Assembly: GCF_019222765.1 (NCBI RefSeq)
Contig: NZ_CP078145.1
Span: forward strand, 8,246,001-8,310,000
Length of the DNA stretch: 64,000 nt
DNA from: Nocardia iowensis
Lineage (GTDB): Bacteria > Actinomycetota > Actinomycetes > Mycobacteriales > Mycobacteriaceae
Reading direction: 5' to 3'
Shown: positions 1 through 64,000 of the stretch, in pieces
Layout of the letters: every line of letters starts with the position of its first letter
Numbering within the stretch: position 1 is the first letter of the stretch
Notes under the pieces: model-generated
The model's database searches: none
What the model was told of the DNA's origin: nothing
Seen by the model: the letters and a program-made list of their open reading frames with translations, nothing else
Made by a program: the position numbers and the translations under genes

Positions 1-26
1 TTTCAAAATTAAATATTTCAAACGAA

Positions 27-57
27 AAGGCCCGCCACCTGACCGGTGACGGGCCTT
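27..57 (-). terminator. Intrinsic terminator of the bS22-type gene
   Basis: Arms AAGGCCCG and CGGGCCTT are perfectly complementary, and an inner CACC/GGTG stem sits in the loop. On the minus strand the hairpin is followed by a T-rich run (TTTTCGTTTGAAA), the classic intrinsic terminator layout, about 20 bases after the stop at 76. Bases 1-26 are unusually AT-rich for this genome. Confidence 0.85.
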
Positions 58-75
58 CCAGCCGACGCGCAGCGC

Positions 76-177
76 TTACTTGCCGAGTTTGCGCCGCTGC
101 ACACGTGTGCGGCGAAGCAGCTTGCGGTGCTTCTTCTTCGACATGCGCTTGCGGCGCTTCTTGATCACAGAACCCAT
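76..177 (-). CDS. 30S ribosomal protein bS22-type, AURKAIP1/COX24 domain, 33 aa
   Basis: A very small, extremely basic protein of 33 residues: [17 protein letters not shown] at the start, ending RRKLGK. This is the AURKAIP1/COX24 family called bS22 in mycobacterial ribosomes, where it binds rRNA near the decoding/intersubunit region. The reading frame runs from ATG at 177 to TAA at 76 and is far below normal gene-calling length. It lies downstream of the HTH gene, as Rv0500B follows Rv0500A in M. tuberculosis. The composition (about half Lys/Arg) and the near-invariant sequence make the assignment secure. Confidence 0.93.
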
Positions 178-440
178 AGGGTTGTTCCTCGCGTTCTCTC
201 TACTCGGCGCGCACGCTACTCACGTACGCCAACTGACCGGTCGCTCGGCAAGCCTCACGCCCAGTGTCCGCGCCGCCGGGTACCACCGGGCACCACAAAG
301 CGATGCCACCGGCGGGCGAACACGAACCGAGGGTCTATCGTACCGGCACGTCCAGCTTGCTTCTAAACCGCCTGATCCAACGTCGCCGGAGGTAGTCCGT
401 CGACGGTCCGCGCTCGGACGAGCGCAGGCGAGTCAGCCGT

Positions 441-740
441 TCATCCGGCGTCGAAGTAGGACGTTTCGAGATAGTCGTGCACCGCCTTGGCATGCACCCG
501 GAACGAACGACCTACCCGCACCGCGGGCAGCTCACCGGAATGCACGAGCCGGTACACCGTCATCTTGGACACTCGCATCAGACTCGCCACCTCGGCGACC
601 GTGAGGAATTGAGTGCCACCGAGCATGGGTTGACCCTGCGATCCCGAGCCGCCTTGCGCCCGGGAACCAGCCCGGGCGTTCGAGGGGCCGGAGCCGCTCG
701 AACTCCCTGAGCTACTTGCAGACATCTTGTTAGACATCAT
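441..740 (-). CDS. Helix-turn-helix DNA-binding protein, excisionase/BldC-like (Rv0500A homologue)
   Basis: 99-residue protein with a Ser/Gly-rich disordered N-terminus (about residues 1-40) and a C-terminal MerR/excisionase-type winged helix-turn-helix: FLTVAEVASLMRVSKMTVYR followed by VHSGELPAVRVG and RSFRVHAKAVHDYL. This fold binds DNA without an effector domain. I chose ATG 740 because GGAGG lies 11 bases upstream; ATG 737 is also possible. It lies between proC and the bS22-type gene, as in mycobacteria. Its targets are unknown. Confidence 0.85.
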   Translation of the reverse strand: MMSNKMSASSSGSSSGSGPSNARAGSRAQGGSGSQGQPMLGGTQFLTVAEVASLMRVSKMTVYRLVHSGELPAVRVGRSFRVHAKAVHDYLETSYFDAG

Positions 741-940
741 TGCACCATTGACCTCCGGCACGTCCGCGCCGCCGGCTTCCCCACCGGCGGAACAGACACG
801 CACGTGCTCCTTGAAGCTTAGCGGGACCAGTGGTGTTACTGCGACGGGAGTGAGAAATCAGCTTTTCCGATTGTGCGTGTCCACGATCCCGAGGTGCCAG
901 GGAAGGCCTGCCGATGGTGTTGCTCCGCGCCCCCAGCGGC

Positions 941-1792
941 TTATCCGACGCCGCCGACGCCCTCGCCCGGACTGCCCTGTTCGGCCGAGCGCTGCTTGGC
1001 CGCGTGCAATGCCTCCAGAAACGCCGACCGAATTCCGCCGCGCTCGAGCTCGCGCACGGCCGCCGCGGTGGTGCCCGCCGGTGACGTGACAGCGGCTCGC
1101 AGCTCGCCCGCGGTCTGTTCGGACTCCTCGAGCAGCGCCGCCGAGCCGACCATCGTCTGCACCACCAGCTGGGTGGCGACGTCGCGGGTCAGCCCGAGGC
1201 CGACGCCCGCGTCCACCAAGGCCTCGACGACCAGGAAGAAGTAGGCGGGCCCGGAACCCGAGACCGCGGTGACCGCGTCCATCTGCGACTCCGCGACGGC
1301 CACCACCTTGCCGACCGCGCCGAGCACCTCGGTCACCAGCTCCAGTTGCTGCGGACGCGCGTAGCGACCCGGCGCGATCACGCTCATGCCCTGCCCGACC
1401 AGCATCGGCGTATTCGGCATCACCCGCACCACCGGGAAACCGGCGGGCAGCTTCGCCTCCAGCCGTGCGGTCGGCACCCCGGCGGCCAGCGACACCAGGA
1501 TCTGGTCCCGGTCGTTGCCGACGCTCGCGTTGTCGGCGAGCGCGGCCTTGCCGAGTGCGGTCATCACCGCGTCGACATCAGCGGGCTTGACCGCGACGAC
1601 CAAGAGATCCGCGCCGACCGCGGCATCGGCCACCGAGTCCGTCACCCGGACGCCGAACCGCTCGGCAATCTGTGCGCCCCGCTCCGGAAAGGTCTCGACG
1701 ACAACCATGTCCTTCGCCGGCCGCCCGGATTCGAGCAAGCCCGCGATCAACGCCTCCCCGATGCGACCGCCACCGATCACCGCAATTCGCAT
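941..1792 (-). CDS. proC: Pyrroline-5-carboxylate reductase
   Basis: Last step of proline synthesis: NAD(P)H reduction of 1-pyrroline-5-carboxylate to L-proline in the cytoplasm. 283 residues, normal for the family. The N-terminal Rossmann motif is IAVIGGGRIGEALIAGLL (residues 3-20). VVRVMPNTPMLVGQGM and SGSGPAYFFLVVEAL match the central P5CR segments. The C-terminal dimerisation domain carries TSPAGTTAAAVRELE, close to the usual TSPGGTT signature with one Gly-to-Ala change. The ATG at 1792 leads straight into the Rossmann fold. Conserved neighbour of the thioesterase-like gene and HTH gene. Confidence 0.96.
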   Translation of the reverse strand: MRIAVIGGGRIGEALIAGLLESGRPAKDMVVVETFPERGAQIAERFGVRVTDSVADAAVGADLLVVAVKPADVDAVMTALGKAALADNASVGNDRDQILVSLAAGVPTARLEAKLPAGFPVVRVMPNTPMLVGQGMSVIAPGRYARPQQLELVTEVLGAVGKVVAVAESQMDAVTAVSGSGPAYFFLVVEALVDAGVGLGLTRDVATQLVVQTMVGSAALLEESEQTAGELRAAVTSPAGTTAAAVRELERGGIRSAFLEALHAAKQRSAEQGSPGEGVGGVG

Positions 1793-1981
1793 ATCCGCCT
1801 CTCCGCGTTTCTTGCCGGTCGTAAGTGCCGCTCTGGTTACGTCGCGGACCGGCGGTCAGGTGCTTGGCCAAGTTCTGGGGGTACCCCTGGAGTTACCCCT
1901 GTGCGCACGAAACCAGATGTTACGTGCCGTAAAACCGAGTCGAAGATCCCCGTGCCGGTCGGCCTGCCGTCGCCAGTGGCC

Positions 1982-2863
1982 TCAGCGCTGCGGGATGAGC
2001 GCCAATTGACGGCTCTGGGCAACCACCGCGCCGGTGTGGTCGAGGACGAGTTGGTCCTCGTCGAACAGGTGATTGCCGACCTCGTGCGTGCTGGCGATGA
2101 TGCGCAGCCAGCCGGGGGCCGGCTTGCGCCGCAGGTAGGTGGCCATCTGGACGGTGGGAGCCCAGCCGAATTGGCCGAGGTTCATCGGAACCGGCGGGCT
2201 CATGTCGGCGCTCATCATCGCGAAGAGCATGCCGACCTCGGGGTCCTGCTCGTCGGCGGCGCGCGGTCGGATCCACAGGCGCAGGCGCGGCTCGGCCTTT
2301 TCGCCGTCGAGGAAGCGGGCCCACGCCCGATCGATGAAGAGCTCGGTGGCCTGGCCGACGTGCACGAGGCTGCCCATCGCCGAGCCGGGTTCGTAGCCGA
2401 TCGCGTCGGCGGGTGGTTCGACGGGCATGTCGCCGTGCTCCTGTGCGTAGCGCGGCTCGGCGTCGTCGAGGTGACCGAAGGTGAGCGCGGTGCGCACCAG
2501 CGTGCGGCCGTGCTGGATCAGGTTCGCGTCGGCCAGGCAGATCTGGCGGCCTACCTTGCGGATGTGCACCTCGTATTCGACCTCGCCGGGATCGGGTGCA
2601 CCGAGGAAGTCGGAGCTGGCGGCGATCGGCGCCATGCCCGCGAGTGCCGGGTCGGCCGCGCGCAGCCACTTCAGGCCCGCCGCCGCGCTGGCGGCGACCA
2701 TGGTGCCGCCGTGCACCTTCTTGCCGATCGTCCAGGTCTTGTCGATGCTGCCCAGGTAGCGACCGGTGTCGGCGGTCTTCGCGGGCAGCTCGGTCAGCGC
2801 GAGCACCCGGCTGAACGGGGCATCGGTCTCGGTGACCCGGTCGAGGTCCAGCTCCGTCGTCAT
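1982..2863 (-). CDS. Thioesterase-family (hotdog) protein, Rv0499-like
   Basis: 293 residues with a double-hotdog layout: an N-terminal acyl-CoA-thioesterase-like half (KKVHGGTMVAASAAAGLKW near residue 45, IAASSDFLGAPDPGEVEYEV) and a C-terminal half (LFIDRAWARFLDGEKAEPRL, PPVPMNLGQFGWAPTVQM). Such proteins hydrolyse or bind acyl-CoA; the real substrate is not known. ATG 2863 is preceded by AGGAG at a 5-base spacing. The open frame continues upstream but without a better start. Conserved neighbour of proC. Confidence 0.8.
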   Translation of the reverse strand: MTTELDLDRVTETDAPFSRVLALTELPAKTADTGRYLGSIDKTWTIGKKVHGGTMVAASAAAGLKWLRAADPALAGMAPIAASSDFLGAPDPGEVEYEVHIRKVGRQICLADANLIQHGRTLVRTALTFGHLDDAEPRYAQEHGDMPVEPPADAIGYEPGSAMGSLVHVGQATELFIDRAWARFLDGEKAEPRLRLWIRPRAADEQDPEVGMLFAMMSADMSPPVPMNLGQFGWAPTVQMATYLRRKPAPGWLRIIASTHEVGNHLFDEDQLVLDHTGAVVAQSRQLALIPQR

Positions 2864-3060
2864 CGTCACTCCTGTCGTTCCACCGGCCGCGGCGGCATCA
2901 GGGTTGCTGGTACGCGGCGTTCGTACAGCGTAGAACGACTCGGCTGCGGGTCCGCATTCCCCTCGGTCAGGACGGTGCGACGGGACGCACCCAGATACTG
3001 GTGGCATGGGACTTCAGCAGCACCTGGCTACCAATGTTGTTGTGCCGCTGGGATTTCGCG

Positions 3061-3972
3061 TCAGGCGCGGTGGGCAGAGGTTGGCGCGGGCGCGGTTTGG
3101 CCGTTGAGGTGCAGGCGGGCGAAGGCGAGGGTGCGGTGCAGCATCGCTGCCCGGTCCTGGGTGGTGCGGGCGTTCTGGGTGTTGATCTCGGCGACCGCCT
3201 GACCGGCAAAACCGTTGCGGACCAAGGTGTCGCAGACTTCGACGCAGGGCTGGGTGCCTTCACCCGGCACGAGATGCTCGTCGTGCGCGGCGCCGCGGCC
3301 GTCGGCCAGGTGCAGGTGTGCCAGGCCATGACCCATCCGGGCGGCCAGCGCCAACGGGTCCGCGCCCGCGGTCGCGGTATGCGACAGGTCGAGGGTGTAG
3401 TGCTGGAAACCGGTATCGGTCGGGTCGTAGGACGGGCTGAACGCGGTGAGCCCGATGCCGGGCCCGCCGCGCCGCTCGAGCCGTTTCACCGCGCGCGAGC
3501 CGCGCCCGAACAAGGTATCGGCGCGCATCGGGAACATGTTCTCCACCGCGACGATGACCGGGCTGTGTTCCTCCAGCTCGGCGACCTGGGCGGCGAAGTT
3601 CTCGGCGTAACGGCGCTGCCAGCGGAACGGCGGATGCACGACGACGGTGCGCGCGCCGAGTGCCTCGGCGGTGCGCACGCTGCGTTCGAGTTTGGCGACC
3701 GGGTCCGAGCCCCAGACCCGCTGCGAGATCAGCAGGCACGGCGCGTGGATCGCGAGCACCGGCACGTCGTACTTGCGGGCGTAGGACTGCACGGTGGCGA
3801 TGCTCTGACTGGCCGGTTCGGCCCAGACCATCAATTCGACGCCGTCGTATCCGAGGTCGGCCGCGTACCGGAACGCCGCCTCGGTGTTCTGCGGGTACAC
3901 CGACGCCGTCGAGAGTCCGACGAGAATCTGCCGTCGATCCGACGTGCCTTCCGCCTGCCCGATATTCCCCAC
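3061..3972 (-). CDS. Sugar phosphate isomerase/epimerase-like TIM-barrel protein (Rv0498-like)
   Basis: 303 residues of the xylose-isomerase-like TIM-barrel superfamily. Barrel strands with likely metal-binding or catalytic residues are visible: VPVLAIHAPCLLIS, TVVVHPPFRWQ, VIVAVENMFPM, HYTLDLSHTA, GLAHLHLADG, HLVPGEGTQPCVEV. The exact reaction is unknown. GTG 3972 has AGGGAG five bases upstream; the frame is open further upstream, but that segment overlaps the membrane-protein gene and has no recognisable domain. It follows that gene by 14 bases, so probably one transcript. Confidence 0.8.
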   Translation of the reverse strand: MGNIGQAEGTSDRRQILVGLSTASVYPQNTEAAFRYAADLGYDGVELMVWAEPASQSIATVQSYARKYDVPVLAIHAPCLLISQRVWGSDPVAKLERSVRTAEALGARTVVVHPPFRWQRRYAENFAAQVAELEEHSPVIVAVENMFPMRADTLFGRGSRAVKRLERRGGPGIGLTAFSPSYDPTDTGFQHYTLDLSHTATAGADPLALAARMGHGLAHLHLADGRGAAHDEHLVPGEGTQPCVEVCDTLVRNGFAGQAVAEINTQNARTTQDRAAMLHRTLAFARLHLNGQTAPAPTSAHRA

Positions 3973-3986
3973 AGCCGCTCCCTGCC

Positions 3987-5594
3987 TCAGTCCGTACTGA
4001 GCAGAAAGGCTAGCGGTCCCAGCGTGACGAAGACGCCTACGACGACCGCGATCACCGTACTGAGCACGTCGTCGGTCCGGCGCAGGATCCGCACCAGCGC
4101 CACCAGGCCCAGAATCACGATCATCGCCAGGGTCAGCGCCACCCAAGGGAGCATCTCCCACATCCGCTCGAAACCCTTGAACAGCAACATGCCCGCGACG
4201 GCCGCGCCGGTGCTCTGACCGCCCAGGATCAGCCACTGGCGGCGGTTGGCGTCGTACTCCGCCTTGCGCGCCACCCGGGAGCGGCGCGGCGACAGGTCGT
4301 GGTCGGCCTGCTCGTCCTCGTCGAGGGGCTCGTGCTCGTCGTCCTCGGCGTCCAGGTCGATGGGCTCGAAGTAGTCGGTCTTGCCGTCGTACAGGTCGAG
4401 CTCGTCGACGGGGGCGCGGCCCGCATCACCGCTGCGACCGCGTTTGCCGCGCCCGGCACGCTCCGCCGCGCGTTCGGCACCCGCGCGTTCGGCCCGCTCG
4501 ACACCGTCCCTGAGCAGGTCGCCCGCCACCGTCTGGCCGGAAACGAGCTGCTGGTCCTGGCTGGCCAGCGACCACGCGGCGGTGGAGATGCCCGCCGACT
4601 CCGGCGGCGCGTCGTTGCGTTGTGGCGCATCAGGTTTGCGTCGTCGAGCCGACCAGGCCGGCAACCCGCCATCGGCGGCGCCGTTGCGTTGCGCCGACCT
4701 TCGCTGCGGTTCCGGCGGCGGTTCCGGCGCCGGCGGCCATGGCGCGGTGGCCCTCGATTCCGGCAGCGGCTCCGGCTCGAAATCGGTCGCCGACGGCGAC
4801 CACGCCGCGGTCGCGGGTGCGGCCTCCTCGGCTTCGGCCTCGGCCGCGCGGCGCCGGGCGGCCCGGCCGCCGGTGGCACCGTTGCGCTCGGCCCGGCCGC
4901 CCGATCCGGCGCGGTCCGGCAGGGCTGTGCTCGCTCCGCCGCGCTCCGGCTTGCCGATCTCGCGGAGCGGTCGCACCTCGGTGGTCTCGTCGTCCGGCTC
5001 GGCGTACCGGCGCCGGCGACCGGAACGCGGAGCGGCCGCACTGGGTTCCGGATCGCTCGCATAGGGATTGGGCGACGGTGCGTAGGGGTTGGGTGAGGGG
5101 GCGTACGGATTGGGCGACGGCGCGTACAGGTCGGTGACCGGAGTGCGCGACGACAGCGGGTCGGCGGGCGTGCCGTGTCGCGAGCCCGGCATCTCCCGGC
5201 CCGGCATCACCCGGTTCGAGCGGCCGGGCAGCGGATCGGCCTGCGGCTCGGGCTGGGCGTAGGCGGCGAGCGGGTCGTACATCGAGATCGGGCCGGATAT
5301 CGGTGAATACGAGGAGGGTTCCGGCGCCGGGGCGGGCGGTGTGTACGAAACCGGTTCCGGCGCGGGAGGTTCATACGCCGGTGTTTCGTAGCTGGGCTCG
5401 TCGGGCACTCCGGGGTCGGGCGCGGCGTGCGACGAGTGACCGCTGCCGATGGCGGGCATGTCACCCGTCAGTTCGGCCACCGAGATGCCGCGGCCACCGC
5501 GGCGGCGTCGGCCACCGCCAGGGGACGACGCACCCTGTTGACCGTTGCGGGCCAACAGCTCGGCGACCGATAGCTGTTTGGAATCCTCACTCAT
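3987..5594 (-). CDS. Membrane protein with long disordered N-terminal region (Rv0497-like)
   Basis: 535 residues. About 430 N-terminal residues are Pro/Glu/Arg/Ala-rich and predicted disordered, with tandem YAPSPNP repeats around residue 165 and Arg-rich blocks. The C-terminus has two hydrophobic segments, WLILGGQSTGAAVAGMLLF and a second around VALTLAMIVILGLVALVRI, continuing into VLSTVIAVVVGVFVTLGP. Such topology suits a large cytoplasmic tail anchored in the membrane. The function is unknown. Its ATGA start overlaps the stop of the 26-codon mini-cistron, implying translational coupling to ppx. Confidence 0.75.
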   Translation of the reverse strand: MSEDSKQLSVAELLARNGQQGASSPGGGRRRRGGRGISVAELTGDMPAIGSGHSSHAAPDPGVPDEPSYETPAYEPPAPEPVSYTPPAPAPEPSSYSPISGPISMYDPLAAYAQPEPQADPLPGRSNRVMPGREMPGSRHGTPADPLSSRTPVTDLYAPSPNPYAPSPNPYAPSPNPYASDPEPSAAAPRSGRRRRYAEPDDETTEVRPLREIGKPERGGASTALPDRAGSGGRAERNGATGGRAARRRAAEAEAEEAAPATAAWSPSATDFEPEPLPESRATAPWPPAPEPPPEPQRRSAQRNGAADGGLPAWSARRRKPDAPQRNDAPPESAGISTAAWSLASQDQQLVSGQTVAGDLLRDGVERAERAGAERAAERAGRGKRGRSGDAGRAPVDELDLYDGKTDYFEPIDLDAEDDEHEPLDEDEQADHDLSPRRSRVARKAEYDANRRQWLILGGQSTGAAVAGMLLFKGFERMWEMLPWVALTLAMIVILGLVALVRILRRTDDVLSTVIAVVVGVFVTLGPLAFLLSTD

Positions 5595-5671
5595 GACTCT
5601 GCCTCGCTGGCGCTCGGCGCCGTCACGCGCGAAGCACGCTGTAACACGATTCGTTCGCTGCGCTCACTCAT
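5586..5671 (-). repeat. MIRU-like 77-bp element with 9-bp flanking direct repeats
   Basis: Read on the minus strand, ATGAGTGAG occurs at 5671-5663 and again at 5594-5586, exactly 77 bases apart. The first copy overlaps the ppx stop; the second is the start of the membrane-protein gene. The insert carries a complete open frame (see the mini-cistron entry). Its tail, CAGCGAGGCAGAGTC, nearly matches the tail of the element at 18904-18938. Mycobacterial MIRUs have the same layout (a unit in an ATGA junction with a small overlapping frame), and the senX3-regX3 MIRUs of M. tuberculosis include 77-bp units. Confidence 0.7.
5591..5671 (-). CDS. 26-aa coupling mini-cistron between ppx and the membrane-protein gene
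   Basis: A 27-codon frame ([16 protein letters not shown] start, ending ASEAES) that starts in ATGA overlap with the ppx stop and stops in ATGA overlap with the next start. Ribosomes could therefore pass from ppx to the membrane-protein gene by two successive reinitiations. It has no similarity to a known protein that I recognise. I infer a coupling role rather than a functional peptide. Confidence 0.55.
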   Translation of the reverse strand: MSERSERIVLQRASRVTAPSASEAES

Positions 5672-6699
5672 GACGTAACCGTTCCCATCGGCCCCAGCGC
5701 GACCGCACTATCGGGCGCCGGGCGGCCACTATTGGCTGCCGGGCCCGGTAAGCATGTCGCCCGGGGTCCGCCATTCATGTCGGTATCCAGTTTGCGCAGG
5801 ATCAGACCTTCCCGCAGCGCCCACGGACAAATCTCGATGGACTCCAGCGATAGTGCCCGCATACTCGCCTCCGCGACCAATGCGCCAGCCACCAATTGCT
5901 GTGACCGATCGGAACTTACGCCTTCCAATTCTGCACGGTCTGACGCGGTCATCCGGGAGATGAACGCAATCAGTTGGCGCAGACCTGAGCTGGTGAGTGT
6001 ACGACGCACCCGAGGACCCGCCGCCGAGGGTGCCGCTCCGGTCAGCCTGGCCAACGAGCGGAAGGTCTTCGATGTACCGACGGCCAGATCCGGTTTACCC
6101 GCGTCTATCAGCTGTTTCGCCGGCAGCGTCAGCTCCGCGTCGAGCCAGTCGCGCAGCACGTTGACCCGGCGCTTACCCGGCGGATCCTCGCGCAGCCACT
6201 CCCTGGTCAACCGCCCGGCACCGAGTTGCAGCGACAGCGCGACATCGGGTTCTTCGTCGCCGCCGTTGGACATTTCCAGCGAACCGCCGCCGATGTCGAG
6301 GTTGAGGATGCGGCCCGCACTCCAGCCGAACCAGCGGCGCACCGCGAGAAAGGTCAGCCGCGCCTCGTCGACGCCGGAGAGCACCTGCAGGTCGACTCCG
6401 GTCTGCGTGCGGACACGCCCGAGCACGTCTTCGGAGTTGGCCGCTTCACGCAGCGCGGAGGTGGCGAACGGCATCAGCTCGACGCACTTGGAAGTCTCGG
6501 CGATGCTGGCGAATTCGGCGACGGTGGCGATCAGCCGCTGCGCGCCCGCCTCGGTGATCCGGCCTTGGGCATCGATGTTCTCCGACAGCCGTAAAGCGGC
6601 CTTTGTCGAGCTCATCGGCATGGGATGACCACCCCGATGCGCGTCCACCACCAGCAGGTGGACGGTATTGCTTCCGACATCGAGTACCCCAAGCCGCAC
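5668..6699 (-). CDS. Ppx/GppA family exopolyphosphatase/guanosine pentaphosphatase
   Basis: 343 residues of the ASKHA (actin-like ATPase) fold. Phosphate-binding signatures: [19 protein letters not shown] at the N-terminus and [16 protein letters not shown] near residue 145. [15 protein letters not shown] and [10 protein letters not shown] fit the family. It removes phosphate from polyphosphate or pppGpp; which is preferred cannot be told here. Start: GTG 6699, placing [12 protein letters not shown] at the N-terminus as in homologues; no methionine upstream is supported. It matches Rv0496 in position. Divergent from the Rv0495c-like gene at 6765. Confidence 0.9.
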
Positions 6700-6764
6700 A
6701 AGAACACGGTACTGGGTGATCCGGCCCTTTAGGCCAGGCGACTGAACTGTTAGCGTTCCGAGGT

Positions 6765-7631
6765 GTGACGGTAGGCGCAGCAGCCAGTGGGCCGACCCGG
6801 CCCCGACCAGCGGGGAAGATCGATCCGAGCCCCGAGGTCGATCCGGATTTCCCGCGCGAATGGATCGAGTTCGTCGATCCAGCAAACGACGAGCATCTGA
6901 TCGTCGCCGACCTGACCTGGCTTCTGTCGAGATGGACGTGCGTCTTCGGCACCCCGGCATGCCAGGGCATCCTGTCCGACCGTCCCGACGACGGCTGCTG
7001 CTCACACGGTGCCTTCCTGTCCGACAAGGACGATCGCAAGCGCCTGCAGAATGCTGTGAAAATGCTCACACCAGCGGATTGGCAGCTCATGGGTGCGGCG
7101 CGGGACGCGGACGGCAAGATCACCAAGAAGGGTTACCTGGAACTCGACGAGTTGGAGGACGAGCCCGCCTTGCGCACCCGTCGCTTCGACGGTGCCTGCA
7201 TCTTCCTCAATCGGCCCGGCTTCGAAGGCGGCGTCGGCTGTTCGCTGCACACCATGGCGCTGCGCCGCGGTATCGAGCCGCTGGAGGTGAAGCCGGACGT
7301 GTGCTGGCAGCTGCCGATCCGGCGCACCCAGGATTGGGTGGACCGGCCGGACGGCGTGCAGATCCTGCGCACCACCGTCACCGAATACGACCGCCGCGGC
7401 TGGGGCCCCGGCGGCGCGGACCTGGATTGGTACTGCTCCGGTTCGCCCGACGCACATGTGGGCACGCGTCCCGTGTGGCAGTCCTACGGTCCGGAGCTCA
7501 AAGAATTGCTCGGCGCTCCTGCCTACGAGGAATTGGCCAGACATTGCCGACGCCGAGAAGGCCTCGGCCTCATCGCAATTCATCCGGCGACGGTGCACGC
7601 GAACCGGACGCACAACTCCGCGACCGCCTGA
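6765..7631 (+). CDS. Conserved Cys-rich protein of unknown function (Rv0495c-like)
   Basis: 288 residues, conserved across mycobacteria next to ppx. The N-terminus has [20 protein letters not shown] then [16 protein letters not shown] Cys/His-rich core is striking: [51 protein letters not shown] and [13 protein letters not shown]. The spacing suggests a metal or Fe-S site, but I cannot assign a family with certainty. GTG 6765 opens the frame; the upstream 65 bases are shared with the divergent ppx promoter. Confidence 0.85.
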
Positions 7632-7709
7632 GCCCTCGGAATGAGGGCTTGCACTCCGTTCACCTCGGAGGCATGCGAACTTCACTTGTTTGCGGTTTGA
7701 TGTGCGGTC

Positions 7710-8042
7710 ATGTCCAAGAAAGTGTTGACCCTGGCAGCCGTTTCGATCGGCGCCGCACTCTGTTTCCCCGCAATCGCCAACGCCGAACCCAACGGTGACC
7801 CCGCCAAGTACGCCGACTTCACCGCGGACTTCGTGCCCGCCAACACCCCCGAGGCGATCAACGCCGCCGCGGCGGGCAAGAACGTGATCATGAGCCCGTA
7901 CGGGGTCAACAACACCATCGCCTGCCGCGGCACCAGCGCGGCCGATGTCTACGACTGCATGCAGGAAGACGCCCTCGGCTGGATCACCTTGCGCAAGATC
8001 GACGTTCCCGGCGTCGGCCCCACCTGGACCTACCTGCCCTGA
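7710..8042 (+). CDS. Small secreted protein, unknown function
   Basis: 110 residues with a textbook Sec signal peptide: MSKKVLTLAAVSIGAALCF then PAIANAEP, with cleavage expected after ANA (about residue 26). The mature part is about 84 residues, with two Cys (IACRGTSAADVYDCMQ) that could form a disulfide, and ends in PTWTYLP. No known domain recognised. ATG 7710 begins the signal peptide. Monocistronic, with a hairpin just downstream. Confidence 0.75.
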   Translation: MSKKVLTLAAVSIGAALCFPAIANAEPNGDPAKYADFTADFVPANTPEAINAAAAGKNVIMSPYGVNNTIACRGTSAADVYDCMQEDALGWITLRKIDVPGVGPTWTYLP

Positions 8043-8057
8043 CATCAGCGGACGACG

Positions 8058-8078
8058 GCCGAGGGCATAGCCCTCGGC
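8058..8078 (+). terminator. Hairpin after the small secreted protein gene
   Basis: Perfect 9-bp stem GCCGAGGGC / GCCCTCGGC with a 3-base loop, 16 bases after the stop at 8042. No T-run follows, so termination efficiency is uncertain. Confidence 0.6.
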
Positions 8079-8183
8079 TCCCCCGCCTCTCCGCGTCTTC
8101 AGGCCAGACTCGAGTGCCGCGACAGTGACGTTGGCGGCAGGCGGCGGGACTGCCCGCTAGTTCGCTGGTGCCCGACGAGTTAC

Positions 8184-8227
8184 CCATGTGCTCACGAAAT
8201 CAGTAGTCGAGTTTCGTGAGCACATGG
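8184..8227 (-). terminator. Perfect 16-bp-stem hairpin after regX3
   Basis: Arms CCATGTGCTCACGAAA and TTTCGTGAGCACATGG are perfect reverse complements, with a 12-base loop. It lies two bases beyond the regX3 stop and between convergent genes, so it probably ends transcription from both sides. No T-tract. Confidence 0.75.
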
Positions 8228-8229
8228 CG

Positions 8230-8919
8230 TCAAGCCTCCAGTTTGTAGCCCAGTCCACGGACGGTGACCAGGTGCTCCGGCTTGGCCGGGTCGGCCTCGA
8301 TCTTGGAGCGCAGGCGCTTTACGTGCACGTCAAGGGTTTTGGTGTCACCGACGTAGTCGGCGCCCCAGACCCGATCGATCAGCTGGCCGCGGGTGAGCAC
8401 CCGGCCGGAGTTGCGCAGCAGGTATTCGAGCAGGTCGAATTCCTTGAGCGGCAGCGTTACCGGCTTGCCGTTCACCAGCACGGTGTGGCGGTCCACGTCC
8501 ATCCGGACCGGGCCCGCTTCCAGCACGCCGCTCTCGTTGGTGCCGTCCAGCTCGTCGCCCGCGCCGCGGCGCAGCACGGCCCGAATGCGTGCGATCAGTT
8601 CGCGCGCCGAGTACGGCTTGGTCACATAGTCGTCGGCGCCGAGCTCCAGCCCGACCACCTTGTCGATCTCGCTGTCCCTTGCCGTCACCATGATCACCGG
8701 TACGCCGCTGCGGGTGCGCAACTGCTTGCACACATCCGTGCCGCTCATGCCTGGCAGCATGAGATCGAGCAGCACGATGTCCGCACCGGACCGATCGAAC
8801 TCGGCGAGCGCGGACGGTCCGTCACCGACAACGGTGACCTCGAAACCCTCCTTGCGCAGCAGGAACGCGAGCGGATCGGCCAGCGACTCCTCATCCTCGA
8901 CGATCAACACACTCGTCAT
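8230..8919 (-). CDS. regX3: Two-component response regulator RegX3
   Basis: OmpR/PhoB-family regulator of the phosphate-starvation response, 229 residues. Receiver domain about 1-118: acidic EDEE near residue 9, phospho-acceptor Asp in [13 protein letters not shown], switch Lys in [13 protein letters not shown]-terminal winged helix: [43 protein letters not shown]. The ATG overlaps the senX3 stop by four bases (ATGA), so the pair is translationally coupled. Unlike M. tuberculosis, no MIRU separates the two genes. Confidence 0.96.
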
Positions 8920-10151
8920 CTGCGTGCCTCCACACCATTGGGTCGGCCCGGCCCCGAGGGGCGCGGGCTTGTTTCTCTCATGCTCACCGTCGGACCGGCG
9001 GAATCCTCTTCTCCGTCGGCCTCGAGGTGGGCAGGTATTCGCAGGGTGAACGTCGAACCGGTGCCCAGCTTGCTCCACAGGGTGATCTCACCGTTGTGGT
9101 TGGCGGCCACGTGCTTGACGATAGCCAGGCCCAGCCCGGTACCGCCGGTGGCGCGCGAGCGGGCCTTATCGGACCGGAAGAAACGTTCGAACACCCGCTC
9201 TTGGTCTTCTTTCGCGATGCCGATGCCACGATCGGTCACGGCCATCGCCACATGGTCGCCACGTAATGACCGGCTGACCGATACATGTGAACCGGCCGGT
9301 GAGTACGCTATCGCGTTCTCCACCAGGTTGGACAGGGCTGTGACCAGCAAGGTTTCGTCACCGAGCACTTCGAGCCCGCTGGGCCGATCGGTGCTGACGG
9401 TGATGCCCGCGGCCTCGGCGGCGGTGCGCGAGCGGTCGACGGCCTGCATCACGACAGTGTCCACATCGACCACCTCGAGCTCGGGCAGCTTCTCCGCGCC
9501 CTGCAATCGGGACAGCGCGATGAGTTCGGTCACCATTTTGCCGAGCCGACGGGATTCGCCGAGAACCCGCTGCCCGAAGTGGCGCACCGCCTCCGGGTCC
9601 TCCGCGGATTCGAGCATCGCCTCGGCCAGCAGGCTCATCGCGCCGACCGGCGTCTTGAGCTCGTGGCTGACGTTGGCGACGAAGTCGCGCCGGGTGGCCT
9701 CCATCCGGGCCTGCTCGGAATCGTCGTCGGCGAAGAGCACGGTGAAGTTGGTGTCCTCGCGGGATAGCTGGCGGGCCACACCGCGCACGGCAATGCGGCC
9801 GCGGCCGGGCACCGGATTCTTGGCGGTGAGGTCGAACTCGGCGGACTCGCCGGTGGCCAGCACCTTCTCCACCGCGGCCCAGGCGCGCTCGTCGAGCAGG
9901 CGGTTGCGGACCAGGCCGAGTTCCTCGGCGCGCGGGTTCACCAGCACCACGTCGCGGTACTCGTCGACCACCGCGATGCCGCTCTCCGATGCGAGCACGA
10001 TCAGATCGAGGACCTGCGACATCGTCAGGCCGGAGTCGGCCTGCCTGCGGGCGGCTTGCCTGGCGTTCATATAGGGGATAAGTAGCCCGCCGACTGCCAG
10101 CCCTACGACAGCCGCAAGGACTGCCAGTAGCACGGCTTGCGGAACACTCAC
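8916..10151 (-). CDS. senX3: Sensor histidine kinase SenX3
   Basis: 411 residues. One N-terminal membrane segment ([19 protein letters not shown]), a PAS-like region about 45-140 ([19 protein letters not shown]), then the HisKA H-box [16 protein letters not shown] with the phosphorylated His, and HATPase motifs [23 protein letters not shown] and [14 protein letters not shown]. It phosphorylates RegX3 and is controlled in mycobacteria by the Pst/PhoU system at low phosphate. The single short membrane anchor without an extracellular sensor loop is typical of SenX3. Confidence 0.96.
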
Positions 10152-10370
10152 ACTTGAATCGTACGGTCGTGAAGGACGTAACCAACTCCGGGTACGCGAT
10201 GTTTCGTGCAGGTCATGGCCACTTCTGGCCCCGTTAGCCCACCGTTTACGTCCTGTTACGCCTAGCTGGGTCGCCAGTCCGGACGTAAGTGTCGCAATTG
10301 TCCCGTTGGCGGCCGACCGAGGGTGTGGGTCGAGTTAGCCAGGGCCCGTGAGTAGCCGTGTGCCGACCAG

Positions 10371-10778
10371 TCAGTCGTCTTCGTCGGCCCGCCCGGCCAG
10401 GCCCGCACCGACCGCGCGGCCGTGCTTGTCGACCCAGTCGCCGAGGGCGTAGATGGGGGTGAGGAGATCTCGGCCCGCTTCGGTCAATTCGTATTCGACC
10501 CGTGGCGGGGCTTCGGCGTAGCGGCGCCGTTCGATCAGCGTCATCCGTTCCATCCGGCGCAGGGTCTGCGTGAGCATCTTCTGGCTGATGCCGCCGATGG
10601 CGGCGCGCAGGTCGCTGGGACGCATCGGGCCTTCGCGCAGCATGTAGACGACCACGGGTAGCCACGAGTTGCCGAAGACGTCGACACCCATCCGGGCCGG
10701 GCAGTCGGATTCGAAATCGCCGTAGGGCGCGAACTCCACCCGTTCGGCGGTGATCGGCTCGGCGTGCACTGCGGTCAT
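10371..10778 (-). CDS. HxlR-family winged-helix transcriptional regulator
   Basis: 135 residues. The HxlR signature is clear: CPARMGVDVFGNSWLPVVVY, LREGPMRPSDLRAAIGGISQ, KMLTQTLRRMERMTLIERR and PRVEYELTEAGRDLL. The N-terminal Cys (SDCPA) is the position used by redox or aldehyde-sensing HxlR members such as HypR/YodB, so thiol sensing is possible. I chose ATG 10778; ATG 10808 is an alternative. Divergent from the reductase at 10871, with a perfect palindrome between, the usual arrangement for autoregulation and control of the neighbour. Confidence 0.9.
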   Translation of the reverse strand: MTAVHAEPITAERVEFAPYGDFESDCPARMGVDVFGNSWLPVVVYMLREGPMRPSDLRAAIGGISQKMLTQTLRRMERMTLIERRRYAEAPPRVEYELTEAGRDLLTPIYALGDWVDKHGRAVGAGLAGRADEDD

Positions 10779-10804
10779 GGATTCCAGCTTGCCAGCCGTA
10801 TTGC

Positions 10805-10818
10805 GCACCCGCGGGTGC
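10805..10818. promoter_or_regulatory. Perfect 14-bp palindrome, candidate HxlR operator
   Basis: GCACCCGCGGGTGC is its own reverse complement. It lies in the 92-bp gap between the divergent HxlR gene (start 10778) and reductase gene (start 10871), 27 bases from one start and 53 from the other. HxlR proteins bind palindromes as dimers; the binding itself is inferred. Confidence 0.55.
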
Positions 10819-10870
10819 CTATCGAACTTCCTAGCGTCGTTACCGAAGAAGTACCGAGCTAGGAGTGGAT

Positions 10871-11530
10871 ATGCGAATCGGAATCATCGGCGCGGGTGCG
10901 ATGGCGCGGGCGCTGGGTGGCGGGTGGGCCGCGGCCGGGCACGAAGTCCTCATCGGCGCCAGATCGGCGGCCGCGGCGGCGGAACTGGCGGCGGACATCG
11001 GGGCGAAGGCCGGAACCATCCGCGATGCCGCGAGTTTCGGCAACGTGGTGTTGCTCGCGCTGCCGGTGCAGGCGTTGGACGAAGTGCTGCGCACGGTCGA
11101 CGGACTGCTCGCCGGACGGACTGTCATCGACTGCACCAACGCCTTCGAGCCGGACACCGCCGCACCCGAGGGGGTGATGGCCTTCGTGCTCGCGCAGGAC
11201 GCTGTCGCCGAACGAGTTGCGGCAAGCGCACCGGGTGCGCACGTGGTGAAGGCGTTCAATGTGTGTGCGGCGGAGGTCTGGGCCGGCGGTACCCGCGTGT
11301 TCGAGGAGCGCAGGCTCGCGGTGCCGCTGTGCGGTGACGACCCGGACGCGCTGGCGCTGGTTACCACGCTGGTCGAAGACCTGATGCTGCAACCGCTTTC
11401 GGCGGGCGGGCTGCATCGGGCGAAGTACCTGGAGGCGGTGTCGGTGTTCACCGTCGGGCTGTGGTTCGCCGGGCAGGACGCGCGGGCGATCTTCCCGCCG
11501 TTGGAAGCGGCGTTCGCCGTGGTCGATTGA
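10871..11530 (+). CDS. NADPH-dependent F420 reductase-like NAD(P)-binding protein
   Basis: 219 residues with the Rossmann start MRIGIIGAGAMARALGGGWA and GHEVLIGARS, where the Arg after the second strand suggests NADP(H). VVLLALPVQALDEVL, TVIDCTNAF and HVVKAFNVCAAEVW match the F420-dependent NADP reductase/metalloreductase-like family. Substrate unknown. I start at ATG 10871, with AGGAG five bases upstream; GTG 10865 sits too close to the ribosome-binding site. Divergent HxlR neighbour implies induction by an electrophile or redox signal. Confidence 0.85.
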   Translation: MRIGIIGAGAMARALGGGWAAAGHEVLIGARSAAAAAELAADIGAKAGTIRDAASFGNVVLLALPVQALDEVLRTVDGLLAGRTVIDCTNAFEPDTAAPEGVMAFVLAQDAVAERVAASAPGAHVVKAFNVCAAEVWAGGTRVFEERRLAVPLCGDDPDALALVTTLVEDLMLQPLSAGGLHRAKYLEAVSVFTVGLWFAGQDARAIFPPLEAAFAVVD

Positions 11531-11544
11531 TCGGTTGGCCCAGC

Positions 11545-11629
11545 TGACCCGGCCTGAGCGCGCACTACTCGCTCATACCCCGCGAGATCGAGCATTGATG
11601 CGCGATAAGTGCACGCTCAGACCGGGTTA
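11545..11629. terminator. Long inverted repeat between convergent genes
   Basis: Arms TGACCCGGCCTGAGCGCGCA (11545-11564) and TGCACGCTCAGACCGGGTTA (11610-11629) pair over 20 bases with three G-U-type mismatches, around a 45-base centre that has its own small stems. It fills the 103-bp gap between the reductase gene and the first CocE-type gene and probably ends both transcripts. Confidence 0.5.
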
Positions 11630-11633
11630 CGGT

Positions 11634-13664
11634 TTACCAGCCCGGGTTTCCGCGCACCGGGATATTCACGAAACTTGGCTGGTTCTGGTCGAGCAGCAGG
11701 TGTTGCGGGCGCAGGCCGCTCTCCACCAGCAGCGGGGTGGGTGGCAGGCCCTTCGGGAAGTTGCCCGCGTAGACGTCGACCCGCAACCGGTGGCCGGGTT
11801 GTAGCACCGCCTCGATGCCGGGAACCGAAATGTCCAGCGCCGTCGGCTCTCCCGGCACCGTGGGTTGCCTGCTGTCCAGCGACAGGTCGGGCACCGGGTC
11901 GGTGTAGTCGCCGTTCGGCAGGCGGGTGCTGCGTTCCTCGTCGATGGCGCGCAACGAGGCGACCAGTTGCCCCGAGGAAAGCACGGTCGACTGTCCGTCG
12001 GGGGCGACATCATTCACCGTGGCAACCCAGTAACCGTCGGTCGCGTCCTGAATCGTATTGAGCCGAACCGCGATCGGGCCGGAAATGCTGGTCGGCTCGG
12101 CGACCGGAGCGCTGGTGAAGGTGAGCCCGTTGAGCTCCTGGATCCGCGAGTCCTTGCCACAGGCATTGATGATCGAGACAACACCGATGGTCTCCTGCGC
12201 CGCGTCCCGCGAACACAGACCGGTGAGACCGGGCGCGACGGTGAGCCGGTCCACGCTCGGACTCGGCTCGGCGAACAACGATCCGTCGTGCACGCTGGTC
12301 GCGGTGCCGCTCCGCGCGGCGGACAGATACATCCGCCGATGCTCGGTACCCGGCTGCGGGAAAGACGGCGCGGTGATCCAGCCGCCGCCCTGCTGGCGCA
12401 CCGTCACCGGGCCGTATTCATCGATTCCGTTGTCGATTCCCTTGAGCCACTTGTCGAACCAGGTTCGCTGCAACACGTCCATCCGCGGCGGCAGGCCGGG
12501 ACGGCCGGATTCGTTGCCATTGCTGATGTGGTAGCCGTCGCCCATCAACAGCTGCTTCTGCCCGGGCGGCAACGGGATCCGCCGGTACACATCGGCCTGA
12601 GAATTGACGAATACATCGTGCCAGCCGCCGGTCACGAAGGTGGGCACGGTGATTCGGGTCGGGTCGTTCTCCCAGGCCCGCCGGAACGAGCTGTCGGAGT
12701 ACAGCACCTCCTGCACCTTGGGGCTGAGCTGGTTGATATCCGGCGTGATCAGCACGTTCACCAACGCATCGACGAAGGTGAACGGATCGGCGAGCCGATC
12801 CATCAGCCACTTCATGTCGAACTGGCCGCGGAACACCGACGCCAGATCCGGTACCAGCTTGCCGCCGTTGACCGCGGCCAGCCAGGCGGGCATGAAGGTG
12901 ATGCCGAAGCCGCCGCCGGGGGCGACCAAGTCGCGGAACGGGTTCCGGCTCGGCACCACCGGGAAGATCGCCTTCAACGCGGGCGGGTTCTTCGCGGCCA
13001 CCTGGAGCTGGTTCAGGCCGGAGTAGGAGACGCCGTTCATGCCGATGTCGCCGGTGGACCACGGCTGCCGGGACGCCCAGTCGATCACCTCGACGGTGTC
13101 CTGCTGTTCCCGATAGCGCAGCAGGTCCCACATACCTTGAGAGAAGCCGGTTCCCCGGACGTCGACGACCACCTGGGTGTATCCGCTTTTGATCAGCTGA
13201 CGGTCGACGGTGAAGTTGCGCAGCAGCCCACCGCCCAGCGCCCTGGTCAGATCGGTGATGCCGGAGAACGGCGTGCCGGACAGGTCGATATCGCGCGCCA
13301 CCTGCATCACCGCGTCGGACAACCACGGGATCGAGATCATGCTGTCGGCGATCATCGAGCCCAGTTTGGTGTAGGGCGTCATGTTGACGATGGTCGGCGT
13401 CGGCGTCGTAATCGGTTGGCCCGTCGCGTCGGCCGGGTGATAGACGTTCCCTTTGAGCACGGTGCCGTCGCTCATGGTGATCGGCACGTCCCATTCGATG
13501 AAGACGTTCGGATACTGCTGCGGGCCGTCCTCGGTCGCGGCCCAGGCCGCACCGGTCGCGCCGCCGTCCGGACCGACCGGCGTCGCGGCGGCCGAGGGTG
13601 AAAGGAAGGGGGCCAAGGCCATCGCCGCGAAGACCAATGCCGCGGTTCGGAGCGCATACCTCAT
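11634..13664 (-). CDS. Secreted CocE/NonD family hydrolase (paralogue 1)
   Basis: 676 residues, an exported alpha/beta hydrolase of the X-Pro dipeptidyl-peptidase/CocE (S15) family. A signal peptide (MRYALRTAALVFAAMALAPF, cleavage near AAAT) is followed by the hydrolase domain, with nucleophile Ser in GMNGVSYSGLNQLQ and the FVTGGWHDVFVNS and DGYHISNGN segments, then a C-terminal jelly-roll ending in VDVYAGNFPKGL. The substrate (ester or amide) is unknown. ATG 13664 begins the signal peptide. About 200 bases downstream of its close paralogue, from which it is separated by a strong terminator, so it has its own promoter. Confidence 0.88.
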   Translation of the reverse strand: MRYALRTAALVFAAMALAPFLSPSAAATPVGPDGGATGAAWAATEDGPQQYPNVFIEWDVPITMSDGTVLKGNVYHPADATGQPITTPTPTIVNMTPYTKLGSMIADSMISIPWLSDAVMQVARDIDLSGTPFSGITDLTRALGGGLLRNFTVDRQLIKSGYTQVVVDVRGTGFSQGMWDLLRYREQQDTVEVIDWASRQPWSTGDIGMNGVSYSGLNQLQVAAKNPPALKAIFPVVPSRNPFRDLVAPGGGFGITFMPAWLAAVNGGKLVPDLASVFRGQFDMKWLMDRLADPFTFVDALVNVLITPDINQLSPKVQEVLYSDSSFRRAWENDPTRITVPTFVTGGWHDVFVNSQADVYRRIPLPPGQKQLLMGDGYHISNGNESGRPGLPPRMDVLQRTWFDKWLKGIDNGIDEYGPVTVRQQGGGWITAPSFPQPGTEHRRMYLSAARSGTATSVHDGSLFAEPSPSVDRLTVAPGLTGLCSRDAAQETIGVVSIINACGKDSRIQELNGLTFTSAPVAEPTSISGPIAVRLNTIQDATDGYWVATVNDVAPDGQSTVLSSGQLVASLRAIDEERSTRLPNGDYTDPVPDLSLDSRQPTVPGEPTALDISVPGIEAVLQPGHRLRVDVYAGNFPKGLPPTPLLVESGLRPQHLLLDQNQPSFVNIPVRGNPGW

Positions 13665-13805
13665 TGAATCCACTCTCTTCGGGAAACAGATGCTCTCTAA
13701 CCGTAGGGAGGGAAGCAAAAGCTGTACGCGGTTCGCTGGAGAACCGCGAAAAATCGTGCAGGGTCACAAAGATTTACCTGCGGAACGGGCAGCACGCCGA
13801 AATAA

Positions 13806-13849
13806 AAAGGGCGCCTTCGCTCGAATGATTCGAACTGAAGACGCCCTTT
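13806..13849 (-). terminator. Intrinsic terminator of the second CocE-type gene
   Basis: AAAGGGCG / CGCCCTTT outer stem with further pairing inside (CTTC/GAAG, CGAAT/ATTCG). On the minus strand it is followed by TTTTTATTT. It lies 19 bases after the stop of the gene at 13868. Confidence 0.85.
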
Positions 13850-13867
13850 CGGGTCTTCACACCGGTG

Positions 13868-15925
13868 TCACCAACCGGGGTTACCGCGCACCGGGACATT
13901 CACGAAGCTCGGCCGGTTCGGATCCAGCTGCACGTGCTGCGGCTTCAGTCCGGTATCGAGCAGCATCGGCAGGATCGGCAGGCCCTTCGGGAAGTTGCCC
14001 GCGTAGACATCCACGCGCAGGCGGTGTCCCGGCTGCAGGATCGCCTCGGTGGCGGGCATGGTGATATCCAGGGTCGTCGCCTCACCGGGCACCGTCGGCT
14101 GCCGGTGCTCCAGCGAGGTGAACGGCCGCGGGTCGGTGTAGTCGCCATTGGCGGACTTGCTGCTGTTGGCCTCATCGATCTCGCGCAGCGACGCCATCAG
14201 CTGGCCGGAGGACAGCACGGTGGACTGCCCGTCCGGCGCGACATCGTTGACGGTGACCACCCAGTAGCCGTCCGCGGCGTCTTGAACAGTGTTGAGCCGC
14301 ACCGCGATCCGTCCGGAGACGGTGGTCGGCTCCGCGACCGGATCGCTGGTGAAGGTCAGCCCGTTCATTTCCTCGATCCGGGAGTCCTTCGCGCAGCCGT
14401 CGATGATCGACAGCACGCCCGCGCTGCCCTGTGCCGCGTCATTGGAACACAGGCTGGTCAGGCCGGGCGCGATGGTGAGCCGGGCGGTGTCGCCGTTGGC
14501 GGCCGCGGTGAGCGATCCGTCGTACACACTGTTCGCGGTGCCACTGCGGTTGGCGGACAGATACATCCGCCGATGCGTCGCGTCCTGCGCACCGGTACCG
14601 CCGGTCGGCGCGGCGAACGAGTCGGTGGTGATCCAGCCGCCGCCCTGCTGGCGCAACGTGATCGGGCCGTACTGGTCGATGCCGTTGTCGATGTCCTTGA
14701 GCCACTTGTCGAACCAGGCGCGCTGCAACACGTCCAGCCGCGGCGGCAAACCGGGCTTGGCGTACTCGTTGCCTGAGTTCAGATGGTAGGTGTTGCCCAT
14801 CAGCAGCTGCTTCTTGCCCGCGGGCAGCGGAATCTCGTTGTAGATCTTCGATTCCGAGTAGGTGAACAGGTCGTGCCAGCCGCCGGTGACGAAGGTCGGC
14901 ACCTGGATCTTGGACGGATCGCTCAGCCAGCCGTCGCGCGGACGGGAGCTGCCGGTCAGCAGTTCCTTGGCGCGCGGGTCCAGGTCTTCGACGCGGGCGG
15001 TGGTGTAGACGTTGAGCAGCACGTCCATGAACGTCAACGGATCTCGCGCGCGGTCGGCCAGCCACTTGGTGTCGAACTGCCCGTTGAGCACCGACGCCAA
15101 ATCGGGCACCAGCTTGAGCCCGTTGATGGCGGTCAGCCACAGCGGGATGAAGTTGAAGCCGAAGCCGCCGCCCGGCGCGAGCACATCGTTCATCAGGTCG
15201 CTACCGGGCACCACCGGGAAGATCGCCTGCAGCGCGGGCGGGCGCTTCTCGGCGGCCTGCACCTGGTTGATACCGGAGTAGGAGATGCCGTTCATGCCGA
15301 TGCGGCCGTTGGACCAGGCCTGGCGGGCGGTCCAGTCGATCACCTCGACGGTGTCCTGCTGTTCGCGCTGGCGCAGCATGTCCCAGGTGCCCTGGGAGAA
15401 GCCGGTGCCGCGCACATCGACGACCACCTGCGAGTAGCCGCTCTTGATGAGCTGCCGGTCAACGGTGAAGTTGCGCAGCTCACCGCCGCCGAACGCCTTG
15501 GTCAGGTCGGTGACGCCGGACAGCGGGGTGCCGGTCATATCGATCTCGCGCAACAAGCCGAGCAGCGCGTCGGACAGGCCGGGGATGGACTGCGCGTGGT
15601 CGGCCAGGTTGGACACCAGCTTGGTGTACGGGGTGAGGTTGACGACCGTCGGCGTCGGCGTATCGATGGGCCGGCCGGACGCGTCCGCGGGGCGATAGAC
15701 ATTGCCCTTCAGAACCGTTCCGTCGCTCATCGTGATGGGGACGTCCCATTCGATGTAGATGTTCGGGTACTGCTGCGGACCATCCTCGGTGGCCGCCCAG
15801 GCCGCTCCCGCGGCCCCGCCGTCGGGCCCGGTCGGCGTCGGCGCGGCGGCAGCGCCGCTGGTGAGGAACGGCATGAGCATCGCGGCGGCAACTGCCCCCA
15901 CTGTGGCGCGTAACGCGTACTTCAT
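13868..15925 (-). CDS. Secreted CocE/NonD family hydrolase (paralogue 2)
   Basis: 685 residues, clearly duplicated from the gene at 11634: shared blocks include EDGPQQYPN, DVPITMSDGTVLKGNVY, VVVDVRGTGFSQG and the C-terminal FVNVPVRGNPGW. Signal peptide MKYALRATVGAVAAAMLMPF with cleavage near GAAAAP. The nucleophile Ser lies in GMNGISYSGINQVQ. It differs by a Thr/Gly-rich insert (FAAPTGGTGAQDATH) in the C-terminal half. ATG 15925 begins the signal peptide; GTG 15940 is an alternative. A TetR-type operator lies 47-62 bases upstream. Confidence 0.88.
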   Translation of the reverse strand: MKYALRATVGAVAAAMLMPFLTSGAAAAPTPTGPDGGAAGAAWAATEDGPQQYPNIYIEWDVPITMSDGTVLKGNVYRPADASGRPIDTPTPTVVNLTPYTKLVSNLADHAQSIPGLSDALLGLLREIDMTGTPLSGVTDLTKAFGGGELRNFTVDRQLIKSGYSQVVVDVRGTGFSQGTWDMLRQREQQDTVEVIDWTARQAWSNGRIGMNGISYSGINQVQAAEKRPPALQAIFPVVPGSDLMNDVLAPGGGFGFNFIPLWLTAINGLKLVPDLASVLNGQFDTKWLADRARDPLTFMDVLLNVYTTARVEDLDPRAKELLTGSSRPRDGWLSDPSKIQVPTFVTGGWHDLFTYSESKIYNEIPLPAGKKQLLMGNTYHLNSGNEYAKPGLPPRLDVLQRAWFDKWLKDIDNGIDQYGPITLRQQGGGWITTDSFAAPTGGTGAQDATHRRMYLSANRSGTANSVYDGSLTAAANGDTARLTIAPGLTSLCSNDAAQGSAGVLSIIDGCAKDSRIEEMNGLTFTSDPVAEPTTVSGRIAVRLNTVQDAADGYWVVTVNDVAPDGQSTVLSSGQLMASLREIDEANSSKSANGDYTDPRPFTSLEHRQPTVPGEATTLDITMPATEAILQPGHRLRVDVYAGNFPKGLPILPMLLDTGLKPQHVQLDPNRPSFVNVPVRGNPGW

Positions 15926-15971
15926 CAGGACGTGATCCACCTCTCGACTGGTCGAACGCCCAAAGTGTACA

Positions 15972-15987
15972 TACCTACTTGTCGGTA
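15972..15987. promoter_or_regulatory. Candidate TetR-type operator upstream of the second CocE-type gene
   Basis: TACCTACTTGTCGGTA has the symmetric skeleton TACC-AC--GT-GGTA with 12 of 16 positions palindromic, the form common to TetR-family operators in mycobacteria and nocardiae. It overlaps a second inverted repeat, CTTGTC/GACAAG. Position at -47 to -62 from the start at 15925 suits repression. No TetR gene is adjacent, so the regulator is unknown. Confidence 0.5.
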
Positions 15988-16334
15988 ATGACAAGGGGTA
16001 ACACGTACCTGATTTGAATAGCGGTTCACATAGAGCAACTCGGGCTAGTATGCCAGGCCCAAAGTGCAGGTAACGCACGTTCCTCTGGGCAGACCACGGG
16101 AGAATGACTACTTACCGCCTGTCCGGCTCAACTTGCCATCCGCCACTGGCACTCAGCTTGGTGGTGTGTTGAAGAACACGGCTGACCAGCACAAATCACG
16201 CCACAGCCCAATACCCCAGCAACCAAGCAGCGAGACAATCCGACAGCGGGGGCGTGTGGGCGCATGGTGGCGACGAATCACACGAGGGGGTGCACCCGTC
16301 GACCCCCATGACCCGTTCGAGGGTGACGAAATGG
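15988..16334. other. Intergenic region with no recognised gene
   Basis: About 350 bases between the second CocE-type gene and the gpmA terminator. Base composition is less GC-rich than the neighbours and no frame has convincing codon bias. The stretch near 16024-16130 may hold the upstream promoter of the CocE-type gene; I see no further repeat, RNA or protein gene here. Confidence 0.5.
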
Positions 16335-16369
16335 CAACGCGCTGCGACCGATTCGGGCGCAGCGCGTTG
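16335..16369 (-). terminator. Terminator hairpin of gpmA
   Basis: Perfect 12-bp stem CAACGCGCTGCG / CGCAGCGCGTTG with an 11-base loop, 17 bases after the gpmA stop. No strong T-run on the minus strand (CCATTTCG follows). Confidence 0.75.
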
Positions 16370-16386
16370 TGGGTCGGGGTGCGGGG

Positions 16387-17124
16387 TTACTTGCCGCCCT
16401 GATTGGCGACGGCGGCGGCGCCCGCGGCGGCCGCTTCCGGGTCCAGGTATTCACGCGGGCGAACCGGGCGGAGGTTTTCGTCCAGTTCGTAGCGCAGCGG
16501 GATGCCGGTGGGGATGTTCAGGCCCGCGATGTCCGCATCGGAGATCTGATCGAGGTGCTTGACCAGGGCGCGCAGCGAATTGCCGTGCGCTGCTACGAGA
16601 ACGGTCTTGCCGGTGAGCAGCTCCTTGGAGATGGTCGACTCCCAGTACGGGACCATCCGCTGCACCACATCGAGCAGGCATTCGGTCTTCGGGACGTCGA
16701 TGCCCGCGTAGCGGGGGTCGCCTTCTTGGCTGTACTCGTCGGCGGGGTCGATCGGCGGCGGCGGGGTGTCATAGCTGCGGCGCCACAGCATGAACTGCTC
16801 GTCGCCGTACTTGTCGCGGACCTGCGCCTTGTTCTTGCCCTGCAACGCGCCGTAGTGGCGCTCGTTGAGCCGCCAGTCCCTGATCACCGGGATCCAGTGC
16901 CGGTCGGCGGCGTCCAGCGCGATGTTGGCGGTGCTGATCGCGCGGCGCAGCAGCGAGGTGTAGACCACGTCGGGCAGGATGCCGTGTTCGGCCAGCAACT
17001 CCCCCGCCCGTTTGCCCTCGGCGATGCCCTTGTCCGTCAGGTGCACGTCCACCCAGCCGGTGAACAGGTTCAGGGCATTCCATTCGCTCTCGCCGTGGCG
17101 CAGCAGCACGAGGGTGTAGGTCAT
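16387..17124 (-). CDS. gpmA: 2,3-bisphosphoglycerate-dependent phosphoglycerate mutase
   Basis: Interconverts 3- and 2-phosphoglycerate in glycolysis/gluconeogenesis. 245 residues. The catalytic phospho-His lies in [33 protein letters not shown] and the second His in [15 protein letters not shown] complete the histidine phosphatase site. The Ala/Gly-rich tail after LDPEAAA is typical of actinobacterial forms. In mycobacteria gpm1 lies next to senX3-regX3; here a 6-kb accessory block separates them. Confidence 0.96.
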
Positions 17125-17214
17125 GCGGCCATCCTCCCACGCGCGGAAAAGACCGTCACCAGGTTCCCCGGTGGCCCGGCGGCCATCGCCCGGCGCCGGA
17201 ATCGGCGCCGGGTC

Positions 17215-18120
17215 TCAGACGATGTCGTCGGCAGTAGCGTGTCCGGCGGCGAGGACACCCGCGCCGACGAGGGTCGCGCCGTGCGTGATGCGCGACGGGA
17301 TGACGCGCAGTTCGCGCAGGTAGTTGAGGCGGGCGTGCTTGTCGAGCGCCGCACGCATCGGATTCCACAGCGGCTCACCGGATCGCGCGAAGCCGCCGCC
17401 GACGACCACCCGGTCGACATCGAGCAGCGCCGCGGCCGAGGCGATGGCCTGGCCGAGCGCGGTGCCCGCCCGGTGCAGTGCGGCGAGGGCGATCTCATCG
17501 CCGCTGTGCGCGGCCTTGGCCAATTGGGCGCCGGTCTCGCCGCGCCAGCCCTGCTCGACCGCCCAGCGCACCGAGGACATGCCGCTGGCGACCGCCTCGA
17601 CGCAGCCGACGCCGCCGCAGCCGCATGGCACGTCCCAGCCGGGCACCACGATATGACCGATATGACCGGCATTACCGGTCCGGCCGAGGATGACCCGCCC
17701 GTCCGCGATGATCCCGCCGCCGATCCCCGACGACACCGTCATCGCCAGTGCGTCCGGCACCCCGCGCAGCGCACCCACGTGGTGCTCGGCCAGCGCGAGG
17801 CAGGCGCCGTCGATGGCGAATCGGATCGCCGCGGTGGGGAACAGCTCCTGCACGGCGGCGACGATCGCGAACCCCGCTTTCCATTCGGGGATGTTCAGCG
17901 GGCCGGTGGTGCCGGTGCGGACGTCGACCGGTCCGGCCGAGCCGATGCCGACGGCGGTGATGTTGGCATCGCCCGCCACCTCGAGCAGCAGATCGCGGCA
18001 GGCAGCCCAGACCGACTCGGGCGGCACATCGACCTGGCGCACGTCACGCACCTTCCGGCCGTGCTGCACCACACCCGCCGCGAACTTCGTCGCGCCGATA
18101 TCCAGAGCCAGGACTGTCAT
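17215..18120 (-). CDS. ROK family sugar kinase/glucokinase-like protein
   Basis: 301 residues. ATP-binding start TVLALDIGATKFAAGVV, substrate loop SAGPVDVRTGTTGPLNIPEW, catalytic Asp in RFAIDGACLALAEHH, and the ROK zinc site GHIVVPGWDVPCGCGGVGC followed by VE (His plus three Cys). There is no N-terminal DNA-binding domain, so it is probably a kinase (glucose or an N-acetyl sugar) rather than a NagC-type repressor. ATG 18120 was chosen from homology; the open frame upstream has no domain. The 294 bases upstream contain no gene I can support. Confidence 0.85.
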   Translation of the reverse strand: MTVLALDIGATKFAAGVVQHGRKVRDVRQVDVPPESVWAACRDLLLEVAGDANITAVGIGSAGPVDVRTGTTGPLNIPEWKAGFAIVAAVQELFPTAAIRFAIDGACLALAEHHVGALRGVPDALAMTVSSGIGGGIIADGRVILGRTGNAGHIGHIVVPGWDVPCGCGGVGCVEAVASGMSSVRWAVEQGWRGETGAQLAKAAHSGDEIALAALHRAGTALGQAIASAAALLDVDRVVVGGGFARSGEPLWNPMRAALDKHARLNYLRELRVIPSRITHGATLVGAGVLAAGHATADDIV

Positions 18121-18414
18121 CGCGGTACCGCCTTCACGATCCGAACCACAAGCGATTGTCACCCGTGCTCCTTTCCGCCGCGCGGTATCCGTGTCACATT
18201 GCCGCCCGACCGATGACGACCGCGTCGGCGAAGTCGGCGTCGACCGGCACCCGATGCTCAGCCCGATGCTGACGCACGGTACGCCCGCAACCGAGGACTG
18301 ATCGTCTCGGTCCAGCCGCGGGGCCACGGCGCGAGCGGCGACACCGACGAGGCCCGCAGGCCACTTTCGCGGTAATTTCCCGGTACTCGGCTGACCGGCA
18401 GGCGTTTTCGGGAC

Positions 18415-18912
18415 TTACGGCTTGTCGGCGGCGTCTACCAGGTGTTCGAAGGCACGTAGATTCTTCAGCGATTCGCCGCGCGAGACGCGCCACTTCCATT
18501 CCCGGCGAATGGATTCGGCGAAACCGAGTTCGAGCAGCACGTTGAAATCGGCGTCGACGGCCTCGAGGATTTGACCGAAGACCCGGTCGAGTTCGTCGGC
18601 GGTGACGGCGTGCGTGGCGATCCGGCCGACCAGATAGATGTCGCCGACCCGATCCAGGGTGTAGGCGACGCCGTAGAGCCTGCGGTTGCGGCGCAACAGG
18701 AACTTGTAAACGCCCTCGAAGTTTTCATCCGGCTTGCGGCAGACGAACGATTCGATGCGGACCCCGTGCTTGCCGAGAGTGAGCATCACGGTCGTCTTCA
18801 GCTTGCGCTCGCCGGGCAGGATGACCACGAAGGTCTCCTCGCCGGAACGGGTGTATTCGATTTCCCGGTCGCGCAGCGTCTCATCGATGAGCTGCGCGGT
18901 TGCCTCACTCAC
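18415..18912 (-). CDS. YbjN domain-containing protein (Rv0487-like)
   Basis: 165 residues. The YbjN/type III chaperone-like fold is suggested by TVMLTLGKHGVRIESFVCRK, YKFLLRRNRRLYGVAYTLD, DIYLVGRIATHAVT and LDRVFGQILEAVDADFNVLL. These proteins have no enzymatic motif; a chaperone-like role is inferred. GTG 18912 overlaps the stop of a 9-aa mini-cistron that in turn overlaps the mshA stop, so translation is coupled to mshA. The pairing with mshA is conserved in mycobacteria. Confidence 0.85.
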   Translation of the reverse strand: MSEATAQLIDETLRDREIEYTRSGEETFVVILPGERKLKTTVMLTLGKHGVRIESFVCRKPDENFEGVYKFLLRRNRRLYGVAYTLDRVGDIYLVGRIATHAVTADELDRVFGQILEAVDADFNVLLELGFAESIRREWKWRVSRGESLKNLRAFEHLVDAADKP

Positions 18913-18938
18913 GACTCGCCTCGCTGACGCTCACTCAC
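18904..18938 (-). repeat. Short MIRU-like element (26-bp unit) between mshA and the YbjN gene
   Basis: On the minus strand GTGAGTGAG at 18938-18930 and again at 18912-18904, 26 bases apart. The enclosed frame GTG to TGA encodes MSERQRGES (18909-18938), overlapping mshA's stop at one end and the YbjN start at the other by GTGA. The tail CAGCGAGGCGAGTC matches that of the 77-bp element at 5586-5671 except for one indel. Confidence 0.65.
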
Positions 18939-20365
18939 CGACGTGCTCCCATCCGGCGCCGCCACAGCGCCCGCGATCTGGCCTGGCTGGACTCCAGGTT
19001 AGTGCGTTCACCGGGTACCCGATCACGCACGTCGTCACGCAACGCGCCGCGAGCAGTGCCGCCCGCGGTCAATCGTCCGGCGCCGAGCCCGGCCCGCTCC
19101 TCGCGGAAATCGGACAACGCGGCGGAGTAGCTGGCGAGCAATCCGTCGGCGGTGTGCTCCCAGGAGAAGTTCGCCGCGTGCTCGACCGCGCGGCCGCTCA
19201 TCCGGCGCAGGCGGTCGGCGTCGTCGAGCAGGTAACCGAGGGCACCAGCCCAGTCCGGGGTCCGGTGACCGGGCACGAGCAGGCCGGTTTCACCGTGCCG
19301 GACGGCGGTACCGAGCCCGCCGACGTCGGCGGCGAGGACCGGGGTGCCGCTGGCCTGGGCCTCGATCGCGACCAGTCCGAAGGATTCGTTGTAGCTCGGC
19401 ACCGCGACCAGATCGGCGGCGCGGTAGACGAGCACCAGGCGATCCGGCGGCTGCGGCGGCAGGAAGGTGACCCGGTCGGCGATGCCGAGCGCGGCGGCCA
19501 GTTCGATGAGCGCGTCCGGGCGTTCCAGGCCGGTGCCGGACGGGCCACCGACGATCAGGACGCGCAGCTTGTGTGTGGGATCGGCGCGCAGTACTTCGGC
19601 CGCGGCGCGGACAAGGACGTCCGGCGCCTTCAACGGCTGGATGCGCCCGACGAACGCGACGACCTGCTCGTCCGCGGAGAGGCCGAGCGCCGCCCGCGCC
19701 GCCGCCTTGTCACCGGGCCGATAGCGGGTCAGGTCCGCGCCGGGCGGCACCACATCGATGCGCTCGGGCGCCGCGCCGTACAGCTCGACCAGTTGCCGCG
19801 CCTCTTCGGCGGTGTTGGCCACCAGTCGATCCGCCTCCGCGATCACCTGCTTCTCGCCGATCTCGCGGGTCAGCGGCTCCGGACAGTCGCCCTCCGCGAG
19901 CGCCGCGTTCTTCACCGCGGCCAGGGTGTGCGCGGTGTGCACCAACGGCACCCGCCAGCGGTCCCTGGCCAGCCAGCCGACCTGGCCGGACAGCCAGTAG
20001 TGCGAATGCACCAGGTCGTAGTAGCCGGGCAGGTGCCTGGCCTCCTGACGCAGCACCTCGGCGGTGAACGGGCACAGCTGGGTGGGCAGGTCGTGTTTGT
20101 CGAGGCCCTCGAACGGGCCCGCTACCACATTGCGCACCAGCACGCCGGGACCGGCCTCTTGCACGGGCGGGAGATTGGAGGCGGTGGCTCGGGTGAAGAT
20201 CTCCACCTCGGTGCCGCGCTGGGCCAACTGCAGGGCGGTCTGCAGTACGTAGACGTTCATGCCGCCCGCGTCGCCGGTGCCCGGTTGAGCCAGTGGTGAG
20301 GTGTGCACCGATAGCACGGCGACACGGTTCGGCCGTAGGTCCGGGCGTTGACTCACACTATCCAT
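18935..20365 (-). CDS. mshA: D-inositol-3-phosphate glycosyltransferase (mycothiol synthesis)
   Basis: Transfers GlcNAc from UDP-GlcNAc to 1L-myo-inositol-1-phosphate, the first step of mycothiol synthesis. GT4/GT-B fold, 476 residues: [70 protein letters not shown], and the E-x7-E nucleotide site in [21 protein letters not shown] chose ATG 20365; ATG 20422 is in frame and possible. Downstream it is coupled through a mini-cistron to the YbjN gene. Confidence 0.96.
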
Positions 20366-20458
20366 AGTGCACGGTGCATTCCCGGCGTCGCCGCCCTCAC
20401 CCTTCCAAGTGAGAGCTATCACACGGGTTTGGTGAATCGACTCACAGCGCAGGCGCGT

Positions 20459-21280
20459 TCACAGGCTGTCGGCGAACTCGCTGACCTCGGCGACGAACCG
20501 GGCATGGTCCTCGATGAACAATCCGTGCTGGGCGCCCTCCCAGAACGACGCGCGGGCGTCGGGAACGGCCTCGAAGATGTAGCGGCCGTTGTCGATCGGA
20601 ACGACGGGGTCGGCGGTCCCGTGCTGCACCAGCACCGGAACATCCAGTGTGCGAAGGGTTTCCGTGTTGTCGACGGTTCGATAGAACAGTGCCTTGCGCA
20701 CCGCCGGTGGGGTGGCCAGGCTGATGCCGAACAGCCGCTGAGCATCGGGGCCCTTGTCCGCGCCGGGGCCGGTGTTGGCGTTGCCGAAGGCGCCGAATGC
20801 GCGCACCGCCCGGCCTGCGCTCTCCTCGAAAACGCCGGGAATCGCGGCCTGCATGGCCGGGCCGGTTTCCGCGCCGGGGACGCCGCGACCGAGATTGGCC
20901 ATCGAACCCGAATAGATGACGCCCGCGACCGCGCCGGTGCCGTAGACGGTCAGATAGTCGCTGAGGACGATGCCGCCGTAGGACCAGCCGAGCAGCAGCG
21001 CCCCCGACTCGATGCCCTCTCCCGCCAGCACGGCCGCGACGTCGGCGGCCCAGTTCTTGGGATCGTCGTAGCCGGTAGCGGGCGCATCGGAATAACCGTG
21101 GCCGCGCAGGTCGACGGCGATTACCAGGAAGCGCGCCGCGAGTTCGTCGGCCGCCCGCCCCCAGCAGCGCAGATCCGCCGACCAACCGTGCAACAGCACC
21201 AGCGGACGGGCGTCCGCCCGGCCACTCACCCGGTAGACGATGTTCGTTCCATCCGCGCTCACCACGTCCCGAATAGCCAT
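20459..21280 (-). CDS. Alpha/beta hydrolase
   Basis: 273 residues. Oxyanion region RPLVLLHGWSADLRCW, nucleophile elbow ALLLGWSYGGIVLSDY (Ser), acid in VQHGTADPVVPIDN (Asp) and catalytic His in WEGAQHGLFIEDHARF. Resembles non-haem peroxidase/esterase-like hydrolases of actinobacteria; substrate unknown. It is not part of the mycobacterial gene order and is an insertion between mshA and the SDR gene. ATG 21280 leads directly into the first strand. Confidence 0.87.
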   Translation of the reverse strand: MAIRDVVSADGTNIVYRVSGRADARPLVLLHGWSADLRCWGRAADELAARFLVIAVDLRGHGYSDAPATGYDDPKNWAADVAAVLAGEGIESGALLLGWSYGGIVLSDYLTVYGTGAVAGVIYSGSMANLGRGVPGAETGPAMQAAIPGVFEESAGRAVRAFGAFGNANTGPGADKGPDAQRLFGISLATPPAVRKALFYRTVDNTETLRTLDVPVLVQHGTADPVVPIDNGRYIFEAVPDARASFWEGAQHGLFIEDHARFVAEVSEFADSL

Positions 21281-21351
21281 GCCGATCAGGCTAGCGGTGA
21301 TCCCCGCAACAGCGCCCAGGGCGGCAAACGGGCTGCACTTAGGATCGGTTC

Positions 21352-22086
21352 ATGAACAATCGGACCGCTGTCGTCACCGGAGCCAGCTCGGGCATCGGCG
21401 AGGCCACCGCCCGCGAACTGGCCAAACAGGGCTATCACGTCTACGTCGGCGCCCGCAGGCTCGACCGCCTGCAGCGCGTCGCCGACGAAATCGGCGGCAC
21501 CGCACTGGAACTCGACGTGACCTCGGACGACTCGGTGCGCGCCTTCACCGACGCGATCGAGCGGGCCGACGTGCTGGTCAACAACGCGGGCGGCGCCAAG
21601 GGCCTGGCCTCGGTTGCCGAAGCGGACCTCGACGACTGGCGCTGGATGTGGGAGACCAACGTCCTCGGCACGCTGCGCCTCACGAAGGCGCTGTTGCCCA
21701 AACTGATCGCCTCCGGTGACGGCCTCATCGTCACCATCACCTCGGTGGCCGCCTTCGTCGCTTATGACAACGGCGCGGGCTACACCTCGGCCAAGCACGC
21801 CCAGGCCGTGCTGCACCGCACGCTGCGCGGTGAGTTGCTGGGCCAGCCGGTGCGTCTCACCGAAATTGCTCCCGGCGCAGTGGAAACCGAGTTCTCGCTG
21901 GTCCGCTTCGACGGCGACGAGGACCGTGCCGCCAAGGTGTACGAGGGCATCGACCCGTTGGTCGCGCAGGACATCGCGGAGATCATCGGGTTCGTCGCGT
22001 CGCGGCCGTCGCACGTGAATCTGGACCAGATCATCGTCAAGCCGCGCGATCAGGCCGACGCGGGTCGCTTCGCCCGGCGTGGCTGA
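21352..22086 (+). CDS. Short-chain dehydrogenase/reductase (Rv0484c-like)
   Basis: 244 residues, classical SDR. Cofactor motif AVVTGASSGIGEATAREL; VYVGARRLDRLQ with Arg residues after the second strand suggests NADP(H). ADVLVNNAGGAKGL is the NNAG motif. Catalytic Ser in TITSVAAFVAYDNGAGY and Y-x3-K in GYTSAKHAQAVLH. Resembles YdfG-type 3-hydroxy acid dehydrogenases; substrate not determined. Conserved neighbour of mshA. Divergent from the hydrolase. Confidence 0.88.
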   Translation: MNNRTAVVTGASSGIGEATARELAKQGYHVYVGARRLDRLQRVADEIGGTALELDVTSDDSVRAFTDAIERADVLVNNAGGAKGLASVAEADLDDWRWMWETNVLGTLRLTKALLPKLIASGDGLIVTITSVAAFVAYDNGAGYTSAKHAQAVLHRTLRGELLGQPVRLTEIAPGAVETEFSLVRFDGDEDRAAKVYEGIDPLVAQDIAEIIGFVASRPSHVNLDQIIVKPRDQADAGRFARRG

Positions 22087-22222
22087 GCTATAGCCAGAGG
22101 GTATTACTCATCGCTGATCCCTAGCGGGCTGGGCGGTTGCGGCCTCGTCGCTGGTCATCTCCGGCCATTAGCATCTGGTGCTTCGAGGTCGTCGTCTACT
22201 TCAGATCGGAGTTGTCCGGCTC

Positions 22223-22678
22223 ATGTTCAAGGGGTTCAAAGAGTTCCTGATGCGCGGGAACGTCATCGACCTTTCCGTCGCTGTGGTGATGGGCACCGCG
22301 TTCACCGCCGTCGTCACCTCGGTGACCAAAGGTGTCATCAATCCCTTGCTCGCGGTGTTCGGCAGCACGAACGAGCTCGGCCTCGGCGTCCAGTTGATCG
22401 CGAACAAGCCGGCCACCTTCATTCAGATCGGCCCGATCATCACCGCGTTCGTCAACTTCTTCATGGTCGCCGCCGTGCTGTATTTCGTGCTGATGCTGCC
22501 GATGAAGACGATCAAGAACCGCTTCGGCACCACCAAGGCGGCCGAACCGAGCGAGACCGAGCTGCTCATCGAGATCCGCGACCTGCTCGCCGAGCGGCAC
22601 GCCGCCGTGCGCGCCCAACAGACCGCCGACCGGGCCGTCGAAAACGACCCCGACCTGGATTCGTCGCTGCGGCGATAG
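22223..22678 (+). CDS. mscL: Large-conductance mechanosensitive channel
   Basis: 151 residues forming a homopentameric channel that opens on hypo-osmotic shock. MFKGFKEFLMRGNVIDLSVA is the conserved N-terminal helix and first transmembrane segment (AVVMGTAFTAVVTSVTKGVI); the second is FVNFFMVAAVLYFVLMLPM. The cytoplasmic helix bundle (ETELLIEIRDLLAERHAA) is present. ATG 22223 gives the canonical N-terminus; the open frame upstream is not conserved. Confidence 0.95.
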   Translation: MFKGFKEFLMRGNVIDLSVAVVMGTAFTAVVTSVTKGVINPLLAVFGSTNELGLGVQLIANKPATFIQIGPIITAFVNFFMVAAVLYFVLMLPMKTIKNRFGTTKAAEPSETELLIEIRDLLAERHAAVRAQQTADRAVENDPDLDSSLRR

Positions 22679-22714
22679 ACCGCGGCGACGCCATCGCGGG
22701 CTGGTTGTCGCGAC

Positions 22715-23947
22715 CTAGCGCGGCGGGCCGGGGGCGACCGGAGTCGCGGAGATGACCGAGGTGGATCCGTCCAGGGCGGACATGGTCTTCCAGGTCTGCC
22801 AATCGATGGTCCAGTCGTACAGGTCGCCATCGGCGGCGGACAGCGCGATCGAGGTGCCGGTGACTTCCACCGGGTCGCCGTAGAGCGCGGTCCCGAAGTA
22901 GGCCTGGGCGTCGGCGGGCGACAGATTGATGCAGCCGTTGGTGACGTTCGAAGACCCTTGGGCGGACAGCGATTCCGGGTTGGCGTGGATGAATTCGCCA
23001 TTGTTGGAAATGCGTACGGCCCAGCGCTCCCGAACGTTGGTGTAGAACGGCGGGTTCGACATCATGAAGTCTTCGTATTTCTCGGTGACCACGTGCACGC
23101 CGGAACGCGTGACATTGCGTGGTTCGTCGCCCTCGCCGTAACTGACCGCGAAATCGAAGACCGTCCGGCCGTCGCGGACCACCTGCATGCGGTGGCTCGG
23201 CGCGTTGGCCTTCACGATCTGGCTGCGGCCGATGCGGAAATCCGTTGTCAGGTCGGAATATCCGTAATTGCCGCCGCCGAGATCGAGCCCGTAGAGCTTG
23301 GCCGAGACGTGCACGGTGGTGCCGGGCACCCAGTAATCCTTGGGGCGCCAATGCAATCGGGAGCCGTTGTCGTCGGGGAACCAGGCCCACGCGCCCTCGG
23401 TGGGTGGGTCGGTGGTGATCGTCATCGCCTTCTCCACCGCGGCCTTGTTCTGCACAGCGGCCTTGAACTGCAAGATGATCGGCGCGGCGATGCCGACTTC
23501 CTGATTGTCGGCGATGTTGATGGTCGCCGGGACGGTGTTCTTCGGCGCGAGCGTCGTGAACTTGCCGTCGATCGGGATCGGCTTGCGGTCGGTGCCGACC
23601 GCGGTGCCCGTCCAGGTGTACGTCGCGTCGTAGCCGAGCGGTTCGATGATCTTGTAACTGCGCTTGTCCGGCGTGAATTCGCCCGCGACCTGCTTGCCGT
23701 TGGCGTTGGTCAACGCGACCTGGTCGATGGTGCCATCGCTGACGGTGACCGAGACGGGCACGGTCGGATTGACCTTCGTCGCATCGTTCTCCGGTGCGAA
23801 AGTGACCTTGGCGACGGGACCGGCATCGCGGGCTGAGTTGGTGTCGCCGCCGCGGTCGGTGCTGCATCCGGCCACCAAGGCGACCACGACGAGCAGCACG
23901 GCCGACACGGCGGCGACCGGTCTGCGGATCACTGGACGGTTGCTCAC
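22715..23947 (-). CDS. Lipoprotein L,D-transpeptidase (LprQ/LdtMt5-like, Rv0483)
   Basis: 410 residues. Lipoprotein signal with lipobox LVAGC (Cys 28), two Ig-like domains (TVPVSVTVSDGTIDQVALT, NTVPATINIADNQEVGIAAP), then the YkuD catalytic domain: GVHVVTEKYEDFMM, His in GEFIHANPES and nucleophile Cys in NVTNGCINLSP. It makes 3-3 peptidoglycan cross-links at the outer face of the membrane. The motif reads TNGC where most family members have SHGC, a variant I recall for the LdtMt5 subgroup. GTG 23947. Conserved next to murB. Confidence 0.92.
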   Translation of the reverse strand: MSNRPVIRRPVAAVSAVLLVVVALVAGCSTDRGGDTNSARDAGPVAKVTFAPENDATKVNPTVPVSVTVSDGTIDQVALTNANGKQVAGEFTPDKRSYKIIEPLGYDATYTWTGTAVGTDRKPIPIDGKFTTLAPKNTVPATINIADNQEVGIAAPIILQFKAAVQNKAAVEKAMTITTDPPTEGAWAWFPDDNGSRLHWRPKDYWVPGTTVHVSAKLYGLDLGGGNYGYSDLTTDFRIGRSQIVKANAPSHRMQVVRDGRTVFDFAVSYGEGDEPRNVTRSGVHVVTEKYEDFMMSNPPFYTNVRERWAVRISNNGEFIHANPESLSAQGSSNVTNGCINLSPADAQAYFGTALYGDPVEVTGTSIALSAADGDLYDWTIDWQTWKTMSALDGSTSVISATPVAPGPPR

Positions 23948-24015
23948 TTCATCGAATTTACGCGGGCAAACTCGTTCGATTGACTAGCGAAGGGTGTGGT
24001 GTCCGTTTCACCCGG

Positions 24016-25110
24016 TTAGAGGGCCACACCGACCGTGACGGGTTCCGGTTCGAGCCGGATCCCGAATCGCTCGGCCACCCCATCGCGCACCGTCCTGGCC
24101 AGCTCCACCAGATCGGCGGCGGTCGCGCCGCCTCGATTGGTCAGTGCCAGTGTGTGTTTCGTGGACAGCCGAGCCGGGGCGTCGGGGCCGGGGAAGCCCT
24201 TGGCGAACCCGGCCCGTTCGATCAGCCAGCCCGCGGAGAACTTCACCCCGTTCGGCGCCGGGTAAGTAGGCACCGTGACGTCACCCACATGGGCCGAAAT
24301 CGCGGCACGCACGTCGGGCACCCGATCCTCGGGGACGACCGGATTGGTGAAGAAGGAACCGGCGCTCCACGTGTCGTGATCGGCGGGATCGAGGACCATG
24401 CCCTTGCCCGCACGCAGGCGCAGCACGGCGTCGCGGACGTCGGCCGCGGGGCGGGATTCCCCGTCGGCGGCGCCGAGCACGGTCGCGAGCTCACCGAAGC
24501 GCAACGGTGCGCTCGCGCCAGTCGGATCGAGCGCGAATTCGACGGCGAGCACCAGTGCGTCGTCACGGTGCTTGAGCACGCTGGTGCGGTATCCGAAGCC
24601 GAGCTCGACCGGCTCGACCCAGCGGATCTCGCCGCGCAGCCGGTCGAGCAGTTGCACCCGGCGCAACAGCTGCGCCACCTCGGCACCGTACGCACCGACG
24701 TTCTGCACCGGTGTCGCCCCGGCGGAGCCCGGGATTCCGGACAGGCATTCGAGGCCGCCGAGTCCGGCCGCGACCGTCGCCGCGACGACCGCGTCCCAGT
24801 TCGCGCCCGCTTCGGCGAGCACACCGTCCGCGCCGAGCTCGACGCCCACGGTGGCCACCCGCACCACCACACCGTCGAAACCGTCATCGCTGATCAGCAG
24901 GTTGGAGCCGCCCGCGAGCAACAGCACCGGGATTCCGGCCGCGTCCAGCGCGCGCACCGTCGCCACCAGCGATTCGGTTGTCCGGCATTCGGCGACGGTG
25001 GCCGGGCCACCGACCCGCAGCGTGGTCAGCTCGGCCAGCGGCACCGATTCGCGGATCCTGGCGCCCGTGGCGGCCAGCACATCCGTCGGCACCACACGTG
25101 AAGTTCGCAC
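24016..25110 (-). CDS. murB: UDP-N-acetylenolpyruvoylglucosamine reductase
   Basis: Reduces UDP-GlcNAc-enolpyruvate to UDP-MurNAc with NADPH and FAD. 364 residues. FAD-binding signatures [52 protein letters not shown] and YG, type-I Tyr loop [11 protein letters not shown], catalytic Ser in [13 protein letters not shown], and the C-terminal [15 protein letters not shown] start at GTG 25110, in line with homologue length; the frame continues far upstream under the divergent gene. The start is six bases after a TACCGT -10-like hexamer, suggesting a leaderless mRNA. Confidence 0.95.
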
Positions 25111-25134
25111 AGGCAGACGGTAGCGTGTCCGACC
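25111..25134. promoter_or_regulatory. 24-bp divergent gap with overlapping -10-like hexamers
   Basis: murB (minus) and the DUF2505 gene (plus) start only 24 bases apart. TAGCGT (25121-25126, plus) ends eight bases before ATG 25135 and TACCGT (25122-25117, minus) ends six bases before GTG 25110. Both fit TANNNT hexamers of leaderless actinobacterial transcripts; neither start has room for a proper ribosome-binding site and 5' UTR. Confidence 0.45.
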
Positions 25135-25620
25135 ATGGCTACACCGCTGGCGTACACGGCCCGCTACTCGTATCCCGCTGCTGCCGTGCGCGCGGCGTTC
25201 GCGAACGACCAGTACTGGAAAGATCGCGTTGCCGAGGTCGGCGGCCCGAATGCCCGGCTCGACTCGGTGACCGTTACCGGTGACCAGATCCGGGTCCAGC
25301 TGGTGCAGGCCATCGCCGCCGAGCTGCTGCCCGCCGCGATCACCGCGGTGCGCCCCGGCGACCTGATCATCCCCCGGGTGGAAACCTGGCACGGCGACTC
25401 GGCCACCTTCCAGGCGACCGTCGAAGGTGCGCCCGCCGAGGTCCGCGGCACCATCGCACTGACCGATGCCGGCGCTGGTTCGACCGCCGCCGCCAACGGC
25501 ACCATCGAGGTGAAGATCCCGCTGTTCGGCGGCAAGATCGAGTCCGCCATCGCCGAGCACCTGACCGAGGTGCTGAAGAACGAGGAAGAGTTCACCAACA
25601 CCTGGCTCGCCGCGCACTGA
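25135..25620 (+). CDS. DUF2505-type lipid-binding-like protein (first copy)
   Basis: 161 residues, START/SRPBCC-like small-ligand fold typical of actinobacterial DUF2505: [74 protein letters not shown]. No catalytic motif; ligand unknown. Corresponds to Rv0481c in position beside murB. It has a paralogue 124 bases downstream. Confidence 0.78.
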
Positions 25621-25645
25621 CACGCGGGGCCTCACCCTCTTCCGG

Positions 25646-25676
25646 GCGGGAAGTGTTGCGGCAGCACACTTCCCGC
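25646..25676 (+). terminator. Hairpin between the two DUF2505 genes
   Basis: Perfect 11-bp stem GCGGGAAGTGT / ACACTTCCCGC with a 9-base loop, 25 bases after the stop at 25620. No T-run, so the second copy may be partly co-transcribed. Confidence 0.65.
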
Positions 25677-25743
25677 TCGTCGTATCGGTACACCCCACCG
25701 CCGAGCGTCGGCGGGGCAATTCAACCCAGTAATCTCTCGATCC

Positions 25744-26265
25744 ATGGCCCGTCGACTTGATTACTCCGCGCGCTACCCGCTGCACACCACCAAAGAGGTG
25801 TACGCGGCGCTGTCGAGCCGCGACTATTGGGACGCGCGGATGGCGGAGATGCGGAAATACTCGCCGGGGAACGAAGTGGCGCACCTGGAAGCGGGTGATG
25901 GCGGCATCGATATCGAGCTGCACCACATCCTGCCGCGCGACATGCTGCCCGAGATCGCGCAGGCTGTCATGCGCAAAGACATGATCATCACTCGCAAGGA
26001 GAGCTACGGGCCGTTCGGCTCCGAGGAGATCACCGGCAAATATTCGGCGTCGATTCCAGCGGGACCGGGCAGTCTCGGCGGCACCATCCGGCTGTTCCCG
26101 ACCGATACCGGGTGCACCATGCGGTTCTCCTCGGAGGCGAAGGTGTTCATCCCGATGGTCGGTCCCCGGCTGGAACAGCTGATGCTGGTGAATCTGATCG
26201 ACCTGTTCCGCGCCGAAGCGGAATTCACGGTGCAGTGGCTCGACGATCACCACCCCATCAGCTGA
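25744..26265 (+). CDS. DUF2505-type lipid-binding-like protein (second copy)
   Basis: 173 residues, paralogous to the upstream gene: the shared start pattern ([21 protein letters not shown] against [15 protein letters not shown]), [40 protein letters not shown] and [21 protein letters not shown]. Probably the result of a tandem duplication. Function unknown. The stop overlaps the start of the following methyltransferase by four bases (CTGA). Confidence 0.75.
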
Positions 26266-27032
26266 CCAGGCCGGTCGGCTCCATCACCCGCGGCACCACC
26301 GGCGTCAATCGACTACGGCGCAGTGACCGCTGGTTGACGCACGACGAACGGGTCGGCGCGCGGCTGCGGGCGGCGGCCGATCCGCTGGTGGTCGACCTCG
26401 GTTATGGGGCGAGCCCGTGGACCACGCTGGAATTGGCGGCGCGGCTGCGGACTGTGCGGCCTGATGTGCGGGTGATCGGACTGGAGATCGATCCGGCGCG
26501 GGTGGTGCCCGGTCAAGACGGCGTCACGTTCGCCCGCGGCGGGTTCGAATTGGCCGGGCTACGACCGGTTCTGGTGCGAGCGTTCAATGTCTTGCGCCAG
26601 TATCCGGAATCGGCTGTGCCCGAGGCGTGGTCGACCATCCTGTCCGGTCTGGCGCCGGACGGCCTGCTGGTCGACGGCACCTGCGATGAACTGGGCCGCC
26701 GCTGCGCTTGGGTCCTGCTCGACCGCTCCGGCCCCCAATCGCTGACTCTCGCTTGGGACCCGTTCACCGTCGACCAGCCCTCCGACATCGCCGAACGACT
26801 GCCGAAAGCCTTGATCCACCGCAACATTCCCGGCGAGCCGATCCACACCCTGCTCACCGCCGCCGACCGAGCCTGGGCCCACGCCGCGCCCCTGGCTCCC
26901 TTCGGCCCCCGCATCCGCTGGCGCGCCACCGCCGAATCCCTTCGCCACCAAGGTTTCCCACTCCGCCCCTACCGCCGCCGCATGCGCGACTGCGTCCTCT
27001 CCGTCCCCTGGTCCACCGTCGCTCCCAAATAA
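26262..27032 (+). CDS. Class I SAM-dependent methyltransferase-like protein, apparent CTG start
   Basis: About 256 residues. SAM-binding motif I reads [20 protein letters not shown] and motif [35 protein letters not shown] and [20 protein letters not shown] follow. Target unknown. No ATG, GTG or TTG precedes the sequence [20 protein letters not shown], which I believe is the conserved N-terminus; the only in-frame start there is CTG 26262 in a CTGA overlap with the upstream stop. The next candidate, TTG 26334, would remove 24 residues. I chose CTG from homology and coupling; the exact start is uncertain. Confidence 0.7.
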
Positions 27033-27188
27033 GTTGCCGCACTGACGGATTGACTCCCCCGCAGCGACTCCTCATGCTCACAGCGAAATGGCATGTGCGT
27101 CTTTCCGAGCGCCGCTGACGCATTCGCGTGCAGACCAGCTACGAACGCCGCTATCGCATCCTCGCGCGGGCCAACTGCGAGGGTCCCG

Positions 27189-27803
27189 CTATGCGCCCGA
27201 TAGGGCGCGGTAGACGCGGTTTGCCGCGCGGGGTGGGAGACAGCCGCTGGCGGCGCGGATTTCCTCGCTGGTGCAGCGGTTGATCGCGACGGCGTCGGCT
27301 ACCACTTCGTCCAGCGCGGACTGGCCGATGTCGCCCTCGGCCAGATCTAGCACCGTGCGCAGCGGAGTGGTCACCAGGAAGGGGCCGGCCGACTCGATCT
27401 CGGTGCCGATCAAGGAGCGGCGCAGCACCACCAGGCGCGGTGTCACGGGGGGACGACCGGCGCCGACCGACAGGTGCAGGAACCGCGGCCGCAAGCGGCC
27501 GATGCCGTGCAGGTCTGCCGCGCTCTGATGGGAAACCGCGGCCGCGCCGTCGAACCAGGCGGCCCACATGGCGTATTCGTCGAGCGGGCCGACGGGCCAG
27601 TCGGCCAACCGCAACAATCCGACCCCGGCCCTGGTCACCGATCCCTCGTCGAGTCCCCGGCGGACCCGCTCAGCACATCCGGTGCGCAGCACCTGGCGGG
27701 TGGTGAAGAAGCCGGCATGGCGGCCGGCCAATCGTCGCAGCACACGCCATCCGTGTTCGGCGGATCCGAGCGCGCGGCCCGCCGCATCGCCAGCCATACG
27801 CAT
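27189..27803 (-). CDS. Orphan AbiEi-type antitoxin-domain protein
   Basis: 204 residues. The N-terminal winged helix typical of AbiEi antitoxin domains is recognisable: LRRLAGRHAGFFTTRQVLRT, ERVRRGLDEGSVTRAGVGLL. SHQSAADLHGIGRLRPRFLH and FLVTTPLRTVLDLAEGDIGQ match the second half seen in many actinobacterial solitary proteins, but here there is no C-terminal nuclease-like domain and no AbiEii nucleotidyltransferase next door. Start ATG 27803 (ATG 27797 possible). Role as antitoxin is therefore unproven; it may be a plain transcription factor. Confidence 0.65.
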   Translation of the reverse strand: MRMAGDAAGRALGSAEHGWRVLRRLAGRHAGFFTTRQVLRTGCAERVRRGLDEGSVTRAGVGLLRLADWPVGPLDEYAMWAAWFDGAAAVSHQSAADLHGIGRLRPRFLHLSVGAGRPPVTPRLVVLRRSLIGTEIESAGPFLVTTPLRTVLDLAEGDIGQSALDEVVADAVAINRCTSEEIRAASGCLPPRAANRVYRALSGA

Positions 27804-27896
27804 CAGGCTACGCTCGATTCCTGTGTCACACGTCACAATCGAAGCCCTCATCGACCCCACAGAGACGGCACAGAAACGTCGGGAAGAATCGGCCGC

Positions 27897-28625
27897 ATGA
27901 GTACGAAGCCTCCGTCCACTATGACGATCAACCGGCGGGCCCTGCTGATCGCCCTGATCGTGATAGCAATTCTGCTGGCCACGATCCTGGTCGGCGGTGA
28001 AGCGTACGCCCGGCACACCGTGTCCCGCTGTGTCAGTACGCAATTCGAGAAGGAGATGGGCTCCAAGATCGATGTGAGCTTCGGCGCCAAGCCGATGCTG
28101 ATCACCTGGATCGACGGCAAGGTGCCGACGGTGACGGTGAACAGCGACGACACCAAGTTCGGCCCGGCCGCCGGCATGGTGGTGCACGCGAAGTTCCACG
28201 ACGTCGAGGTCACCGACAACGGCCGCGGCGGCGGGGTGATCGGCAGTTCCGCCGCCGATGTCACCTGGAGCAACGACGGCATCCGGGAAACGCTCGGCGG
28301 TCTGGTCAGCGGCGTGAAGTCCTCGGCGAGCTCGGACATGCTGACCCTCGACGTGCTCGGCGGGTTGGCCCAGTTGCAGGTGAAGCCGGTGATCAAGGGC
28401 GGCGTCGTCGAGGTGGAGACGATGTCGGCGCAACTGCTCGGCATGGGCCTGCCCACCGACCTGGTGCAGGGCATCGTCGAGGTGTTCACCAAGAGCCTGC
28501 AGAGCTACCCGTACGGCATGCAGCCGACCGAGGTGAAGGTCACCGACGAGGGCATCGCGGTCAAGCTCGTGGGCGGCCGCTCCGAGTTGCCCGCCGCCGA
28601 GGGAAACAGCGCCACCTGTTCCTGA
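27897..28625 (+). CDS. DUF2993/LmeA-family envelope protein (Rv0479c-like)
   Basis: 242 residues. One N-terminal membrane segment (LLIALIVIAILLATILVGGE) followed by an exported domain: RCVSTQFEKEMGSKIDVSFG, DVEVTDNGRGGGVIGSSAAD, GLAQLQVKPVIKGGVVEVET, MQPTEVKVTDEGIAVKLVGG. DUF2993 proteins such as LmeA bind phospholipid and act in lipomannan maturation in mycobacteria; this paralogue's ligand is unknown. ATG 27897. Followed by convergent deoC. Confidence 0.82.
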   Translation: MSTKPPSTMTINRRALLIALIVIAILLATILVGGEAYARHTVSRCVSTQFEKEMGSKIDVSFGAKPMLITWIDGKVPTVTVNSDDTKFGPAAGMVVHAKFHDVEVTDNGRGGGVIGSSAADVTWSNDGIRETLGGLVSGVKSSASSDMLTLDVLGGLAQLQVKPVIKGGVVEVETMSAQLLGMGLPTDLVQGIVEVFTKSLQSYPYGMQPTEVKVTDEGIAVKLVGGRSELPAAEGNSATCS

Positions 28626-28647
28626 GTCGGCCCAGATGTGTTGCCGC

Positions 28648-29316
28648 TCAGGCCGGGAACCCGTCGAGCACCTCGCGCGACTTGGACAATCCGAGCCGCG
28701 TCGCGCCCGCCGCGATCAGTTCCGCCGCCGCTTCGGCCGTGCGGATACCGCCGCTCGCCTTGACGCCGAGCCGCCCACCGACGGTTTCGGCCATCAGCTC
28801 GACCGCGTGCACGCTGGCGCCGCCCGCCGGGTGAAATCCGGTGGAGGTCTTCACGAAATCGGCGCCCGCCCGTTCCGCGGCGCGACAGACCTCGACGATG
28901 GCGGTGTCCGGCAGCGCGGCCGCCTCGATGATCACCTTGAGCAGCGCCCGGTCGCCCATCGCTTCGCGCACCGTCACGATGTCGGCGAGCACCGCGTTGT
29001 ACTCGCCCGCCAGCGCCGCGCCGACATCGATGACCATGTCCACCTCGGCCGCGCCCTGGTCGACCGCTAGCCGCGCTTCGGCGCCCTTGACCAGCGAATG
29101 GTGTTTACCGGACGGGAATCCCGCCACCGTCGCCACCACGAGTCCCGCGGCGCGCACCGGCAGCATCGACGGTGAAACGCAGATCGCCAGCACCCCCAAC
29201 TCGCGGGCTTCGTAGATCAGCGCGGCGACGTCGTCGGGGGTCGCCCCCGGCGCCAGCAGCGTGTGATCGATCATGTCGGCCACTTCGGCCCTGGTCAGCG
29301 ACGCGGAACTTGCCAT
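28648..29316 (-). CDS. deoC: Deoxyribose-phosphate aldolase
   Basis: Class I aldolase that splits 2-deoxyribose-5-phosphate into glyceraldehyde-3-phosphate and acetaldehyde in deoxynucleoside catabolism. 222 residues. [17 protein letters not shown]-terminus, [16 protein letters not shown] with the catalytic Asp, Schiff-base Lys in [15 protein letters not shown] and second Lys in [18 protein letters not shown] 29316; ATG 29334 also in frame. Conserved position (Rv0478). Confidence 0.96.
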
Positions 29317-29473
29317 GAGCTGAGAGTCTGGCATACCGGTGGCGAATTCCGTTGCGTGCCTCCGATACTTCCCGCACACTCGTACCTGGTGACAGATCGC
29401 CGGTAGTGACCCGGCCGTCAACTCACTAACGTGTGCGGATGGGCCCCTACTTGGTTCAGGAGGAGACGACACC

Positions 29474-30019
29474 GTGCTGATCCGTCGCGAACGCGCCGAC
29501 GACATCGCCGCGATCGCGGCCGTACATCGCAGCGCGTTCGGTTCGCCGCAGGCGGACGGCGACCGCACCGGCGAACCGCCCGGCGACGGCGAGCCACCCG
29601 AGGTCGACCTGGTCGCCCGGCTGCGCAGCGACGCGGGCTGGATCCCCACCCTGTCGATGGTCGCGGTGGAGTACGAAACGGTGATCGGCCATGTCTGCCT
29701 CACCAGAGCCGGTGTCGGCCCATACCCCGTCCTCGCCCTCGGCCCGATCGGCGTAGTCGCCGAACACCAGCGCACCGGCGTCGGCTCGGCACTCATGCAC
29801 GCCGCCCTCGGCGCCGCCGACGCCCTCGACGAACCCCTGGTCGGCCTCCTCGGCCACCTCGACTACTACCCCCAATTCGGCTTCGTCCCCGCCACCCGCC
29901 TCGGCATCACCCCCGACGACCCGTCCTGGGTATCCCACTTCCAAGTCCGCCCCCTAAGCGCCTACGAACCACGCATCACCGGCGAATTCCACTACCCCGA
30001 ACCCTTTTACGACCTCTGA
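29474..30019 (+). CDS. GNAT family N-acetyltransferase
   Basis: 181 residues. Acetyl-CoA pyrophosphate loop [28 protein letters not shown] and [20 protein letters not shown] are the usual strand-4 and C-terminal elements of the YhbS-like group. A Glu/Pro/Gly-rich loop ([19 protein letters not shown]) is unusual. Substrate unknown. GTG 29474 has AGGAGG about eight bases upstream. Divergent from deoC. Confidence 0.85.
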
Positions 30020-30042
30020 GCGTCTCGCAACCGAGCCCAAGT

Positions 30043-30221
30043 CCCGGTAGAGACGCGACCGCGAGCCACATCGCCCACCCAACCCCGACGGCACACCCCA
30101 GCCTCTCGAGCAAACAAAACCGAGCACCGCCGTCCCCGGCAGACACGCCACCGCAAGGCACATCACCCACGCAACCCCGATGGCCCACCTCACCTTCCGA
30201 GCGAAGCGAGACCGAGCACCG
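30043..30221. repeat. Two imperfect 87-bp direct repeats in a non-coding gap
   Basis: Copies at 30043-30129 and 30135-30221 align without gaps over 87 bases with 66 identities (76%), offset 92 bases. Shared blocks include AACCCCGA and ACCGAGCACCG. The 484-base gap between the GNAT gene and purU is C-rich and has no credible coding frame. Confidence 0.7.
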
Positions 30222-30237
30222 TCCGTTCGCGGCCCGT

Positions 30238-30300
30238 CTCGCGTCCGAGTGGCCGAAGCGCATGCGCCGCAGGCGCGAGTCTCGGCCGCTCGGACGCGAG
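30238..30300. other. Long inverted repeat upstream of purU
   Basis: Arms 30238-30256 and 30282-30300 pair over 19 bases with one wobble (CTCGCGTCCGAG...TGGCCGA against TCGGCCGCTCGGACGCGAG). The 25-base loop contains the palindrome GCGCATGCGC. It may end GNAT transcription or be a structured remnant. The remaining bases up to 30503 hold only minor stems such as GCCGCG/CGCGGC near 30375. Confidence 0.6.
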
Positions 30301-30503
30301 GCCCACCCGTCGCCCGACCACCGCCCCTCATCGAATCGCTACGCGATGCTGACATTCAGGGGCCGCGAACACGCCGCGGCCACGCGGCCAAAAACACAGG
30401 GTCAAACACCAGCCCCCCGCAGCCCCCGCCCACAAACAGAGCCACGAACGCGCAGCCCCGCAGCGGCTGCAAATCCAACACAGCGACCTGCGAGGATGGG
30501 CAC

Positions 30504-31394
30504 ATGAGTCCCGCTCCACCCACCCCGGACGACCGCCGCTACATCCTGACCCTCGGCTGCCCCGACCGCCCCGGCATCATCGCCGGAATCACCTCGTTCA
30601 TCGCCGACTTCGGCGGATCAATCGTGGAAGCCGGGTACTACTCCGACGCCGACACCGGCTGGTTCTTCACCCGCCAGGCCATCAAGGCGGCAACGGTCCC
30701 GTTCGGACTCACAGAACTACGCGACCGCTTCGCCGGGGTAGCAGCCGACCTCGGCCCGGAAACAGAGTGGCAACTCCTCGACTCAGGCGCACGCCGCCGG
30801 GCGGTCCTGCTGGTCAGTAAGGACGGCCACTGCCTGCACGACCTACTCGGTCGTGCCGCCAGCGGCGAACTCCCCGCGACCATCGAAGCGGTGATCGGCA
30901 ACCACCCCGACCTGGCCCCGATGACCGAGGCGCACGGCGTGAAATTCCATCACGTGCCGTTCCCGAAGAATCCTGCCGAGCGAGGCCCCGCCTTCGAGGA
31001 GCTCCGCGCGCTGGTGGACTCCTACGACCCACACGCGGTCGTGCTCGCCCGGTTCATGCAGGTACTTCCGCCCGAGCTGTGCGCACACTGGACCGGCAAG
31101 GCACTCAACATCCACCACAGCTTTTTGCCGTCGTTCGTCGGCGCCCGCCCCTATCACCAGGCGTTTGCCCGCGGCGTGAAACTGATCGGCGCCACCTGCC
31201 ACTACGTGACGGCGGAACTGGACGCGGGCCCGATCATCGAGCAGGACGTGAGCCGGATCGACCACGCCGACGACGTGCGCGACATGGTCCGCCAGGGCCG
31301 CGACATCGAACGCGTCGTGCTCGCCCGCGGCCTGCGCTGGCATCTGGAGGGCCGGGTGCTCGTGCACGGCCGTCGCACGGTCGTCTTCTCCTGA
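30504..31394 (+). CDS. purU: Formyltetrahydrofolate deformylase
   Basis: Hydrolyses 10-formyl-THF to formate and THF, balancing one-carbon pools and supplying formate for PurT. 296 residues: N-terminal ACT domain (YILTLGCPDRPGIIAGITSF), then the formyltransferase fold with catalytic Asn-His in ALNIHHSFLPSFVGARPYHQ and Asp in AELDAGPIIEQDV. ATG 30504 has GAGGA seven bases upstream; the open frame further upstream is non-coding repeat. Confidence 0.95.
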   Translation: MSPAPPTPDDRRYILTLGCPDRPGIIAGITSFIADFGGSIVEAGYYSDADTGWFFTRQAIKAATVPFGLTELRDRFAGVAADLGPETEWQLLDSGARRRAVLLVSKDGHCLHDLLGRAASGELPATIEAVIGNHPDLAPMTEAHGVKFHHVPFPKNPAERGPAFEELRALVDSYDPHAVVLARFMQVLPPELCAHWTGKALNIHHSFLPSFVGARPYHQAFARGVKLIGATCHYVTAELDAGPIIEQDVSRIDHADDVRDMVRQGRDIERVVLARGLRWHLEGRVLVHGRRTVVFS

Positions 31395-31429
31395 CCGCTG
31401 CTTCCGGTAGCCGCGGCGCAGGCGAGGAA

Positions 31430-32467
31430 TCAGCCCGCGATCTCGGCGCGCCGCCGCACCGATTCGAGCACGTGTCCCAGTTCCTCGTTGAACTGCTCAT
31501 ACGCCTCGGTATTGCCGAGATGCCCGGTCGGCAGCATCGCGAAGCGCGCCAGACTACCTGTCTCCCTGAGCATTTCGGCGATCCGCTCGGAATGGACCAC
31601 GGGCGTCATGTCGTCGAACGAACCGGCGAGCACCGTGGTGGGCACCACCAGATTTCGGGCCGCCTGGCCCACATTCATATCGGCGAGCAGTCGACCGAAC
31701 CTGGCCCGCACCATGGCCGGGCACGACCGCACGATGGCCATGCTGAAATCGAGCAAGTCGCCCTTGGCCGCCGTGCTCATGATCTGCCGGGCGAACAGCC
31801 AGCGCACCGGTGCGATGGGCGGGAAGAGGAGCGGAGCGCCAAGACCGAAACGCCCGAACAGGAACGGCAGCGGCACCTTCAGCTTCAACAGCCGACCCGG
31901 CCGGTTCAGCAACGGCACCACGGTGGTCTCGAGGATCAGCCGGTCCGCGGCGGTGTTGGTCAGTAGCACCGCACGCGCCTGCTTCCGGACCCGGTCGGGA
32001 TAGCGCCCGGCCCAGGCCTGCAGGGTCATGCCGCCGAGGCTGTGGCCGACCAGAACGGCCTGCTGGCCGGACGGGAGCGCGGCGTCGAGCACGGCGGCCA
32101 GATCGTCGGCGAGCAGATCCATGGTGAGCGGACTGGAACCGTATTCGCTCTCGCCGTGGCCGCGCTGGTCGTAGGCGACCACGCGATACTCCCCGGCGAA
32201 CGCGTTGATCTGAGCGTTCCAGTATTCGATGCAGCAGGTCCAGCCGTGCACGAGGACGACCGTCGGCCGGTCGGCGGGGCCGTAGGCATGCACGCGCAGC
32301 CGGGCACCGTCGCGGGTGGTCACCGGGATCACCTCGGGCAGGACGGTCGGCGGGTTGAACGCCGCGGTCGCATAGGTGCGCGACCGCAGGTTCGCGCGAT
32401 GAGCGTCGAGCAGACCCCGAACCTGACTCGAAAAGTTCACCAGGGCAGTCGGCAGCATGGCACGCAT
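31430..32467 (-). CDS. Alpha/beta hydrolase
   Basis: 345 residues. VVLVHGWTCCIEYWNAQINA, YDQRGHGESEYGSSPLTMD, nucleophile elbow VLVGHSLGGMTLQAWAGRYP, acid in LAGSFDDMTPVVHSER and catalytic His in AMLPTGHLGNTEAYEQF. Possible hydrophobic stretch KLKVPLPFLFGRFGLGAPLL suggests a lipophilic substrate. Substrate unknown. ATG 32467 has GGAG seven bases upstream. Sits between purU (convergent) and the DUF2516 gene. Confidence 0.86.
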   Translation of the reverse strand: MRAMLPTALVNFSSQVRGLLDAHRANLRSRTYATAAFNPPTVLPEVIPVTTRDGARLRVHAYGPADRPTVVLVHGWTCCIEYWNAQINAFAGEYRVVAYDQRGHGESEYGSSPLTMDLLADDLAAVLDAALPSGQQAVLVGHSLGGMTLQAWAGRYPDRVRKQARAVLLTNTAADRLILETTVVPLLNRPGRLLKLKVPLPFLFGRFGLGAPLLFPPIAPVRWLFARQIMSTAAKGDLLDFSMAIVRSCPAMVRARFGRLLADMNVGQAARNLVVPTTVLAGSFDDMTPVVHSERIAEMLRETGSLARFAMLPTGHLGNTEAYEQFNEELGHVLESVRRRAEIAG

Positions 32468-32560
32468 CGGGCACTCCTTTGTGTTACTGCCCGATACAGT
32501 AACTCCGATTCGCGCCGCCTGCCAGTGCCCGCACCGGAAAAGTTATCGAGGATTCCCCGT

Positions 32561-32851
32561 TTACCAGCGCGGACCGCGCTGTACCTCGTCGACCTTGGGC
32601 CGCACGTCGGCCAGGTAGATACCGGTCGCGATGATCGCAATGAACGAGAGGAGGCCCAGACCGCCAAGGGACAGCAGCAGCAACAGCATCGCCGCGCCGA
32701 GAATCCCCAGCCAGATCGGCTTGGTCAGTTTGTCTACCGCGGTAAACGCGTCCGGCCGCTGACGCACGGCATGAATCAGCGCGAAGATCGTCGCGCCGAG
32801 TGCCGCCAGCCACAGCACGAACAGGATCATGCCTTGTAATCCGTGCGCCAT
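32561..32851 (-). CDS. DUF2516 small membrane protein (Rv0476-like)
   Basis: 96 residues with two or three transmembrane helices: GMILFVLWLAALGATIFAL, WLGILGAAMLLLLLSLGGLG and LSFIAIIATGIYLADV, ending in the charged tail RPKVDEVQRGPRW. Function unknown; conserved downstream of hbhA in mycobacteria. ATG 32851 has AGGTG five bases upstream. Confidence 0.85.
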   Translation of the reverse strand: MAHGLQGMILFVLWLAALGATIFALIHAVRQRPDAFTAVDKLTKPIWLGILGAAMLLLLLSLGGLGLLSFIAIIATGIYLADVRPKVDEVQRGPRW

Positions 32852-32875
32852 ATTCACCTCACCCATCATACGAGC

Positions 32876-32909
32876 AACGCCCCCGCACATCAGAGTGCGC
32901 GGGGGCGTT
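32876..32909 (-). terminator. Terminator hairpin after hbhA
   Basis: Perfect 11-bp stem AACGCCCCCGC / GCGGGGGCGTT with a 12-base loop, about 70 bases beyond the hbhA stop, separating it from the DUF2516 gene. Confidence 0.75.
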
Positions 32910-32976
32910 GTCGGATCGGGCACCAAAAGCCTTGCCGCCCTTAAGAAGCAGAGCGCCATTCGGCCGATCGGTCAGC

Positions 32977-33669
32977 TCATGCCTTCTTCGGAGCGGCCTT
33001 CTTGGCCGGAGCCTTCTTGGCGGGCGCCTTCTTGGCGGCAGGCGCGGCGGGCGCGGCAGGCGCGGCAGGCGCGGCGGGCGGCACGGGGGCGCCGTTGTCC
33101 GCGGCGGGGGCGGTCTCGGTGGTCACCGTGACAACCTCGGCGTCGACGACCGGTACGGCCACCTTTTCCTCATCCTCGACCTTGGCCGGACGACCGAGCA
33201 GGCCGTTGACCCGGTCCAGCACGTCCTCGGCGCGGGTCGCGGCGTCCTTGTACAGCGACTCGACGCGCTCGATCTGCTCCTCGACCAGGTGGTTGGCGCG
33301 CAGCCGCTCGACGGTCTCCTCACCGCGCACGGCGAGGTCTTCGTAGATGTCGAGCACCTGGTGGAAGTACTTGTCGGCCAGCGCGCGCAGTTCCTCTGGG
33401 GTGAACTTCTCGCGCAGCTCCGCGAGGTCCTCCGGCAGTTCGGATGGCAGTCCGGCCAGCCGCTCACGCAGCGTCTCGAACTGGGCCTGCACGTCGGCGG
33501 GCACGTTGGCGAAGCGCTCGCGCGCCTCATCGACCCGAGTCGAGACGTCCGAGGTGGCGGCGCGCTCACGCACCTGGGTGACGACATCGGTGACGACGGC
33601 GTAGATGGCATCGCCCGCACCGACGGTGGCGAGCAGCGGCTTCTTTACGGTGGGGTTCTTCTCGGTCAT
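32977..33669 (-). CDS. hbhA: Heparin-binding hemagglutinin homologue
   Basis: 230 residues. N-terminal hydrophobic patch LLATVGAGDAIYAVVTDVV, a long alpha-helical coiled coil (residues about 35-160, for example FETLRERLAGLPSELPEDLA), then a Pro/Ala linker and a Lys/Ala/Pro tail (KKAPAKKAPAKKAAPKKA). In mycobacteria the Lys-rich tail binds heparan sulfate and the protein also associates with lipid inclusions. The ATG overlaps the stop of the XRE regulator (ATGA), so the two are coupled. Confidence 0.93.
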   Translation of the reverse strand: MTEKNPTVKKPLLATVGAGDAIYAVVTDVVTQVRERAATSDVSTRVDEARERFANVPADVQAQFETLRERLAGLPSELPEDLAELREKFTPEELRALADKYFHQVLDIYEDLAVRGEETVERLRANHLVEEQIERVESLYKDAATRAEDVLDRVNGLLGRPAKVEDEEKVAVPVVDAEVVTVTTETAPAADNGAPVPPAAPAAPAAPAAPAAKKAPAKKAPAKKAAPKKA

Positions 33670-34169
33670 GGTATTTCGTTCTCCTGGCGTGGCGGAGTTT
33701 CGGTTGGTGTGCGCGGAACGACGCTGTCCCCTTCCCCCCCGGGCTCGTTCCCTCCGTTTTCCCGGCGAAACGATTCATAGATTTCGAGCAGCACCTGCTT
33801 CTGCCGTTCGCTGATCGACGTATCGGCAAGCAGGGCATCCCGGACCGGGCTGTGCGGCCGCTGTTCGAGATAACCCGCCCGGACGTACAACACCTCCGAA
33901 GACACCCGCAGTGCCTTGGCGATCTGCGCGAGTACCTCGGCGGACGGATTGCGCAATCCGCGCTCGATCTGGCTGAGGTACGGATTACTCACTCCCGCAA
34001 GGGTGGCGAGCTGACGCAGCGAGACTTGCGCGGCCTCTCGCTGTGCCCTGATGAAGCCTCCGATGTCGTGCGCCGCGTTCACCACACGGGCCGCTTTTTC
34101 TCCGACGCCGGTCGATTGCTCGGCCGAACTATCGGTGTACTCGGCGGAAACCTCGGGCTGGTCTGCCAT
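33666..34169 (-). CDS. XRE-family transcriptional regulator (Rv0474-like)
   Basis: 167 residues. Cro/C1-type HTH at about 35-90: IGGFIRAQREAAQVSLRQLA, TLAGVSNPYLSQIERGLRNP, AEVLAQIAKALRVSSEVLYV. C-terminal part includes SISERQKQVLLEIYESFRRE and a disordered tail. It lies directly upstream of and coupled to hbhA, its likely partner gene. I chose ATG 34169 with AGAAGG upstream. A GGGTGCTAGC inverted repeat lies 42-76 bases upstream and may be its own operator. Confidence 0.9.
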   Translation of the reverse strand: MADQPEVSAEYTDSSAEQSTGVGEKAARVVNAAHDIGGFIRAQREAAQVSLRQLATLAGVSNPYLSQIERGLRNPSAEVLAQIAKALRVSSEVLYVRAGYLEQRPHSPVRDALLADTSISERQKQVLLEIYESFRRENGGNEPGGEGDSVVPRTPTETPPRQENEIP

Positions 34170-34210
34170 CACTCACCTTCTGGCGGTTGTACGAGTTCAA
34201 TTCTAGGGCA

Positions 34211-34245
34211 GGGTGCTAGCTATTGCAAGCAGTCTGCTAGCACCC
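34211..34245. promoter_or_regulatory. GGGTGCTAGC inverted repeat upstream of the XRE gene
   Basis: GGGTGCTAGC (34211-34220) and GCTAGCACCC (34236-34245) form perfect 10-bp arms around 15 bases. The same decamer occurs twice as a direct repeat at 36517-36538, upstream of the ABC1 kinase gene. This recurrence favours an operator over a simple terminator, although the site also follows the DUF445 stop by 28 bases. Confidence 0.5.
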
Positions 34246-34273
34246 TCTCGGCAAACATTCGGCGCGCGACACC

Positions 34274-35620
34274 TCAGCCGCCGAACATGAGGTGCGAAAT
34301 TGTGTAGATCACCAGTCCCGCAAGCGAACCGACCACCGTTCCGTTGATTCGAATGAATTGCAGATCGCGCCCGACCTGCAATTCGATCTTCTTGCTCGCC
34401 TCATCGGCATCCCACCTGGCAACCGTATCGGTGACCAGCGTGGAGATCTCCCCGGCGTAGTTCTCCACGAGATACCTTGCCCCCCGGTCGATCCAGCCGT
34501 CCACCTTGGCGCGCATGTCGGCGTCGTCGCGCAACCGCTCACCGAGTTGCTGCACGTTCTCGCAGACCTTACGCCGCAATGTGCTGTTGGGATCATCGGC
34601 CGATTCCAAGATCAACCGCTTGGCCGCCCGCCAGGTCGCCTCGGCCATGCCGGTGATTTCCTCGCGGCCCATGATCTGCGCCTTGATCCGTTCGGCCTTT
34701 TTGATCATCGCGTCGTCGTGCTGCAGATCGTCGGCGAATTCCTCGAGGAAGCGATTCGCCGCGAGCCGCACCTCGTGCTCGGGGTTGGACCGGACCTTCC
34801 AGGTGAACTCGACCAGTTCCCGGTATATCCTTTCCGAAAGCAAAATGTTGACGAATTTCGGAGCCCATTGCGGTGCATCACGCAAAACGATCCGGTCGAT
34901 CGTCTCCTGCGAACCCAGCGCCCACTGATGCGCCCGCTCGGCGAGCAGGTCCAGCAGCGCGAGCTGGCGGTTGTCGGCAAGCAGCTCGGCCAGCACCCGG
35001 CCGATCGGCGGACCCCAGAGCGGTTCGGCGATCCGCTTCACGATCGTCTGGTCGATGATCTGCTCGACGTCCTCGTCGCGCAGCACCCCGACCACCGCGC
35101 GCAGCAGCGTCGAACTCTCCTGGGCCACCCTGGCGGCGTGGCCGGGATCGGCCATCCACCGACCGACCCGCCAGGAGATCTGCGCCGAGGTCACCTTCGC
35201 CGAAACCACCTCGGGCGAAAGAAAGTTCGTGCCCACAAAGCTGCCGAGACTCTCGCCGAGCTGATCCTTCTTCTTGCGGATGATCGCGGTGTGCGGGATG
35301 GGCAGGCCGAGCGGATGCCGGAAGAGCGCGGTGACGGCGAACCAGTCGGCCAGCGCGCCGACCATGCCCGCCTCCGACGCGGCGCGCACGTAGTCCACCC
35401 AGCCACCGCCACTGCCGCGCGATTCCAGCCAGCGACAGAACAGATAGATCGCCGTCGCCACCGCGAGTAGCCCGGTGGCCAGCGCCTTCATCCGCCATAG
35501 GTCGCGCCGCTTGCCTGCCTCGTCGAGCACGGCGGCGAAGCCGAGCGGCGCGGCCGCGGCGGGCGCCGGGGGCGTTTCCAGGACCGCGATGTTGCCGGGA
35601 GCTTTCTCCATGCCCTCCAT
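34274..35620 (-). CDS. DUF445 membrane protein (Rv0473-like)
   Basis: About 448 residues of the DUF445 family. N-terminal membrane segment (ALATGLLAVATAIYLFCRWL) followed by the conserved GMVGALADWFAVTALFRHPL and GLPIPHTAIIRKKKDQLGES, a long helical domain (repeated ...LLRAVVGVLRDEDVEQIID..., HEVRLAANRFLEEFADDL), and a C-terminal membrane anchor GSLAGLVIYTISHLMFGG. Function unknown. Start chosen at ATG 35620; ATG 35611 has a ribosome-binding site that is too close. Divergent from the TetR gene. Confidence 0.85.
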   Translation of the reverse strand: MEGMEKAPGNIAVLETPPAPAAAAPLGFAAVLDEAGKRRDLWRMKALATGLLAVATAIYLFCRWLESRGSGGGWVDYVRAASEAGMVGALADWFAVTALFRHPLGLPIPHTAIIRKKKDQLGESLGSFVGTNFLSPEVVSAKVTSAQISWRVGRWMADPGHAARVAQESSTLLRAVVGVLRDEDVEQIIDQTIVKRIAEPLWGPPIGRVLAELLADNRQLALLDLLAERAHQWALGSQETIDRIVLRDAPQWAPKFVNILLSERIYRELVEFTWKVRSNPEHEVRLAANRFLEEFADDLQHDDAMIKKAERIKAQIMGREEITGMAEATWRAAKRLILESADDPNSTLRRKVCENVQQLGERLRDDADMRAKVDGWIDRGARYLVENYAGEISTLVTDTVARWDADEASKKIELQVGRDLQFIRINGTVVGSLAGLVIYTISHLMFGG

Positions 35621-35814
35621 TCTGCTGTGCCCGGGCGGCGTACCCCTGGAAGCCCGTTGATGTGCAACCTGTCGCATCACGGCCCAAACGCGCATATCAC
35701 CAGCGAACGGGACATAAGCTGGAGGCCCAAGGCAGAATCCGACTAACAAGGGAGCCCACGCTGTCCACCGATGACCTTGTCGACGTCGGCGAGCTCGCCG
35801 ACCGACCGGCGGCG

Positions 35815-36498
35815 GTGCGCACCGGCCGAACGGATGGCCGCAAACGCCGATGGCGCCAGCACAAGATCGACCGCCGCGAGGAACTCGTCGACGGCACTCT
35901 TGCCGCTGTCCGAGCCCGCGGCTCCAACGCGGGCATGGACGAGATCGCCGCCGAGATCGGCGTCTCCAAGACCGTGCTGTACCGGTACTTCTCCGACAAG
36001 AACGACCTGGTCCACGCGACCATGCAGCGGTTCATCGAGACCACCCTGATGCCGCGCGTGTACGGCGCGATCAGCCTCGACGCGGACGAGTATCAGCTGG
36101 TCCGCTCGGCCCTCGCCGAGTATGTCGGCACGGTCGACGAGGACCCGGAGGTCTATCGCTTCATCATGGGCAACGGCTCGGCCGACCAATCCTCACTGGC
36201 CGAATTCGAGAAGCTGTTCGCCGAGGTGGTCGCCGCGGTCATCATCGATCGCGCGACGGAGAAGGGCATCCAGACCGACGGCGCGATGCTCTGGTCGTAT
36301 GTGCTCGTCGGCGGCATCCAGTTGGCCACGCACTGGTGGACGACCAACAAGACGATGACGCGCGAAGAAGTCATCGACTACCTGACCATGATGGCCTGGA
36401 GCGCCATCGACGGAATGGCGCGTGCCAACGGTTCGCGCGAGGTGTTCAACGCGCAGCCGCACGTGCTGCCCTCGCCCGGCACCGACTCGGCGAACTGA
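35815..36498 (+). CDS. TetR-family transcriptional regulator (Rv0472c-like)
   Basis: 227 residues. HTH about residues 20-70: REELVDGTLAAVRARGSNAG, MDEIAAEIGVSKTVLYRYFS, DKNDLVHATMQRF. C-terminal ligand domain includes EEVIDYLTMMAWSAIDGMAR. GTG 35815 matches the M. tuberculosis N-terminus (VRTGR-DGRKRRW). However, CTG 35761 in the same frame has AAGGGAG spaced six bases upstream and would add STDDLVDVGELADRPAA, so the real start may be earlier. Targets unknown; homologues are linked to lipid metabolism genes. Confidence 0.88.
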   Translation: MRTGRTDGRKRRWRQHKIDRREELVDGTLAAVRARGSNAGMDEIAAEIGVSKTVLYRYFSDKNDLVHATMQRFIETTLMPRVYGAISLDADEYQLVRSALAEYVGTVDEDPEVYRFIMGNGSADQSSLAEFEKLFAEVVAAVIIDRATEKGIQTDGAMLWSYVLVGGIQLATHWWTTNKTMTREEVIDYLTMMAWSAIDGMARANGSREVFNAQPHVLPSPGTDSAN

Positions 36499-36516
36499 TC
36501 AAACGCCCGACTTCCC

Positions 36517-36538
36517 GGGTGCTAGCTGGGGTGCTAGC
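36517..36538. promoter_or_regulatory. GGGTGCTAGC direct repeat upstream of the ABC1 kinase gene
   Basis: GGGTGCTAGC at 36517-36526 and again at 36529-36538, 12 bases apart, about 115 bases before ATG 36653. Same decamer as at 34211-34245. Twelve-base spacing would place the two sites near the same face of the helix. Confidence 0.45.
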
Positions 36539-36652
36539 AAAAGTGTTACGACGGGCTCGACATTGCCGCGAGGTTGGCTACTCTGAACCCGAGCGGTGCG
36601 CCCAGTGGGCTGCGTCACCGCCCCGCGCGCCGGCACCAATGGAGGTACCTCG

Positions 36653-38089
36653 ATGGCGAAGCAAGTACCGACCTCTCGGCTTGCTCGTGGCACCAAGCTA
36701 GGTGCCGTCGCAGCCAGCTCGGTGATTCGCACGCAACGTGCGCGGCTATCGATGCGGGGCAGGTCGGAGGCCGTGCGCGCGAAGATGGCCGAGGAGTCCA
36801 TGATTCGCACCACCGAGCAGGTGGTCATGGTGCTCGGCACCATGAAGGGTGTCGCCATGAAGCTCGGACAGATGATGTCGGTGCTGGACATGGACCTGGT
36901 GCCGGAGGCGCATCGCGAACGGTTCCAGAAGCGGCTCGCCGTATTGCGCAATGCCGCACCGTCGGTGTCGTTCGAGTCGATGCGGCAGGTGATCGAGGAG
37001 GACTTCGGCCAGCCGCTCGACGCGATCTTCGCCGAGTTCGAGCCCGAGCCGATCGCGGCCGCGTCCATCGGCCAGGTGTATCGGGGCAAGCTGCACGACG
37101 GCCGACAGGTAGCGGTGAAGGTGCAGTACCCGGGCATCGATGCCGCGGTCCGGGCGGATCTGAAGAACCTGGCCATGTTCCGCCGGGTGCTGCAATCGGC
37201 GATGCCGTGGGTGACGCCCGCCGTGCTCGACGAGCTGCGGCTCAACATGGAAAGCGAACTCGACTACCAGGCCGAGGCCAACACTCAGCTACAGATCGCC
37301 GAGCTCTACGCCGGGCATCCGTTCATCGTGGTGCCGCGCTCGATGCCCGAGCTCAGCACCACCCGCGTGCTCGTCAACGAGTACGTGGCGGGCAAGGGAT
37401 TCGACGAGATCCGGCAGCTGCCGGACGCGCAGCGGGACCGGATCGGCGAGATCATCTACCGGTTCTACGTCGGCTCGCTGTTCACCTTCAACGAGTTCTG
37501 CGGCGACCCGCATCCGGGCAACGTGCTACTGGCCGACGACGGCAAGGTCGCCTTCCTCGACTTCGGACTGTTCAACCGGATGGATCCCGAGCACGTGCAA
37601 TTCGAGCTGACCTGCCTGCGCGCGGCCGCCGAGGACCGGGCCGAAGATCTGCGGGAGTTGATGATCGAGCGGGGCGTGATCGATTCGCCGGAGGAAATCG
37701 GCGCCGAGGAATGCCTGGAATACGTGCTCGCCGCGTCCGAATGGTGTCTCGTCGACGAGGATCTGACGATTACCCCGGAGCTGGCCAGCGGCGCGTTCCT
37801 GCTCGCGGTAGACCCGAGGGCCAGCGAGTTCGCCGGGATGAAGCAGCAGAATCTGCCGCCGGAACACTTGTTCTCGCGCCGCGCCGACTTCCTCACCTTC
37901 GGCATGCTCGGTCAGCTCGGCTGCACCGCCAACTGGCATCAGATTTCCCGCGAATGGCTCTACGACGAGCCGCCCGTCACCGAACTCGGCAAGGCACACC
38001 ACGCGTGGCTGGCCGAGCATCCGCCTGTCGCGCCGAAGAAGCCGCGGACCAGGGCAAAGAAGGCCCCGAAAACCAGCCCCGAAGCGTAA
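36653..38089 (+). CDS. ABC1/AarF (UbiB-like) atypical kinase
   Basis: 478 residues. UbiB-family hallmarks: K-x-GQ motif in KGVAMKLGQMMSVLDMDL, Ala-rich loop EPIAAASIGQVYRGKLHDGR with catalytic Lys in QVAVKVQYPGID, E in MESELDYQAEANTQ, HxN in FCGDPHPGNVLLADDGK and DFG in VAFLDFGLFNR. Basic tail KKPRTRAKKAPKT. These ATPases support isoprenoid-lipid metabolism and drug tolerance; the client here is unknown. GGAGG precedes ATG 36653. Probably co-transcribed with the reductase 18 bases downstream. Confidence 0.9.
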   Translation: MAKQVPTSRLARGTKLGAVAASSVIRTQRARLSMRGRSEAVRAKMAEESMIRTTEQVVMVLGTMKGVAMKLGQMMSVLDMDLVPEAHRERFQKRLAVLRNAAPSVSFESMRQVIEEDFGQPLDAIFAEFEPEPIAAASIGQVYRGKLHDGRQVAVKVQYPGIDAAVRADLKNLAMFRRVLQSAMPWVTPAVLDELRLNMESELDYQAEANTQLQIAELYAGHPFIVVPRSMPELSTTRVLVNEYVAGKGFDEIRQLPDAQRDRIGEIIYRFYVGSLFTFNEFCGDPHPGNVLLADDGKVAFLDFGLFNRMDPEHVQFELTCLRAAAEDRAEDLRELMIERGVIDSPEEIGAEECLEYVLAASEWCLVDEDLTITPELASGAFLLAVDPRASEFAGMKQQNLPPEHLFSRRADFLTFGMLGQLGCTANWHQISREWLYDEPPVTELGKAHHAWLAEHPPVAPKKPRTRAKKAPKTSPEA

Positions 38090-38107
38090 CCGCAGAAACG
38101 GAAGACC

Positions 38108-39358
38108 ATGGCAGACACACGAGAATTCGACCTCGTCCTTTTCGGCGCAACGGGTTTCGTCGGCAAGCTCACCGCGGAGTATCTGATCACCGCGGCACCG
38201 GAGTCCGCCAAGATCGCCCTTGCCGGGCGGTCGCTCGACAAGCTCACCAAGGCCCGCACCGAGCTCGGTCCGGCGGCCGCGGACTGGGGGCTGGTGGTGG
38301 CCGATTGCACCGATGAAGTCGCGCTCGCCGCGCTGGCCGCGCGGACCAAGGTCGTGGTCACCACGGTCGGCCCGTACCTGCGCTACGGCCTGCCACTGGT
38401 CGCCGCTTGCGCGAAGGCCGGCACGCACTACGCCGATCTCACCGGTGAGCCGCTGTTCATCCGCGAAGCGATCGACCAGTACCACGAGCAAGCCGTCGCG
38501 ACCGGCGCGAAGATCGTGAATTCCTGTGGGTACGACTCGATCCCGTCGGATCTGAGCGTGTACCAGCTGTACAAGCGCTCGCTGGAGGACAACACCGGCG
38601 AGCTCGAGGAGACCACGCTGGTGGCCTGGCTGAAGGGTGGCGTGAGCGGCGGCACCATCGATTCGGGCCGGGCGATGATGGAGGCGATCGCCGCCGACCC
38701 GAGCAAGGGATCGGTACTGGCGCACCCGTATTCGCTGAGCCCGGACAAGTCGATGGACCCGGACGTCGGTCGTCAGTCCGACCAAGCGCTCTCGCGTGCC
38801 AGCGCCATCGACCCGAGCCTCGACGGCTGGGTCAGCACGTTCGTCATGGCGGCGCACAACACCAAGATCGTGCGGCGGACCAACGGCCTGCTCGGCTGGG
38901 TGTACGGCAAGAACTTCCGCTACCGCGAGGTGATGAGCGCGGGCAAGTCGCCCGCCGCGCCGCTGGTGGCCGCGGGTGTGGCGGGTGGCATCGTCGCGAC
39001 CATGGCGGCCGGTGCGGTGCTGTCCCGGGTGTCGGTCGGCCGCAAGCTGCTCGACCGGGTACTGCCCAAGCCCGGCACCGGGCCGAGCGAAAAGGCCCGC
39101 GACAGTGGCTGGTTCACCATGAAGACGTTCGCCCGCACCTCGTCGGGCGCGAAGTACGTGGCGACCTTCGCGGGCGAGGGCGACCCCGGCTACAAGGCGA
39201 CCGCGGTACTGCTCGGCGAAAGCGGGCTGTGCCTGGCCTTCGACACCGACAAGCAGCCGGAGCTGGCGGGCATCCTCACCCCGGCCGCCGCGATGGGCGA
39301 TGCGCTCACCGAGCGGCTGCGGGCGGCGGGGATGACCATCGAGGTCGCGCGGTCCTGA
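38108..39358 (+). CDS. Saccharopine dehydrogenase-like trans-acting enoyl reductase family protein
   Basis: 416 residues. Rossmann start DLVLFGATGFVGKLTAEYL, then VVVTTVGPYLRYGLPLVAAC, HYADLTGEPLFIREAIDQYH and NSCGYDSIPSDLSVYQLYKR, typical of the Rv2449c/Rv2953 group. Rv2953 reduces double bonds in phthiocerol/phenolphthiocerol lipid precursors; others are uncharacterised. A hydrophobic stretch APLVAAGVAGGIVATMAAGA may be membrane-associated. Follows the ABC1 kinase gene closely, suggesting an envelope-lipid role (inference). Confidence 0.87.
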   Translation: MADTREFDLVLFGATGFVGKLTAEYLITAAPESAKIALAGRSLDKLTKARTELGPAAADWGLVVADCTDEVALAALAARTKVVVTTVGPYLRYGLPLVAACAKAGTHYADLTGEPLFIREAIDQYHEQAVATGAKIVNSCGYDSIPSDLSVYQLYKRSLEDNTGELEETTLVAWLKGGVSGGTIDSGRAMMEAIAADPSKGSVLAHPYSLSPDKSMDPDVGRQSDQALSRASAIDPSLDGWVSTFVMAAHNTKIVRRTNGLLGWVYGKNFRYREVMSAGKSPAAPLVAAGVAGGIVATMAAGAVLSRVSVGRKLLDRVLPKPGTGPSEKARDSGWFTMKTFARTSSGAKYVATFAGEGDPGYKATAVLLGESGLCLAFDTDKQPELAGILTPAAAMGDALTERLRAAGMTIEVARS

Positions 39359-39469
39359 AACACGTTGCGACGGGCGGGGTTCGGTGCGCGAGCACCGAGT
39401 CCCGCCCGTCGTCGAATTCGGACGATCGATGATGAACCAACCGACGAGCGCGGACTCGGAAGTGAGCCA

Positions 39470-40102
39470 ATGAATCTCGCACGACGCACGATGAACCACC
39501 CGGCGTTGGCCGCGGTGTACGAGCGAGCTTGGCGGCCGAGTCTGTTCTATCTGGCCAGCGGTCGCACGACGGCGGCGGATCGCCGGGATGCGGTCAGCAC
39601 GCTGCGCCTCGGCGGGCCGCAGAAGGTACTCGATATCGCTTGCGGGCCAGGCAACTTCACCCGCTATCTGAGCAAGGCGTTGACCGGTGACGGCTTCGCC
39701 ATCGGCCTCGACTACTCCGAGCCGATGCTCGCCCGTGCCGTCACCGACAACGCGGGGCCACGCGTCGGCTACCTGCGTGGCGATGCCCGTGCGCTCCCGT
39801 TCGCCGACGCCACCTTCGATGCGGTGTGCTGCTTCGGCGCCCTCTACCTCATCCCCGACCCGATCGCCGCGACCCGCGAAATGATCCGCGTGCTGGCACC
39901 GGGCGGGCGCATCGCCATCACCACCAGCTACCGCGCCGACAACACCTTCGGGGAGGTCAGCCGGGTCGTCGGTGGCTGGAGCGGCCTACGCGTCTTCGGC
40001 ACCAACACCTTCCCCGACCTCTTCGCCGAAGCGGGCCTCGTCGACATCGACCAATCCGTGCACCGCCTGCTCCAGTACGTCAGCGCCACCCGTCCCGAGT
40101 AG
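39470..40102 (+). CDS. Class I SAM-dependent methyltransferase (Methyltransf_11)
   Basis: 210 residues. SAM motif I VLDIACGPGNFTRYLSKAL, motif II FAIGLDYSEPML, then GDARALPFADATFDAVCCFG, REMIRVLAPGGRIAITTSYR. Resembles UbiE-like methyltransferases acting on lipids or quinones; target unknown. ATG 39470 has GGAAG upstream and overlaps the stop of a 14-codon frame at 39429, which is probably incidental. Ends before a strong terminator. Confidence 0.87.
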   Translation: MNLARRTMNHPALAAVYERAWRPSLFYLASGRTTAADRRDAVSTLRLGGPQKVLDIACGPGNFTRYLSKALTGDGFAIGLDYSEPMLARAVTDNAGPRVGYLRGDARALPFADATFDAVCCFGALYLIPDPIAATREMIRVLAPGGRIAITTSYRADNTFGEVSRVVGGWSGLRVFGTNTFPDLFAEAGLVDIDQSVHRLLQYVSATRPE

Positions 40103-40226
40103 TCCACAGACCGGGGTACAGGCCCTGTGAGCCGCATGGAAGGTCTGTGGGTGAGCTCGCGGGCTGCCATGAACAACGACGCCGACGCCCTCGGTTGAAC
40201 CGGCTACTCAGCTGCTGTGCTCAGCG

Positions 40227-40269
40227 GCCCGCCCCTCGTCCGCGATCCCAGCACGGACAAGGGGCGGGC
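40227..40269. terminator. Bidirectional terminator between convergent genes
   Basis: GCCCGCCCCTCGTCCG / CGGACAAGGGGCGGGC, 16-bp stem with one wobble and an 11-base loop, between the methyltransferase (+) and the repeat protein (-). Confidence 0.75.
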
Positions 40270-40284
40270 GGGTTGGCAGCTGGA

Positions 40285-40887
40285 TCAGCTGCCCGCGCTG
40301 CCGGTGGACGGACGTGCCCGGCGCAGGTCGCACGCCGCGCGATCGGCGTCCGGCCGGTCGGCGCCCGAGCGGGCGCAGCCATGGGCGGTGTAGCCGTGCT
40401 CGTCATAACCCCAGCGGTCATAGCCCCACCGGTCGTAACCCCAGCGGTCGTAACCCGATCGGTCGAAACCGCCTCGGTCGTAACCCGAGCGGTCATAACC
40501 GAATCGGTCATAACCGGCTCGGTCGTAACCGTCGGGACCGTAACCATCGGGACCGTAGCCGTCGTCGGGCTCGCTGGGCTTCGGCAAGCTCGGGGTCGTC
40601 ACCGGTGGAGCGGTGGTTTCCGGCGGAGCGGTCGTCACCGGCGGAGCGGTCGTCACCGGCGGAGCGGTCGTCACCGGCGGAGCCGTGGTAACCGGCGGAG
40701 CCGTGGTCACGGGTGCCTGGGTAACCGGCGTCGCAGGCGCGACAGTGGCGGGCGCGGCGGGGCTCTGATCAGGAGTTGCGAACGCCGGAACGATCAGCGC
40801 GGCGGGCGCGAGTGCCAACGCCCCGGCAGCAGCGGTCAGCATGACCACCTGCTTCACCTTGCCTCGACTTCTGCTCCACTGCGACAT
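40285..40887 (-). CDS. Secreted low-complexity protein with TTAPPV and GYDRx repeats
   Basis: 200 residues. Signal-like N-terminus (KQVVMLTAAAGALALAPAAL, cleavage near AFATP). Residues 60-97 are six TTAPPV hexapeptides; residues 109-170 are a strict period-5 run of about 12 units of the type GYDRx (x = A, F, S, W and others), with GYGPD variants at the start and HGYTAHGC at the end. Two Cys and an Arg-rich tail follow. The repeat suggests an extended, aromatic-rich surface or wall-binding protein; function unknown. GGAGG precedes ATG 40887. Confidence 0.75.
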   Translation of the reverse strand: MSQWSRSRGKVKQVVMLTAAAGALALAPAALIVPAFATPDQSPAAPATVAPATPVTQAPVTTAPPVTTAPPVTTAPPVTTAPPVTTAPPETTAPPVTTPSLPKPSEPDDGYGPDGYGPDGYDRAGYDRFGYDRSGYDRGGFDRSGYDRWGYDRWGYDRWGYDEHGYTAHGCARSGADRPDADRAACDLRRARPSTGSAGS

Positions 40888-41064
40888 GTTCGACCTCCAT
40901 CTCGAAGCGAGCGCGCTAGCCCGCACTCCGCTCCCCCTATCGGTCGACTGCCCAATTTCGATACACACCAGTGACTTTCATAACCGGCCCTACTTCTAGG
41001 GTCTTGCCCCACCCCGCCGACCCGACTAAAAGCCACGCGCAGTCATCTTCCCAACCGGGCTGGG

Positions 41065-42318
41065 CTACAGCCAGATGGGGTAGTCGCTGGGGCCGAGGCG
41101 ATCGATGGTGTTGGAGATCTGGGCGACCAGGTGCCATGGTCGATCGGTGTCGGTGGTGGCTTTGCCGCTGGTGAGGATGGCGCCGGAGAGGCCGCGGGAC
41201 GAGTCGGCCCAGCCGTACTGGGTGGTGAGTCCGCTGCGACCGAAGTGAGATCGGGTGTTGCGGCCGAACTTCGATCTGCGCCCGCCCAGTTCGAAGCCCG
41301 CTCGACTCACTCGTCCGGCGAGCCCGGGGATGCGGTCGGCTGGTTGTATCGCCTCGCGCAGTGTGCTCGGCCGCATGATCCGCACGCCGTCCAATTCGCC
41401 ACCGCGCGTGAGGATTTCGTAGAACCGCGACAACTCGAAGGCCGTCGTCACCAGATTCCCCGACGGGAGTTCGGCGGTGAGGAATGCTCGCGTCGCGGAT
41501 TCCGATACCGCTCCGCCCAGCCCGCCGCCGAGCGCCTTGCGCGCCAGATACTTCGATATGCGTGACGGTCCCGGCCCGGTCTTCACTCCGGCCACGACCT
41601 TGTCGACATCCTCCGGTCGAACCCCGAAGTTGTTCCACCGGAAGCCCAATGGCTCGAGCACCTGTTCGGCCAGGTGCTCTCGCATCCGCTTCCCGGTGGC
41701 CCGTTGCACCAGCAGCCGTTGAATCAGCCCACTGGTCATCGCGTGGTAGATCCGGAACCGCCCCGGTGGCCAGCTGGGCACCAGGTCGGCCAGCCCGCGC
41801 GCGGCCAGTTCCTCGTCGACCACCAACTCGAAACCCTTGTAGGGCGGCGTAACAAACGGCACACCCGCCGAATGCGAAAGGACATGTCCGATCGTGATCC
41901 GATCCTTGCCGTTGGCGGCGAACTCCGGAATGTACTTACACACCGGGTCGTCGAGCCGAAATGCGCCCTGCTCTATGAGCATGAACATCAGCGCCGCCGA
42001 AACACCCTTCGCCGTCGAGAATCCACAGAACGGAGTCTCGGGCGTCGCGGGCACCTTGATCGCGTCCACCCCGTCCCCCGGCGCATTCCCCCAGCCGTGT
42101 CCGATACTGCGGTTCAACACGATCTTCCCGTTGCGCCGCAAACACACCTGAATCGCCGGTGTCGTCCCCATCCGGTACCACGCCCGCACCGACTCCCACA
42201 GCGCCTCGACCTCCCCGCGGGCCAACCCGGCCGCCGCCGGATCGTCCTCGTCCCCGACTGTGGTCACCGAGTCCAGGTCCTCGGCGACGGCCACCAACGT
42301 GCCAGGAAGTGCGCTCAT
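41065..42318 (-). CDS. Serine hydrolase of the beta-lactamase (class C-like) family
   Basis: 417 residues, no signal peptide. Nucleophile Ser-x-x-Lys in CGFSTAKGVSAALMFML, Tyr position in FRIYHAMTSGLIQRLL, LSHSAGVPF and C-terminal SHFGRSGLTTQYGWADSSRG. Cytoplasmic or lipid-metabolic esterases (LipL/EstB-like) of this family hydrolyse esters rather than beta-lactams. ATG 42318 follows the palindrome at 42338-42350. Substrate unknown. Confidence 0.85.
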   Translation of the reverse strand: MSALPGTLVAVAEDLDSVTTVGDEDDPAAAGLARGEVEALWESVRAWYRMGTTPAIQVCLRRNGKIVLNRSIGHGWGNAPGDGVDAIKVPATPETPFCGFSTAKGVSAALMFMLIEQGAFRLDDPVCKYIPEFAANGKDRITIGHVLSHSAGVPFVTPPYKGFELVVDEELAARGLADLVPSWPPGRFRIYHAMTSGLIQRLLVQRATGKRMREHLAEQVLEPLGFRWNNFGVRPEDVDKVVAGVKTGPGPSRISKYLARKALGGGLGGAVSESATRAFLTAELPSGNLVTTAFELSRFYEILTRGGELDGVRIMRPSTLREAIQPADRIPGLAGRVSRAGFELGGRRSKFGRNTRSHFGRSGLTTQYGWADSSRGLSGAILTSGKATTDTDRPWHLVAQISNTIDRLGPSDYPIWL

Positions 42319-42337
42319 TTGCCCAGCATATCGACCT

Positions 42338-42350
42338 TTATCTGAGATAA
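42338..42350. promoter_or_regulatory. Palindrome TTATCTGAGATAA, candidate operator
   Basis: Perfect 13-base palindrome (6-bp arms, central G), 20 bases upstream of ATG 42318 in the divergent region between two serine hydrolases. AT-rich and thus conspicuous in this genome; regulator unknown. Confidence 0.4.
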
Positions 42351-42525
42351 GGGTGAGAGAAAGCCCAGTCGGCGCGGTGATCGAAGCGACGGCCGCGCAG
42401 GTACACTCCTGGTGTCCGATACAGACCCGTACTCGTGTCACCAACATTCGCCGTGGTGTCGCTTTCGTGTACTCCCGACCTGATTTCGGACCGCAAGGCG
42501 ATCCGGCAACACAAACGGAGAACTG

Positions 42526-43650
42526 GTGCGGTATTTCTTGATGACGACGACCCTCTTGGTGGCAGTTTCGGCGTTGTCCGGCACGGCGGTATCGTCCGCC
42601 GAACCGAATTCGTCCGCCGCGCAATGGCAAGGGCAGCTCGATCAGCTCGTGGCCGATGTCGGTGTCCCTGGCGCCCAAATGGTGGTATCCGGGAACGGAT
42701 CGGACGCCCAGCTCAATAGCGGCGCCGGGAATTTGGGCACCGGCGGTTCCTTCCCGGACAACGCCCGAGTTCGGATCGCCAGCAACACCAAGTCTTTCGT
42801 CGCGACGGTGGTGTTGCAGCTGGCGGCGGAGCAGCGGGTGGACCTGGACGCTCCGGTGCAGCGGTATCTACCCGGCGTGATTCGTGGGCCGGGCGGCGAC
42901 GGCAGCCTGATCACGGTCCGAAACCTGTTGCAGCACACCAGCGGAATCCCCGACTACCTGGCGTACTTGGATATCGAGTCCGTCGAGGCGTTACGTCGCC
43001 CTCGCCCGGCGGACGAGTTGATCCGGCTCGGGCTCGATCAGCCGTCCGACTTCGCCCCCGGGTCGGACATCGGCTATTCCAATACGAACTATCTGCTGGC
43101 AGGCAAGCTGGTCGAGCAGCTGACAGGTCTACCGGTGGGGGTGGAGGTCACCCGCCGGATCCTGTTGCCCCTCGGACTGCACGACACCTACTGGCCGGTC
43201 TTCCCGTTGGAGAATGTCATTCGGGGACCCCATCCGCGGGCTTACCACAACTTCGACGGAAATCTCGTCGACATCACCGATATCGACCCCAATTGGGGCC
43301 TGGCCGACGGAGCCATGGTGTCCACCGGTGCCGACCTGAATCGCTTCTTCATGGCTCTGCTGTCCGGAAAGCTGCTGCCGCCAGCACAATTGGCCGAGAT
43401 GCAACGCACTGTCCCGTTCGGCGATCCGGCTTCGGCGGGCGGCCTCGGTCTCGGCTTGGTCCACCGGACCACCTCCTGCGGCCTCGAAACCTGGGGTCAC
43501 GGCGGTGCGATGGCCGGTTTCATGGTCTTCGGCGCGGCAACAGCGGACCGTGCGATCACCGTGAGCCTGAACCAGATTCCCGCGCCGCCGACCGACACCA
43601 TGCAGGCAGATATGGACAGAATCGTCGACGCCGCACTGTGCTCGCCCTGA
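42526..43650 (+). CDS. Secreted serine hydrolase/beta-lactamase-like or D-Ala-D-Ala carboxypeptidase
   Basis: 374 residues. Signal peptide FLMTTTLLVAVSALSGTAV, cleavage near SSAEP. Active site S-x-x-K in VRIASNTKSFVATVV, Y-x-N in DIGYSNTNYLLAGK and HG-type motif in LETWGHGGAMAGFM. Exported class C-like serine hydrolase, either a DD-peptidase or esterase. GTG 42526 has GGAGA nine bases upstream. Divergent from another serine hydrolase. Confidence 0.87.
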   Translation: MRYFLMTTTLLVAVSALSGTAVSSAEPNSSAAQWQGQLDQLVADVGVPGAQMVVSGNGSDAQLNSGAGNLGTGGSFPDNARVRIASNTKSFVATVVLQLAAEQRVDLDAPVQRYLPGVIRGPGGDGSLITVRNLLQHTSGIPDYLAYLDIESVEALRRPRPADELIRLGLDQPSDFAPGSDIGYSNTNYLLAGKLVEQLTGLPVGVEVTRRILLPLGLHDTYWPVFPLENVIRGPHPRAYHNFDGNLVDITDIDPNWGLADGAMVSTGADLNRFFMALLSGKLLPPAQLAEMQRTVPFGDPASAGGLGLGLVHRTTSCGLETWGHGGAMAGFMVFGAATADRAITVSLNQIPAPPTDTMQADMDRIVDAALCSP

Positions 43651-43664
43651 CAGGTGTGCCCAAC

Positions 43665-43730
43665 GTGCCTCTCGCACACCCGTCGCCCGTCCGGTACCCT
43701 CGGACAACGAAACGGTGTGCGAGAGCGCAC
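43665..43730. terminator. Composite bidirectional terminator
   Basis: CTCTCGCACACC (43669-43680) and GGTGTGCGAGAG (43714-43725) pair perfectly, extended by GTGC/GCAC with a one-base bulge; the loop has an inner GTCCG/CGGAC stem. Located between convergent genes. Confidence 0.7.
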
Positions 43731-43741
43731 GTCCGCCGTTT

Positions 43742-43945
43742 TCAGTCCGGCTCCTCCGGCAGCGGCGGTGCGGCACCGAGGTCGACCATACGGCGGAGCA
43801 TTCCCGGCGTCAGCGCGAATTCGAATTCGGCTCCGCCGCTTTCGAAAACGAAGGTCAGATAGCCGTCTCGATGAAGGGGAGCGCGCCGGACCGAGCAGTG
43901 CTCGCCGACGATCACCCAGCTACCGATGGTCAATTGATCGAACAT
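43742..43945 (-). CDS. Small protein downstream of the GntR regulator, unknown
   Basis: 67 residues: MFDQLTIGSWVIVGEHCSVR, then LTFVFESGGAEFEFALTPGM and an acidic Pro-rich tail. Predicted mostly beta, no known family recognised. ATG 43945 has GGAGG four bases upstream; an upstream in-frame ATG at 44068 lacks support. It lies 86 bases after the GntR gene in the same direction and may be co-transcribed. Confidence 0.55.
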   Translation of the reverse strand: MFDQLTIGSWVIVGEHCSVRRAPLHRDGYLTFVFESGGAEFEFALTPGMLRRMVDLGAAPPLPEEPD

Positions 43946-44031
43946 CGAACCTCCCACCCTTTGGCCTATGCCACTGTCGATGTGTGGACTATGCCATTCG
44001 TAGCGAAGAGGTGTCAATGCCGAAAAATGGC

Positions 44032-44766
44032 CTATGACCTGCTGGAATACTCCTGTTGGAACATCCATTTTTCGGGCGGGTGGATGATCTCGTCGAGCTG
44101 GAGCACGGCAGCGTCGGCGGTGTGCAGCGTGAGTTGATAGACCAGCACGGCGGCGGGCCGGGCCAGTCCGAGGTGGCGGCGCTCCTCGGCGGTGGCGAGG
44201 CGGGCACTGACCCGGTCGCGCAGGTAGGACACCCGGCGATCGGTCACCGATTCGAGGTAGCGCAGGGTCCCACCGGAGAGCCGATCGGCACGGAGCAACA
44301 GTGGCGCGGCCTCGGCGAGGTCGCCCGCGAACCAGGACGTGGCGATCTCGGTGGCGCCGGATCCGTTGCCGGTCAAGCGTTTCCGCATGATCACCGCACT
44401 CCCCTTCGGCAGCCCGAGCACCTCGACGACATGACCGGGACCGGCGACGACCGCGGCCTCCAGCAGGGTCATCGCGGCCGATTCGGCGTAGGCCGAACCA
44501 TATTGCGGCGGCTGCTCACGCAGGACGAGACCACCGGGCCGGTCGGCAACGTAGGTGCCGGAGCCACGACGCGACTCCACGATCCCCTGCTGCCGCAACG
44601 TATTCAGCGCCTTCGCCGCGGTCGGCCTTGCCACCTTCCACTGGGCGGCGAGCTCACGCTCCGACGGAACTTCGGCGCCCGGCGCGAGCTCACCGCGCTC
44701 GATCCGATCGCGGATGTACCCCGATATCTGCAGATATTTCGGCAGTACTTCATCGATTTCGGACAC
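44032..44766 (-). CDS. GntR-family (HutC/UTRA) transcriptional regulator
   Basis: 244 residues. N-terminal winged helix LPKYLQISGYIRDRIERGEL, VPSERELAAQWKVARPTAAK, LRQQGIVESRRGSGTYVADR; C-terminal UTRA ligand domain (VVEVLGLPKGSAVIMRKRLT, SWFAGDLAEAAPLL, VSARLATAEERRHLGL). GTG 44766 has GAGAGG six bases upstream. Divergent from the PE-like/PPE-like/EspG cassette, with three 17-bp tandem repeats in between, so it probably controls that cassette. Effector unknown. Confidence 0.9.
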   Translation of the reverse strand: MSEIDEVLPKYLQISGYIRDRIERGELAPGAEVPSERELAAQWKVARPTAAKALNTLRQQGIVESRRGSGTYVADRPGGLVLREQPPQYGSAYAESAAMTLLEAAVVAGPGHVVEVLGLPKGSAVIMRKRLTGNGSGATEIATSWFAGDLAEAAPLLLRADRLSGGTLRYLESVTDRRVSYLRDRVSARLATAEERRHLGLARPAAVLVYQLTLHTADAAVLQLDEIIHPPEKWMFQQEYSSRS

Positions 44767-44908
44767 CGGTCGCCTCTCTGCGCACACCGCCTCCGACCAC
44801 TGGGCCACCCCTGCGGGCCAGGCGGCAAGTGTACCAATCGTGCCCGATATCACAGGGAAAGTGCGCGGCCAAGCAGGTCCCGGCGGGCGTTACCGACCGG
44901 TAGAGTGC

Positions 44909-44959
44909 CCATCCAGTACGGCGCTCCATCGAGTACTGCGCTCCATCCAATACAGCGCC
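44909..44959. repeat. Three 17-bp tandem repeats, candidate GntR operators
   Basis: CCATCCAGTACGGCGCT, CCATCGAGTACTGCGCT and CCATCCAATACAGCGCC occupy 44909-44925, 44926-44942 and 44943-44959 without gaps. Shared core CCATC-A-TAC-GCGC. They end 33 bases before ATG 44993 in the divergent promoter region. Confidence 0.6.
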
Positions 44960-44992
44960 AGCGGAGTGGACCGAACAGAGGGGGTTACCCAG

Positions 44993-45385
44993 ATGGCGGT
45001 ACCGGACACCGGACAGACGATGGCACGACAACTGTACGCGGCGGCCACCGGCGACGGCGATGGCCAGCCCTTCGAACTGGCCGCCGATGTCGCCGAAAAC
45101 CTCGCTGCCGCTTGCGACAAACTGGTCGAGGACCTACACCGGGCAATGGCTACCGGCCAGCTCGTGACGGACGTGACGGGATTCCCGAATCTGCCGACCG
45201 GACAAGGGCTTTCCCGCGGCTTCAACGAAAAGGGCAGGCAATATCTGGACACCCTGGCGGCCTTCCAGGAAACAGCACTGCTTTTCAAGGCCGCCTATCT
45301 GGCGGCGGGCAAGAGATTCGCCGACGCCGAAGCGGCACGCAAAGCCGCACTCGACCTGGTCGCCGAACATTCAGCGGCCCGATGA
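44993..45385 (+). CDS. Helical-hairpin protein of a type VII-like cassette (PE-like position)
   Basis: 130 residues, predicted almost entirely helical: FELAADVAENLAAACDKLVE and DLHRAMATGQ form helix one; NEKGRQYLDTLAAFQETALL and AAYLAAGKRFADAEAARKAA form helix two. No signal peptide. It occupies the slot held by PE or EsxA-like partners before PPE and espG genes, but has no canonical PE motif and no clear Y-x3-D/E export signal, so the PE-like label is by context. ATG 44993 with GAGGGGG upstream. Confidence 0.6.
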   Translation: MAVPDTGQTMARQLYAAATGDGDGQPFELAADVAENLAAACDKLVEDLHRAMATGQLVTDVTGFPNLPTGQGLSRGFNEKGRQYLDTLAAFQETALLFKAAYLAAGKRFADAEAARKAALDLVAEHSAAR

Positions 45386-45414
45386 GCAACCATCGAGACA
45401 GCTGAGAGACCGCC

Positions 45415-46068
45415 ATGGCAGATTCCGCGGCCCGCGCGACCGCCGAAAGCATCCGGCAGGAACTCGCCGGATTACGCACCGGCGCAACCGATCCGGCCTA
45501 CGCACCGGATCGGGAACGCTTCGGTTCCTATACCCATCAGGAGATCTGGGACCTCGTCCACGAAGCGCTCGACCCGGCCGCGCTCGGCCAGACGGCGGCG
45601 GCGTGGCAGGCGAACGCGGACGCGCTCGCCGAAGCGTTCCAAGCCTTTTCCGACGCCGCCAACCGGGAATTCGCCCGCTGGTCGGGCCGCGCCGCGGACG
45701 CCGCACTACGGGCCACCCGGGAATTCGCCCTCGTCGGTGCCGAGGCGCATGAGGTTTGCCGCGCGGTCGCGCGCCTGATGGAGTTGAATGGCGATGCCGC
45801 GCAAACTATCCGGGGAGCGATCCCACCGCCCCAGCGGTACCGGCCGCTGGACGATCCGGCCGCCGAGGCGGTCTACGGCGGAAAACGGAAAATGGAGCAC
45901 GACAGCGCGGCGGCTGACATCGAAGCCGATGTCAGGGACACGATGACCTACGTCTATGCCCCGACCATGCCCGCGTCCGGCGACCGGGTACCCCGGTTCG
46001 TCCCGCCACCAGATGGACCGGGCGCACCGGTCAGACCCGGCTCCGGCGACGGGGGCGGCGCACGGTGA
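45415..46068 (+). CDS. PPE/WXG-like type VII substrate protein
   Basis: 217 residues. The N-terminal 140 are helical and contain WXG at the expected turn: NREFARWSGRAADAALRATR, preceded by QTAAAWQANADALAEAFQAF. HQEIWDLVHEALDPAALGQT resembles PPE-type N-termini. C-terminal 75 residues are Pro-rich and disordered. Substrates of this kind pair with a PE-like partner and an EspG chaperone for ESX export. GAGAG precedes ATG 45415. Its stop overlaps the EspG start by GTGA. Confidence 0.72.
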   Translation: MADSAARATAESIRQELAGLRTGATDPAYAPDRERFGSYTHQEIWDLVHEALDPAALGQTAAAWQANADALAEAFQAFSDAANREFARWSGRAADAALRATREFALVGAEAHEVCRAVARLMELNGDAAQTIRGAIPPPQRYRPLDDPAAEAVYGGKRKMEHDSAAADIEADVRDTMTYVYAPTMPASGDRVPRFVPPPDGPGAPVRPGSGDGGGAR

Positions 46069-46796
46069 AATGGGTGCTCACCCCGGACGAGTTCTCGCAT
46101 GTCTGGGAAAACGAAACCAACCTCGACCGCAAGCCATACCCGGTCAACATGGTGCCCGCGGCCACCGTGCGCACCGAATCCGAGTACGCCGCACTGCGAT
46201 TACCTCAGCGCTTCGCCCGGCAAGCCGATCCCGACCTGGCCGCCGCCCTCATGCTGTGCGGCCGCACCGATGCCACCACCATCACCGTCTCCGGTGAACG
46301 CAGCACGCCGCCGCGCAACGGGTCCAGCGGCGATGCCGAGCGCATCCTCGCCTTCGCCGCGGTGGTGCACAACCACGCGGGCATCCTGGTCGCCACCCCC
46401 GACAAGGTGACGGTCCTGATGTGCCATGCCCGCGCGGTCGGCGAGCGGCTGGTGCAGATCATCGGCTCGGCACCGGCGGGCAGGCTCGCCGCGATGCGCG
46501 AACCGCAGGACGCGGTGCTGAGCCCGGATCGCACCGAACCGTTCGTCACCAACGGTCATCGCGGTGCCGCCCGCTTCCGGCAGACGCTGCGCAAACCCGT
46601 CGACGGCCGCGGCTTCCTCACCGTCACTGTGGAACCCGACAACCCGATGTCGCCGCCAACCCGCCACCGCACCTGGCTCGATTTCACCGGCGACGGCCGC
46701 TACCTGCTGACCACCTCGCAGGACCTCATCCTGACCCCGGTCTCCGACGAAGACTTCGCCGCCCAATTCGTCAGCCTGGCGCACATTCGCGCGTGA
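46065..46796 (+). CDS. EspG-family ESX secretion-associated chaperone
   Basis: 243 residues matching the EspG family (PPE-binding cytosolic chaperones): KWVLTPDEFSHVWENETN, YPVNMVPAATVRTESEYAAL, AAVVHNHAGILVATPDKVTV, RTWLDFTGDGRYLLTTSQDL and ILTPVSDEDFAAQFVSLAHI. EspG binds PE-PPE heterodimers and hands them to the ESX ATPase EccC. GTG 46065 overlaps the upstream stop. No eccB/C/D/E or mycP is present in the window, so export must use an ESX system encoded elsewhere. Confidence 0.85.
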   Translation: MKWVLTPDEFSHVWENETNLDRKPYPVNMVPAATVRTESEYAALRLPQRFARQADPDLAAALMLCGRTDATTITVSGERSTPPRNGSSGDAERILAFAAVVHNHAGILVATPDKVTVLMCHARAVGERLVQIIGSAPAGRLAAMREPQDAVLSPDRTEPFVTNGHRGAARFRQTLRKPVDGRGFLTVTVEPDNPMSPPTRHRTWLDFTGDGRYLLTTSQDLILTPVSDEDFAAQFVSLAHIRA

Positions 46797-46858
46797 CACG
46801 ACATGAGCCCCTCCGCGTTCCGGCGCCGTGGCAGTTGGCTCGTGGTTAGGTGTAGTGC

Positions 46859-47707
46859 ATGGCGAAGATCCAATGGTCCATCGCGGCCACCGAGGCCCTG
46901 AAAGCCGATGGATTGCGGATCGCCGAGCTGGACACCGCGGGCACGCCCGGGTTCCCCGGTGACAAGAAGGCGGGCCAGGAGCTGTTGGCCGAGCGCGCCG
47001 AGGTGTTGTCGAGCCTGCAGGAACGGCTCTATGCCAATGGGCGATCAGGTGATTCGCGCAATGTGCTGCTGGTCTTGCAGGGCATGGACACCTCGGGCAA
47101 GGGCGGCATCGTCCGGCACGTCATCGGGTCGGTCGACCCGCAGGGCGTCGACCATGCCGCGTTCGGCGTGCCGACCGCGCAGGAGAAGCGGCACCACTAC
47201 CTGTGGCGCATCCGCAAGGCGCTGCCCCGAGGTGGGCAACTCGGTGTGTTCGACCGCTCGCACTACGAGGACGTGCTGGTGGTGCGCGTGCACAACCTGG
47301 TGCCCGAGGCGGAATGGGAGCCGCGCTACGACGAAATCAACGCGTTCGAGCGGGAACTCGTGGACGCGGGCACCACGCTGGTGAAGGTGGCGATGTTCGT
47401 CTCGCTCGGCGAACAGAAGAAGCGGCTGCGCGAACGCCTGGACCGACCGGACAAATACTGGAAGTTCAACCCGTCCGATATCGACGAACGCGCCTACTGG
47501 CCCGCCTACCAAGAGGCGTACCAGGCCATGCTCGATCGCACGTCCACCGACTATGCCCGATGGCACGTGATACCCGCCGACCACAAGTGGTACGCCCGCC
47601 TTGCCGTCACCGAACTGCTCATCGAGGCGCTGATCCAGCTGAAATTGGATTGGCCGCCGGCGAAATTCGACGTCGAGGAGCAGAAGCGGCGCCTGGCCGA
47701 ATCCTGA
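46859..47707 (+). CDS. Polyphosphate kinase 2 family protein (PPK2)
   Basis: 282 residues. P-loop kinase: Walker A VLLVLQGMDTSGKGGIVRHV, VGSVDPQGVDHAAFGVPTAQ, lid and Walker B GQLGVFDRSHYEDVLVVRVH, EQKKRLRERLDRPDKYWKFN, WHVIPADHKWYARLAVTELL. PPK2 enzymes phosphorylate nucleoside mono- or diphosphates with polyP. Which subclass is not clear. ATG 46859. Convergent with the LLM gene. Confidence 0.93.
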   Translation: MAKIQWSIAATEALKADGLRIAELDTAGTPGFPGDKKAGQELLAERAEVLSSLQERLYANGRSGDSRNVLLVLQGMDTSGKGGIVRHVIGSVDPQGVDHAAFGVPTAQEKRHHYLWRIRKALPRGGQLGVFDRSHYEDVLVVRVHNLVPEAEWEPRYDEINAFERELVDAGTTLVKVAMFVSLGEQKKRLRERLDRPDKYWKFNPSDIDERAYWPAYQEAYQAMLDRTSTDYARWHVIPADHKWYARLAVTELLIEALIQLKLDWPPAKFDVEEQKRRLAES

Positions 47708-47766
47708 GTCCGCCGAGCCGCGTGTCGCCTTGGGCGACAACACGACCGGCGGGTGGGTCAGCGCGA

Positions 47767-48627
47767 TTACACCAGAGGTCGAACTTCCTCGGCGATGAAG
47801 CGCACGAAGCCCTCGGGATCCGGCTCATCGGAGGTCGGCTGAACGACGACGGTATCCGCCCCCGCCTCCGCGAGACGGATGACGGCGTCGGCGACGGCGT
47901 TGGCATCACCGGCGACTCCGGCGCCCGGCGCATGCTGCGGTGTCCGCTCCGCGGCGAGCCGCGCCTCGGCGTCCGGGCCGGTGACGGCGAGCAGATTCGC
48001 CACGACCACGTGCCGATCGGTGCGTCCCGCCGTCGCGCGTCCTTCATCGATGAGCTTGCGCGCGGCGCGAACGCCGTCCGCGTCGGTGATCGAATCCAGC
48101 AGCGTCCCATCGGCGTGCGCGCCACAGACACGAATCGAGCGCGGACCGCGCGCACCGGCGTAGACCCTCGGCGGCGCGAGCGGCGGCCAATCCAGCGCCA
48201 CCTCAGCCAACCGCACATACCGACCGGCTGCGGTGACCCGCTCACCCGCGAGCAGCGCACGCAACGCGTCCAGATACTCACTCAGCAAGGTGACCGGCGA
48301 TTCGACCCGCGCGCCGACCTGCCCCATCCAGTCCTGCACTCCGTGACCGACACCGAGCACCAGCCGGTCAGGGAACAGTCGGTCCAAGGTCGCGGCTTCC
48401 ATCGCGGTCAGCGCCACATTGCGCAGCGGCACCGGCAACAGCCCGATGCCGACACTCAGCCGCTCTGTCCAAGCCAAAGCCGCTGCGGCACTTGCGATTC
48501 CACTCTCCAGGAAGCAGTCTTCCCAGAGCCACAGCTGCTCCAGCCCGGCCTCCTCGGCGACGCGGGCCACGGCACGCAGCCGCTCGGGTGGATTCTGGGG
48601 ACGAAAAACAGCACCGAGAACAGTCAT
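47767..48627 (-). CDS. LLM class flavin/F420-dependent oxidoreductase
   Basis: 286 residues, luciferase-like TIM barrel: LGAVFRPQNPPERLRAVARV, LEQLWLWEDCFLESGIASAA, LSVGIGLLPVPLRNVALTAM, LVLGVGHGVQDWMGQVG, PRVYAGARGPRSIRVCGAHA, ADTVVVQPTSDEP. Probably F420-dependent as in related actinobacterial enzymes; substrate unknown. ATG 48627 chosen because it begins the first strand; ATG 48678 is in frame. Confidence 0.86.
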   Translation of the reverse strand: MTVLGAVFRPQNPPERLRAVARVAEEAGLEQLWLWEDCFLESGIASAAAALAWTERLSVGIGLLPVPLRNVALTAMEAATLDRLFPDRLVLGVGHGVQDWMGQVGARVESPVTLLSEYLDALRALLAGERVTAAGRYVRLAEVALDWPPLAPPRVYAGARGPRSIRVCGAHADGTLLDSITDADGVRAARKLIDEGRATAGRTDRHVVVANLLAVTGPDAEARLAAERTPQHAPGAGVAGDANAVADAVIRLAEAGADTVVVQPTSDEPDPEGFVRFIAEEVRPLV

Positions 48628-48820
48628 CCCATCATTTCTACTCGGTGGGTCCGACAACTGGGGCGACACCCGCGACACCCAGTACGCCCGATATTTCGGA
48701 ATCTCTCAGGTTCACCCACGATGATGTGGGCCGTGGCCCGATCACGCGGGGATGATTTTCCAGATCTACCATCGTGGCGGCAGGTACCGGCAGTCGAGCG
48801 AAAGGCGTGGTGAGCGCACG

Positions 48821-49597
48821 GTGAGCAAGAACCCGGGTGGGAAGAAGAACCCGTTGCTGGCGGCGGATCGCGCCGAACGCAATCGCAAGATCTTCATCCA
48901 AGTGGCCGTAGCCGCCGTACTGATCGCGCTCATCGCGGCGATCGGCATCGGTGTCGCGGTGAAGAAGGCCCGCAAGGACGATCCGGGCCCCACCCCATCC
49001 ATCCCGGCGGCCGCGAATCAGAACGCGGCGGGCATCACCGGCACGATCACCGACAACGGCTCGGTGCGCATCGGCAAGCCCGATGCCAAGGTCACCGTCC
49101 GGGTCGTCGCCGACCTGCAGTGCCCCGCCTGCAAGGGCTTCGAGGGCGCCAACGCCAAGGTGCTCGACGAGGCCGTGAAGAACGGCACCGCCGCGGTCGA
49201 ATACAACGTGATCGCGTTCCTGGACAAGGCGTCCACCACCCGCTACTCGACGCGCTCGGCGAATGCCTCGTACTGCGTCGCCGAAGCTGATCCGTCGAAG
49301 TACATGGCCTGGGTGTCCGCGATGTTCGCCCAGCAGCCCGCCGAGGGCGGCGCGGGTCTGCCGGACGACAAGCTGGTCCAGATCGCGAAGGACGTTGGCT
49401 ACCCGGACGCGGTGGCGAGCTGCATCACGGATCTGAAGTACGACAAGTACATTCAGGCACGCACCGATGACGTGCTGAAGAGCGGCATCAAGTCGACTCC
49501 GTCGGTCTACGTCAACGGCAAGCAGATCGAGTCGAGCCAGGAGATCTTCGGCCCCGGCGGCCTCGCACCCGTGATCGCCGCCGCCGCGGCGCAGTGA
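48821..49597 (+). CDS. DsbA-family membrane-anchored thiol oxidoreductase (Rv2969c-like)
   Basis: 258 residues. N-terminal cytoplasmic segment and one membrane helix IFIQVAVAAVLIALIAAIGI, then an exported thioredoxin domain with insert: active site VVADLQCPACKGFEGANAKV (C-x-x-C, CPAC), cis-Pro region IKSTPSVYVNGKQIESS. It makes disulfides in exported proteins and is reoxidised by the VKOR encoded next. GTG 48821; upstream GTG 48810 gives only a 4-aa frame ending in GTGA overlap. Its stop overlaps the VKOR start. Confidence 0.92.
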   Translation: MSKNPGGKKNPLLAADRAERNRKIFIQVAVAAVLIALIAAIGIGVAVKKARKDDPGPTPSIPAAANQNAAGITGTITDNGSVRIGKPDAKVTVRVVADLQCPACKGFEGANAKVLDEAVKNGTAAVEYNVIAFLDKASTTRYSTRSANASYCVAEADPSKYMAWVSAMFAQQPAEGGAGLPDDKLVQIAKDVGYPDAVASCITDLKYDKYIQARTDDVLKSGIKSTPSVYVNGKQIESSQEIFGPGGLAPVIAAAAAQ

Positions 49598-50160
49598 TCA
49601 CCGCCCCACCCCGGGCCGCCTGGATACTGCTCCTCGGCGGGCTGGCCGGCTGGCTGGCCTCGGTGGCGCTGACCGTCGAACGGTTCAAGCTGTTCACCGA
49701 TCCGGGCTATACCCCGTCGTGCAGCATCAACCCGATCCTGTCCTGTGGATCGGTGATGGTGACCGAGCAGGCCGCGGTGTTCGGGTTCCCCAACCCGCTC
49801 ATGGGCATCGCCGGCTTCTCCGTGCTGGTCACCCTCGGTGTGCTCGCGGTGGTCGGGGTGGGGTTCCCACGCTGGATCTGGGGCGGGCTGTGGCTCGGCC
49901 TCGCGCTCGGTGTCGGCTTCGTCTGCTGGCTGATCTTCCAGAGCCTGTACCGGATCAACGCGCTGTGCCCGTACTGCATGGTGGTGTGGGCGATCATCAC
50001 CCCGCTGCTCGCGGTGGTCACCGATCAGCTCTGGGGCGGGTCACGCGGCCCGCTCCGGGTGCTGGCGGAGTGGCGATGGACGATCGTCGCGCTGTTCTAC
50101 GCGGTGGTACTGCTGCTGATCTTCCTGCGGTTCCAGGACTACTGGCTGTCGCTGGTCTAG
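49594..50160 (+). CDS. Vitamin K epoxide reductase homologue (VKOR, Rv2968c-like)
   Basis: 188 residues, polytopic membrane protein. Loop Cys pair CSINPILSCGSVMVTEQAAV and membrane CxxC in ALCPYCMVVWAIITP; five hydrophobic helices including AAWILLLGGLAGWLASVALT, GFSVLVTLGVLAVVGVGF. It reoxidises DsbA and passes electrons to menaquinone. GTG 49594 overlaps the dsbA stop (GTGA). Its 3' end overlaps that of the convergent protease gene by four bases. Confidence 0.94.
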   Translation: MITAPPRAAWILLLGGLAGWLASVALTVERFKLFTDPGYTPSCSINPILSCGSVMVTEQAAVFGFPNPLMGIAGFSVLVTLGVLAVVGVGFPRWIWGGLWLGLALGVGFVCWLIFQSLYRINALCPYCMVVWAIITPLLAVVTDQLWGGSRGPLRVLAEWRWTIVALFYAVVLLLIFLRFQDYWLSLV

Positions 50161-51245
50161 TTCGGCGTACCCAGTGCGAGTACCACGCTGACCGTGCGGT
50201 GGGCGCCCGTGGCGTCGATGATCTCCAGCTGAACGGTGTCGGCGGGCTTGCGCACGTTGATCGCCGCGTGCAGCGCGCGGGCCGAGGTGATCGCGCGACC
50301 GTCCACCGAGGTGATCACCTCGCCGTTGGTGAGCCCGGCCGAGTAGGCGGGCAGCCCGTAGATCGCCAGATCGATCCGTGCCCCCAGGGGTTTCGCGTCG
50401 GAGATCAGCACGCCGAGCGTCGCGGTCGGCCCGACGTGCACGGTCTCGGTCGGTGTCCCGGAGCGGATCTGGCCGACCACCCGCATCGCCGTATCGATCG
50501 GCACCGCGTAGCCGTTCGGGGGTCGGCCCGCTGATTGATCCGGATCGCCCGACGCGGCGGCGATCACCCCGATCACCGCGCCGTCGCGGTCGGCGAGTGC
50601 GCCGCCGGACTGCCCGGAGGTGACCGGGGCAGCGACCTCCAGCATCCCGGTGAGCGGCTTGCGGGACAGGTCGGCGGAGTTGAGCGCGACGATGGTGCTG
50701 TCCAAATCGGTGAGCGTGCCGTGGATCGCCGTCGGCGTGCCGCCGACCCCGCCCGCGTTGCCGATCGCCAGCACCTCGTCGCGCACCCGCAGGTCGGCCG
50801 AGCTGCCGATGCGGGCAGCCACCAGATCGGCCGCACCCGACAACGCGAGCAGCGCGATATCGGCGCTGGAGTCGTAGCCGAGCACCTCGGCGTCATAGGT
50901 CCGCCCGTTGCCGACATCGGTGACCGTCACGGTGTCCGCGCCCTTGATCACGTGATGGCTGGTCAGCACCTGACCGTCCGCGGTGAGCACGATGCCCGAC
51001 CCGGCGGCGCCGAGCCCGAACGGCTTGGTCGAGGCGCTGATCTCCACCAGCGCCGGGTCGACGACGGCGGCGACGGCCAGCGGATCGAGGGGCGGCGGCG
51101 CCGGAACGACGATCGGCGCGGCGACCTCGCTCGCACTGGGCGGCCAGCCGGGCAATTCACCCCGATAGCCGAGGAATCCGGCCACAGCAAGCAGCGCGGC
51201 GACGATCGTCGCCAGCGCGCGGCCCCCATACCGTTGGTCATTCAT
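50157..51245 (-). CDS. Membrane-anchored trypsin-like serine protease with PDZ domain (HtrA/PepD-like)
   Basis: 362 residues. One N-terminal membrane helix [20 protein letters not shown], Pro-rich linker, then trypsin-like domain: His in [18 protein letters not shown], Asp in [15 protein letters not shown], Ser in [21 protein letters not shown]-terminal PDZ ([20 protein letters not shown]). Acts in the periplasm-like space, probably in quality control. Its gene starts divergently from the alcohol dehydrogenase. ATG 51245. Confidence 0.92.
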
Positions 51246-51320
51246 CGCTTCCCGCCTCGGCCTGCCTGCGAATTCCATTGTGGCCGGAGATCTTGTGGCA
51301 CGTCCGTTATGGGGCATGTT

Positions 51321-51335
51321 TGGCACTTGGTGCCA
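51321..51335. promoter_or_regulatory. Palindrome TGGCACTTGGTGCCA before the alcohol dehydrogenase gene
   Basis: Perfect 6-bp arms TGGCAC/GTGCCA around TTG, ending 21 bases upstream of ATG 51357 in the divergent promoter region with the protease. Good size for a dimeric repressor site; regulator unknown. Confidence 0.45.
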
Positions 51336-51356
51336 TGCGGCGGTAGGCATGTATGC

Positions 51357-52409
51357 ATGACAACTGCCGCTGCCTATGCCGTACCCGCACCCGATGGCAC
51401 GTTCGAGAAGGTGACGATCGAGCGCAGGGAGTTGGGCCAACACGACGTGCTGATCGACATCAAATACGCGGGTATCTGCCATTCCGACATCCACACCGCC
51501 CGCGACGAATGGGGTGGCGCCAAGTACCCCTGCGTGCCGGGTCACGAGATCGCGGGCCTGGTCGCCGCGGTCGGTTCCGCGGTGAGCAAGTACCAGGTGG
51601 GCGACCGCGTCGGCGTCGGCTGCATGGTCGATTCCTGTGGCAAGTGCGGGCCGTGCCTGGCCGACGAGGAGCAGTACTGCACCCGCGGCGCCACCATGAC
51701 CTACAACACGCCGGTCGACCCGGCCGTCCAGCCCGGCGGATACACCATGGGCGGCTACTCCACCCAGATCGTGGTGACCGAGAACTTCGTCGTCGGCATT
51801 CCCGAGGGCATCGGGCTCGACGTGGCGGCGCCGCTGCTGTGCGCGGGCGTCACGCTGTTCTCCCCGCTGCGGCACTGGAACGCCGGACCGGGCAAGAAGG
51901 TCGCCATCATCGGCATGGGCGGGCTCGGGCATGTCGGGGTGAAGATCGCGTCCGCGCTCGGCGCCGAGGTCACCGTGCTCAGCCACTCGCTGAGCAAGCA
52001 GGAGGACGGCAAGCTGTTCGGCGCCAGCCACTACTACGCCACCAGCGACAAGCAGACCTTCCGCGAACTGCGCGGCCGGTTCGACCTCATCCTCAACACC
52101 GTCTCGGCGGACCTGCCGATCGACGACTACCTGAAGCTGCTGAACCTCGACGGCACCCTGGTGATCCTCGGCCTCCCGGAAAACCCGATGAGCGTCAAGC
52201 CGTTCACCATCGCCGGTTACCGGCGCTCGCTCGCCGGATCGATGATCGGCGGCATCGCGCAGACCCAGGAGATGCTGAACTTCTGCGCCGAACACGGCAT
52301 CGGCGCGGAAATCGAGGTGATCTCGGCCGACGAGATCGATGGCGCCTACGAGCGCGTGGTCGCCAGCGACGTCCGCTACCGCTTCGTCATCGACGTGTCG
52401 ACCATGTGA
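51357..52409 (+). CDS. Zinc-dependent NAD(P)-dependent alcohol dehydrogenase, cinnamyl-alcohol-dehydrogenase type
   Basis: 350 residues. Catalytic zinc ligands in [20 protein letters not shown] (Cys) and VPGHEIAG (His), structural zinc in [17 protein letters not shown], and nucleotide-binding [20 protein letters not shown]. Resembles the AdhC/Rv3045 group that reduces aldehydes with NADPH. ATG 51357. A palindrome lies 22-36 bases upstream. Confidence 0.94.
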
Positions 52410-52545
52410 GATTCGCGGCTCGCGCACCGCGCCACTGGCCGAGCACGCCAGGTGAGGCCCGCTGTCGATGTCGACGGCCGCCAGGGGTCCGCTCGCCCGG
52501 CCGGGCAGGTTGCGGGCGGACCTGGGTGCACCTGGGTACGTTGAC

Positions 52546-53766
52546 GTGGTGGCTGCGGATGACGACGAAACGACGCCTCCCGCCGGAATCTCGGCGCCCG
52601 CCGGCGAGGCGGTGGTCACCGCCGAGGTGACCACCGGACCGCCGCCGTGGTTGCTGCGGGCGTTCCTGCTCGCGGCGGCGACGGTGGCGGGGCTGTTCGC
52701 GAGCTATTGGGCACTGACCCGGCTGCAGGGCTTGCTGACCATCCTGTTGGTTTCGCTGTTCCTGGCGTTCGCCATCGAGCCCGCGGTGAACTGGCTCGCG
52801 CGCCGTGGGATGCGGCGCGGGCCCGCGACCGGAGTGGTCTTCCTCGTCTTGGCCGTGATCGTCGTCGGATTCTTCTGGACGCTCGGCTCATTGCTGATCG
52901 ATCAGGTCACCACCCTGGTCAACAACGCGCCGCAGTACGCCGACCAGGGCATCGACTGGGCCAACCGCACCTTCAAGACGCACCTGTCCGGTACCGACAT
53001 CGAGAAATACACCAGCAATTGGAGTAAATATCTCGAGGGCATGGCCGGAAATGCCTGGGATATCGGCACGAAGACGATCGGCGTGGTCTTCCAGTCGCTC
53101 GGCGTGCTGCTGTTCACCTATTATTTCGCGGCCGACGGACCGCGCTTCCGTAACGCCGTGTGTTCCCTGTTGCCGCCGCGTCGGCAACGGCATGTGTTGC
53201 GCGCCTGGGACATTGCCGTGGAGAAGACCGGCGGCTACATCTACTCGCGCGGCCTGCTCGCGCTCGCCTCCACGCTGGCGCATTACGTCGCGCTGCGAGT
53301 GCTCGATGTGCCGTCCGCCTTCGCGCTCGCGCTCTGGGTCGGTGTCGTCTCGCAGTTCATTCCGACGGTCGGCACCTACCTCGCCGGGGCACTGCCGGTC
53401 ATTGTCGCGCTGGTGCACGACCCCTCGGACGCGCTGTGGATTCTCGGCTTCATCGTGCTGTATCAGCAGTTCGAAAACTATGTGCTGCAACCGAGAATCA
53501 CCGCGACCACCCTCGACATGCACCCCGCCGTCGCCTTCGGTGCGGTGCTGGCGGGGGCCGCGCTACTCGGTGCGACCGGTGCGCTGCTTGCCATTCCGGT
53601 CACCGCGACGGTCCAAGCGTTCAGCGGCGCCTACATCCGTCGCTACGACGTCGAGACCGACGTCGACACGACGAAACCGGAACCGCCGCCGAAGAAGAAG
53701 CCCCGAAAATGGTCCCGGCAGTTGACCTTTCGCTTCACTGGCTCCGGCCAGCCGCCGACGGATTAA
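52546..53766 (+). CDS. AI-2E family transporter (PerM/YdiK-like)
   Basis: About 406 residues with eight hydrophobic segments, for example AFLLAAATVAGLFASYWALT, LLTILLVSLFLAFAIEPAVN, VVFLVLAVIVVGFFWTLGSL, VVSQFIPTVGTYLAGALPVI. The LQPRITATTLDMHPAVAFGA motif is typical of the family. Substrate not known. Basic Pro/Lys C-tail (EPPPKKKPRKWSRQL). Start uncertain: GTG 52546 chosen; ATG 52468 in frame with GAGG ten bases upstream would add 26 residues. Confidence 0.85.
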   Translation: MVAADDDETTPPAGISAPAGEAVVTAEVTTGPPPWLLRAFLLAAATVAGLFASYWALTRLQGLLTILLVSLFLAFAIEPAVNWLARRGMRRGPATGVVFLVLAVIVVGFFWTLGSLLIDQVTTLVNNAPQYADQGIDWANRTFKTHLSGTDIEKYTSNWSKYLEGMAGNAWDIGTKTIGVVFQSLGVLLFTYYFAADGPRFRNAVCSLLPPRRQRHVLRAWDIAVEKTGGYIYSRGLLALASTLAHYVALRVLDVPSAFALALWVGVVSQFIPTVGTYLAGALPVIVALVHDPSDALWILGFIVLYQQFENYVLQPRITATTLDMHPAVAFGAVLAGAALLGATGALLAIPVTATVQAFSGAYIRRYDVETDVDTTKPEPPPKKKPRKWSRQLTFRFTGSGQPPTD

Positions 53767-53850
53767 CCGCACATGCCCGGACCTGCTCGTTCAGCGCCCG
53801 CGTCACCACGCCCAGCGGCGCCCTGTTGCGCGGTGTCGTACTCGACCTGA

Positions 53851-54045
53851 ATGGTGAGCCGATCATCGATGGTGAAGACCGTGAGCTTCGGCGGCACGTC
53901 GCCGGACTTCGCCGTCGGCGCCGTGCTGCAGACCATGATCGGCGGGCTGCTGCTGCAGTGGCTGGTCGACCCGGCCAACGCACCGCCCGCCGACACGCTA
54001 GCCGCGGGCCTTCGCACGCTGGCCGAGGCTGTCGACCCCGCCTGA
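53851..54045 (+). pseudogene. Probable TetR C-terminal remnant
   Basis: A 64-codon frame whose C-terminal part, SPDFAVGAVLQTMIGGLLLQ then WLVDPANAPPADTLAAGLRT, looks like the end of a TetR-family ligand domain, but no HTH half exists upstream (the preceding 80 bases end the transporter gene). On the opposite strand a different frame over the same region also reads like protein (KLTVFTIDDRLTIQVEYDTA) but shifts frame. I interpret the region as decayed coding sequence. Confidence 0.4.
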
Positions 54046-54100
54046 CCGACGCCGGGCGACCACCCGGCGAACTCGCCGACCGGTGCTACCGTTCCCGCCC

Positions 54101-54856
54101 GTGCCGATCATCCATGCTGGAACGATGGCGATTCTGCTGGCGCTGGTCTCGATGTGCTCCACGCTGATCGGCGGGTTCGTCGCGGTGCGCATCGGCGACC
54201 GCAAACATCTGGTACTCGGACTCGCCGCGGGCGTGATGCTCGGCGTGGTCTTCTTCGACCTGCTGCCAGAGGCGCTGGAACAGTCCAGCCAGCAGGTGCT
54301 CGGGGTGCCCGCCGCACTGCTCGCCGCGGTGGTCGGGTTTCTCACCATCCACGTGATCGAACGCGCGGTCGCCATTCACACCGGCCACGAGCAGGAATTC
54401 GGCACGCACACCCATGGTTTCGAATCCGTCGGCATCCTCGCCGCCGCCGGGCTGATCTTTCACAGCCTCTTGGACGGCCTCGGCATCGGTCTCGGTTTCC
54501 AGGCCGGCGCAGGCGTCGGCGCCGCGGTCGCCATCGCGGTCATCGCGCACGACTTCGCCGACGGTTTCAACACTTTCACCATCTCGACCCTCTACGGCAA
54601 CGCCCGCAAGCGCGCGCTGACGCTACTCGGCCTCGACGCGATCGCCCCCGTGGTCGGCGCGGTGATCGGCACCCTGATCCACGTCCCCGACGGCATGGTC
54701 GGCCTCTACCTCGGCTACTTCGCCGGTTTCCTGCTGTACCTGGCCACCGCCGACATCCTGCCGGAAGCACACGCCGTGCACCCCTCCCGCCTCACCCTCG
54801 CCTGCACGGTGACGGGCGCGGCGCTCATGCTTGGCGTCGCCGCGCTGAACCACTGA
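54101..54856 (+). CDS. ZIP-family metal transporter
   Basis: 251 residues, eight transmembrane segments. Metal-site motifs HSLLDGLGIGLGF and IAHDFADGFNTFTIS with the His/Asp/Glu pattern of ZIP (GufA-like). A His-rich loop HTGHEQEFGTHTHGFESV is typical of metal-handling loops. Imports zinc or another divalent metal. Start chosen at GTG 54101; GTG 54083 and ATG 54125 are alternatives. Convergent with the VOC gene. Confidence 0.9.
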   Translation: MPIIHAGTMAILLALVSMCSTLIGGFVAVRIGDRKHLVLGLAAGVMLGVVFFDLLPEALEQSSQQVLGVPAALLAAVVGFLTIHVIERAVAIHTGHEQEFGTHTHGFESVGILAAAGLIFHSLLDGLGIGLGFQAGAGVGAAVAIAVIAHDFADGFNTFTISTLYGNARKRALTLLGLDAIAPVVGAVIGTLIHVPDGMVGLYLGYFAGFLLYLATADILPEAHAVHPSRLTLACTVTGAALMLGVAALNH

Positions 54857-54868
54857 CCGCGGTCGCGG

Positions 54869-55276
54869 TCAGAACACCGTCCGCGGCATCAACACCACCC
54901 CCCAGCCATCCGGGTCGGGAAAGGTCAACCCGCCGTTGGCGGTCCAGTACGGGTTCTCCGCCTCGACCGGCTCGACACCGAACTCCGCCAGCCGCCGCGC
55001 GACCTCGGACATCCGCGCCGCATCGGTGAAGTACAGGACCAGCAGGTTTTCCGCACTCGGCGCCGTACCCGGGCTGCCGTCCACATGTGTCGTGAACTCC
55101 AGGTGGTAGCCGGTCCCCGGCAGTCCGACCATTACTCCGTCGTAGCCCCCGTGGTTTTCGAACCGGTAGAGCTCGCGCAGGCCGAGCCCTTCGACATAAA
55201 AGCGCACCACCTCGTCCAGCTGATCCGTCGGCCGCGCGATCCGCACCTGCGCCACCGGCAACGACTCGGGCCACAT
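54869..55276 (-). CDS. VOC family protein (glyoxalase/dioxygenase-like)
   Basis: 135 residues with the paired beta-alpha-beta-beta-beta modules of the vicinal oxygen chelate fold: PTDQLDEVVRFYVEGLGLRE, GYDGVMVGLPGTGYHLEFTT, VARRLAEFGVEPVEAENPYW, GLTFPDPDGWGVVLMP. Ligands or reaction unknown. ATG 55276 has AGAGAAC upstream. Divergent from the HTH/Clp_N operon across a large inverted repeat, suggesting joint control. Confidence 0.85.
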   Translation of the reverse strand: MWPESLPVAQVRIARPTDQLDEVVRFYVEGLGLRELYRFENHGGYDGVMVGLPGTGYHLEFTTHVDGSPGTAPSAENLLVLYFTDAARMSEVARRLAEFGVEPVEAENPYWTANGGLTFPDPDGWGVVLMPRTVF

Positions 55277-55319
55277 GTTGTTCTCTGCTTTCACATTTCG
55301 ACAGTACGACGTGATAGCA

Positions 55320-55364
55320 AGCAACCGAGGTTGACTATCTCCGATTTAGTCAACTAAGGTTGCT
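55320..55364. promoter_or_regulatory. 18-bp-arm inverted repeat over the promoter and RBS of the HTH gene
   Basis: AGCAACCGAGGTTGACTA (55320-55337) and TAGTCAACTAAGGTTGCT (55347-55364) match as inverted repeats at 15 of 18 positions around nine bases. It ends three bases before ATG 55368 and its right arm contains the AAGG ribosome-binding site. Likely operator of the HTH protein; in RNA the same repeat would sequester the start. Confidence 0.6.
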
Positions 55365-55367
55365 TTC

Positions 55368-55598
55368 ATGTCCACCCCGGAAATTCCCGAAACAGGCGAT
55401 CCCGCCGGTCGGCTCGCGGCCGTGGTCGCGTTGCGGCGCTTGGCCGATCAGCTGGAAGACAACGCCGTCGAGGAGGCGATGCGGGCGGGCTGGAGTTGGC
55501 CGCAGGTCGCCGAGGCGCTCGGTGTCACCCGGCAAGCAGTGCACAAGAAGCACGCCAAGCGGCTCATCGCCGCGGGCGTCAGCCTGAGGAGGCGTTGA
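55368..55598 (+). CDS. Small HTH DNA-binding protein of a Clp_N operon
   Basis: 76 residues: RLAAVVALRRLADQLEDNAV, EEAMRAGWSWPQVAEALGVT then RQAVHKKHAKRLIAAGVSL, a helix-turn-helix with sigma-like or Fis-like recognition helix. Widely paired in actinobacteria with a Clp N-terminal-domain protein, as here (3-base spacing). Probably autoregulates via the inverted repeat upstream. Confidence 0.82.
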   Translation: MSTPEIPETGDPAGRLAAVVALRRLADQLEDNAVEEAMRAGWSWPQVAEALGVTRQAVHKKHAKRLIAAGVSLRRR

Positions 55599-55601
55599 CC
55601 G

Positions 55602-56078
55602 ATGACCCCATTCGACGAATACCTGCATGCCGTCATCACCGAGGGCAGCAGTGAGGCGCAACGCGACGGATCGGCGACCGTCGAGGCGCAACATCTGCTG
55701 CTCGCGATTGCCGGGCAGGAGGGCACCGCACCGCAACGCGTGCTGGCCTCGGTCGGGCTCGACCACCAGTCGATCCGTGACGCACTGCGTCGGGAGTTCG
55801 AGCACAGCCTGAGCGCGGCCGGGGTGTCCCCTGCCGCGATAGCGCCATCGGGCTCGCGCGGCTACTACAAGGGTCGCCCGAACGTCGGCGCCTCGACCAA
55901 GCTCGCACTGGAGCGCAGCTTCAGTTCCGTTGCCCGCAAACGGGATCTGCGGCCCGCCCATGTGCTGCTCGGCATATTGCGTGCCGAGGTCGGGACCGTG
56001 CCGCGAGCACTGGCCCTGGCGGGCATCGATCGAACCGACCTGCAGGCACGGGTGCAGCAGACTCTCGAAGAGGCATGA
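55602..56078 (+). CDS. Clp N-terminal-domain protein without ATPase
   Basis: 158 residues composed of two Clp_N repeats: EYLHAVITEGSSEAQRDGSA, EAQHLLLAIAGQEGTAPQRV and, later, ALERSFSSVARKRDLRPAHV, LLGILRAEVGTVPRALALA. These modules bind protein substrates or adaptors of ClpC; lacking the AAA+ part, it may act as an adaptor or a stress sensor partner for the HTH protein. Its stop overlaps the following serine hydrolase start (ATGA). Confidence 0.85.
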   Translation: MTPFDEYLHAVITEGSSEAQRDGSATVEAQHLLLAIAGQEGTAPQRVLASVGLDHQSIRDALRREFEHSLSAAGVSPAAIAPSGSRGYYKGRPNVGASTKLALERSFSSVARKRDLRPAHVLLGILRAEVGTVPRALALAGIDRTDLQARVQQTLEEA

Positions 56079-57130
56079 TGAGCGACCATCCGGAAGTACA
56101 AACCCTTTTGGACGAGGCCGTGTGCGAAGGCCTACCCGGCATCATCTGCGAGATCCGCGACGAGCGCGGCCGCTGGTTCGGCGCCGCGGGCGTGGCCGAT
56201 ACCACGACCGGCCGCCAACGCGACGAACAGGAACAGTTCCGGATCGGCAGCGCCACAAAGGCATTCACCGCAACGGTGGTGCTGCAGCTCGTCGCGGAGG
56301 GCAAGCTGAGCCTCGATGACCCGGTGGACAGCTGGCTGCCCGGCTTGATCGCGGGCAACGGCAACGACGGCACCTCGATCACCATCCGCCAGCTGCTCGA
56401 CCACACCAGCGGACTGTTCACCCACACCGACGACGAACAGGTGCGCTCCGGCGAAGGCTGGCTGCCCGAGCAGCTGGTGCGCATCGCCGTGACCCACCCG
56501 CCGTACTTCCCGCCCGGCGCGGGCTTCAGGTACTCCAACACCAACTACGTCGTCGCCGGGATGATCGTCGAGCGGGTGACGAATGAGCCGATCGCACAAG
56601 AGATCTCACGCCGAATCAGCGAGCCGCTCGGGCTGACCGGCACCTACTCGGCGGGCACCGAAACGCGGATACGCGGACCACACCCGCGGCACTATTCGAC
56701 CCTGTTCAACCCCGCACCCGAGGCCGAGGTCCACGACATCACCGAGATGGACCAAACCTGGAGTGGCGCAGCAGGTGACATGATCTCGACCACGGGCGAC
56801 CTGCAGCTGTTCCTGCGCGCGCTATTGAGCGGACAGCTGCACCCACCGGCTCAGCACCAGCAGATGTGGACGACCATATCGACCGATGGTTCGGATTGGG
56901 TACCGCACACACGCTATGGGCTCGGTGTTTTCTCCCAGGAACTACCGTCCGGCGCAACGGTTTACGGTCTGGGCGGGGCCACCATGGGCTCGTGGACCTG
57001 GGCGATGGGCAGCCGCGACGGCAGCCGGATCGTGGTGACCCAGACCAACGGGGACTGGAACGACCCGCTGGACGTCTTCACCACCGTGCTGCAAACCCAG
57101 TTCAGCTCATCCGTACCGACGTCCCATTGA
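56075..57130 (+). CDS. Serine hydrolase of the beta-lactamase family
   Basis: 351 residues, no signal peptide. S-x-x-K in FRIGSATKAFTATVVLQLV, Y-S-N in FRYSNTNYVVAGMIVERV, LLDHTSGLFTHTDDEQVR, and C-terminal TVYGLGGATMGSWTWAMG. Paralogous to the hydrolase at 42526 (shared HTSG and RGPHPRHY-type blocks). Third gene of the HTH/Clp_N operon; its link to Clp function is unknown. Confidence 0.86.
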   Translation: MMSDHPEVQTLLDEAVCEGLPGIICEIRDERGRWFGAAGVADTTTGRQRDEQEQFRIGSATKAFTATVVLQLVAEGKLSLDDPVDSWLPGLIAGNGNDGTSITIRQLLDHTSGLFTHTDDEQVRSGEGWLPEQLVRIAVTHPPYFPPGAGFRYSNTNYVVAGMIVERVTNEPIAQEISRRISEPLGLTGTYSAGTETRIRGPHPRHYSTLFNPAPEAEVHDITEMDQTWSGAAGDMISTTGDLQLFLRALLSGQLHPPAQHQQMWTTISTDGSDWVPHTRYGLGVFSQELPSGATVYGLGGATMGSWTWAMGSRDGSRIVVTQTNGDWNDPLDVFTTVLQTQFSSSVPTSH

Positions 57131-57133
57131 ACG

Positions 57134-57169
57134 ACAAAGGCCACCTTCAACCCTGAAGGTGGCCTTTGT
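57134..57169. terminator. Strong bidirectional terminator
   Basis: ACAAAGGCCACCTTCA / TGAAGGTGGCCTTTGT, perfect 16-bp stem with a 4-base loop, between the serine hydrolase (+) and the helicase (-). Confidence 0.9.
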
Positions 57170-57205
57170 CTTTCGACTATGCGGCTACGCGCCGACAGTC
57201 AACGA

Positions 57206-58726
57206 TCAGTTCCGCCCCGCCCGAACGGCGGGTGCCTGCTCGCGGGTCGCGACCGTGCGGGTGCGCGTGGCTCCGCCACGGGAGCCACGCGTCGAGGTCC
57301 GGCCCGCGGCATCGAAGCCATGGGCGGCGGCACCGTTCGTGCCACGACCGTTCCGGCTCCGGGACTGCCCACCGGCCACGTACGGCGCGGCCTCGCCGGT
57401 GCCACGCCCACCACTGCCACGCCCGCCACGACTCCGCGACTGACCGGCAGGCGCGCCGTAGCTCCCGCCGCGCCGGTTCCGGTTGCCCTGACCATCGGCG
57501 GTCGAGGCCACCGGCATCGCGCTCGGCGCGACCTTCGGTGCGATGGTGCCGACCAGTGCCGTCACCGGCGCCGAATCCGCGGTCACCCGCTGCGACGAGA
57601 CGTTGATGTTCGCCCTGCGCAGCAGCGTCGCGACATCCCTGCGCTGTTCGGGCAGGACAACGGTGACGACGTCGCCGGAGCTGCCCGCCCGCGCGGTACG
57701 GCCGGAACGGTGCAGGTAAGCCTTGTGCTCGGCGGGCGGATCGACGTGCACGACCAGCTCGACATCGTCGACGTGCACGCCACGCGCGGCGATATCGGTC
57801 GCGACGAGGACCCGGGCCGAACCGTTGGTGAAGGCGGCCAGGTTGCGGTCGCGGGCGACCTGCGACAGGTTGCCGTGCAGGTCGGTCGCGGGAATCCCGG
57901 CGGTGGTCAGCTGCTTCGCGAGCTTGCGGGCCTGATGCTTGGTGCGCATGAACAGGATGCGGCGCCCGGACCCGGCGGCCAGCGTCTCGACCAGGACCCG
58001 CTTGGCTTCGACGCCGCCGACCTCGAAGACGTGGTGGGTCATCGCGGGCACCGGCGAGTCCGCCGTGTCGACCGAGTGCGAGGCCGGGTTGCGCATGAAC
58101 TGCTTGACCAGCTTGTTGACCCCGTTGTCCAGCGTTGCCGAGAACAGCAGCCGCTGGCCGCCGTTCGGCGTCGCCGCGAGAATGCGGGTCACCGCGGGCA
58201 GGAAGCCGAGGTCGGCCATGTGGTCGGCCTCGTCGAGCACGGTGATCTGCACGTCCTGCAGCGAAACCACGCGCTGGCGCATCAGATCCTCTAGCCGGCC
58301 GGGGCAGGCGACGACGATGTCGACGCCGGTCGAGAAGGCCTTGGCCTGACGGTGCTGGGAAACGCCACCGATGATGGTCGTCACCTTCAGCCCGCAGGCG
58401 GCGGCCATCGGCTCCAGGGCGGCGGCGATCTGGGTGGCCAGCTCTCGGGTCGGCGCGAGGATCAGACCACGCGGATTGCGGCCCGGCCTGCGGTCGGCAC
58501 CGGCGAGGCGGTCGACCATGGGGATGGAGAAGGCGAGCGTCTTGCCGCTACCCGTCTTGCCGCGGGCGAGCACGTCGCGACCGGCGAGGGTATCGGGCAG
58601 CGTGGCCGCCTGGATGGGGAACGGAGCGCTGATGCCACTCGAGGTGAGGGCGCCGACCAGCTTCGCGCCGACTCCGAGAGCGGCGAAAGACGTGGTGGCG
58701 GCAGGGCTCGAAGAATGAGTCGTCAT
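57206..58726 (-). CDS. DEAD-box ATP-dependent RNA helicase
   Basis: 506 residues. Motifs in order: ARGKTGSGKTLAFSIPMVDR (I), LILAPTRELATQIAAALEP (Ia), VACPGRLEDLM (Ib), TVLDEADHMADLGFLPAVTR (II, DEAD), LLFSATLDNGVNKLVKQF (III, SAT), VLVATDIAARGVHVDDVELV (V), HRSGRTARAGSSGDVVTV (VI). The C-terminal 120 residues are an Arg/Gly/Ser-rich RNA-binding tail. RhlE-like; likely unwinds structured mRNA or rRNA in the cold. ATG 58726; a long upstream leader region precedes it. Confidence 0.95.
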   Translation of the reverse strand: MTTHSSSPAATTSFAALGVGAKLVGALTSSGISAPFPIQAATLPDTLAGRDVLARGKTGSGKTLAFSIPMVDRLAGADRRPGRNPRGLILAPTRELATQIAAALEPMAAACGLKVTTIIGGVSQHRQAKAFSTGVDIVVACPGRLEDLMRQRVVSLQDVQITVLDEADHMADLGFLPAVTRILAATPNGGQRLLFSATLDNGVNKLVKQFMRNPASHSVDTADSPVPAMTHHVFEVGGVEAKRVLVETLAAGSGRRILFMRTKHQARKLAKQLTTAGIPATDLHGNLSQVARDRNLAAFTNGSARVLVATDIAARGVHVDDVELVVHVDPPAEHKAYLHRSGRTARAGSSGDVVTVVLPEQRRDVATLLRRANINVSSQRVTADSAPVTALVGTIAPKVAPSAMPVASTADGQGNRNRRGGSYGAPAGQSRSRGGRGSGGRGTGEAAPYVAGGQSRSRNGRGTNGAAAHGFDAAGRTSTRGSRGGATRTRTVATREQAPAVRAGRN

Positions 58727-59046
58727 ATGGGGTGAGGTGCCTTCCAGGCATCGGGGGTTTACCCCAGCGCTGCGCAGGATTTGTCGTCCGTGCGTTCGGT
58801 GTTATGACACCCAGCTGAGGCGCCGACGCGAAAGGTAAGACATCCACGACGGATCGTAAGGGAGCGTGAAGATCAACGCTTGCCTCTGGTAACTCTAGCG
58901 CAACCTCGAGTATTCCTCGCAGGCGGGCCGCGACCAACTCGAGTGGGTTACGTCACCACGCCGTTCGCCGACGCCCGCATAACGCACTGCTGGCGGCGCA
59001 CCCGACCCGATTCGACTACGCCGACGACCACGATGCCACGAACGAA
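58727..59046. other. Leader/promoter region of the helicase gene; no gene recognised
   Basis: 320 bases upstream of the helicase start. GGAAGG lies 14 bases before the ATG. A small stem GGTGT/ACACC occurs near 58800. No coding frame with convincing bias. DEAD-box helicase mRNAs often have long 5' UTRs that regulate cold induction; that is inference here. Confidence 0.5.
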
Positions 59047-59076
59047 GGCCGCCCCCTGCGAAAACAGGGGGCGGCC
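59047..59076 (-). terminator. Terminator hairpin of the metE-like gene
   Basis: Perfect 12-bp stem GGCCGCCCCCTG / CAGGGGGCGGCC with loop CGAAAA, about 80 bases after the stop. Confidence 0.8.
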
Positions 59077-59156
59077 AATGTAGTTCACCGGGCAGGCGCT
59101 GCCGGACGGAGTCCGTCCATAGACCGCGCATGGCCGCAGCGAATGCGGAGGTACGC

Positions 59157-61460
59157 TTATTCGGCCGCGAGCGCGCGCCTGCGGACCCGGCGAGCCGCCG
59201 CGACCATGTTGCGCAACGACGGCTCCAGCTGCCAGTAGTGCCGGGTCTTCAGCCCGCCGTCCGGATTCGCCCATAGTCGTTCCGGCGTAACGGCTTCCGC
59301 CGCGGCGGTGAGCAGTTCGTCCAGTTCGTCGATGTCCGGGATACGCGCCGAGCGGCTTTCGTACACACCGGGACCGACACCGTGACTCAGGCCGTGGTCG
59401 GTGCCGCTGTCCGCCTTGAGCGCCTTGAGCACCCATTCGATCGAGCGGGTGGCGACGATCGCGGTGACGTCGGCGTCGAGCTCGTCGATCGCCTCGACCA
59501 CCTCGGCACGGCCGGAATACCCGATGTGCGTGTGGATCTGGGTTTCCGCCTTGACCCCGGAGGTGGCAAGCCGGAACGCGCCGACCGCCCAGCGCAGGTA
59601 TTCCGCCCGGCCATCGGGACGCAGCGGCAGCATCTCCCTGATGGCGGGTTCGTCGACCTGGATGATCGCGATGCCCGCCTTTTCCAGATCCGCCAGCTCG
59701 TCGCGGATGGCCAAGGCCACCTGGTCGGCGGTCTCGTGCAGCGGCTGATCCTGCCGGACGAACGAGCGGGCGATCATCGTGACCGGTCCGGTGACCATGC
59801 CCTTGACCGGCTTGTCGGTCAACGACTGGGCGTAGCTGATCCACTCCACCGACATCGGCTCGGGCCGCGACACGTCGCCGTAGAGGATCGGCGGGCGCAC
59901 ACACCGCGACCCGTACACCTGCACCCAGCCGAAGTGGGTGGTCGCGAAGCCGTCGAGCAGCTCGGCGAAGTACTGGATCATGTCGTTGCGTTCGTGCTCA
60001 CCGTGCACCAGCACGTCGAGGCCGATGTCCTCCTGCAACCGGATCGTCGCCTCGATCTCGGCTTCGATCCGCTTGCGGTAGTCGTCGAAGGACAGTCGTC
60101 CCTGACCGAGCTCGTAGCGCGCCTGCCGAATCTTGTTGGTCTGCGGGAACGAGCCGAGCGTGGTCGTCGGCACCAGCGGCAGATTCAGCTTGGCCTGCTG
60201 CGCCTCGCGACGCTCCTCATACGGTTCACGCGAACGCATTTCCGGCGTGACCGCGTAAACTCGTTGCCGCACCGCGTGTTTCTGCTTGAAGTGCACCTCG
60301 GTCGGCCGCTTGCGCCAGCTGTCCGACGGTCCCTCGGTGAGCGCCTTGGCGAGCGAAACCACCTCGCCCACCTTCTGTTTCGCGAAGGCGAGCCGGTCGG
60401 CCACATTGCCGAGGATGTCGTACTCGATGAGCAGGTCGTACGGCACGTGCAGCAGCGTGGTCCCGGTCGACACGACCAGGTCCGGGCACACCTGCGCGAG
60501 CTGATTCAGGTATTCGAGCGTCACGTGGCGGTCGGCCCGCCACACATTGGTTCCGCTGATCACCCCGGCGTACAGGCGTTTCCGGCGAATGCCTTGGATC
60601 TCCGCGAGCTCCTCCGGCCGGATGCGGTAGCTGGCCAGATCGAGGCCGATGGCCTCCACATTGCTGGCCGCCAGAATCCGCAGCGCCTCACCGAAATCGC
60701 CGTACTGGCCGGTGACGAGCATCCGCGGACGCAGCGGCGCCTTCGAAAGTCGTTGGTAGGCAGCCTCGAACGCGGCCAGCTCGGCGGGCGTGCGCTCGCT
60801 GGTGAACGCGGGTTCGTCCAGCTGCACGCAGGTCGCGCCGCGCTTGGCGAGGATTTCGAACAGTTCCTCGTACACCGGGAGCAGCTTGTCCAGCAGCATC
60901 AGCGTGTCGAACTCGTCCTGGCCGGGAATCTGCCCCGCCTTGGAGAGCAGCAGCAGCGACGCGGGGCCGAGCACCACCGGACGCAGCTCGATGTCCTGTG
61001 CCTTGGCGCGGTCGAATTCGTCGAGCAACGCCTCTGGATGCAGCGAGAACGCGGTGTCGGCGTCCAGTTCCGGCTGGCGGTAGTGGTAATTGCTGCCGAA
61101 GAACCGCACCAGTTCCAGCGGCGGCAGGTCCGGCCGGCCGCGCGCCATCAGGAAATAGAAGTCCAGCGGATCCATCTTGTCCCGGTACGGCTCGAACCGC
61201 TCGGGCACGGCGCCGAACAACAGCGCGTTGTCCAGCACGTGGTCATAGAAGGAGAAGGTATTGCCGGGCACCTGGGTCAACCCGGTGGCGGCGAGTTCGT
61301 TGAACTGCCGTTCCTGAATATCACGGCCCACCGCGAGCAATTCGTCGCGGGGAATCGCTCCGCGCCAATAGGCCTCGAGTGCCCGCTTGAGTTCTCGATG
61401 CGGCCCGATCCGCGGGTAGCCGAGGATGCTCGACCCGTAGCCGTCGGTCACGTTCACCAT
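59157..61460 (-). CDS. MetE-like protein lacking the zinc site (cobalamin-independent methionine synthase homologue)
   Basis: 767 residues, full-length two-barrel MetE architecture: LGYPRIGPHRELKRALEAYW at the N-terminus, TTLGSFPQTNKIRQARYELG, VLVHGEHERNDMIQYF, YGSRCVRPP, IIQVDEPAIREML in the C-terminal barrel. The homocysteine-binding acidic residues are kept. But the zinc ligands of E. coli MetE (His641, Cys643, Glu665, Cys726) read His645, Gly647, Val669 and Gly735 here: IHTHIGYSG, TAIVATRS and NPDGGLKTR instead of IHTHMCYSE, ITIETSRS and NPDCGLKTR. A tryptophan in the TGPVTILxWSF motif also reads Arg (TGPVTMIARSF). So methionine synthesis by the normal zinc-thiolate mechanism is unlikely. 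ATG 61460 with AAGGGAG upstream. Downstream of fadB2 in the same direction. Confidence 0.93.
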   Translation of the reverse strand: MVNVTDGYGSSILGYPRIGPHRELKRALEAYWRGAIPRDELLAVGRDIQERQFNELAATGLTQVPGNTFSFYDHVLDNALLFGAVPERFEPYRDKMDPLDFYFLMARGRPDLPPLELVRFFGSNYHYRQPELDADTAFSLHPEALLDEFDRAKAQDIELRPVVLGPASLLLLSKAGQIPGQDEFDTLMLLDKLLPVYEELFEILAKRGATCVQLDEPAFTSERTPAELAAFEAAYQRLSKAPLRPRMLVTGQYGDFGEALRILAASNVEAIGLDLASYRIRPEELAEIQGIRRKRLYAGVISGTNVWRADRHVTLEYLNQLAQVCPDLVVSTGTTLLHVPYDLLIEYDILGNVADRLAFAKQKVGEVVSLAKALTEGPSDSWRKRPTEVHFKQKHAVRQRVYAVTPEMRSREPYEERREAQQAKLNLPLVPTTTLGSFPQTNKIRQARYELGQGRLSFDDYRKRIEAEIEATIRLQEDIGLDVLVHGEHERNDMIQYFAELLDGFATTHFGWVQVYGSRCVRPPILYGDVSRPEPMSVEWISYAQSLTDKPVKGMVTGPVTMIARSFVRQDQPLHETADQVALAIRDELADLEKAGIAIIQVDEPAIREMLPLRPDGRAEYLRWAVGAFRLATSGVKAETQIHTHIGYSGRAEVVEAIDELDADVTAIVATRSIEWVLKALKADSGTDHGLSHGVGPGVYESRSARIPDIDELDELLTAAAEAVTPERLWANPDGGLKTRHYWQLEPSLRNMVAAARRVRRRALAAE

Positions 61461-61485
61461 GAGCGCGCTGCTCCCTTCGATGGCT

Positions 61486-61519
61486 GTGCGGCGCCCACTA
61501 CGAAGAATGGACGCCGCAC
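61486..61519 (-). promoter_or_regulatory. Inverted repeat in the metE-like leader
   Basis: GTGCGGCG / CGCCGCAC, perfect 8-bp arms with an 18-base spacer, 26-59 bases before ATG 61460. Could be an operator or an RNA stem; too small for a cobalamin or SAM riboswitch. Confidence 0.35.
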
Positions 61520-61582
61520 GCTATTGCGCCTGGGTTGCTGTGGTGCGGTCCGCGACGCGGTCGCGGCCAAATCGGACAGGAT

Positions 61583-62452
61583 TCAGCGGTTGTACTGGTA
61601 GAAACCAGCGCCGGTCTTCTTGCCGAGCAACCCAGCTTCGACCATACGCATGAGCAGCGGCGGAGCCGAGTACAGCGGCTCCTTGAATTCCTGGTACATC
61701 GAGTCGGCGATCGACTTGACGGTGTCCAGGCCGACCAGGTCGGTCAGCGCGAGCGGACCCATCGGGTGCGCGCAGCCGAGCACCATCGCCTTGTCGACGT
61801 CGTCCTTGGTGGCGAAGCCGGATTCGACCATCCGGATGGCCGAGAGCAGGTACGGCACGAGCAGCGCGTTCACCACGAAACCGGAGCGGTCGGCGGAGCG
61901 GACCACCTGCTTGTCGAGCACGTCACCGGCGAACGCCTCGGCGCGCTTGGACACGGCCTCGCTGGTCTTCAGCGTGGTCACCAGTTCGACCAGCGGCAGC
62001 ACCGGCACCGGGTTGAAGAAGTGCATGCCGACGACCCGCTCGGGCTGCGTGGTCGCGACGGCGATCTTCATGATCGGAATGGAGGAGGTGTTGGAGGCCA
62101 GCACGGCCGACGGGTCGGTGACGACCTTGTCCAGCTCGGCGAAGATGGCGGTCTTCACCTTCTCGTCCTCGAGCACCGCCTCGACCACCAGCTGGCGGTC
62201 GGCGAAGTCGTTGAGGTCGGAGGTGAACCGCAGTCGCCATGCGGCCTGCTCGCGCTCCCGCTCGGTGATCTTGCCGCTGCTGACGCCGCGGTCGAGCGAA
62301 CGCAGGATGCGGGCGCGGCCAGCGGCGGCCAATTCTCTGGTCTGTTCGAAGACGAGCACGTCGACGTGCGCCCTCGCACACACCTCCGCGATTCCGGCAC
62401 CCATCTGTCCGGCGCCGATGACACCGACGCGTTGAATCTTCTCGCTGCTCAC
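61583..62452 (-). CDS. fadB2: 3-hydroxybutyryl-CoA dehydrogenase FadB2
   Basis: 289 residues. NAD-binding VGVIGAGQMGAGIAEVCARA, LASNTSSIPIMKIAVATTQP, catalytic His in VVGMHFFNPVPVLPLVELV, dimer domain DRSGFVVNALLVPYLLSAIR and HPMGPLALTDLVGLDTVKSI. Oxidises 3-hydroxyacyl-CoA. Conserved directly downstream of icl, so both serve growth on fatty acids. The strong hairpin between them suggests partial termination. Confidence 0.95.
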   Translation of the reverse strand: MSSEKIQRVGVIGAGQMGAGIAEVCARAHVDVLVFEQTRELAAAGRARILRSLDRGVSSGKITEREREQAAWRLRFTSDLNDFADRQLVVEAVLEDEKVKTAIFAELDKVVTDPSAVLASNTSSIPIMKIAVATTQPERVVGMHFFNPVPVLPLVELVTTLKTSEAVSKRAEAFAGDVLDKQVVRSADRSGFVVNALLVPYLLSAIRMVESGFATKDDVDKAMVLGCAHPMGPLALTDLVGLDTVKSIADSMYQEFKEPLYSAPPLLMRMVEAGLLGKKTGAGFYQYNR

Positions 62453-62542
62453 GTCCCGCTCCTGCTGTTGGTCTGGCTAGTCGGTGGCTGGAAGGGATGT
62501 GCTCTGATGTGAGCGACCCTTCGATGGTCCAAGGTATAGGGA

Positions 62543-62578
62543 TGCCCTCCCCGCCGGGGCTGTTCGACGGGGAGGGCA
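62543..62578 (-). terminator. Terminator hairpin between icl and fadB2
   Basis: TGCCCTCCCCG / CGGGGAGGGCA, perfect 11-bp stem, 14-base loop, about 70 bases after the icl stop. A smaller ACCCC/GGGGT stem lies nearer the icl stop (about 62584-62599). Confidence 0.75.
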
Positions 62579-62647
62579 GTACACCCCTACAAGGGGGTAT
62601 CGGTATTCACGTCGGGAACCTCATTCCCTTGGCGAATCACGGTCGGC

Positions 62648-63937
62648 TCAGTGGAACTGGCCCTCTTCGGTGGAACCCTTCAGCGCCGCGGTCGAGGTGT
62701 TCGGGTCGACCGTGGTGGCGATGGTGTCGAAGTAACCCGCACCGACCTCACGCTGGTGCTTGATGGCGGTGAAGCCACGCTCGCTGGCGGCCTTGAACTC
62801 GCGCTCCTGCAGGTCGACGAAGGCGGTCATGCCCTCGCGGGCGTAGCCGTAGGCCAGGTCGAACATGCCGTAGTTGAGCGAGTGGAAGCCGGCCAGGGTG
62901 ATGAACTGGAACTTGAAGCCCATCGCGCCGAGCTCACGCTGGAACTTCGCGATGGTCGCGTCGTCCAGGTGGGCCTTCCAGTTGAAGGACGGCGAGCAGT
63001 TGTAGGCCAGCAGCTGGTCCGGGAACTCGCTGCGGACGGACTCGGCGAACTTGCGGGCGACCTCGAGGTCCGGCACGCCGGTTTCCATCCAGATGAGGTC
63101 GGCGTAGGGGGCGTAGGCCTTGGCCCGCGCGATGCAGGGCTCGATGCCGTTCTTCACACCGAAGAAGCCCTCGGCGGTGCGGGTGCCGTCCAGGAACTCA
63201 CGGTCGCGCTCGTCCACGTCCGAGGTGATCAGGGTGGCGGCCTCGGCATCGGTGCGGGCGATGATCACCGACGGCACGTCGGCGACGTCGGCGGCCAGCC
63301 GGGCGGAGGTCAGGGTGCGGATGTGCTGCTGGGTGGGGATCAGCACCTTGCCACCGAGGTGGCCGCACTTCTTCTCCGAGGCCAGCTGGTCTTCCCAGTG
63401 CACACCGGCGGCGCCGGCGGCGATCATGGCCTTCTGCAGTTCGTAGGCGTTCAGCGCGCCACCGAAACCGGCTTCGGCGTCGGCGACGATCGGGGCCAGC
63501 CAGTTGCTGACCGAGGTGTCGCCCTCGACCTTGGCGATCTCGTCGGCACGCAGCAGCGCGTTGTTGATGCGGCGGACCACGGACGGAACCGAGTTGGCCG
63601 GGTACAGCGACTGGTCCGGGTAGGTGTGGCCGGACAGGTTCGCGTCACCGGCGACCTGCCAACCGGACAGGTAGATGGCCTTCAGGCCGGCGCGGACCTG
63701 CTGGACCGCCTGGTTGCCGGTGAGGGCGCCCAGGGAGTTGATGTAGTCCTCGTTGTTCACGAGGTCCCAGAGGATCTCCGAACCGCGGCGGGCCAGGGTC
63801 GCCTCTTCGACGACGGTGCCCTGGAGCTTCGACACCTGCTCGGCGGTGTAGTTACGGGTGACGCCCTTCCAGCGCGGGTTGGTGTCCCAATCCTGCTGGA
63901 TTTCCGCAGCGGTCTTCGGGGTGCCGGCGTTCGACAT
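62648..63937 (-). CDS. aceA: Isocitrate lyase
   Basis: Splits isocitrate to glyoxylate and succinate in the glyoxylate shunt; essential on fatty acids or acetate. 429 residues. Catalytic KKCGH motif in [20 protein letters not shown], metal-binding ELQKAM..., [35 protein letters not shown], and [22 protein letters not shown] 63937 has GGAG six bases upstream; ATG 63949 is in frame. Known in M. tuberculosis as icl1 (Rv0467). Confidence 0.97.
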
Positions 63938-64000
63938 CTCTGACTCCACTTCCTCGTTTAGGTCGATTGCCCCACGGCCGAGCGGATAAACGACTCGAAC

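Follow-up and report, generated by a model that had tools for sequence, protein, structure and literature searches.

MetE is a textbook zinc enzyme. In the available text of PMC539065, its zinc binds homocysteine and activates it as a thiolate, Trp539 of the T. maritima enzyme stacks on the pterin, and His672 is a general-acid candidate. The accessible part of PMC7857596 names S433, E484 and D599 as the residues that anchor the amino and carboxyl groups of homocysteine in E. coli MetE. It also describes the core methionine synthases MesA–MesD, zinc-ligand loss in MesB-like Chloroflexales proteins and Gly in place of Glu665 in MesC of MSBL-1 (Price et al. 2021); we saw no mention of a full-length MetE without zinc ligands in that part of the text.

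The window, a 64,000-nucleotide stretch of Nocardia iowensis DNA, encodes a full-length MetE homologue of this kind, here called metEL. The open reading frame is intact, with no internal stop codons. In an alignment with MetE of E. coli K-12 (b3829 from NC_000913.3), to which metEL is 44% identical, the zinc ligands H641, C643, E665 and C726 correspond to H645, G647, V669 and G735, so that the His alone is kept; W561 corresponds to R565, and H694 to R703. T. maritima residue numbers were carried over to metEL by motif, the T. maritima sequence itself being unaligned. Residue counts below refer to 79 representatives of metEL, 69 from genera found with a DNA marker for H489 and ten from outer genera.

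59157..61460, minus strand: metEL, zinc-less full-length MetE homologue, 767 aa, PF08267 and PF01717
59526..59528, minus strand: codon of H645, the sole kept zinc ligand (E. coli H641), in 79 of 79 representatives
59520..59522, minus strand: codon of G647 (E. coli zinc ligand C643); G, A, P, T, S or N in the clade, Cys in 0 of 79
59454..59456, minus strand: codon of V669 (E. coli zinc ligand E665); V or I in 79 of 79
59256..59258, minus strand: codon of G735 (E. coli zinc ligand C726); G in 78 of 79, F in one
59766..59768, minus strand: codon of R565 (E. coli W561; T. maritima Trp539); R in 73 of 79
59352..59354, minus strand: codon of R703 (E. coli H694; T. maritima His672); R in 78 of 79
61471..61478, minus strand: GAAGGGAG, a putative Shine-Dalgarno-like element read from the sequence, 10 nt before the metEL ATG

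The first-pass annotation had placed His645, Gly647, Val669 and Gly735 at the four ligand positions and had noted the exchange of a conserved Trp for Arg; both readings are borne out by the E. coli alignment, the second as W561 to R565.

Like MetE (TIGR01371; E. coli b3829; solved structures include 1u1h, 1xdj and 4l5z), metEL has both barrels, the homocysteine anchors and the folate-tail residues, but it lacks the Cys, Glu and Cys zinc ligands, the pterin-stacking Trp and the acid-candidate His, and it lies in another gene neighbourhood, with no cobalamin (B12) riboswitch found at the gathering threshold in the 18 kb around it. MesA–MesD have a catalytic barrel homologous to that of metEL but no N-terminal barrel, whereas metEL has one and lies inside the full-length MetE tree. 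Pfam detected PF08267 and PF01717 in metEL and no third domain. The protein falls below the TIGR01371 cut-off (875 against 929.95 bits), which the canonical copy of the same genome exceeds (1066.7), and lies above that of NF003556 (943.9 against 541 bits), which names it methionine synthase. An AlphaFold2 model of metEL (mean pLDDT 90.1) matched the first 29 full-length MetE chains listed with TM scores of 0.82–0.92 (by query length). Because 32 of the 79 rows in the structure alignment were canonical MetE (the other 47 being metEL), the model supports the fold only, to the exclusion of site geometry.

We found metEL in 148 of 148 Nocardia genomes searched, in one (G015) as a contig-end fragment. 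The ligand positions were read in 153 ORFs, from the 148 Nocardia genomes, second copies in three of these and two sister-genus loci. None had Cys647, Glu669 or Cys735; all carried H645, R565 and H489, with V or I at position 669 and G at position 735. A metEL match in G057 had been flagged with a stop, and the ORF as read has 764 codons with none inside. The same ligand loss was present in 28 further ORFs from ten other genera, located with the H489 marker (R565 in 26, Gly in two). Ten outer genera without H489 were reached through the gene after fadB2, and all ten ORFs were zinc-less, at 60–69% identity, with H; G or S; V or I; and G, once F, at the ligand positions.

Within the family, a survey that counted as metEL any match of at least 60% identity over nearly full length placed it in 28 of 59 genomes and 22 of 30 genera, or 23 of 31 with Nocardia. 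The zinc-less pattern was read in 20 of the 22 genera other than Nocardia, all but g3 and g208. Distribution was patchy in two genera (one of six genomes in g3, one of two in g210), and no metEL turned up in the genomes sampled from eight (g2, g4, g5, g6, g206, g211, g217 and g225). The H489 marker matched 105 of 301 family genomes in 11 of 31 genera, an under-count of metEL because position 489 is I, V, A or P in the ten outer genera. A strict DNA marker for NPDGGLKT matched 4 of 394 class genomes and 3 of 396 phylum genomes, all Nocardia, in overlapping samples that held no known metEL carrier outside Nocardia; this says little beyond metEL not being common in the phylum.

Upstream of metEL on the same strand lie two genes whose names, aceA and fadB2, we take from sequence resemblance.

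61583..62452, minus strand: fadB2-like 3-hydroxyacyl-CoA dehydrogenase gene, 289 aa, 122 nt upstream of metEL
62648..63949, minus strand: aceA-like isocitrate lyase gene, 433 aa, the first of aceA-fadB2-metEL

Among 202 metEL loci (200 from Nocardia, many genomes appearing twice, together with L117 and L118), 187 have aceA, fadB2 and metEL in this order on one strand; of the other 15, six reach only fadB2 and nine have at most 772 bases upstream. The order recurred in 20 of 20 loci of a further set that takes in genera besides Nocardia, and in the ten outer genera aceA precedes fadB2 and fadB2 precedes metEL. In the window, 122 nt separate fadB2 from metEL; across the 202 loci the spacing ranges from 57 to 616 nt, as measured from BLAST ends. 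Genomes that lack metEL still have aceA adjoining fadB2 in 11 of 14 cases, the exceptions being G362, G799 and G805. Pairwise distances of metEL and fadB2 correlate over 41 loci (Spearman 0.88; none of 1,000 permutations as high). We rejected a recent mobile insert, given the same neighbours across genera and metEL distances that track those of fadB2. No promoter or terminator was found in the operon (expectation from shuffled sequence 0.3 and 2.4), a result of little weight. The three genes are presumably co-transcribed, and the adjacency of metEL to aceA may be passive inheritance.

The median dN/dS of metEL is about 0.16 (Nei-Gojobori; the window gene against 22 relatives), with 0.11 for aceA and 0.10 for fadB2. 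Within Nocardia, dN is 0.07–0.12 for metEL (16 pairs), and for the canonical copy 0.11–0.20 (nine Nocardia pairs) and 0.22–0.23 (two sister genera); because species pairs were unmatched and some Nocardia have two canonical copies, these values show only that metEL is not less constrained. ORFs with fewer than 600 aligned residues were excluded in assembling a set of 179 metEL and 35 canonical sequences, and representatives were thinned at 93% identity to 69 metEL and 33 canonical proteins, with three zinc-less loci (L129–L131) outside the canonical set. The trees took every second or every sixth metEL representative. In trees of 69 and 60 proteins, metEL was monophyletic (SH-aLRT 100); its stem measured 0.84 or 0.70 substitutions per site, against 0.02–0.13 for most Nocardia tips. 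It lay outside the clade of its own genome's canonical copy (support 96–97) and adjoined MetEs of another family of the order (88–92). This form is as expected from rapid change after a duplication or transfer, followed by strong constraint. Zinc loss maps to two changes on the tree. The second is that of L129, L130 and L131, from one genus in another family of the order, which resemble metEL in being MetE-like, with an N-terminal barrel and without zinc ligands, but represent a separate loss in which the kept His, the HGE.ERND motif and the protein end are also gone. The first-pass annotation had asked whether the Gly/Val/Gly pattern is conserved as a clade, had judged the gene not to be simply decaying, and had named sequencing error at the three sites as a possible refutation. 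The clade holds, with a residue at 647 that varies and is never Cys; intact ORFs and the low dN/dS speak against decay, and the pattern shared by 153 of 153 ORFs excludes the error.

The loss at the zinc site is accompanied by retention, under strong purifying selection, of the homocysteine anchors and the folate-tail residues. Ten residues (R22, S437, E488, D493, M494, R519, R522, D603, E604 and H645) are invariant in the 79 representatives, and the homocysteine anchors are among them.

60150..60152, minus strand: codon of S437 (E. coli S433, which binds the homocysteine carboxylate), kept in 79 of 79
59997..59999, minus strand: codon of E488 (E. coli E484, which binds the homocysteine amino group), kept in 79 of 79
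59652..59654, minus strand: codon of D603 (E. coli D599, which binds the homocysteine amino group), kept in 79 of 79

These three anchors and R703 are additions to the first-pass annotation. K25 is retained in 77 representatives, E609 (T. maritima Glu583, at the pterin) in 74 and H126 (T. maritima His111) in 68; the folate-tail positions, mapped by motif from T. maritima Arg15, Lys18, Arg493 and Arg496, are retained in 77–79. Since the amino-acid anchors and the tail residues are near-universal, the protein probably still binds a ligand resembling an amino acid and a cofactor whose tail is anionic. The 34 canonical MetEs compared share 179 invariant positions; at 142 of these, at least 95% of the 69 metEL have the same residue, and several of the remaining 37 are zinc ligands, pterin-site residues or part of the DIHSP loop. 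The pterin site itself has changed in part: position 565, Trp in canonical MetE, is R in 73 representatives and G, F or L in two each, with no Trp; position 703, His in canonical MetE, is R in all representatives except one; and K119 (T. maritima Lys104) is kept in 16, with Arg in 62 and Ala in one. Arginine at both 565 and 703, where MetE has the pterin Trp and the acid-candidate His, weakly suggests an anionic group nearby. Four representatives have Thr at 609, the same ones that carry F or L at 565, and a folate role is weakened for this subgroup. Newly invariant residues (79 of 79) include C211, R151, W382, W676 and E701, and the invariant H645 might still hold a metal through new ligands, Cys211 being a candidate.

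The first-pass annotation had raised the question of a second, normal metE or metH, and the window's genome has both: a second full-length MetE with HCEC and Trp (G000:C1:6.597 Mb), below a cobalamin riboswitch (RF00174, 75.2 bits), and a metH above the TIGR02082 cut-off, in addition to two short PF01717 proteins. Across genomes, 34 of 37 other MetE-like ORFs have HCEC with Trp, the remaining three being L129–L131. PF02965, the MetH activation domain, was detected in 147 of 148 Nocardia. The exception, G048, lacks metH; beside metEL it carries a single canonical MetE of full length (HCEC/W/H), at 91% to the canonical copy of the window's genome, as well as two short PF01717 matches. A full-length query matched metEL and no other MetE in 23 genomes, 13 of the 148 Nocardia (two of them less than 90% complete) and 10 of the 59 from the family survey. 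A PF01717 search that scored every candidate likewise returned metEL as the sole full-length MetE in 23 of these 23 genomes, 20 of which also hold a short core-type PF01717 protein. All 23 have metH, in 22 above the TIGR02082 cut-off and in G793 split into two adjoining ORFs that cover the model. Among the 23 we thus found no genome that would depend on metEL as its sole methionine synthase.

A published proteome may bear on the function of metEL. In the available text of PMC8557817, a 'MetE' of R. qingshengii IGTS8 (peg5907), counted at 2 Cys and 7 Met, rose 190- to 273-fold in abundance when dibenzothiophene replaced sulfate; the medium contained cyanocobalamin. No canonical copy among 35 has 2 Cys (range 3 to 7; E. 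coli MetE has 7), whereas 8 of 179 metEL do, including six of six from genus g221 (2 Cys, 6–9 Met), to which our guess is that IGTS8 belongs; the canonical set held no g221 copy. As its Cys count fits metEL better than the canonical copies, peg5907 may be a metEL mistaken for MetE. That would make metEL responsive to sulfur limitation, favouring a methionine-related ligand and weakening a purely acetate-related role.

From the lost zinc site, the residues kept under selection, the fold of the model and the fixed gene position, we think it probable that metEL is a neofunctionalised, zinc-independent MetE paralogue that has lost methionine-making and would still bind an amino acid and probably a folate-like cofactor. 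That it is not a methionine synthase is very probable in our judgement. Without zinc there would be no thiolate to attack methyl-THF, and with three ligands gone and the thiolate route closed, methylation of homocysteine from CH3-THF is very unlikely. The first-pass annotation's proposal of a different role is thus likely right, as the pattern breaks the need for zinc; any of the roles that it named (another acceptor, other C1 chemistry, regulation or folate handling) may apply, and the kept amino-acid anchors, with a folate site kept in part, speak for a ligand pair akin to the original one. Binding of an amino acid in the old pocket is quite probable, and the ligand would be an alpha-amino acid or a close analogue; the inter-barrel cleft would accommodate a folate polyglutamate or some other cofactor whose tail is anionic, the use of folate or a folate-like cofactor being an even call. 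The balance tips slightly towards a catalytic rather than a purely regulatory protein, one that would carry out zinc-independent chemistry, perhaps on a non-thiol and possibly anionic side chain, assisted by the acquired R565 and R703, with gene order linking it to a glyoxylate-shunt operon. A fuller version is more tentative and somewhat short of an even chance: that the MetE double barrel here forms a new type of zinc-free enzyme, which uses a folate, or another cofactor with a poly-anionic tail, to transform an amino acid that is not homocysteine, as the third enzyme of an old isocitrate lyase/3-hydroxyacyl-CoA dehydrogenase operon.

The traces expected of a sensor are largely those expected of a catalyst, and a sensor role fits nearly as well. 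In such a role, metEL would bind methionine, homocysteine or folate as a non-catalytic sensor or scaffold, regulating for example AceA, FadB2 or MetH, or buffering folate. Ligand anchors kept while catalytic groups are gone, and the strict gene neighbourhood, agree with this; the non-random replacements (C211, W676 and E701 invariant, R703 and R565 nearly so) suggest a cleft rebuilt rather than emptied, and Pfam found no third domain, so that we regard this explanation as unlikely. Continued methionine synthesis, with zinc held by H645 and other ligands such as Cys211, or in a low-sulfur version of the enzyme under sulfur limitation, is far less probable. It could draw on the invariance of H645 and of the new Cys211, the NF003556 match and the Cys count of the sulfate-starved IGTS8 protein (PMC8557817, available text), but three of the four zinc ligands were replaced along with the pterin Trp and the acid-candidate His, and metH accompanies metEL in every metEL-only genome, with the metH-less G048 keeping a canonical metE.

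In DmdA, a model exists for a THF-dependent demethylase. A metEL of that type would act on a sulfonium amino acid such as S-methylmethionine, a good methyl donor, with N5 of THF attacking directly, so that zinc and the acid His are dispensable. The kept methionine/homocysteine anchors and folate-tail residues and the lost zinc are compatible with such a reaction, which would also agree with a function in sulfur starvation, should the IGTS8 lead hold; a sulfonium would probably be repelled by the two acquired arginines near the site, however, aceA-fadB2 has no known link to sulfonium use, and Glu609 is Thr in four representatives, making this as improbable as continued methionine synthesis. A decaying duplicate or sequencing error would account for the lost catalytic residues and is refuted by the pattern shared across 148 of 148 Nocardia and 20 other genera, the dN/dS of 0.16 and the intact ORFs; we give it virtually no weight.

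We found no report of the metEL branch in the literature covered, which leaves out most subscription journals. The available texts of PMC13414329, PMC3751702, PMC2947987 and PMC9426449 treat metE, methionine or isocitrate lyase without it. On its sequence criteria, a MetE homologue that fails both the zinc site and the TIGR01371 cut-off, the branch appears newly described. A full-length branch of MetE without zinc chemistry but with selected anchors indicates that the scaffold is reusable. For the 23 metEL-only genomes, automatic models may predict B12-independent methionine synthesis, a capacity probably absent from them; published proteome data on 'MetE' in the Nocardia group may also require re-reading. 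The fixation of metEL behind isocitrate lyase hints at an unknown step in the carbon or sulfur metabolism of Nocardia and its relatives. If the zinc-free enzyme proposed here is real, Nocardia and its relatives would have an undescribed step that joins one-carbon or amino-acid chemistry to central carbon metabolism.

The canonical metE of Nocardia iowensis, the copy that has the zinc ligands HCEC and the Trp, is preceded by a cobalamin riboswitch, and B12 therefore probably shuts this gene off. The same genome also encodes two short proteins of the MetE core type.

L346:3226-3449, + strand: cobalamin riboswitch (RF00174, 75.2 bits), upstream of canonical metE
G000:C1:6721049-6722014: short core-type MetE-like PF01717 protein (L003)
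G000:C1:6160707-6161660: short core-type MetE-like PF01717 protein (L004)

Short proteins resembling these two were found in 20 of the 23 genomes in which metEL, the zinc-less full-length homologue, is the sole full-length MetE homologue. A further, separate MetE-like group without zinc ligands (L129, L130 and L131) occurs in one genus that belongs to a different family within the order. All three sequences lack the C-terminal end, and SADQRRHDDL or a similar sequence stands in place of the HGEPERND motif; as the pattern is common to three genomes, it does not represent a single broken gene.

PF02965, the MetH activation domain, was detected in 147 of 148 Nocardia genomes. The exception, G048, is a single 9.4-Mb contig in which we found no metH, with no PF02965 match and a TIGR02082 score of just 94 bits; it has one canonical metE alongside metEL. 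In G793, metH appears to be either a split gene or frameshifted.

G793:C1:1747257-1750774: metH as two adjoining ORFs that jointly span the TIGR02082 model

A long open frame overlaps metEL on the opposite strand.

Window 59382-61601, + strand: 739-aa open frame antisense to metEL

GC-rich DNA often contains long frames of this kind; we take this one as mechanical. In G072, the 6 kb upstream of metEL (L272) contain a fadB2 match limited to 155 residues in one frame, possibly because fadB2 itself, or its assembled sequence, is frameshifted. Whereas the order aceA-fadB2-metEL is found throughout Nocardia here, PMC3751702 places a metE (metEL or another copy) and an isocitrate lyase CDS of N. cyriacigeorgica GUH-2 within the genomic plasticity region RGP-Cy15.

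In the proteome of R. qingshengii IGTS8, PMC8557817 describes a 'MetE' (peg5907), with 2 Cys and 7 Met, that is strongly induced by sulfate starvation. Comparison of Cys counts showed that its number equals that of metEL in six of six sequences from genus g221 and is matched by none of the 35 canonical copies read. Judged by its Cys count, the IGTS8 protein induced by sulfate starvation may be metEL.
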